Virus record (IMG/VR): IMGVR_UViG_3300037247_000443 | Coordinates: 1-20,531 of that record | From: a virus | DNA: 20,531 nt | Direction: 5' to 3' (one strand) | Part shown: piece by piece, positions 1 through 20,531 of the stretch | Layout of the letters: each line of letters starts with the position of its first letter | Numbering within the stretch: the first letter of the stretch is position 1 | Translations under genes and position numbers: made by a program | The notes under the pieces: model-generated | What the model was told of the DNA's origin: nothing | Database searches by the model: none | Seen by the model: the letters and a program-made list of their open reading frames with translations, nothing else

Positions 1-337
1 TATTGAGAATCAGATCCTTCTTGTAGAAGTCGGCGTATCCGTCACGACCCGTTACGGATTCGTGATGGAGTCGTACCCACTCCATAACAGCCTGTGCGCC
101 GGAAGGAACAATTGGGTCATACAGAGTAAACTGCATGGTGCCCCATGTAGTTCTGCCCTTGACGTATCTTACCACGTTAATGTGCGGCAGTTCTTTTGCA
201 TTTTGTGTTAGAGTAGGTCTTGCAACTCCCTTGACCATGAATGATGGAACACCATCCATAAACATGATGAACCGATTAACCATCTTCGGTTCAAATGAGT
301 TGAAAAACATCTCCTGTTCGGCGACTAGATTAGCCAT
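1..337 (-). CDS. gp19: T4 gp19-like tail tube protein (C-terminus cut by window edge)
   Basis: This protein forms the inner tube of the contractile tail, through which DNA passes. Translating the complement from the ATG at 335-337 gives 112 codons running off the window edge. It begins MANLVAEQEMFFNSFEPKMV and continues with NRFIMFMDGVPSF, then LYDPIVPSGAQAVMEWVRLH and HESVTGRDGYADFYKKDL. The last two stretches are the signature of gp19-type tube proteins of T4-like phages, as I know the family. A GGAG ribosome-binding site lies shortly upstream. T4 gp19 is about 163 residues, so roughly a third of the protein is missing. In T4 the tube gene directly follows the sheath gene; here two unrecognised genes lie between them. 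Family assignment is very secure. Confidence 0.95.
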   Translation of the reverse strand, partial: MANLVAEQEMFFNSFEPKMVNRFIMFMDGVPSFMVKGVARPTLTQNAKELPHINVVRYVKGRTTWGTMQFTLYDPIVPSGAQAVMEWVRLHHESVTGRDGYADFYKKDLILN

Positions 338-352
338 ACGTTGTCTCCACTA

Positions 353-369
353 AGGTTAGTCTCTAACCT
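353..369 (-). repeat. Perfect 7-bp inverted repeat upstream of the tail tube gene
   Basis: AGGTTAG and CTAACCT form a perfect 7-bp stem with a 3-base loop, 16 bases before the tube start codon. On the transcribed strand no U-run follows it, so it does not look like a rho-independent terminator. It could be an mRNA processing or stability hairpin, or part of a promoter region for the abundantly needed tube protein. The structure is seen directly; its role is inference. Confidence 0.45.
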
Positions 370-395
370 ATAAGTATCACTGCTGTTAAATTTTG

Positions 396-1277
396 TTACC
401 GACCACGACGTTTGCTCGGAGCGGTTGCATAATGTTGAGGTGATGTTTGTGCAGGTCCTTTTATGCGACTGAGAAATGTTGATCGATCCATAGGTGGTTC
501 GACTTTCTTTTTTGTAGTTTTTGCAAATTTTGACCGTGCTTCCCTATCACCTACTATGGGAACCTCTTGCCAACGTTCTTCAGCTTGACGAGCCTGCCGA
601 CGAAATCGTGGATCTTTACGAAACTCAGCCTCAGCTTCTTTTTGAGAGTTTGCTGAGATTGTTTTAGAATGTGACCAACCGTTACCCATCGCGTGAAGCG
701 TGAACGATGACTTTGCCTCTCGAACAACACCTCCTTCTCTTTTACTCTTAACTCTCCAATCATATTGGCCGCCGCCGGTGGAGAAGTCATCAACTACCTT
801 ATGAATAATCACTTCCGGCGCATCAGTGCTTAGATTTGGGCCCTTAATTTTTACTTTATATCCTTTCTTAACTAATTCACCACCTAGATCAGACATCATC
901 CTCCGATTTAGACCTGGTAGATAGTGAGTTCGTGCTCGTCCTTCTTGAAGCTGGTCATCTTTCATCAGTAATACTGCTTGAAACTGACCGTTAGGAAGGT
1001 CTACGATGTGAGTGCTAGTGACGCCAGGCATTTGTGAAATATCCTTAGCCATTTGTTCTGCTTCGGGCTTGGTCCTCACTGCTTGAAGCTTTACTTGCTT
1101 AAACTTTGTTGCTTCGTTAAGTTCTTTTCCCTTCGCAGCAAATGTCACAGCTTCGTTGTAAGCCTTAAACGTGCATTGCTGACCGTTATAGTTACAAGCT
1201 CTCCAATAGCCGCTCGATAGTTTCCAAGTTTTGCCTCGGAAGCTACCACCGGCACCACGATAAGAGCTATAAAGCAT
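396..1277 (-). CDS. Unrecognised basic protein between sheath and tube genes
   Basis: A 293-residue protein with no family I recognise. Its ATG follows the TAA of the preceding gene directly (TAAATG), so translation is probably coupled. The N-terminal 55 residues contain GKTWKLSSGYWRACNYNG and then EAVTFAAKG. This pattern (W, K-L-S, W-x-A, aromatic, A-x-x-F-A, K-G) is faintly like the repeated module of the DUF3008-like protein at 16650-17735. The middle (about 155-215) has WRVKSKREGGVVREAKSSF, likely beta-rich. The last 45 residues are strongly basic and end SKRRGR. Lying between sheath and tube genes suggests a virion or tail-assembly role, but that is inference from position only. Confidence 0.8.
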   Translation of the reverse strand: MLYSSYRGAGGSFRGKTWKLSSGYWRACNYNGQQCTFKAYNEAVTFAAKGKELNEATKFKQVKLQAVRTKPEAEQMAKDISQMPGVTSTHIVDLPNGQFQAVLLMKDDQLQEGRARTHYLPGLNRRMMSDLGGELVKKGYKVKIKGPNLSTDAPEVIIHKVVDDFSTGGGQYDWRVKSKREGGVVREAKSSFTLHAMGNGWSHSKTISANSQKEAEAEFRKDPRFRRQARQAEERWQEVPIVGDREARSKFAKTTKKKVEPPMDRSTFLSRIKGPAQTSPQHYATAPSKRRGR

Positions 1278-1508
1278 TTATTCCACCTTTCGTAGAATGT
1301 TGGACGCAGCTTGAAGAGCATCTACAAATTCCATAAGTTCACTCTCGTAGCCATGCTTTTGCGCATGCTTGAAACTGTTAGGAAGCTTCCGCAGAGATTT
1401 GTCTATTGCAGCTCGTGCGGTACGAACGTTTTCCTTAGCTCTCTGGATAACTAGTAGCGCTACTTTACTATCTTGCTCCTCAGTCAACAGATCCTTTAAC
1501 TTGATCAT
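1278..1508 (-). CDS. Small helical protein with LxxLLTE N-terminus
   Basis: A 76-residue protein starting MIKLKDLLTEEQDSK. It begins one base after the sheath stop codon and ends directly against the next ATG, so it sits in a tight coupled string. The rest is predicted by eye to be helical and charged (IQRAKENVRTARAAIDKSL and ELMEFVDALQAASNIL). The first ten residues, with an L-x-E-type site at LTE, resemble N-terminal peptides on several other small proteins in this window and could be a prohead-targeting or protease-cleaved leader. I do not recognise the family, so function is unknown. Confidence 0.75.
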   Translation of the reverse strand: MIKLKDLLTEEQDSKVALLVIQRAKENVRTARAAIDKSLRKLPNSFKHAQKHGYESELMEFVDALQAASNILRKVE

Positions 1509-1511
1509 TTA

Positions 1512-3935
1512 TTATGCACCTTCAGGGAAGGTTGCGCCCGTTGGTAGAATATTGAACTCTAGAGTGATAAACTCTGCAGTTCTCGTTGGCTGTAAGTAAA
1601 TCTGACCTACCAAAATATTACGGTCAATCAAGTCTGGTGGATTATTCGCCTCGTCCATAATGACACGGAACGCGTACAAACCACTACGCTCTTGGATTGA
1701 CGCCAAGAATGGATTAGCGATGTTAAGGAATCGTTGTCTCGTAGAATCAACATTCTGCTCGAACACTAAGAATCGAGCGGACGAAGCGATGAACTTCTTA
1801 ACTGCGATTAGAAGTCGTCTAACGTTAATTCGGTCCAATGCCGACGCACGTGCCTGCAAGTTCTTCTGACCGAATGCTACAATTCCTGTACCTGGGAACA
1901 TTGCGATTGGGTTAACCCGACCGTCATATAAAACGTCCCGGTCATCCTTCGTTAATCTTTTCTCGACCTGAAGTGCTGCGGTGATTCCACCACGATTTAG
2001 ACCTGCTGGTGCGAACCATTCAGCCGCTACCTTATCAGAGAATGCGAATACCTGTGGCAACACCGTAGAAGGAGTTACCCAAAGATTCTTGTTAGTGTTC
2101 ACATCTAGAATCTTAATCCAAGGGTGATATACACCAGCGTAATTTGAGTCAATGCCGCCTACAACATTAACTGCTGCATCAACGCTTGAACCAAATCCAA
2201 CATTGTCCATGATGTAGAAGCAGTCGCCTCTATCTTCACACATATCAATTACGAGCTGCGTAACGTATGGGTGAAGCTCTCGTAGAACACCTGGAAGTGA
2301 AACGAGGTTAATGTCGAATGCTTCTGGATTCGAAACAATATCAATTGCTCGTTTGAATGCTGCAGAGCCAGAAGTAGTTGATAGTGACAAATCAAATCCC
2401 TGAGTATTCGTTGCTGCAATATCACCTTGAGTTGCCAATACTCGGGATGGGTTCAATCCATCAAAACCACCCTGTAGAGGAACTGTGAACTTACGAAGGC
2501 TTCCGCCAGTTACGGTACTTGCGGTGACGGATGCTGTAACATCATTATCAGCAATATCTTCCAAGCTAAAGCTACTTGCGTCCAACGAAGAGCTGGCTGG
2601 GATTGGATTGAGGAATGCTAGGTTAGTTACGTCCGTATAGTCAAATCCATAATGGATTTTTATATTCTCAACTGGATCATCCTCGGATCCACCCACTGGA
2701 ACTGCATAACGGGTTGTTACGTATGATGCCGATGGGATACCAGCTCCCAATGTAAGAGCATCTCCGCCAACAGGAGTGTTCAAAGGACCAAATCCAGATG
2801 GAAGAATGGTATCTGGCAAGGTTTCAATTCCAGCCACCATCTCGACATAAACAAATCGAGACAGAGATGGCCATTCTCCTGATTCTACCAAATCACCATT
2901 GCTGTCAACAGTAAATCGGGTATCACCAATAACGCGGGCGATATACTTTGGACTATCTGGATCTAGACTTAGGTTGTCAAATTGCTCCAGAATTGTCTGA
3001 CGAGCGTCCGTGTCGGAGAACTTACGAATTGCAAGACTGAACACACCATGCTGATCTTCCGCTGATGGTGCCGCTGGCTTGGTGCTCGTAACAGATACCT
3101 TGATCTCACGGTTCGATGCGTTACCATCACTAAACGTATGAACCTTAAACAAATTGTGTCTCTGTCCACCGACCGTCTGTGACTGAATCCATGGAGTAGC
3201 TGCGTTACTGTAGTCACCGACAAAACCAGGAAGTGCAAATGCGTATGCATCTGAAGTGGAACCACTGACCAATGAAATTGACCATGAAGCTGCTGCACCC
3301 GTTACCGCGCCCCCAAAAGCTTCAACGCTTCGTGGGAAAGCCAATACTGCATATCCAACCTTGGTTCCGGCTGGGCTTTCTCCTAAAGCTTTGACCCAAT
3401 ATGATGGGCTCGATGGAACAACAGAAAGACCAGTGAAGGATGAAGTGATAGCATTACCGTTCTCAATCTGCATATCAAAATCAACGCTGCCGGTGTTGTC
3501 TAGCCCGCTGGGGTCGATAGACGAACTATCCGTCGCCAATGCAATTGGAGTAACTCCCTCGGTATTTCTTGTTGGGATAATAACTCCAAGAGTCACTGAA
3601 CTTGATGGGGACAGACCAGAAGCCGAAGTAGCTAGAACGACGATTGGATTGTGTTCAGTTTGTTCAAACCCACCCAATCCCAATACACGAACAATAGTTG
3701 CTCTTGCCGCATCTTGTAGGTATGCCATCGCTGCGTGCGGTGCGTAGAAAGCTGTATTCGGATTACCGAACTTAGTTCGAAATTCATCCGCAGATTCTAC
3801 AATGGTAGGAACAAATGCTGGCCCCTTTACCGTAGGTCCAATGAACGCTCCACCAATCTCTGCAATTCCCTGCGGTAGAAACGAGAGATCATTTTCTCTC
3901 GTAAATACGCCTGGGGAAACAAATCTTTCAGCCAT
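1512..3935 (-). CDS. gp18: T4 gp18-like contractile tail sheath protein
   Basis: This protein polymerises around the tail tube and contracts to drive the tube through the host envelope. The N-terminus MAERFVSPGVFTRENDLSFL and the next stretch IGGAFIGPTVKGPAF are typical of phage sheath proteins. So is the C-terminal domain (about residues 660-807), with YDGRVNPIAMFPGTGIVAFG, LDRINVRRLLIAVKKFI, ARFLVFEQN and a final TLEFNILPTG. At 807 residues it is longer than T4 gp18 (about 659). The extra length lies in a Ser/Thr/Ala-rich central region, probably the surface-exposed variable part. ATG at 3933-3935 has a GGAG site upstream. It follows the small coiled-coil gene by 17 bases. Confidence 0.97.
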   Translation of the reverse strand: MAERFVSPGVFTRENDLSFLPQGIAEIGGAFIGPTVKGPAFVPTIVESADEFRTKFGNPNTAFYAPHAAMAYLQDAARATIVRVLGLGGFEQTEHNPIVVLATSASGLSPSSSVTLGVIIPTRNTEGVTPIALATDSSSIDPSGLDNTGSVDFDMQIENGNAITSSFTGLSVVPSSPSYWVKALGESPAGTKVGYAVLAFPRSVEAFGGAVTGAAASWSISLVSGSTSDAYAFALPGFVGDYSNAATPWIQSQTVGGQRHNLFKVHTFSDGNASNREIKVSVTSTKPAAPSAEDQHGVFSLAIRKFSDTDARQTILEQFDNLSLDPDSPKYIARVIGDTRFTVDSNGDLVESGEWPSLSRFVYVEMVAGIETLPDTILPSGFGPLNTPVGGDALTLGAGIPSASYVTTRYAVPVGGSEDDPVENIKIHYGFDYTDVTNLAFLNPIPASSSLDASSFSLEDIADNDVTASVTASTVTGGSLRKFTVPLQGGFDGLNPSRVLATQGDIAATNTQGFDLSLSTTSGSAAFKRAIDIVSNPEAFDINLVSLPGVLRELHPYVTQLVIDMCEDRGDCFYIMDNVGFGSSVDAAVNVVGGIDSNYAGVYHPWIKILDVNTNKNLWVTPSTVLPQVFAFSDKVAAEWFAPAGLNRGGITAALQVEKRLTKDDRDVLYDGRVNPIAMFPGTGIVAFGQKNLQARASALDRINVRRLLIAVKKFIASSARFLVFEQNVDSTRQRFLNIANPFLASIQERSGLYAFRVIMDEANNPPDLIDRNILVGQIYLQPTRTAEFITLEFNILPTGATFPEGA

Positions 3936-3952
3936 ATTGTATCTCCGTTAGA

Positions 3953-4210
3953 TTACTCATTTTCAGGAGTAAACTCGCCTGTATCCACATTCAATGTGCC
4001 AGACCCATATTTGTCGATGAGTTCGGTGATAAACTGCCGTTCTTCTTTCAGAAGTTCATCAAAACGATTGCCAATCTCCACCTTCTCTTTATCAATACCT
4101 CTTTGAGCAAATGCCAATTTTCCATACTCATGTGTGAGAGTGGTAAATGTTTGGCGAATTTGCATTGCTTGTCGAAGTTCATCCGACTCAACTTTCACTG
4201 GTGCTGCCAT
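3953..4210 (-). CDS. Small coiled-coil protein upstream of the sheath gene
   Basis: An 85-residue protein, helical and highly charged: ELRQAMQIRQTFTTLTHEYG, then KEKVEIGNRFDELLKEERQF, then a short beta-like tail KYGSGTLNVDTGEFTPE. From memory, small proteins of this build (two helices followed by YGxGTLxxxTGEF) are common hypothetical proteins beside structural genes in marine T4-like phages; I know no assigned function. It lies 17 bases upstream of the sheath gene and probably shares its transcript. The 74-base gap before it is AT-rich and includes the palindrome AACTAGTT (4227-4234). A chaperone or tail-assembly role is possible but unproven. Confidence 0.82.
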   Translation of the reverse strand: MAAPVKVESDELRQAMQIRQTFTTLTHEYGKLAFAQRGIDKEKVEIGNRFDELLKEERQFITELIDKYGSGTLNVDTGEFTPENE

Positions 4211-4284
4211 AATAACCTCTACTGTAACTAGTTAACACAATTCTTCAAAAATAAATATAAGATAGAAAGTCCAAACCATCCATC

Positions 4285-5631
4285 TTACGGTAGGAAACCT
4301 TCCATACTAGCACTTACGTAAGTGTGGACCGATAAGATCTCCTCTTCCGACAATTCTCTAGGCCACCAACCATGGTACGAGAATGAACCAGAAAACACCG
4401 AAGGGGATGGGGCTTCAAGGAGCGATCCAAGCGAAAAGTTAGTGCTTATTTCCGGCATGGTAATATTAAAGCTCTTGCTCACAGTTGAAACCAGAACACC
4501 GTTTTTATATGCCTTTTGCTTTGCTTCTCCGTCTGGTCCTACTGTATATGCAATAGTCTGCCACTCACCATATGACGCAGTAAGTTGCATTCCACCAGAT
4601 GGTTCTCCTCCTGTTGATGAAGTTACAAAGTAGTCGAACGTCGAAGCAGAATAATTAAGTCTAATTCCTACTGATCCTGAAACTTGACCGAGAACGGAAA
4701 TACCTGTATCTGCTACACCTTCGTATGGCTTGACTGCTACGAAAATAGTATGTTCCCAATCCGAACCAGTATCAAAGCTCCAACCTATTGCGTTGCCGGT
4801 TTGACTGGTGCGCAATCGACCATTAATTACATCTATCCGAGGTGGACCGGTTTCTAAAGTACTGCCTGTTCCGAGAAATTCCTGGTCGAAAGCGTGAATA
4901 AGTTCCCACACATCTTCCGTCGTACCTGGGGTTGGGGACCAAAATAGTCCAGCACCGGAAACAACTAATTCTACAACTACGGGCTCTGAATATTCCCAAA
5001 TTCTAATTAATCCTGCACTTCCAGCTCCACCGCGGCCGAGAACTGCTCCGGATCCACCTGCACCAAACAAAGATGCATCTCTTGCTAACGGTTGATTTGG
5101 TAGTTTAGTAGAAACTCCTGGACCACCAGCCCCAAAGAATCCATCTGCTCCATCTCCTGAGATCTTGCGCTTGTGTGTGGTTTCGTCTAGATATTTGAAT
5201 CCACGTCCGCCGACCGTGCCATCTAGTTTTACTTCTCCAACACCGTCCGCCGCAACTCCACCGGCGCCACCCTTTGGTGCTGCGCCTCCTTGTCCGCCAG
5301 ATCCTCCTTTAGCCAAACAGAATGATGCAGAATCAAACCATGTATCTTGTCCTACTGAACCGGTGTTTTGATCTCTAGTTCTTGGATTTCCCCAACCACC
5401 TGCCCCTCCATCTCCTACTTGAACAGCATAAGGACCTGGAATTACGGATCCTGATGGAATTACTTCATTAGAATATGCTCCAGCTCCGCCTCCGCCTGCA
5501 ATTCCTGTTCCTCCGGAAGTTCCGCCTCCGCCTGCTCCGCCACCGATACACTCAATAAACAGAGCTTCAGTATCGCTATAGGCAGCATACGAGGTTGTTC
5601 CCGATACGATTGTTACTTTACGTAATGCCAT
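4285..5631 (-). CDS. Glycine-rich protein fused to a LamG-like lectin domain, putative adhesin
   Basis: A 448-residue two-part protein. Residues 1-215 are glycine-rich, with blocks such as CIGGGAGGGGTSGGTGI, LAKGGSGGQGGAAPKGG and GDGADGFFGAGGPG, ending GSAGLIRIWEYSE. This half is clearly paralogous to the whole 219-residue protein at 9304-9963. Residues 225-448 look like a LamG/concanavalin A-like beta-sandwich: HTIFVAVKPYEG, then WQTIAYTVGPDGEAKQKAYK and NGVLVSTVS, then a closing FSYHGWWPRELSEEEILSVH. Glycine-rich domains form polyglycine-helix adhesin tips in phages such as T4-like S16 (gp38). Binding host surface sugar is therefore a reasonable inference, not shown. A GGAG site precedes the ATG. 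Confidence 0.85.
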   Translation of the reverse strand: MALRKVTIVSGTTSYAAYSDTEALFIECIGGGAGGGGTSGGTGIAGGGGAGAYSNEVIPSGSVIPGPYAVQVGDGGAGGWGNPRTRDQNTGSVGQDTWFDSASFCLAKGGSGGQGGAAPKGGAGGVAADGVGEVKLDGTVGGRGFKYLDETTHKRKISGDGADGFFGAGGPGVSTKLPNQPLARDASLFGAGGSGAVLGRGGAGSAGLIRIWEYSEPVVVELVVSGAGLFWSPTPGTTEDVWELIHAFDQEFLGTGSTLETGPPRIDVINGRLRTSQTGNAIGWSFDTGSDWEHTIFVAVKPYEGVADTGISVLGQVSGSVGIRLNYSASTFDYFVTSSTGGEPSGGMQLTASYGEWQTIAYTVGPDGEAKQKAYKNGVLVSTVSKSFNITMPEISTNFSLGSLLEAPSPSVFSGSFSYHGWWPRELSEEEILSVHTYVSASMEGFLP

Positions 5632-5725
5632 TTGTATTCTCCAAAATTCTTATCTGAACCGCGTAGTTATATCCCTCTTTATATACCTATCAAACAACAA
5701 TCCATTATTGACGGTTATTAGAAAG

Positions 5726-6538
5726 TTATAATAATTCAGGATAGGATTGTTGTAAGACGGCGTGAACCTCACTGATCTCTGGATTAGTGAGTAGTCTATC
5801 CCACCAGAACCAAAATCCGATCTGTCCTTGAAGTAAATTGCTACCCGCGCTACTACCAAAGTCTACTGGGCCTGCAAAATGACTCGTTGCTCCTTCTCTG
5901 GCAATATTGAGTTCCTCAGCGCCGTCTAACCATCCTTTAAAACTTGAATCATCAACGCCCATTCCAATAGAGTGTAACGTGTCACTAGATACTCCGACTA
6001 TAGACTCGACTCCCTCACCGCTTATGTTGAACGACACCTTGCTGTCCACCTCTAAAAACTGTATCCATTGGCGGCCAAGTTCTCTGACAAATATATAAGA
6101 GGTGGGCCTAGCTGATTCTCCCAGGAAGACTCCATAGGCAGTAAATTCCTGGCCCCCGCCGCCGTAGCCTTCTCCTGATGTAATGGTCGGCGTTTTCAAT
6201 CTATCTTCTACACCATCTAATATCACAAGAGGAGGAGAGGATTGCCACTCAGGATCACCAATGAAGTCCGCGTCTCTATCAGACGGTGAAATTGTTTCCA
6301 CAAGAAACGAATCGTCTTGCAATGTGGGATCCCATTTATAAAATAGACCATCTGTCGGGAATGGTAACGGTGGAGGAGGAGGAATAGGGAGTGACGCACT
6401 AATAATGGCCAACGTATCAGCATCTCTGGACTCTGGACTCTGGAATATTTCAGAATGCCGGCGGCGACCAGCAGGATCCCGGCCTGCTTGTATTATCGCT
6501 CCCTTATCCGGCGTTTGTCCTGGGCGTGTTGCAGGCAT
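5726..6538 (-). CDS. LamG/concanavalin A-like domain virion protein
   Basis: A 270-residue protein with two parts. Residues 1-50 are a polar segment, followed by a proline linker LPIPPPPPLPFPTDGLFYKW (50-69). The rest is a LamG-like fold: a strand-rich body with VILDGVEDRLKTP, FTAYGVFLGE, SIGMGVDDSSFKGWLDGAEE and the closing GQIGFWFWWDRLLTNPEISE. That closing stretch matches, in pattern (WW-x-R-x-L, E-I, VH), the end of the fused LamG-like domain at 4285-5631. Its ATG overlaps the preceding stop codon (TAATG), so it is translationally coupled to the gp15-like gene. A surface carbohydrate-binding or capsid/tail decoration role is inferred. Confidence 0.78.
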   Translation of the reverse strand: MPATRPGQTPDKGAIIQAGRDPAGRRRHSEIFQSPESRDADTLAIISASLPIPPPPPLPFPTDGLFYKWDPTLQDDSFLVETISPSDRDADFIGDPEWQSSPPLVILDGVEDRLKTPTITSGEGYGGGGQEFTAYGVFLGESARPTSYIFVRELGRQWIQFLEVDSKVSFNISGEGVESIVGVSSDTLHSIGMGVDDSSFKGWLDGAEELNIAREGATSHFAGPVDFGSSAGSNLLQGQIGFWFWWDRLLTNPEISEVHAVLQQSYPELL

Positions 6539-7368
6539 TATGTATCATCCACTTCAATAACGGTGACCACTTTCTTATTAGTATACCTTAGTCGATCAGT
6601 TGCTTGTGGTCCCTTGTCCACCGTGTACATGGTCTCTGGTAGTAGATATGCGTTGACTTTCATTTGAAATGTGGCCTTCACATACCTATCACCTTCTGTT
6701 GGCACATCTGTGTCAACTGTATAATCCTCAACACGAACCCTAAACTTGAAATCGCCTCTGTCGCCCCAATACGAATCCATCTCAAAATTGAGCGTCTCGA
6801 TTAACACATTCATCTGCTCAATATAGTCAGTCCACAGAAGAAAGTCATAGGTCAAATCTACATAATCCGGCATAGTGACTGACACCAATTCTCTAGATGG
6901 GGTGATACGATTCAACACAGCAAATTTGTCGTAGCTGTTATGTCTGTTCCATCCAGTTTCATAGGTGCGGTCAACGAATTTGTTGACGGGGTTGGTAAGC
7001 CCTCCCCTTCTGATTCCCGTTCTACGAAACAAAATGATTGGAGTTTGTACACGACCTGCTTTGTCTCGAAGTATGCCATCTTTTCGGACTTGCTTCCACC
7101 GTTCTGCATTAGCATATCGTACAGGAACGATAATTTGCTTTGCATCATCTTCAACAACAGGCTTGATTTGGTCGTTTAGGTATGTCAGAATAGCACCATC
7201 TATTTTCATCAGAGTGATAGAAATAGGCGTTGAGTGGCGTGAGTCTCGAAGTATATCGTGACCCCTATTCTCGCCCTTCGGCTCTGACCTTATTTCCCTC
7301 TCATATGCCTGTTGGTGTTTGTCTACACCAATGACCTTAAATCCTGTATCGTCGCTTGTGTTAGACAT
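6538..7368 (-). CDS. gp15: T4 gp15-like tail terminator / sheath stabiliser
   Basis: This protein caps the finished tail and prepares it for joining to the head. The 276-residue length is close to T4 gp15 (about 272). Family-like features are IIVPVRYANAERWKQVRKDG around residues 79-98 and MPDYVDLTYDFLLWTDYIEQ (166-185) with MNVLIETLNF after it. This matches the gp15 pattern of a 'VPVxYG' segment and a later 'MPYxLxFxLxIYTxxxEdxxQIIEqIL' segment. It follows the gp14-like gene with an 8-base overlap, the same gp13-gp14-gp15 order as in T4. The call rests on recalled family patterns plus this order, so it is good but not certain. Confidence 0.75.
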   Translation of the reverse strand: MSNTSDDTGFKVIGVDKHQQAYEREIRSEPKGENRGHDILRDSRHSTPISITLMKIDGAILTYLNDQIKPVVEDDAKQIIVPVRYANAERWKQVRKDGILRDKAGRVQTPIILFRRTGIRRGGLTNPVNKFVDRTYETGWNRHNSYDKFAVLNRITPSRELVSVTMPDYVDLTYDFLLWTDYIEQMNVLIETLNFEMDSYWGDRGDFKFRVRVEDYTVDTDVPTEGDRYVKATFQMKVNAYLLPETMYTVDKGPQATDRLRYTNKKVVTVIEVDDT

Positions 7369-7831
7369 GTTCGTTAGGTGTGTATTGACGTTCCTCTAAT
7401 TGCAACGCAGAACGTCTGGTTAGGTGACAGGTACAAATAATTGCCCAGTTGAAGAACGGTTGGTCTGCTATCAACTGATTTTCTGCTGCGTTATTGATTT
7501 CCCAAAAAGAACTGTCATATTCAATAATGTCGCCGACTTCGGGATATACGTCCTTTTCCTTGAGCGTGTCCCGATGGAACGAAAATATTGAGGTTTGGTT
7601 GAAGTCAAGAATATGACCATCAGTTGTTGGGTTTTTATCTTGACGATTAATAAGCGCATTAAGCTGTGTGCCGACATGGTAGCTCTTACTTGGCGCTTCA
7701 CCATAGATATTAGTCGGCGATTCGATCACATTCAACTTGAATAGAATGACAGGAACGTCGATTACGTCCTCTAGTAATTCCTTGTTGATTGACCGAAAGA
7801 AGTTAACATCTCGTTCGCTTACAAATTTCAT
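7361..7831 (-). CDS. gp14: T4 gp14-like neck protein
   Basis: A head-completion (neck) protein that joins the DNA-filled head to the tail. It is 156 residues, shorter than T4 gp14 (about 256) but similar to the compact forms I associate with marine T4-like phages. Diagnostic stretches are YGEAPSKSYHVGTQLNALI (43-61), FSFHRDTLKEKDVYPEVGD (83-101), IIEYDSSFWEINNAAENQLI (102-121) and CHLTRRSALQ (135-144). The start codon has no strong Shine-Dalgarno sequence (AT-rich AAATAAATA precedes it), so it may depend on coupling to the gene before it. It lies between the gp13-like and gp15-like genes, as expected. Confidence 0.75.
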   Translation of the reverse strand: MKFVSERDVNFFRSINKELLEDVIDVPVILFKLNVIESPTNIYGEAPSKSYHVGTQLNALINRQDKNPTTDGHILDFNQTSIFSFHRDTLKEKDVYPEVGDIIEYDSSFWEINNAAENQLIADQPFFNWAIICTCHLTRRSALQLEERQYTPNEHV

Positions 7832-7839
7832 TATTTATT

Positions 7840-8085
7840 TTAAAGTTTGCCTGGCTTGTTTACCGCATCCTTAAATCGTTCTGCGTCAAACTGTGGATTT
7901 TGATTCTTTCCAAGCACAATAGCAAAGGCAGTTAAAACAGCTCTATGCTGTGGAGATGCCTTTCTAATTTCACGTGCCATCATGATGAAATCTTTCCTGC
8001 TCATCCCTTCATGCAATTGCTGTTTCATCTTGCTCCGTGCAAAGATTTCCTCACGGACGATTCGTTTAATTTCATTGAGCTTCAT
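7840..8085 (-). CDS. Small protein with IVREEI helix between gp13-like and gp14-like genes
   Basis: An 81-residue unrecognised protein. The N-terminus MKLNEIKRIVREEIFARSKM is an amphipathic helix of the [IL]-x-x-[IV]-V-R-E-E type seen in other small proteins of this window. It is followed by QLHEGMSRKDFIMMAREIRK and LTAFAIVLGKNQNPQFDAER. It is inserted in the otherwise T4-like gp13-gp14-gp15 string, 9 bases after the gp13-like stop and 8 before the gp14-like start. AAGG precedes the ATG. Function is unknown; a head-packaged or assembly-helper role is a guess from the shared helix. Confidence 0.75.
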   Translation of the reverse strand: MKLNEIKRIVREEIFARSKMKQQLHEGMSRKDFIMMAREIRKASPQHRAVLTAFAIVLGKNQNPQFDAERFKDAVNKPGKL

Positions 8086-8094
8086 GCCTTCCCC

Positions 8095-9282
8095 TTAACC
8101 AGTAAAGATGAATAGAGGTACATTTCGGAGGATTTCTCTTTTGTTTGTCTCATTCACTTTCTGCTTCTCTAATTGTTTCTGCTGACCAGATTCATCTAGA
8201 GTCTCTCGTATTTGAGTAATCAACCTTTCTTGCTCTGATCTAGCTTCATCCATCAATGCCGGTCCATTCAATGTGACTTCGGAATTTGGAATTGGAATGG
8301 TTGCATATTTGCTTCGAATCATACCTAATGTTGACTTCGCACACGCCAAAAAGTATTCAACAATCCATCGTCTGCCTACATCATTGATTTCAGAATAGAC
8401 TATATTGTCATACGGCACATTTGCATAATCAGAGATTACATCTTCTTCAAAGGTGGCGTCCGCCGCAAATCTCTCCTCACGCACTGTGTAGTGGAAATGC
8501 AACAGGAAACTATCCTTTGGAATTGGAAAGAGTCGAACTTTGTTATTAATCAATTCAAAGGAAAACGCACTTCTACGAATAGTATCATTGAAATTGATTG
8601 CTTGTATTCGCAAAACATCTTCAAATGCGGGCAACAGAATGAAATTGATTGCTGGTGACAACGCATCAAATCCAAACTCAGTCAAAAGAGCATTCATGCC
8701 TCCGCCGGATACACCAGGAACTTGGAATCCGGCTCCGCCTGCTCCCAAACCACCATGAGCACCAAAGATTCTCTGAATGGCTGGAAGCACACCATGAAAG
8801 ATTCTTCGAATCTCTAGTCTATTACCACTTTCCGACACGGCACCATACAATTCTTGCAAATCATAGAGCTGTTGGTCGGCCTCAATATTAATTGAACCAG
8901 TTTTCCAATCTACATTACCACCGGCACCAACTTCTGTGCCATAATCTTCTGATGTAACGGTGATACGAGGTAATGGGCTAGCAATAATGTTCTTTCCGCT
9001 TAGGTTCGCACTTTTCGGACGACCTTGCAGATTGTACATGTTCTCACGAATGTTAAACTGGTTAACCTGATGAGCGTATTCAGTAATAGCCTCTTCGAAG
9101 CATGCGTAGAAATGCTTGTCAACCAACTCAACATCTAGAGTAGGCCATCCAAGCTTTCGGGCTGCCCAATCGGCAGCTTTCGGCGCATCTGTGACGAATT
9201 GTTGGTCGCCATCATAAAATGCAAACGGAGTAAGCCCTACTGGACTCTCACCCTGTCCAGGCCATACTACTGGTTCTGCCAT
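8095..9282 (-). CDS. gp13: T4 gp13-like neck protein
   Basis: Head-completion protein, in T4 acting with gp14 on the portal vertex after packaging. The N-terminal domain (about 37-75) contains ADWAARKLGWPTLDVELVDK and FYACFEEAITEYAHQVNQF, matching the gp13 pattern of a 'LRRLGxPxxxIxVxdxQxxdxxxeAixxYxeyh' helix pair. The C-terminal region has RRWIVEYFLACAKSTLGMIR, then KYATIPIPNSEVTLNGPALM and DEARSEQERL, matching the gp13 'LGxxRxKFxxxPxPxgexxLNGxxLlxEaxxEkerL' ending. At 395 residues it is longer than T4 gp13 (about 309). A glycine-rich patch at 174-195 (FGAHGGLGAGGAGFQVPGVS) looks like an insertion loop. An AAGGTG site precedes the ATG. Confidence 0.82.
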   Translation of the reverse strand: MAEPVVWPGQGESPVGLTPFAFYDGDQQFVTDAPKAADWAARKLGWPTLDVELVDKHFYACFEEAITEYAHQVNQFNIRENMYNLQGRPKSANLSGKNIIASPLPRITVTSEDYGTEVGAGGNVDWKTGSINIEADQQLYDLQELYGAVSESGNRLEIRRIFHGVLPAIQRIFGAHGGLGAGGAGFQVPGVSGGGMNALLTEFGFDALSPAINFILLPAFEDVLRIQAINFNDTIRRSAFSFELINNKVRLFPIPKDSFLLHFHYTVREERFAADATFEEDVISDYANVPYDNIVYSEINDVGRRWIVEYFLACAKSTLGMIRSKYATIPIPNSEVTLNGPALMDEARSEQERLITQIRETLDESGQQKQLEKQKVNETNKREILRNVPLFIFTG

Positions 9283-9303
9283 TTATTTCACCTTCAGGTC
9301 AGA

Positions 9304-9963
9304 TTAATCTGAATACTCCCAAACTCTGATCAGTCCTGCACTTCCAGGACCACCACGATCTCGGTTTGCACCGCCGCCACCGGATCCATACAGAGATCCG
9401 CTTCTTGCTAGTGGGTGACCTAGAACTTTGCTATTAATGCCTGGGGCGCCGCCGCCAAAGAATCCATCTGCTCCATCTCCTGACTGAGCCTGTTTGCGAG
9501 TAGAAGGATCTTGATACTGAAATCCTACTGTACCGGATGCGCCATCTACTTTCAAACTTCCAGTTCCTAAACTAGCAAGGCCTCCACCTCCGCCCTTCGG
9601 AGATGCTGCTCCTTGTCCACCGGAGCCTCCTTTAGCCAAACATCTTGACGCAGAAGGTTCAAACCACGTATCCGATCCTGCTGAACCGGTATTATAATCT
9701 TGGCGGGTTGCAGTTCCCAAACCACCACCTCCTCCGGCTCCTACAGAACAAGACAATGACCCTCCACTTTCACTTACAGATCCTGACGGAATGAAGAGTG
9801 CGGAATATGCTCCACCTCCGCCTCCGCCTGAAATTCCTAATCCTGAAGCGCCTCCACCGCCACCACCTCCGCCTAAACATTCAATGTATAAAGCTGACGT
9901 GCTGGAACCTGTAGCGAATGAACCAGTGCCTTGGTATATATTTGTTATTCTCTCTAATGGCAT
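9304..9963 (-). CDS. Glycine-rich adhesin-like protein
   Basis: A 219-residue glycine-rich protein, with blocks ECLGGGGGGGGASGLGISGG, LAKGGSGGQGAASPKGGGGG and GDGADGFFGGGAPG, ending GSAGLIRVWEYSD. It is a clear paralogue of residues 1-215 of the glycine-rich/LamG fusion at 4285-5631. They share the order TALYIECxGGG, NTGSxGxDTWF, LAKGGSGGQG, GDGADGFFG and GSAGLIR-WEYS. It is therefore that domain standing alone without a LamG partner. Glycine-rich repeats of this kind form stacked polyglycine helices in some phage fibre-tip adhesins, so a host-binding or decoration role is inferred. A GGAGG site lies upstream of the ATG. It sits directly upstream of the gp13-like neck gene. Confidence 0.82.
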   Translation of the reverse strand: MPLERITNIYQGTGSFATGSSTSALYIECLGGGGGGGGASGLGISGGGGGGAYSALFIPSGSVSESGGSLSCSVGAGGGGGLGTATRQDYNTGSAGSDTWFEPSASRCLAKGGSGGQGAASPKGGGGGLASLGTGSLKVDGASGTVGFQYQDPSTRKQAQSGDGADGFFGGGAPGINSKVLGHPLARSGSLYGSGGGGANRDRGGPGSAGLIRVWEYSD

Positions 9964-10018
9964 TTTTTATCCTCCAAAATTTTTAGCCAAACAAACAAGA
10001 TTACTCATACATATAACG

Positions 10019-10438
10019 TTAACGATGATAATACTCCATTTCATTGTCGTTTGAATTGCGACTACCACAAGGTTCGGCTGCAATTATTCGAATTGTGGAG
10101 TAAGATGCCATCCTGCTATCAATTGTCCATATCCAACCGGGCCGACCAGAAAAGTTTTGCGAAGGTGCATACCATCTTGTTTTTGATGCTAGAGCGGAAA
10201 AACTAAATTGAACAAATTCATCCGATCTTCTAAGTCTGACGCATTCTTCCTGGCCAGAAAATATGGTAGCAATTCTACCAACATCATCATACACTTTAAT
10301 GAGATCATACCCATCATTAACAATGAGTAGGTAAACATCGTCACGTGCGAAATTATTGGTGAATCCTTGTCGAGCTGCACCGCACCCCACAATTATTGCT
10401 AGCCCGACAACTATAAATATTTTGAAAAATTTCAACAT
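10019..10438 (-). CDS. Small putative membrane lipoprotein
   Basis: A 139-residue protein starting MLKFFKIFIVVGLAIIVGCG. Two lysines, a hydrophobic stretch and IVGC fit a lipoprotein signal peptide with lipidation at Cys19. I prefer this ATG (10436-10438) because AGGAAG lies 6 bases upstream. The frame also opens at 10489, but that start has a less plausible hydrophilic leader and lies against the preceding terminator. The mature part is polar, with two further cysteines. It sits alone behind the capsid terminator and before the glycine-rich gene. Phage lipoproteins often block superinfection or act in lysis; which, if either, applies here is unknown. It is not a recognised T4 structural gene. 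Confidence 0.72.
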   Translation of the reverse strand: MLKFFKIFIVVGLAIIVGCGAARQGFTNNFARDDVYLLIVNDGYDLIKVYDDVGRIATIFSGQEECVRLRRSDEFVQFSFSALASKTRWYAPSQNFSGRPGWIWTIDSRMASYSTIRIIAAEPCGSRNSNDNEMEYYHR

Positions 10439-10447
10439 GGCTAGCTT

Positions 10448-10477
10448 CCTATGTAATATGTTACTCCTATACATAGG
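10448..10477 (-). repeat. Inverted repeat overlapping the lipoprotein ribosome-binding site
   Basis: CCTATGTA (10448-10455) and TACATAGG (10470-10477) are perfect 8-bp arms separated by 14 bases. On the mRNA the arm nearest the gene overlaps the AGGAAG Shine-Dalgarno sequence of the lipoprotein gene. The hairpin could therefore mask the ribosome-binding site. The alternative is a dyad operator or processing site. The symmetry is seen; the function is inferred. Confidence 0.45.
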
Positions 10478-10490
10478 GAATGTGGGCATG

Positions 10491-10518
10491 AAAAAGGCCG
10501 ACTATTACTAGTCAGCCT
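10491..10518 (-). terminator. Rho-independent terminator after the major capsid gene
   Basis: Read on the minus strand, AGGCTGACTA, loop GTAA, then TAGTCGGCCT form a 10-bp stem with one G-U pair, followed at once by a U-run (TTTTTC). It lies 28 bases past the capsid stop codon. This is a textbook intrinsic terminator and would separate the scaffold/capsid transcript from the neck and tail genes downstream. Confidence 0.88.
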
Positions 10519-10545
10519 CATTCATTAAGTCACCGCCGTATCGGC

Positions 10546-12222
10546 TTATAGTCGAGTTAGACCCTCAACAAGAATACGACCGTAGAACTCTGGTCGAACA
10601 ATCTTCTTAGCGTAACGAGTCAAGACGCCTCTACGTGGAGTAAAGTTGTCAGGATCGTATACAAGAGGTGTCATTACTAGAGGGACGTAAGGTGCGTACA
10701 CCGCGCCGGTCTCTAGGAAGTTAGATCCCTTGTATCCAAGAAGGATAACGTTCGTTAACATATACGGATTCTTGTAAACCGTGTAACGGTTCTGGAAGGA
10801 ACCGACCTGGGTTACTCCAGCTGCATACTTCATTCGGTCACCGTCAGTCTCTACCGTGAAACCAGGAATGGTTTCAAGGATCGTCGAAACGTCAGGCGAA
10901 CAAACTAGGAAGTTTGCGCCACCACGAAGGGTGAGCTGGTGAATCTTGTTGCTTACCTTCTGGATCTTCTGACCCAAAGTCTCAAACCAAGTTTGATTGG
11001 TCCAAGCCTGTGCTGCAAGGTTAGCATCATTCTGGAAGTTGCCTGTCACGCCGTTAAAAATTCTAGCGATTGTTACAGACCAATAATCCGTTGTCTGTGC
11101 ATTGATGATAAGCATGTCCAGAATTTCAAGATCGATTTCAAGTGAGATATACTCACTCAACATCGCCGTCAACTCTGCCTCAGCGTCAATGCTGTGATAA
11201 GCGTTAAGGTCCTGTGCAAGTTCCGGAGTCCAAACAGCCTTCAACTTACGAGTCTTAGCTACGATTGGAATGCTCTTGAGCTCTAAGTCAATCTCTGGAA
11301 TACCAAGAGATGCCTGTGCTGTTGCACTTGAGTTTACAAGCTCCGAACGATCGTCCTCGAAGTCGCCTCGGGTTGAATCCGATGGCTGTGCGTGATATAG
11401 AACACTGGTGATAATAGCTTCATCATTTGAACCAGTGTCACTTCCAACGAATACAATAGTTCCACCGCCCTGCGTGCCACTTAGGAACGTATATTCAGGT
11501 AGCCAACCGTCAAGCTCGACGGATGCTGACATAGGAACGAATGCTCGAATGCCCTCAAAGTCCGGACGAGTGAAGTCGCCTACTGCTACCTCGTAGTATC
11601 TCAAGTTAGGAAGAGTTGCTACGACGGATTCGTTGAAGTTAACTGAGGCTGAAGTAACTGATGCAGATGATGCGAAATCATTCTGCGTTGCGGTCTGATC
11701 GTTGATGGAATAGCCCCACGCTCCATCACCATACAATCCGCCGGTTGGTACTACTGATGCAGATGGGAATAGTGCTCCCTTGTCACTCGTCTTTGAAATA
11801 CCGAATACCGAATCGCCAGATGTTCTTGGCAACTTAGTAGTTCCATACTTGAAGTCCATGAAGAAGATTAGACCAGAAGGAAGATTCATAGGCTGAATGC
11901 TTACGAACTCCTTAGCTGCAATCTCACCAAAGACCTTTCGAACGAGAGGAAGTGCAACACCTGCCCACTGCTCACCCGAACCTGCTACGCCGACTGCAAT
12001 ACCGGCAGAGGTTGGGTTTGTGGTCGTGCTTTCGTCAATTAGCTGACGGGCCTGGTTCTCAAGGAGAACGGCCATGCCGTGACGCTCATTGTCACCGTCA
12101 AGTCCTTCTAGAAGGCCGGTTGGGCCCCATTTGCCGGTGAGCGCACGTGTCTGTTGAAGCAGAACTGCACGCGGCGTCTGCGCATCAGCCATTAATTGAC
12201 CAAGATTAATTTCACCACTCAT
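10546..12222 (-). CDS. gp23: T4 gp23-like major capsid protein (precursor)
   Basis: Main HK97-fold shell protein of the phage head. Length is 558 residues (T4 gp23 is 521). Family-typical stretches include LVRKVFGEIAAKEFVSIQPM, NLPSGLIFFMDFKYGT, LKAVWTPELAQDLNAYHSID, LEIDLEILDMLI and the end RYAKKIVRPEFYGRILVEGL. The N-terminal 64 residues look like the removable propeptide. Sites fitting the gp21-type [LI]-x-E rule are LLE (37-39), LLE (53-55) and IDE (62-64); the last is nearly where T4 gp23 is cut (residue 65). AGAGGA lies 7 bases before the ATG. It follows the scaffold gene by 25 bases and is closed by the terminator at 10491-10518. Confidence 0.97.
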   Translation of the reverse strand: MSGEINLGQLMADAQTPRAVLLQQTRALTGKWGPTGLLEGLDGDNERHGMAVLLENQARQLIDESTTTNPTSAGIAVGVAGSGEQWAGVALPLVRKVFGEIAAKEFVSIQPMNLPSGLIFFMDFKYGTTKLPRTSGDSVFGISKTSDKGALFPSASVVPTGGLYGDGAWGYSINDQTATQNDFASSASVTSASVNFNESVVATLPNLRYYEVAVGDFTRPDFEGIRAFVPMSASVELDGWLPEYTFLSGTQGGGTIVFVGSDTGSNDEAIITSVLYHAQPSDSTRGDFEDDRSELVNSSATAQASLGIPEIDLELKSIPIVAKTRKLKAVWTPELAQDLNAYHSIDAEAELTAMLSEYISLEIDLEILDMLIINAQTTDYWSVTIARIFNGVTGNFQNDANLAAQAWTNQTWFETLGQKIQKVSNKIHQLTLRGGANFLVCSPDVSTILETIPGFTVETDGDRMKYAAGVTQVGSFQNRYTVYKNPYMLTNVILLGYKGSNFLETGAVYAPYVPLVMTPLVYDPDNFTPRRGVLTRYAKKIVRPEFYGRILVEGLTRL

Positions 12223-12247
12223 AGTGATTTTCCTCTAAGTTTAATGG

Positions 12248-13729
12248 TTAGCTTTTAATTCCTGCGAGCTTCTGGAATCGTGCGGCTAAAGCTGCACCTT
12301 CTGCAAGAACGGTTGGTACTATTTCGCCTGTATTAGGCGTGACCTTCCGTCTTGATCGTGTGCTGCCGACGGCTCTTGAAGCTAGCCCCTCGGTAATCGT
12401 TCTCTTACGAGAAACTGGCTTACCTCGGAATGCCTCCGCGAGTGTTGCAAATACCAACTTAGCCTCGCGAACGGTTGTTGCTCTGTCAAATCCCTCTACA
12501 ACACGCATCTTCTGACGAACGTCCATATTATATGACTTGAACAATTTGTTCGTAAATAGCAACTTCGCGTTGAGTAGATTTACTTCGTTGAGCTTACTAC
12601 GCAGGTATCGAATAGCGTCCCGGTATTCTTTCAGCTCACTTCTAAGAGAAGTAACTTCGTACTGTACTTTGTCGTCGTTCTCCTCATCTTCGATCTCCTT
12701 TAGAATTTCTTCCAAGTCGATTTCATCGTCATCTTCATCCCCAAACTGTTCAGAGATTGCGTCTGTCTGCTTATCGCCTTCTCCCTGAGTAAAGGATGAG
12801 TCTGCTGTTACAGATGCGTCCTTCTCACCACCCTCGCCGGGGCCGTGTCCGTCAGATACTTCTGCGTCGTTCTGTTCCAACACTGGCTCTTCCTCTTCTT
12901 CATCACCAAATTCCATGCCAGCATCAATTGGCTCTTCTTCACCATAGTCGTCCATTTCGTCGTCGCCCATCATATCAGCTTCGAGCTCGGCGATAATTGC
13001 TTCTAGGTCAAGGTCACGATCACCTTCATCGTCAAATTCATCTTCACCACCCATTTCTGGTCCCATTTCACCACCACCCATTTCTGGTTCCATTTCACCA
13101 CCACCTAATTCTGGTTCCATTTCACCACCACCTAATTCTGGTCCCATACCACCACCTAATTCTGGTGCCATTTCGCCACCACCCATTTCGGGTGCCATTT
13201 CCTCTTCATCGTCAGCGCCAAACGGATCCTCTTCATCATCATCTTCGAAGATTCCTTCTCTAACAGGAGTGCCTGCAGGTTGCTGCAGACCTTCGTTATC
13301 AGTGTCGCCGGAAGTAGTTGCGGCGGAAGCAGCGGTTGCTGGTTCCTTTGGACTGGAAGTACCATACTGCTGAGTTGGCTCCGTTGCGATAGCCGAACTA
13401 TCTAGGCCAACGTCGCTATCAGGTGCATCATCAAGTGCTTCTGTGGTGACATCTTGATCACCAGTAAACGAGGACTTCTCCACCTTCTCTGCGTTCTTCG
13501 AGCCGCCTTCGCCAGGACCGTGACCGTCAGATACTTCTGCATCGTTCAGTTCATCAAGATCTTCCTCGTCACCATAATCGGTTTCGTTTCTAAGACGGGT
13601 AGACAACATTGAGGTGAGGTGCGGAGTAAATGCCTCTTCTAGAGCTGCCTTTGCATTAGCGAGTGCGGTCTCTCGGACTGCCTTTGCATCTGCAATTGCT
13701 TCTCTTAATAGTTTATTCCTTCGTGCCAT
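12248..13729 (-). CDS. gp22: T4 gp22-like prohead core scaffolding protein, enlarged and acidic
   Basis: Internal scaffold around which the capsid assembles and which the prohead protease then destroys. It is 493 residues, far longer than T4 gp22 (about 269). The C-terminal third (about 356-440) carries the family pattern: long helices with LKEYRDAIRYLRSKLNEVNL, LNAKLLFTNKLFK, KMRVVEGFDRATTVREAKLV and the ending RFQKLAGIKS. The N-terminus is helical (MARRNKLLREAIADAKAVRE). Between them lies an extremely acidic region with six 9-residue Met/Pro/Glu/Gly repeats (177-229) and two copies of NDAEVSDGHGPGEGG (62-76 and 287-301). It is placed directly before the capsid gene, as in T4. GAGGA precedes the ATG. 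Confidence 0.9.
   Translation of the reverse strand: MARRNKLLREAIADAKAVRETALANAKAALEEAFTPHLTSMLSTRLRNETDYGDEEDLDELNDAEVSDGHGPGEGGSKNAEKVEKSSFTGDQDVTTEALDDAPDSDVGLDSSAIATEPTQQYGTSSPKEPATAASAATTSGDTDNEGLQQPAGTPVREGIFEDDDEEDPFGADDEEEMAPEMGGGEMAPELGGGMGPELGGGEMEPELGGGEMEPEMGGGEMGPEMGGEDEFDDEGDRDLDLEAIIAELEADMMGDDEMDDYGEEEPIDAGMEFGDEEEEEPVLEQNDAEVSDGHGPGEGGEKDASVTADSSFTQGEGDKQTDAISEQFGDEDDDEIDLEEILKEIEDEENDDKVQYEVTSLRSELKEYRDAIRYLRSKLNEVNLLNAKLLFTNKLFKSYNMDVRQKMRVVEGFDRATTVREAKLVFATLAEAFRGKPVSRKRTITEGLASRAVGSTRSRRKVTPNTGEIVPTVLAEGAALAARFQKLAGIKS
13043..13201 (-). repeat. In-frame 27-bp tandem repeats in the scaffold gene
   Basis: Six consecutive units encode variants of EM(A/E/G)PE(L/M)GGG; one unit lacks its first Glu. 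At the DNA level the 27-base units are near-identical in the middle of the array. The array keeps frame and probably expands and contracts by slippage. The repeats add methionine, glutamate and flexible glycine to an already acidic linker. Confidence 0.9.
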
Positions 13730-13858
13730 GTCTTTCCTCTAATGGTTCAGGAACTATTAGGAGTCCCTACAAAAGTCTGGATATATCGCATAACACCTTA
13801 CAGAAAGGTGTATTACATACTTAAATAGTATCTATGATACGGAAACAATCAATTTTAA
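13730..13858 (-). promoter_or_regulatory. Structured leader of the scaffold/capsid transcript
   Basis: This 129-base stretch lies between a terminator and the scaffold start codon, so a promoter is expected in or near it. It holds two small hairpins. One is ATACT/AGTAT with a 5-base loop (13817-13831); the other is ACACCTT/AAGGTGT with a 5-base loop (13793-13811). It ends with an AGAGGA ribosome-binding site. I see no exact T4-type late promoter (TATAAATA on the minus strand) and no convincing sigma-70 pair. Confidence 0.4.
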
Positions 13859-13902
13859 TGAAAAAGTGCCGCTAAATATTGATTATACAATATTTTAGCG
13901 AC
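13859..13902 (-). terminator. Rho-independent terminator closing the upstream head block
   Basis: On the minus strand, GTCGCTAAAATATTG, loop TATAAT, then CAATATTTAGCGGC pair over about 14 bp with one bulged A and one G-U pair, followed by ACTTTTTC. It begins 8 bases after the stop codon of the 90-residue gene. The stem is AT-rich in its upper half but has a GC-containing base and a U-tract, so termination is likely. It isolates the scaffold/capsid pair from the genes transcribed before it. Confidence 0.75.
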
Positions 13903-13909
13903 ATATTTG

Positions 13910-14182
13910 TCAGTCTTGAGCGTAATATTGGCCGGATATACTTAAAAAAGAGTGTCCACCAGCATCAGCTATCTGTGCATAAATCTGGCCACCATCACTC
14001 CAAAATGAAGGACGAGCTTGTGGGTGTTGGTCTTTAAGTTTTTTTAGAAACGTAGCCCATTCCTCAGAACTCACGCGTCTCTTCGCATCAGATATAGTAA
14101 TGCGCCGGCGCGGACCAGCTTCATCTATACGACTTGCCTCAGTAAGCAAGTTATTTCTAAGAAACTTTCTAAGTCGGAACAT
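13910..14182 (-). CDS. Small protein with LLTE N-terminal motif
   Basis: A 90-residue unrecognised protein, the last gene before the terminator at 13859-13902. The N-terminus MFRLRKFLRNNLLTEASRID is a basic amphipathic helix ending in LTE, which fits the [LI]-x-E cleavage rule of gp21-type proteases. The remainder has EEWATFLKKLKDQHPQARPS and a C-terminal beta-like GGQIYAQIADAGGHSFLSIS. No strong Shine-Dalgarno sequence precedes its ATG, which is one base past the previous stop codon, so translation is probably coupled. A head-internal protein is possible, by inference from the motif and position. Confidence 0.72.
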   Translation of the reverse strand: MFRLRKFLRNNLLTEASRIDEAGPRRRITISDAKRRVSSEEWATFLKKLKDQHPQARPSFWSDGGQIYAQIADAGGHSFLSISGQYYAQD

Positions 14183-14183
14183 T

Positions 14184-14408
14184 TTAATTTTTGACTATTA
14201 CTTTGGATCGATTGATATTCATTGTTGCGCCTTGAGCAAGTCTAACTCGCACGCTTGCGGCCGCTGTCCATAGTACCTGTCCAGGTCCATGCGGCGTCTC
14301 AACTTTGTCGCCTCTCTTAGGTTTCGATTCGTTCAGTTTGATTCCGCTCTCCTTCAGGACGCGTCGAACCTCTTCTCGAACGATTTGTCTTACTTCTCGC
14401 TCTCGCAT
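14184..14408 (-). CDS. Small protein with IVREEV helix and possible SH3-like barrel, overlapping bS21
   Basis: A 74-residue protein whose first 31 codons overlap the end of the bS21 gene in another frame. It starts MREREVRQIVREEVRRVLKE, the clearest example of the V-R-E-E helix shared by several proteins here. LKE and LNES follow, the first an [LI]-x-E site. The C-terminal half (KRGDKVETPHGPGQVLWTA, then SVRVRLAQGATMNINRSKVI) has the alternating pattern of a small SH3/KOW-like barrel. That is a fold guess, not a family match. The shared helix argues that this frame is real. Confidence 0.72.
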   Translation of the reverse strand: MREREVRQIVREEVRRVLKESGIKLNESKPKRGDKVETPHGPGQVLWTAAASVRVRLAQGATMNINRSKVIVKN

Positions 14409-14592
14409 TTGCCTCTCTCCTTCTACGTTTGAATGCCTCTTGCCGTTTCAATTTGCGTTTCAAAGACGGCTTAAGATGATATTCGTGTTTTCTCAGGTCT
14501 TCGAGTATACCTGCTCGCTTAACTCGTTTCTTAAACTCAACCAACGCTCGACCAAACGCGGCGTCACCGTCTCCTCGTACATCAATCTGCAT
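14317..14592 (-). CDS. rpsU: Ribosomal protein bS21, phage-encoded
   Basis: A homologue of bacterial small-subunit protein bS21, which sits near the mRNA exit/anti-Shine-Dalgarno region and helps translation initiation. Residues 1-66 match the family: MQIDVRGDGDAAFGRALVEF (start strand and first helix), KKRVKRAGILEDLRKHEYHL, then KPSLKRKLKRQEAFKRRRRE. Compare E. coli bS21 '[25 protein letters not shown]'. Cellular bS21 is about 70 residues; this reads to 91 because its frame stays open through the start of the next gene. AAGG lies about 5 bases before the ATG. Phage-borne bS21 is known from aquatic phages and could join host ribosomes to favour phage mRNA. It lies in the head-assembly block, so expression is probably late. 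Confidence 0.92.
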   Translation of the reverse strand: MQIDVRGDGDAAFGRALVEFKKRVKRAGILEDLRKHEYHLKPSLKRKLKRQEAFKRRRREANARARSKTNRSRRGSTRPEGERNQTERIET

Positions 14593-14607
14593 AAAACCTT
14601 CTTTCTG

Positions 14608-14838
14608 TTATCTTACTGTAGACAGATTTATTTTTTTCAATGGCCTAATTGACCATTGCTTTAATTTACCACCAAATTTGGTTCTCATAGTTTGAAAACC
14701 ACCAATGCTATCCCATCTTCCAGTTTCCGGCGTTTCGTGCCGTGCAGGTATTAATTTCTCTATGATTTTTTTAGCATCTGCCATAGATTCAGCATACCCA
14801 AAGGAACTACCATTGTGAAGTAGTAATAGAACAGCCAT
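14608..14838 (-). CDS. Small unrecognised protein upstream of bS21
   Basis: A 76-residue protein: MAVLLLLHNGSSFGYAESMA, then DAKKIIEKLIPARHETPETG and a basic end. The first seven residues are hydrophobic but too short for a signal peptide. The DAKKIIEKL helix and the later tryptophans suggest a small folded alpha/beta protein. Its ATG is two bases after the stop codon of the spanin-like gene, and bS21 starts 15 bases after its end. I do not recognise a family; the position near membrane and ribosomal-protein genes does not settle the role. Confidence 0.7.
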   Translation of the reverse strand: MAVLLLLHNGSSFGYAESMADAKKIIEKLIPARHETPETGRWDSIGGFQTMRTKFGGKLKQWSIRPLKKINLSTVR

Positions 14839-14840
14839 AA

Positions 14841-15164
14841 TTATCTTTCAATTCCTAATTCAGAACATTTCTCAATTAGTCCTTGTCGTTGAAGATTCTC
14901 TTTTGGATTCTCAATACACTCACCTCTGACTACGGCCTCAAGCAGAATTTGCTGACTTACCATGTGCCGGTCAATGTCTGATAAAGTATCATTTATAACG
15001 ACATGCTCAACTGCATGCTCCTCTTGGTATTCTGCCATTACAGCACCAGGTCCTGTAATTGAAAATCCAAATGCGGATGCAACAATCACCACTCCTATTG
15101 AACCGCCTGCAAGTGTGGCAGGCCATTTTAAAAATGCTAACACTGCGGCTCCATCTAGCGCCAT
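14841..15164 (-). CDS. Single-pass membrane protein, spanin-like or lysis-accessory candidate
   Basis: A 107-residue protein with one hydrophobic segment at about 14-38 (WPATLAGGSIGVVIVASAFG). After it comes a polar, probably coiled-coil tail, EYQEEHAVEHVVINDTLSDI and then DRHMVSQQILLEAVVRGE, with two cysteines. An N-terminal anchor plus periplasmic helix fits an inner-membrane spanin-type or other lysis-accessory protein, but no family signature is visible. Its ATG overlaps the stop of the two-pass membrane protein gene (TAATG), so the two are made together, as expected for a holin/partner pair. The function is inferred from topology and pairing. Confidence 0.75.
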   Translation of the reverse strand: MALDGAAVLAFLKWPATLAGGSIGVVIVASAFGFSITGPGAVMAEYQEEHAVEHVVINDTLSDIDRHMVSQQILLEAVVRGECIENPKENLQRQGLIEKCSELGIER

Positions 15165-15505
15165 TATCCCATCTCCTCTTCACCTGCCACGTCCTCTTCT
15201 AAAGTCGGTATAGGTTTTGAATGTCCATTACGAATGCGATCTGCTTCCGCTTGTTCTGTTGGTGACCACGAAGTCTTGCGCTTATTGTGGTGCTGCCAAA
15301 CGTCCAGGCCGGCCATTCCGGCCAAAAAAATCAACCATTCCCACACTGGAATCCATGTAGATGTCCAGTAATGGATAGCTGTTCCTAACACGATACCCAA
15401 TGTCATTAGGATACGAATATTTGTAGTCGGTGCGGTTGCTATAAGGGAATATACTTTATCTACAACACCATTAACACCACTACGTACACCATTAACAATA
15501 TTCAT
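15164..15505 (-). CDS. Two-pass membrane protein, holin-like candidate
   Basis: A 113-residue protein with two hydrophobic segments: about 29-48 (NIRILMTLGIVLGTAIHYWT) and 54-70 (VWEWLIFLAGMAGLDVW). They are joined by a short turn and followed by a basic/acidic soluble tail (HHNKRKTSW to EEDVAGEEEMG). Size, topology and tail fit small phage holins. From memory, similar 'EWLxFLAxMAGLDV' proteins occur in phage genomes as putative holins, though unproven. It is coupled by TAATG overlaps to the gene before it and to the single-pass membrane gene after it. No endolysin is visible in the window. Confidence 0.75.
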   Translation of the reverse strand: MNIVNGVRSGVNGVVDKVYSLIATAPTTNIRILMTLGIVLGTAIHYWTSTWIPVWEWLIFLAGMAGLDVWQHHNKRKTSWSPTEQAEADRIRNGHSKPIPTLEEDVAGEEEMG

Positions 15506-16629
15506 TACTTGTGCTTCTGCCGAGCCTTCTTGCGATTCTTAGCTGCTTGACGTTTCTTTGAACCCCACTTGCGTCGGCCCTTGTGCTTCTTTGGGTAGCC
15601 TTCATTTTTACTCAGTCTTTTCAAGTTACGAATCTCTTTTGCTCTAACTCTTTCTGCAGCTGGAGTGAGCTGAGTTGTGTCACTAGAGAATCGTTTTTGC
15701 CATTTATCTGCGACTCTTTTTCTATCACCGGATTGTGGGCCACTTCCAGGACCACCTTCTGCCCTCACCTGCATCATTTCAGAAATCTTACTAAACACTT
15801 CTCTAGCTTCATCTACATTTTTGACGTTAAGTCTACGAAGTATTTCTAATGCTTGGTCATGTGTAAACCCTTGCTGCCCACGTGCAATGGATTTTGGTGT
15901 GCGAAGAGCCTTGCGAGCTCGCTGTGGAGTTTCTTCACCCTTTTCAGGAAGTATGCGTCCCATAACAGCATCAACAATGGTCTCAACTGTTTCGTCATCA
16001 TCTTCTTCGTCATCATCGCCGTTAAAATCAAAACCACCATAACCACCATCATCTAACACTCCGCCTTGTTCATCCTCTTCATCTTCATCACCCGACAGCG
16101 CTCCACCCATTCCTTGTGCCTGCCCGCCTCCAATATCGCCAGTCGGCATTGCATCTTGTAGTGGCGCTATTTCAAAGTAACGAGCCAACACGTTACCCAT
16201 ATCATCATATAGAGCGGTAGACCGCTGCTGCATCATATCCATTTCTTGAGCTAGCTTTACGAATGAACCTGCGTGCTTCTTCAACTCACTCATATTTCTT
16301 TTGACTGTATGTTTGTCAAACCAGTCATCGGCCTCTTGCATAACAGTTGCTTCTGCCATTTCTGCAATGCCAGCAATCTGCTTTGCAACTTCCATAAAGG
16401 TGCCAGTTTTCTTGAGCGCTTCGCCCAAACGGGAAAAGTTTGCGATGACTGCAACAGGATTCATTGCGCTCTGAACTTTCTGTGAGTCTCCGCCTCTACT
16501 GAAATCTTCAATGTCATTAGACTTGACGGCATCAGTAGCACTCTGGACTTTTCGAGAGTATCTGTTCGCTCCCTTTCCGTCCATCGGATTTTGTGGTGGT
16601 CTACGTTCGTTGTAATTTGGTCCAGGCAT
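15505..16629 (-). CDS. Candidate head structural protein with acidic middle and basic tail
   Basis: A 374-residue protein in four parts. Residues 45-155 are helical, with NPVAVIANFSRLGEALKKTG, DDWFDKHTVKRNMSELKKHA and STALYDDMGNVLARYFEI. Residues 160-215 are glycine-rich and very acidic. Residues 250-285 form a small helical domain (THDQALEILRRLNVKNVDEA). Next come GGPGSGP (292-298), a heptapeptide I recall from many phage head proteins, and a strongly basic tail (346-374, KKHKGRRKWGSKKRQAAKNR). A helical first part of this kind is, from memory, common next to protease genes in T4-like environmental phages. An internal virion or DNA-contacting role is inferred. AGGAG precedes the ATG. Confidence 0.8.
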   Translation of the reverse strand: MPGPNYNERRPPQNPMDGKGANRYSRKVQSATDAVKSNDIEDFSRGGDSQKVQSAMNPVAVIANFSRLGEALKKTGTFMEVAKQIAGIAEMAEATVMQEADDWFDKHTVKRNMSELKKHAGSFVKLAQEMDMMQQRSTALYDDMGNVLARYFEIAPLQDAMPTGDIGGGQAQGMGGALSGDEDEEDEQGGVLDDGGYGGFDFNGDDDEEDDDETVETIVDAVMGRILPEKGEETPQRARKALRTPKSIARGQQGFTHDQALEILRRLNVKNVDEAREVFSKISEMMQVRAEGGPGSGPQSGDRKRVADKWQKRFSSDTTQLTPAAERVRAKEIRNLKRLSKNEGYPKKHKGRRKWGSKKRQAAKNRKKARQKHK

Positions 16630-16649
16630 TTATTATCTCCTATTGAGCC

Positions 16650-17735
16650 TTACTCAGTTGCGGCACTAACTCTATCCTCAAATTCATCCCTACTCTCACC
16701 CTTACGCATTGTAATACCATGCTTAGCGGCGAGAACATCTAGCTTTGCTGCACGTTCTCCTTCAGCTGCGGGATCATATGCTTCTGTTCGTGCCACTCGT
16801 CTTTCCATTAAAACTTCTCGCACCATACCCCGAACATATTCACGAACTTTTTGAATACCTTCATTGCGACCTTTAGACTTTCTATCTTCCGGGTAATCAT
16901 CATATGCATCTCTATAACTAGCAACTCCAGCAACACGTTGAGACGGCGGAACATCATGTTTGGATGTTCTTACCCAATCCTTATCAGCATCTTTACCTTC
17001 AGGTCGCATGCGATTCTTAGCAAAGTCCCCTTGCACATACGAAGCTGGACTACCCTTATGAGTAGAATCTGCAAATCGTATTGCTGTTGGTTTATCTGGA
17101 AAATAATCCACACGGCCACTTCTTGCTCTTGCGCCCCAACCGGGTTTTGCTAGACGGTTATTAGGACCTGACTGCCAATAACTTCCCTTTGAATGAATTC
17201 TCCATTCCCAACTTGAAGCATCATATCCTCGCGGCGCCCGACCTTTCTTTTTCTGAACACTCGTTTCGTCCTTCGCTTCACGAAGGCCCTCAGTCTTACC
17301 TTTAATAAAATTTCCTGCTACGTAGGAAGATGGTCCACCTTTATGCGTATAATTTGCAAAGTCTTGGGCGTCGGACACTCCCCAAAAATAATCTATTTGC
17401 CCACTCTTTGCGCGCGCTCCCCAATTTTCAGCTTTTGTTGGTCCCGAAAGTTTCCAATAACTTCCCTTTGAGTGGATTCTCGAATCCCAAGCGTTTTTAT
17501 GACCGCGGTATCGTTGTGGCATAGGCTTTGCTTGGGCTACGGGGGTTTCGTCCTTAGCTTCACTTATTTTCTTTGGAAGTCCCTTGTGCTTTGTTGAGGC
17601 AAAATCTTTGGCGTCCTTCTTCTTTATTGACTTTGCTGTTTTGGCAACTTCAGGACTGGCTGCTTTGCCGCCCTTCTTTTGTGCGGCATGTACCATTCCC
17701 ATAAATTTCTGTTGTGCTACTGATTTTGCTGGCAT
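16650..17735 (-). CDS. DUF3008-like protein with a duplicated 90-residue module
   Basis: A 361-residue protein. Residues 1-57 match the DUF3008 pattern: MPAKSVAQQKFMGMVHAAQK, then KKKDAKDFASTKHKGLPKKI. DUF3008 proteins are small, of unknown function, and usually consist of this domain alone. Here it is followed by two tandem copies of an unfamiliar module (58-145 and 152-241) and a polar linker. After that is a helix VREYVRGMVREVLMERR (297-313) of the V-R-E type, and an end domain LDVLAAKHGITMRKGESRDE. The motif FAxx[KT]HKGxP occurs three times, once in DUF3008 and once in each module. It follows the prohead protease by 3 bases, with GAGGAAG overlapping the protease stop. A head-internal or processed protein is a guess. 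Confidence 0.82.
   Translation of the reverse strand: MPAKSVAQQKFMGMVHAAQKKGGKAASPEVAKTAKSIKKKDAKDFASTKHKGLPKKISEAKDETPVAQAKPMPQRYRGHKNAWDSRIHSKGSYWKLSGPTKAENWGARAKSGQIDYFWGVSDAQDFANYTHKGGPSSYVAGNFIKGKTEGLREAKDETSVQKKKGRAPRGYDASSWEWRIHSKGSYWQSGPNNRLAKPGWGARARSGRVDYFPDKPTAIRFADSTHKGSPASYVQGDFAKNRMRPEGKDADKDWVRTSKHDVPPSQRVAGVASYRDAYDDYPEDRKSKGRNEGIQKVREYVRGMVREVLMERRVARTEAYDPAAEGERAAKLDVLAAKHGITMRKGESRDEFEDRVSAATE
17013..17564 (-). repeat. Tandem protein-level duplication inside the DUF3008-like gene
   Basis: Copy A (about 17564-17301) and copy B (about 17282-17013) encode about 90 residues each. Both run EAKDET(P/S)V, then RIHSKGSYW, then WGARA(K/R)SG(Q/R)(I/V)DYF, then FA(N/D)xTHKGxPxSYVxG(N/D)F. 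At the DNA level they remain similar (for example the RIHSKGSYW codons), but they have diverged, so the duplication is not recent. Confidence 0.88.
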
Positions 17736-17738
17736 ATT

Positions 17739-18335
17739 TTACTTCCTCGTCACTTCGCTCATGAAATCATACACAAGACTGTTAACTCGACACCAGACGC
17801 CACATTTAGCTCCAGGTAAAGCCGATTCATTAATGAATGCTCCCTCCGTTGAGGGGTTCGAAACTACATCAAAGCAGATAAGGTTGAAATCCTCTTGAAC
17901 TTCAACAGTATCTTCGTCCAATTCTTTAATCGAACCAAGACCACGACTAGAAATTCCCAACCTAATGTTGTTCTTCAACAGTTCCTTGAGAATATTGCCC
18001 GATGGAGTGGATAAGACTTCTATGTTGCCCATCAAATTCTCACCATTGAACCAAAGCTCAGTAAGATTGTGAGAGACATTCTTAAGGTTAACGACTGGGC
18101 TTTCTGGATGGTCTAGTTCGCCAAGTGCTCGTCGTTCTTTAATGAATTGTTTGTATCTCACGGCTTCCCGTTGTAAAATCGGCATAGGATAAATTCGGCC
18201 GTTCTGGTTCTTTTGGTTCGCCGTTTGGAGAACCACATTCTTAAGAATAAGCGGGCCGCCCTTACCTAATGCCTCGGTAATCATTTGACGGTCGTAGGTC
18301 AAATATGTGAAATCTGTTAATATCTGTCCAGTCAT
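17739..18335 (-). CDS. gp21: T4 gp21-like prohead maturation protease
   Basis: A serine protease (peptidase S77-type) that degrades the scaffold and trims head proteins after [LI]-x-E sites during prohead maturation. It is 198 residues (T4 gp21 is about 212). The catalytic His motif GELDHPESPVVNL has His76, and the catalytic Ser motif GISSRGLGS has Ser129/130. The order of N-terminal NGRIYPMPIL, SHNLTELWFNGENLMG, STPSGNILKELL and FDVVSNPSTEGAFI is typical of the family. ITE (19-21) and INE (168-170) could be self-processing sites. A strong AAGGAGG overlaps the previous stop codon. No gp22-type gene follows directly; the DUF3008-like gene does. Confidence 0.95.
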   Translation of the reverse strand: MTGQILTDFTYLTYDRQMITEALGKGGPLILKNVVLQTANQKNQNGRIYPMPILQREAVRYKQFIKERRALGELDHPESPVVNLKNVSHNLTELWFNGENLMGNIEVLSTPSGNILKELLKNNIRLGISSRGLGSIKELDEDTVEVQEDFNLICFDVVSNPSTEGAFINESALPGAKCGVWCRVNSLVYDFMSEVTRK

Positions 18336-18347
18336 AGTTATACCTCC

Positions 18348-18923
18348 TTAGGCGGATCCGGTTCCTACGGTAATGCGCCAGATAGTATTATCAACTGGTG
18401 GCGACTCGAAGAGCGATGCCGTTGGCGCTGCAAACGATGCAGTAGGTCCGGTCGGAGCTTGACTTGCTGTTAGAAACGGTATCAAGGCTGACCCGGTAAT
18501 TGGAACCGCAAGGCTGCTCGTTGGGCCAGGAGTTATCCACTCCCCCTTCCAACCTCCAGGCTTTAATGAGAAGGATGGTTCGAAAAATGGAACCCCAGGA
18601 CTAACAATCACTGGAAATCCTACATCACTGGCCGATACTGGTGGATCAATACTCAATAGTGTTTTCTTTTCAATTATTGTTCCGCTTAACGGTTCAAAAC
18701 TAGAAGATATATTGTATTTTCTAGTTTTTGACTTCCTTAATGCGGCTGATGGTTGAACGCCATCTGTTCCAGCTGGTCTGATGGTTCGACCTGTGCTTCC
18801 AGTGTAACCATCGAAATCTTCAAAGCCACCAACCAGGTCTACAGATATAATAAAGGATCCAGACGCAACAAGAATGGCGTCTCGCGCTCCTCTACCAATT
18901 ACTTCTAATACTTCGTTTGCCAT
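18348..18923 (-). CDS. Unrecognised beta-rich protein upstream of the protease
   Basis: A 191-residue protein with low charge and many Ser, Thr, Pro and Gly residues. It starts MANEVLEVIGRGARDAILVA and continues SGSFIISVDLVGGFEDFDGY; it ends IWRITVGTGSA. Alternating hydrophobic/polar residues suggest a beta structure. A Pro/Ala/Ser-rich stretch near 150-172 (ASQAPTGPTASFAAPTASLF) looks like a linker. Its stop codon lies in the Shine-Dalgarno sequence of the protease gene, so the two are coupled. A minor virion protein is plausible from position and composition, but I recognise no family. Confidence 0.75.
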   Translation of the reverse strand: MANEVLEVIGRGARDAILVASGSFIISVDLVGGFEDFDGYTGSTGRTIRPAGTDGVQPSAALRKSKTRKYNISSSFEPLSGTIIEKKTLLSIDPPVSASDVGFPVIVSPGVPFFEPSFSLKPGGWKGEWITPGPTSSLAVPITGSALIPFLTASQAPTGPTASFAAPTASLFESPPVDNTIWRITVGTGSA

Positions 18924-18927
18924 CTGT

Positions 18928-19749
18928 TTATCCTCTCATGTTCCGAATCGTTTGAGAGATTCGGTGCATTCGTGATTCAATTTTCATTAGTGCATTGTTG
19001 GTTCTTTGCCACAACCCACTATTGGGAATTCCCATCTCTTTCTTGAGTCGAGAGCTTCGTTTTACAACCTTTTCCATTTCTCTGAGTTGTTTATTAATCT
19101 CAGAGATGACTGCGCCAATCTTCATTCGCGGCGTCTGAGTTTCGTCATTGCGCCATGCGTAATAAGGATCTCCACCTTCATTTACAGGAAGTGTGTATTC
19201 TCCACGTTCATCCCAATTAGGATCTCCACCAATCATTCCAGTTTTAGAAAACTCTATTGCCTGATCACGACTCCTTAATACTACTTTTTCTGTTCCCTTC
19301 GGATTGACTCCAATCCACTTTCTACCATCACTGGATTGCGTTATAGTTCCTGCGCCGCCAGACCATGGACCTCTTTCATTTATTGATTCTTGCACTTTCT
19401 TCTTTTTCTTACTAGACACAGGCTCTTTTGTAGAAAATGCGTATGGTGTTCCAAACCCACCGACTCCACCCGTTCCAGTCATTTCGTCTATTTCTTGCTC
19501 GACCACACGTCGAACAGCTTCTCTAATTCCTTTGGACTCAACAAACCCTTTCAATGTTTGGACAAGTTCTCGTACGCCTCTTCCTCTTTCCCTAACCTCT
19601 TCCCACGCCAACATCCATTGTCCATTATCAAAAACATCTACATCTGTTCTCTTGTCTTTGGAAACCCACTCATCTACATCTTCACGCTCATAACGAATAG
19701 TAAATTTCAATCTCTTTAAAACTTGCGCAATATTTTTTGGAGTTATCAT
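18928..19749 (-). CDS. Unrecognised head-region protein with TGTGGVGGFGTPYAF motif
   Basis: A 273-residue protein. The N-terminal part holds a helix GIREAVRRVVEQEIDE (74-89) of the V-R-x-x-[VI]-x-E-E kind shared by other proteins here. It is followed at once by MTGTGGVGGFGTPYAFSTK (90-108). From memory, unchecked, this helix-plus-'TGxGxVxGxxTPxAF' combination recurs in hypothetical proteins near head genes of T4-like environmental phages. A lysine run (114-118), a domain with GRKWIGVNPKGTEKVVLRSR and a C-terminal coiled-coil (about 213-273) follow. The ATG overlaps the previous stop codon (TAATG). A head-core role is inferred only. Confidence 0.76.
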   Translation of the reverse strand: MITPKNIAQVLKRLKFTIRYEREDVDEWVSKDKRTDVDVFDNGQWMLAWEEVRERGRGVRELVQTLKGFVESKGIREAVRRVVEQEIDEMTGTGGVGGFGTPYAFSTKEPVSSKKKKKVQESINERGPWSGGAGTITQSSDGRKWIGVNPKGTEKVVLRSRDQAIEFSKTGMIGGDPNWDERGEYTLPVNEGGDPYYAWRNDETQTPRMKIGAVISEINKQLREMEKVVKRSSRLKKEMGIPNSGLWQRTNNALMKIESRMHRISQTIRNMRG

Positions 19750-20531
19750 TATTCACCCTGCACACGATCTATTTCCTTGATGATTTCGTAACCAATCATT
19801 AGTGCAGTAACCTGATTATCCCGAACCGTATTGCCCTTCTTAATAGTGTCCAGTTGGTTCATCACCTCTTCAAGCTTGATGCGAACAACTTTGTCGTCAA
19901 TAGCTCGAATGCGTGTTTTGATTTCCTTCTTTACTCTCGGAACTTCTTCGTTTATATATTCTCGCAATGAGTTGGTGTTGGATATATTATTGATATATTC
20001 TCTAAGAAGAATCTTCTGATGGTTGTCCAACCCCTTGTATTTATCGTTGAACATATCAACGAGAATTCTATAAGTCAACAGTCGTAAATCTTCTTGCTCT
20101 GCTTTATACGTCTCAATCAAAGTAGTAGAAGCATGTGACTTTCCGTCAGCTACAATCATATGTTCGACAATAGTAAATCGAGACTTTGCTACATCACCAA
20201 CATCTGAGGGCGTTACGCCCGACGCAAAGGTCTTGTAGATAGACGCGTATACCTTATAATTTGGAATTTTTGATTGTAAAAACTCTTTAAGAGGATATTC
20301 GTCTTTGATAGCACGAACCAAAAGATACTTGGATTCGTTCAACTTAGCAGTGCGAAGCTTTCTTCTCTGTTCAAGCACAAGATCAATTAATTTCAATGCC
20401 TTAGGCTCAGACAGATTAGTTGCTTCGAGCAATACTTTATACAACTGTAGTTCTTTACCTAATTCAGACGATGGTCTGAAAAACTCTCTGATTAAGATCA
20501 GCGCTGGCGAATTTTCACGGTCGTTCAATGT
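19749..20531 (-). CDS. Helical head-region protein, N-terminus beyond the window
   Basis: At least 260 residues are visible in one open frame that reaches the window edge. The first possible start inside is a TTG at 20526-20528, and the codon before it (ACA) is also open. The true start is therefore probably upstream and this entry is partial. The protein is rich in charged helices: LGKELQLYKVLLEATNLSEP, LIDLVLEQRRKLRTAKLNES, DNHQKILLREYINNISNTNS and VRIKLEEVMNQLDTIKKG. There is no membrane segment or enzyme motif. From memory it resembles conserved hypothetical proteins near the portal/protease genes of marine T4-like phages. A scaffold or head-vertex role is conceivable, not shown. Confidence 0.82.
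   Translation of the reverse strand, partial: TLNDRENSPALILIREFFRPSSELGKELQLYKVLLEATNLSEPKALKLIDLVLEQRRKLRTAKLNESKYLLVRAIKDEYPLKEFLQSKIPNYKVYASIYKTFASGVTPSDVGDVAKSRFTIVEHMIVADGKSHASTTLIETYKAEQEDLRLLTYRILVDMFNDKYKGLDNHQKILLREYINNISNTNSLREYINEEVPRVKKEIKTRIRAIDDKVVRIKLEEVMNQLDTIKKGNTVRDNQVTALMIGYEIIKEIDRVQGE

Follow-up and report, generated by a model that had tools for sequence, protein, structure and literature searches.

Phage-encoded copies of the ribosomal protein bS21 have been described previously. In the part of their paper available to us, Chen et al. (2022; PMC9723584) describe bS21 phages of freshwater Bacteroidetes in which bS21 lies beside protease and capsid genes; structural genes were found within ten genes of bS21 in 388 of 900 published bS21 phages. 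It has been reported there that bS21 and the structural genes are transcribed together late in infection, and a takeover of the ribosome and packaging of bS21 in the virion were both proposed; bS21 is placed on the opposite strand, and the region is not transcribed as a single operon (PMC9723584). It has been shown that bS21 of the Pelagibacter phage HTVC008M enters E. coli 70S ribosomes, and that ribosomes with viral bS21 made about 5% of the normal amount of protein in vitro, the host being a foreign one (Mizuno et al., 2019; PMC6375957, available part). According to the same source, hosts and viruses have exchanged bS21 on several occasions. The accessible text of PMC7162821 describes N-terminal extensions on phage rpS21; in PMC13157829, S21 was found only in the reference list. 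A phage bS21 beside head genes, its late transcription and a proposed ribosome takeover are already published, and the locus described here is a further example.

In this study, bS21 (rpsU) was analyzed in a stretch of viral DNA of 20,531 bases, referred to as the window. The window is an entire IMG/VR record with a single bS21 match, and is therefore probably a genome fragment. The 91-aa coding sequence occupies positions 14317..14592 on the minus strand, with the ATG start at 14592 and a stop codon ending at 14317. An earlier interpretation made from the letters alone (the sequence-only reading) had placed bS21 at these positions, correctly, and had named no strand. It had also proposed a profile search, in which Pfam PF01165 (Ribosomal_S21) matched residues 13-58 with 47.7 bits (E 1.3e-12; profile positions 10-55, window 14419..14556, minus strand). 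Against a cut-off of 27 bits, the match is evidently not a chance one. NCBIfam TIGR00030 matched residues 13-59 (46 bits, cut-off 28.95 bits), phrog_21469 (ribosomal protein S21) was the PHROGs match over residues 12-69, and every one of the 39 distinct solved-chain sequences with a match at E <= 1 is named S21 (best E 1.1e-6), the best three spanning between residues 10 and 72. Because the profile and chain matches cover about residues 10-72 only, the first 9-11 residues and the part beyond about residue 70 appear to be without clear bS21 likeness. The sequence-only reading, in which residues 1-66 matched bS21 throughout, was slightly generous, the likeness being unclear in the first 9-11 residues.

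An AlphaFold2 model built from nine window and viral-contig sequences (mean pLDDT 74, pTM 0.33) predicts helices at residues 10-27, 29-37 and 44-74, with residues 38-43 as coil; past residue 74, where pLDDT is 50-55, it shows no helix. The two helices joined by a coil that are expected of bS21 are present in this model (10-27/29-37 and 44-74). A Foldseek search with the model gave no significant match (best E 1.2, chain 6nu2_AQ, named mitochondrial S21), so the fold comparison alone is uninformative for bS21.

The gene is located within the head block of a T4-like phage fragment; the earlier reading had likewise placed it in a head-assembly gene block. It lies between a prohead protease of the T4 gp21 type (17739..18335; PF03420, E 2.5e-24) and a scaffold-like gene (12248..13729) with the major capsid protein of the T4 gp23 type (10546..12222; phrog_138, E 8.9e-71), all on the minus strand. 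Recognition of the scaffold-like gene relied on where it lies and on an N-terminus that is conserved in the family; no profile matched it above cut-off. The order of head genes in T4 is gp21, gp22, gp23. The gene order of the window is the same, with bS21 and small genes inserted between protease and scaffold. All head and tail genes that could be named (protease, scaffold-like, capsid, head-tail adaptor, tail sheath, tail tube and fiber-assembly) are on the minus strand. Immediately upstream of bS21 is a small minus-strand gene (14608..14838) with no family of known function, and two more small minus-strand genes (14841-15164 and 15164-15505, together 14841..15505) show hydrophobic stretches by eye and match no lysis family. 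The description of the neighbors as lysis-like was not borne out: at E <= 0.1, none of the three matched a family of known function in Pfam or PHROGs. On the other side, the gene that overlaps the bS21 3' end (14184-14408) is followed by a small gene of 90 aa (13910..14182, minus strand) with a sub-cut-off Pfam match only (E 0.011).

Several other features of the block were observed. The scaffold-like protein carries the block NDAEVSDGHGPGEGG twice, together with a Gly/Met/Glu repeat run (by eye). The products of 14184-14408, 13910-14182, 1278-1508 and 7840-8085 (all minus strand) have a helix-like start followed by an LxE-like site (VLKE, LLTE, LLTE and QLHE, respectively), which we take to resemble the capsid-targeting starts cut by T4 gp21; these small genes may encode internal head proteins. 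The products of 4285-5631 and 9304-9963 (minus strand) have a common glycine-rich N-terminal region by eye; the former matches phrog_863 (tail fiber assembly), and the two resemble duplicates of a single fiber-like module. In L001, a relative from a different contig with a bS21 87% identical to that of the window, an extra open reading frame (10764-11123) separates the scaffold-like gene from the small head genes; none is listed at this place in the window, and by eye the frame looks like a homing gene of the HNH/endonuclease VII kind.

The placement of bS21 was compared across the best 80 loci among the matches kept from a capsid-homologue search of viral contigs; L001 was excluded from the 80 because bS21 itself had brought it in. 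PF01165 was found in 49 of the 80 records (50 of 81 with L001). The stretch from protease through capsid is spanned by 52 of these loci, and in 42 of them bS21 lies between both, on the capsid strand. The other ten spanning loci have no bS21 at the head-block place, and two of them (L053 and L065) have it elsewhere in the record; strictly speaking, bS21 is therefore neither indispensable nor bound to the block. In these two records (G052 and G064) it is about 100 kb or more from the head block. Five more of the best 80 loci have bS21 upstream of the capsid gene with the protease undetected, and the remaining 23 show neither arrangement, 21 of them holding less than 2.5 kb upstream of the capsid gene. 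Wherever bS21 was near the capsid gene among the best 80, it was on the capsid strand (47 of 47 loci). The placement of bS21 is a lineage trait.

The same arrangement is present in an isolate, Microcystis phage Mel-JY01 (PP395634), in which rpsU (WWT39311) lies between the prohead protease and the capsid gene on the same strand. The capsid proteins of this phage and the window are 49% identical; in contrast, the bS21 proteins are 31% identical, and the annotated next gene of Mel-JY01 does not overlap bS21. The isolate was recovered via its capsid gene, not via bS21: tblastn of the window bS21 against isolate phages gave 13 records, all at E 0.02 or worse, and missed Mel-JY01. In Flavobacterium phage immuto, no bS21 is annotated within the head block, and tblastn with the window protein did not match its record. 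Scanning of viral contigs with the single window protein confirmed 1 of 29 stretches, and with query A2, 16 of 114. The myophages of Chen et al. (PMC9723584, available part) are similar in that bS21 lies near terminase, portal, prohead protease and major capsid genes there and near protease and capsid genes here. Unlike in those phages, for which Bacteroidetes hosts are predicted and bS21 is on the opposite strand, bS21 of the window is on the strand of the structural genes; this likeness is one of gene arrangement. The SAR11 phage HTVC008M, compared here by its description in the available part of PMC6375957, also carries bS21, 54% identical to that of its own host.

The gene is under purifying selection, as judged from codons 1-61 of window and L001 (pN 0.08, pS 0.34). 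Identities of bS21 and capsid were correlated across 44 phages (946 pairs; Spearman 0.64), a value reached in none of 2000 permutations, which indicates that bS21 co-diverges with the capsid. A tree of phage and cellular bS21, which had been proposed as a way to place the host, was built from 68 domains (37 phage, 31 cellular) over 50 columns; 117 distinct domain sequences entered, of which 49 near copies were removed, identical ones and those of less than 40 residues having been removed earlier. It contains many unresolved forks, and the bootstrap was unsettled. A branch with 97/97 support divides the 37 phage rows from the 31 cellular rows sampled, and at 100/97 the window forms a group with L001, L003 and L135. 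Most of the cellular rows that carry a name are Bacillota; delta-type lineages, Methylomirabilota, KSB1 and Melainabacteria are also represented, and the remaining cellular rows come from two phyla. Since no row is named as Bacteroidota, Alphaproteobacteria or Gammaproteobacteria, the tree names no host and shows no single origin.

Searches of cellular genomes gave distant relatives. A first scan of cellular genome contigs with query A2 matched 96 stretches, with no relative confirmed among them. A looser second scan, with patterns biased toward Bacillota-like bS21, confirmed at least 443 of 590 stretches. The window protein shares its domain with cellular bS21, scoring above the PF01165 and TIGR00030 cut-offs; it differs from the best 80 cellular loci in an identity of at most 58%, over part of the protein, and in a tail beyond codon 62 that overlaps another gene. 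When the phylum of one cellular match was searched with the window protein, 167 of 191 genomes matched, the best at 56% being the centre genome itself; in the phylum of a second, 214 of 244 matched, and the best among the matches listed (52%) was again the centre genome. A Shine-Dalgarno match of at least 4 nt precedes 19 of 25 window genes at their predicted starts, vs 29.8% of random window positions (binomial p 2.5e-6). This would speak for a host that uses Shine-Dalgarno sites and against a typical Bacteroidetes host; Bacteroidetes are described as usually lacking such sites (PMC9723584, available part).

Upstream of the bS21 start there is an AAGG Shine-Dalgarno-like stretch (14597..14600, minus strand), a modest 4-nt match. 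Autoregulation with an extra-strong Shine-Dalgarno on rpsU has been described in Flavobacteriales (PMC9976891, available part). Such a site as a rule for phage rpsU was rejected, a match of at least 5 nt being detected in 15 of 45 bS21 genes vs 62 of 86 capsid genes, among genes with a placeable first ATG. The strongest matches among the 45 bS21 genes were those of L137 and L145 (8 nt, AAGGAGGT). No promoter signal above chance level was found in the window, and motifs resembling T4 late promoters were at chance level (22 matches vs 18.9 expected). The scaffold/capsid terminator of the sequence-only reading was not recovered: terminator-like sites in 10000-18500 were fewer than in shuffles (3 vs 8.1 expected). 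The late expression that it had suggested is plausible, because bS21 is on the same strand as the scaffold-like and capsid genes and 5' of them; the recurrence of this position in 42 of 52 spanning loci and the published late transcription of other phage bS21 genes point the same way.

The 3' end of bS21 overlaps the next gene, and this is the only detail that seems to be new. The downstream gene (14184..14408, minus strand, 74 aa) shares 92 nt with bS21 (14317..14408, minus strand, from codon 62 to the stop) in another frame, and its AAGGAG Shine-Dalgarno (14417..14422, minus strand) is within the bS21 coding sequence. In all four phages of one clade (window, L001, L003 and L135), the start of the downstream gene lies 184 nt past that of bS21 and in a different frame, and the gene's own Shine-Dalgarno sits inside bS21; in L003 the start is an ATG inside a longer listed open reading frame. 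The two genes share 92 nt in the window, 104 nt in L001, 65 nt in L135 and 44 nt in L003, and the bS21 tails of L003 and L135 are shorter and different. Between window and L001 the overlap is 95% identical, the bS21 core 86% and the rest of the downstream gene 88%. Changes within the overlap are four synonymous and one non-synonymous in the downstream frame and one and three, respectively, in the bS21 frame. With five changes only, this suggests that the downstream gene is the constrained frame and that the bS21 tail has been overprinted.

Within the loci searched, the downstream protein has clear relatives in no phage outside the four-phage clade; L060 and L046 gave weak matches (E 0.01-0.1). 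A model from the four sequences, of moderate confidence (pLDDT 74.6, pTM 0.51), predicts a helix at residues 3-20 and a small five-stranded barrel. Foldseek with this model gave no match at E <= 0.001; the best was MscS (E 0.0078), and weaker ones include Tudor domains and the C-terminal domain of UvrD. No report of bS21 overlapping a downstream gene was found in a literature search of mostly titles and abstract openings, with subscription journals mostly uncovered.

Beyond what was observed (the bS21 identity, the same-strand position from protease to scaffold/capsid, its conservation, purifying selection and capsid co-divergence), we propose that bS21 has long been retained as part of the T4-like head gene block. 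By analogy with the described phages, it is probably produced late, together with scaffold and capsid protein, and probably enters the host 30S subunit, in which bS21 is characteristically placed near the anti-Shine-Dalgarno; there it would replace or join host bS21. Ribosomes bearing it may then favor initiation on the abundant late phage mRNAs. This whole reading, a genuine head-block phage bS21 that is made late, enters the 30S and favors late phage mRNAs, is in our judgment the probable one, with considerable room for doubt. A simple boost of translation is disfavored, at least in a foreign host, because ribosomes with viral bS21 gave about 5% protein (PMC6375957, available part). The same result, with HTVC008M bS21 in vitro, is what one would expect if phage bS21 acts mainly as a brake or shut-off factor, taking the place of host bS21 and impairing initiation in the host instead of aiding the translation of phage genes, and the 97/97 branch that separates phage from sampled cellular bS21 agrees with this as well. 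We nevertheless consider a brake unlikely: that test used a foreign host, and beside capsid genes a general brake would be costly just when capsid protein is needed.

The stable head-block place and capsid co-divergence would also fit a protein that descended from bS21 and serves outside the ribosome, as a basic protein that binds RNA or DNA and assists head assembly or packaging. Three points make this rather improbable: a family core above both curated cut-offs with low pN/pS, the entry of another phage bS21 into ribosomes (PMC6375957, available part), and the two family members with bS21 far from head genes. Packaging of bS21 in the head and its injection with DNA, so that ribosomes are remodeled from the start of infection, has been proposed in the available part of PMC9723584. 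Here bS21 is encoded among head-core genes, and its sequence is very basic, which would allow it to accompany packaged DNA; however, no capsid-targeting start was seen before its core (by eye, against the T4 motif), whereas neighboring small genes seem to have such helices, and we give this proposal a small chance. A recently acquired passenger gene, or contamination from the host, without a lasting function would be in keeping with repeated host-virus exchange of bS21 (PMC6375957, available part), but is already disfavored by placement (the same place in 42 of the 52 spanning loci), selection and co-divergence, and phage genes flank bS21 on both sides; it is extremely improbable. In the four-phage clade, the tail of bS21 doubles as coding sequence for the beginning of the downstream gene, and the ribosome-binding site of that gene lies inside bS21; we infer that this overlap couples translation of both genes. 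A more specific and quite speculative proposal, to which we assign a slight chance, is that bS21 and the overlapping gene form a coupled pair in which phage-bS21 ribosomes prefer the Shine-Dalgarno embedded in bS21. The altered ribosome would thereby control the gene that follows in the head block, and the overprinted tail would be an element that this clade has added to the switch.

With this locus, the known bS21 phages gain a lineage in which bS21 is linked to the capsid gene and shares its strand. In this head-block lineage bS21 tends to be passed on together with the capsid and not to be a recent acquisition, which fits the published idea that ribosome remodeling belongs to the late programme of diverse phages (PMC9723584, available part). 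Translational coupling and overprinting could be tested on a small scale where bS21 overlaps the next gene. If the coupled pair of the four-phage clade is real, a phage-altered ribosome would control the next gene of the head block.

What the first reader, a model, noticed from the sequence alone, without database searches (positions are those of the whole stretch)
16650..17735. DUF3008 domain extended by a duplicated module that reuses its FAxx[KT]HKGxP motif
The motif appears at residues 45-54, 126-135 and 221-230 with the same internal spacing: FASTKHKGLP, FANYTHKGGP and FADSTHKGSP. The DUF3008 end and the new 90-residue modules may share one ancient element, or converge on one binding function. 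DUF3008 usually stands alone, so this fusion may give a first handle on its role; its position next to the prohead protease hints at the head.
Basis: partly seen in the sequence, partly recalled or inferred. Interest (0 to 1): 0.6.

Follow-up and report, generated by a model that had tools for sequence, protein, structure and literature searches.

The report
Protease-cut cassette protein in phage head
A gene beside the head-maturation protease of a T4-related phage looks like a string of small positively charged protein beads (a DUF3008 bead plus two copies of another) joined by the short sequence that protease cuts, which suggests that this unstudied domain is swappable cargo packed inside phage heads.

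Summary
In detail: the 361-aa ORF (16650-17735, minus strand) carries FAxx[KT]HKGxP at residues 45-54, 126-135 and 221-230, in a DUF3008-like N-terminus and two tandem ~95-aa modules. The shared motif is a short match at a helix end in two different predicted folds and is not conserved across module relatives, so common ancestry is not supported. The seams explain the gene better. Both repeat units start right after a T4 gp21-type prohead-protease site (ISE|AKDET, LRE|AKDET), and the protease gene is 3 bases upstream. In a relative with 94-95% identical capsid and protease, this gene and a neighbour differ by whole modules whose edges lie at xxE sites. In all 52 distinct internal DUF3008 contexts from viral contigs (24 upstream clusters), plus 3 from bacterial bins, the preceding residues are [LIV]xE, with E where stand-alone copies have the start Met. 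A stand-alone DUF3008 protein is reported in S-SCSM1 virions. Best reading: a cassette-built internal head protein, cut into beads by the prohead protease, comparable to T4 IP proteins. Cleavage and function of the beads are inferred, not shown.

The parts
16650..17735 (-). 361-aa cassette protein: DUF3008-like domain, two tandem modules, middle segment, amphipathic helix, C-terminal YDPAA cassette
   Evidence: dN/dS 0.05-0.22 against L086 and Shine-Dalgarno-like GAGGAAG upstream of the ATG
17559..17735 (-). DUF3008-like domain, residues 1-59 (pI 10.3), ending in ISE
17574..17603 (-). motif copy 1, FASTKHKGLP (residues 45-54)
17559..17567 (-). putative prohead-protease site ISE|AKDET (residues 57-59)
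   Evidence: ITE in L086, where a 57-aa module is inserted
17277..17558 (-). module 1 (AKDET...GLRE, residues 60-153)
17331..17360 (-). motif copy 2, FANYTHKGGP (residues 126-135)
17277..17285 (-). putative prohead-protease site LRE|AKDET (residues 151-153)
16974..17276 (-). module 2 (residues 154-254 as modelled)
17046..17075 (-). motif copy 3, FADSTHKGSP (residues 221-230)
16803..16856 (-). amphipathic helix-like segment IQKVREYVRGMVREVLME (residues 294-311), ending in LME|R; a similar segment is N-terminal in a 340-aa protein of L172
   Evidence: sequence
16653..16781 (-). C-terminal YDPAA cassette (residues 319-361); a homologue sits in a different head gene of L172, after INE|
   Evidence: E 9.3e-5
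17739..18335 (-). prohead core serine protease (T4 gp21 / peptidase S77)
   Evidence: E 2.5e-24; phrog_207, E 1.8e-48
18928..19749 (-). neighbouring 273-aa head-cluster gene with cassette insertion and exchange at IRE|A, INE|R and VNE|G; the last site is empty in L172 (MNE|GGDPYYAW)
10546..12222 (-). gp23-type major capsid protein
   Evidence: phrog_138, E 8.9e-71
12031..12039 (-). inferred capsid maturation site IDE|S (residues 62-64), matching [LIV]xE in 56 of 56 clade capsid proteins
12248..13729 (-). scaffold-type acidic core protein with LRE|A after residue 10 (gp22 position and character)
   Evidence: position before the capsid gene
1113..1277 (-). short diverged copy of the module, ending LNE|A, at the start of the 293-aa ORF 396-1277
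   Evidence: (6.4e-14 with a profile that includes it)
14184..14408 (-). small head-cluster ORF: helix tag, then LKE|S and LNE|S, then a KOW-like bead
13910..14182 (-). small head-cluster ORF with N-terminal LTE|A and IDE|A

Best explanation
The gene encodes an internal head (core/cargo) protein built as beads on a string. Several small, mostly basic cassettes (DUF3008, two copies of a W...W-A-x-G...YF...A..FA module, a C-terminal YDPAA cassette) and an amphipathic helix are joined by prohead-protease sites of the form [LIV]xE. Proposed order of events: the precursor joins the prohead core; the gp21-type protease encoded just upstream cuts after xxE during head maturation; the basic beads stay in the capsid with the DNA and are probably ejected into the host, as T4 IP proteins are. 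Cassettes are gained, lost and swapped at these same sites. Shown here: architecture, position, site placement, cassette turnover. Reported elsewhere: a DUF3008 protein in virions of one isolate. Inferred: cleavage, retention in the capsid, ejection and any activity in the host.
For: Both repeat units begin immediately after ISE and LRE. The gp21-type protease is the next gene upstream. The presumed capsid maturation site in 56 distinct clade capsid proteins is [LIV]xE, P1' mostly A, N or S, in line with the published T4 L/I-X-E (PMC9026906). L086 has 94-95% identical protease and capsid but differs here by whole modules edged at xxE; in the neighbour gene the window, L086 and L172 show filled, differently filled and empty versions of one site. 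Internal DUF3008: 18 of 18 unbiased contexts end in [LIV]xE against a 2.4% background; 52 of 52 in 24 clusters overall; 3 of 3 more from bacterial bins. E takes the place of the start Met of stand-alone copies. At the C-edge, GLPxx[VI]xE occurs in 26 of 47, other offsets in 0-6 of 47. The YDPAA cassette sits in a different head gene in L172. DUF3008 and both modules are basic, pI 9.7-10.3. S-SCSM1 ORF93 (DUF3008) is annotated as a virion protein in a genome whose virion proteins were called by mass spectrometry.
Against: No cleavage product has been seen for this protein or any DUF3008 protein. The published T4 P3 residues are L/I; V at P3 rests on 4 of 56 capsid sites and on the DUF3008 seams. 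K at P1', found at most internal DUF3008 seams, was not seen at the capsid sites. Between residues 154 and 293 the only xxE candidates have a non-hydrophobic P3 (RPE, RNE). S-SCSM1 DUF3008 is a separate short protein, so its virion presence does not show processing. Rhizobiales chromosomes carry stand-alone DUF3008, so the domain is not purely a phage head part. The long module itself was found only in two closely related records. The C-terminal cassette is not basic (pI 5.9).
Confidence: 0.68

Rival explanations
1. It is a scaffold/core protein that shapes the prohead: the beads are core building blocks and cleavage at xxE serves to destroy and clear them, as with T4 gp22, gp67 and gp68, rather than to release cargo.
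For: It lies between gp21 and the gp22/gp23-type genes. T4 core proteins are cut into many fragments and mostly leave the head (PMC9026906).
Against: The window's own scaffold-type protein is strongly acidic by sequence, while DUF3008 and the modules are basic. The gene is not universal: L087 and L172 lack it at this place. A DUF3008 protein stays in mature virions in S-SCSM1.
Confidence: 0.15
2. The xxE seams are not cut. They are junctions where recombination joins domains, or parts of short helices that bind the core, and the protein stays whole as a structural head or neck component.
For: No cleavage has been shown. Recombination at a conserved seam could also give repeated junctions. S-SZBM1 carries DUF3008 at the start of a 707-aa protein near neck and terminase genes.
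Against: Twenty-four clusters of upstream sequence converge on [LIV]xE; recombination alone does not predict convergence on P3 and P1 identities. E coincides with the Met of stand-alone copies. In this phage the protease gene is adjacent.
Confidence: 0.14
3. One reading: the DUF3008 end and the module share one ancient binding element, FAxx[KT]HKGxP, and that shared function explains the fusion.
For: Local match with module 1: 9 of 14 identical, 8 of 5000 shuffles. The motif is the most conserved end of DUF3008, also in Rhizobiales. In both models it is the end of the last helix plus a loop.
Against: Predicted folds differ. The motif is absent or altered in 5 of 7 module copies. The profile match is E 27 or worse. 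DUF3008 is fused to many other partners.
Confidence: 0.05

Closest known systems
T4 internal proteins IPI, IPII, IPIII and Alt (capsid targeting sequence cut by gp21)
   Same: Precursors with a gp21-type site [LI]xE, variable between relatives; works like them if the beads are packed and ejected
   Different: T4 IPs carry one N-terminal ~10-aa propeptide; here several different beads share one ORF with sites between them, and no sequence homology was found
Polyvalent proteins of phages and plasmids (PMC5512222)
   Same: Multidomain, mosaic, thought to be delivered with the DNA, likened by the authors to polyproteins
   Different: Those are proposed to be released by embedded peptidase domains; here the candidate protease is the separate prohead protease and the domains are small and without recognised enzymes
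Giant-phage ejection and inner-body proteins (SPN3US gp53/gp54, phiKZ; PMC10052503, PMC9026906)
   Same: Internal head proteins cut by a gp21-like protease at a three-residue xxE motif
   Different: Motif is A-X-E or S/A-X-E, and cuts mainly remove N-terminal propeptides; no cassette exchange at sites is described in the passages read
DUF3008 (PF11450)
   Same: The N-terminal 56 residues align with the whole profile
   Different: Bacterial copies seen here stand alone; in phages it is a portable bead with [LIV]xE before it when internal

Membership tests
DUF3008 (PF11450) | Alignment over the full 57-position profile | tested here: met
   Profile 1-56 on residues 3-56
DUF3008 (PF11450) | Pfam gathering score of 24 bits | tested here: not met
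   16.2 bits whole protein, 22.5 bits domain alone; a 73% identical relative, S-SCSM1 ORF93, scores 30.7. Hence called DUF3008-like
T4-type internal head protein (IP) | gp21-type [LI]xE site in the precursor | tested here: met
   ISE|A and LRE|A at repeat starts
T4-type internal head protein (IP) | N-terminal capsid targeting sequence of about 10 residues ending in the cut site | tested here: not met
   The ORF starts directly with DUF3008; the nearest equivalent is the internal helix at residues 294-311. So: works like an IP, not filed as one
T4-type internal head protein (IP) | Sequence homology to IPI, IPII or IPIII | tested here: inconclusive
   No such Pfam, PHROG or NCBIfam match; T4 IPs themselves were not compared
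T4-type internal head protein (IP) | Present in the mature head and ejected | not testable with these tools
   Only indirect: a DUF3008 protein is a virion protein of S-SCSM1
Polyvalent proteins | Embedded peptidase or recognised conflict-related enzyme domain | tested here: not met
   No such domain in Pfam, PHROGs or NCBIfam
DUF2188 | Profile match of the module | tested here: inconclusive
   One of 7 members at E 0.04; 12.7 bits against a cut-off of 22 in the relative's record

The most novel reading that the evidence does not exclude
T4-superfamily phages build cargo polyproteins from interchangeable beads whose seams are prohead-protease sites, with DUF3008 as a standard bead. The head-maturation protease thus doubles as a polyprotein processor that releases a swappable, injected payload, and the [LIV]xE seam gives a rule for finding such payloads in uncultured phages.
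Probability: 0.4. Interest if true: 0.75.

Novelty: new variant of a known kind. Interest (0 to 1): 0.58.

Why it matters
No paper in the held open library mentions DUF3008, yet it occurs in hundreds of phage contigs. The seam rule places it among internal head proteins, gives a testable role, and offers a sequence-only way to delimit beads in otherwise unreadable head proteins. If the beads are ejected, they are candidates for first-minute effects on the host, as T4 IPI and IPIII are (PMC9958956, PMC9391042). It also shows head cargo genes turning over by whole domains while capsid and protease barely change.

Tried and rejected
Wider search for the module: viral contigs, genome contigs and phage records with a related short module gave nothing beyond the window and L086, so its wider distribution is unknown. 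One phage search failed on wrong coordinates. Foldseek and VIA-align for the module and Foldseek for DUF3008 gave no usable match (absence shows nothing). DUF2188 as a name for the module: too weak. PF08116 hit to ORF 396-1277: chance (9 residues). Profile comparison of the motif regions was done as a shuffle test and an HMM search; no homology beyond 14-16 residues. The contig set was chosen with a query holding VEEK, so it is biased for the seam; the and sets are not and are quoted separately. A loose pattern for the TTGxVGGY cassette of the neighbour gene gave 10 hits of which one is spurious; 8 of the other 9 are preceded by [LIV]xE, supportive but small.

Full report
What is there. Residues 3-56 cover the DUF3008 profile: below Pfam's cut-off on their own (16.2 bits, or 22.5 for the domain alone, against 24), but 73% identical to S-SCSM1 ORF93, which passes at 30.7 bits. 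Two tandem modules follow, 54% identical. The frame is under purifying selection against its nearest relative. The gene starts 3 bases after the end of a gp21-type prohead protease gene (S77, E 2.5e-24), and a scaffold-type gene and a gp23-type capsid gene lie downstream.

Is the motif one element? Module 1 matches the DUF3008 end at 9 of 14 residues (8 of 5000 shuffles), module 2 more weakly (191 of 5000). AlphaFold2 gives DUF3008 three helices (pLDDT 80) and the module beta-beta-beta-alpha (pLDDT 58, core 73-78). In both, the motif is the end of the last helix plus a loop, but the folds differ. Among seven module copies, THKGxP is complete only in the two window copies, although a THKGGP also occurs just past a frame break in L086. 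Common descent is therefore not supported; convergence on a binding loop is not excluded.

The seams. Each repeat unit starts right after ISE or LRE, with AKDET. T4 gp21 cuts after L/I-X-E (PMC9026906). In this phage clade the capsid maturation site, inferred from position, is [LIV]xE in 56 of 56 distinct proteins (the search pattern also allowed M, F and A, and none occurred).

Relatives. L086 shares 95% of the capsid protein and 94% of the protease, but its version of the gene has an extra 57-aa module inserted between ITE| and |AKDET, a segment of about 80 residues beginning GGPGSGP and ending MNE|DKDET, and a C-terminal extension beyond ATE, through VVE|. The neighbouring gene (18928-19749) behaves alike: a KOW-like insert after IRE|A in L086, and before GGDPYYAW three states, namely one cassette in the window, another in L086, none in L172 (MNE|GGDPYYAW). 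The YDPAA cassette at the end of the window's ORF sits in a different head gene in L172, after INE| (E 9.3e-5). So head genes of relatives differ by whole cassettes edged at xxE.

DUF3008 in general. When DUF3008 is internal, the residues before it are [LIV]xE: 18 of 18 in contigs found with a query that could not select for it (background 2.4%); 52 of 52 with the biased set added, in 24 clusters of upstream sequence, ten of which hold an unbiased member; and 3 of 3 in bacterial bins. The E sits where stand-alone copies have the initiator Met (EKAVSKAQQ against MPAVSKAQQ), as expected if cutting after E and removing Met give equivalent ends. The C-edge GLPxx[VI]xE occurs in 26 of 47 contexts. 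In the capsid clade, DUF3008 lies between protease and capsid genes in 10 of 12 loci that hold all three. S-SCSM1 ORF93 (69 aa, DUF3008) is annotated as a virion protein, in a genome whose virion proteins were called by mass spectrometry (PMC9602691).

Mechanism. I conclude that this is a cassette-built internal head protein: precursor in the prohead core, cut at xxE seams by the adjacent protease, basic beads (pI 9.7-10.3) left with the DNA and probably ejected. Cutting, retention, ejection and activity are inferences. Rivals are a core scaffold cleared by cutting, or an uncut fusion with recombination seams.

Novelty. T4 internal proteins with targeting sequences, giant-phage ejection proteins and polyvalent proteins are known. 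New here are the multi-bead arrangement with prohead-protease seams, cassette turnover at those seams, and a role proposed for DUF3008, on which no paper was found. The literature library is partial, so prior description elsewhere is possible.

Noticed in passing
L086:11481-11790: The relative's gene breaks frame inside its third long module, where a short near-repeat encoding FANYTH / FAGYTHKGG is joined out of frame; it could be a real deletion between module copies or a metagenome assembly artefact.
   Followed up: partly
window 14317-14592 (-): A ribosomal protein S21 homologue (PF01165, E 1.3e-12) sits inside the head gene cluster; S21-like genes are also in the clusters of L086, L087, L172 and Microcystis phage Mel-JY01.
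   Followed up: no
L082:1194-2423 (S-SCSM1 ORF91): The virion-borne NMNAT-type protein begins MKSFLQFLKE|A, and S-SZBM1_194 has an internal TYREFIAE|G; both look like the T4 capsid targeting sequence, which would explain how such enzymes enter cyanophage heads.
   Followed up: partly
window 396-1277 (-): A 293-aa ORF downstream of the tail sheath gene begins with a short diverged module copy and has LNE|A, LQE|G and VRE|A seams, so it looks like a second bead protein outside the head cluster.
   Followed up: partly
window 18348-18923 (-) and L086:8643-9989: The gene before the protease is 191 aa here but 448 aa in L086, where it is filled with TGSVEVVAEP-type repeats.
   Followed up: no
window 4285-5631 and 9304-9963 (-): Two glycine-rich ORFs are paralogues (73-81% DNA identity in blocks), one with an extra C-terminal domain.
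   Followed up: no
window 13018-13203: 27-base tandem repeats encode an EMxPE(L/M)GGG run in the scaffold-type protein; the run differs in L086.
   Followed up: no
L264, L265, L266: Agrobacterium and Rhizobium chromosomes carry short stand-alone DUF3008 proteins keeping MPAKSxAQQ and FASTKHKxLP, so the domain also has a cellular role or origin.
   Followed up: partly
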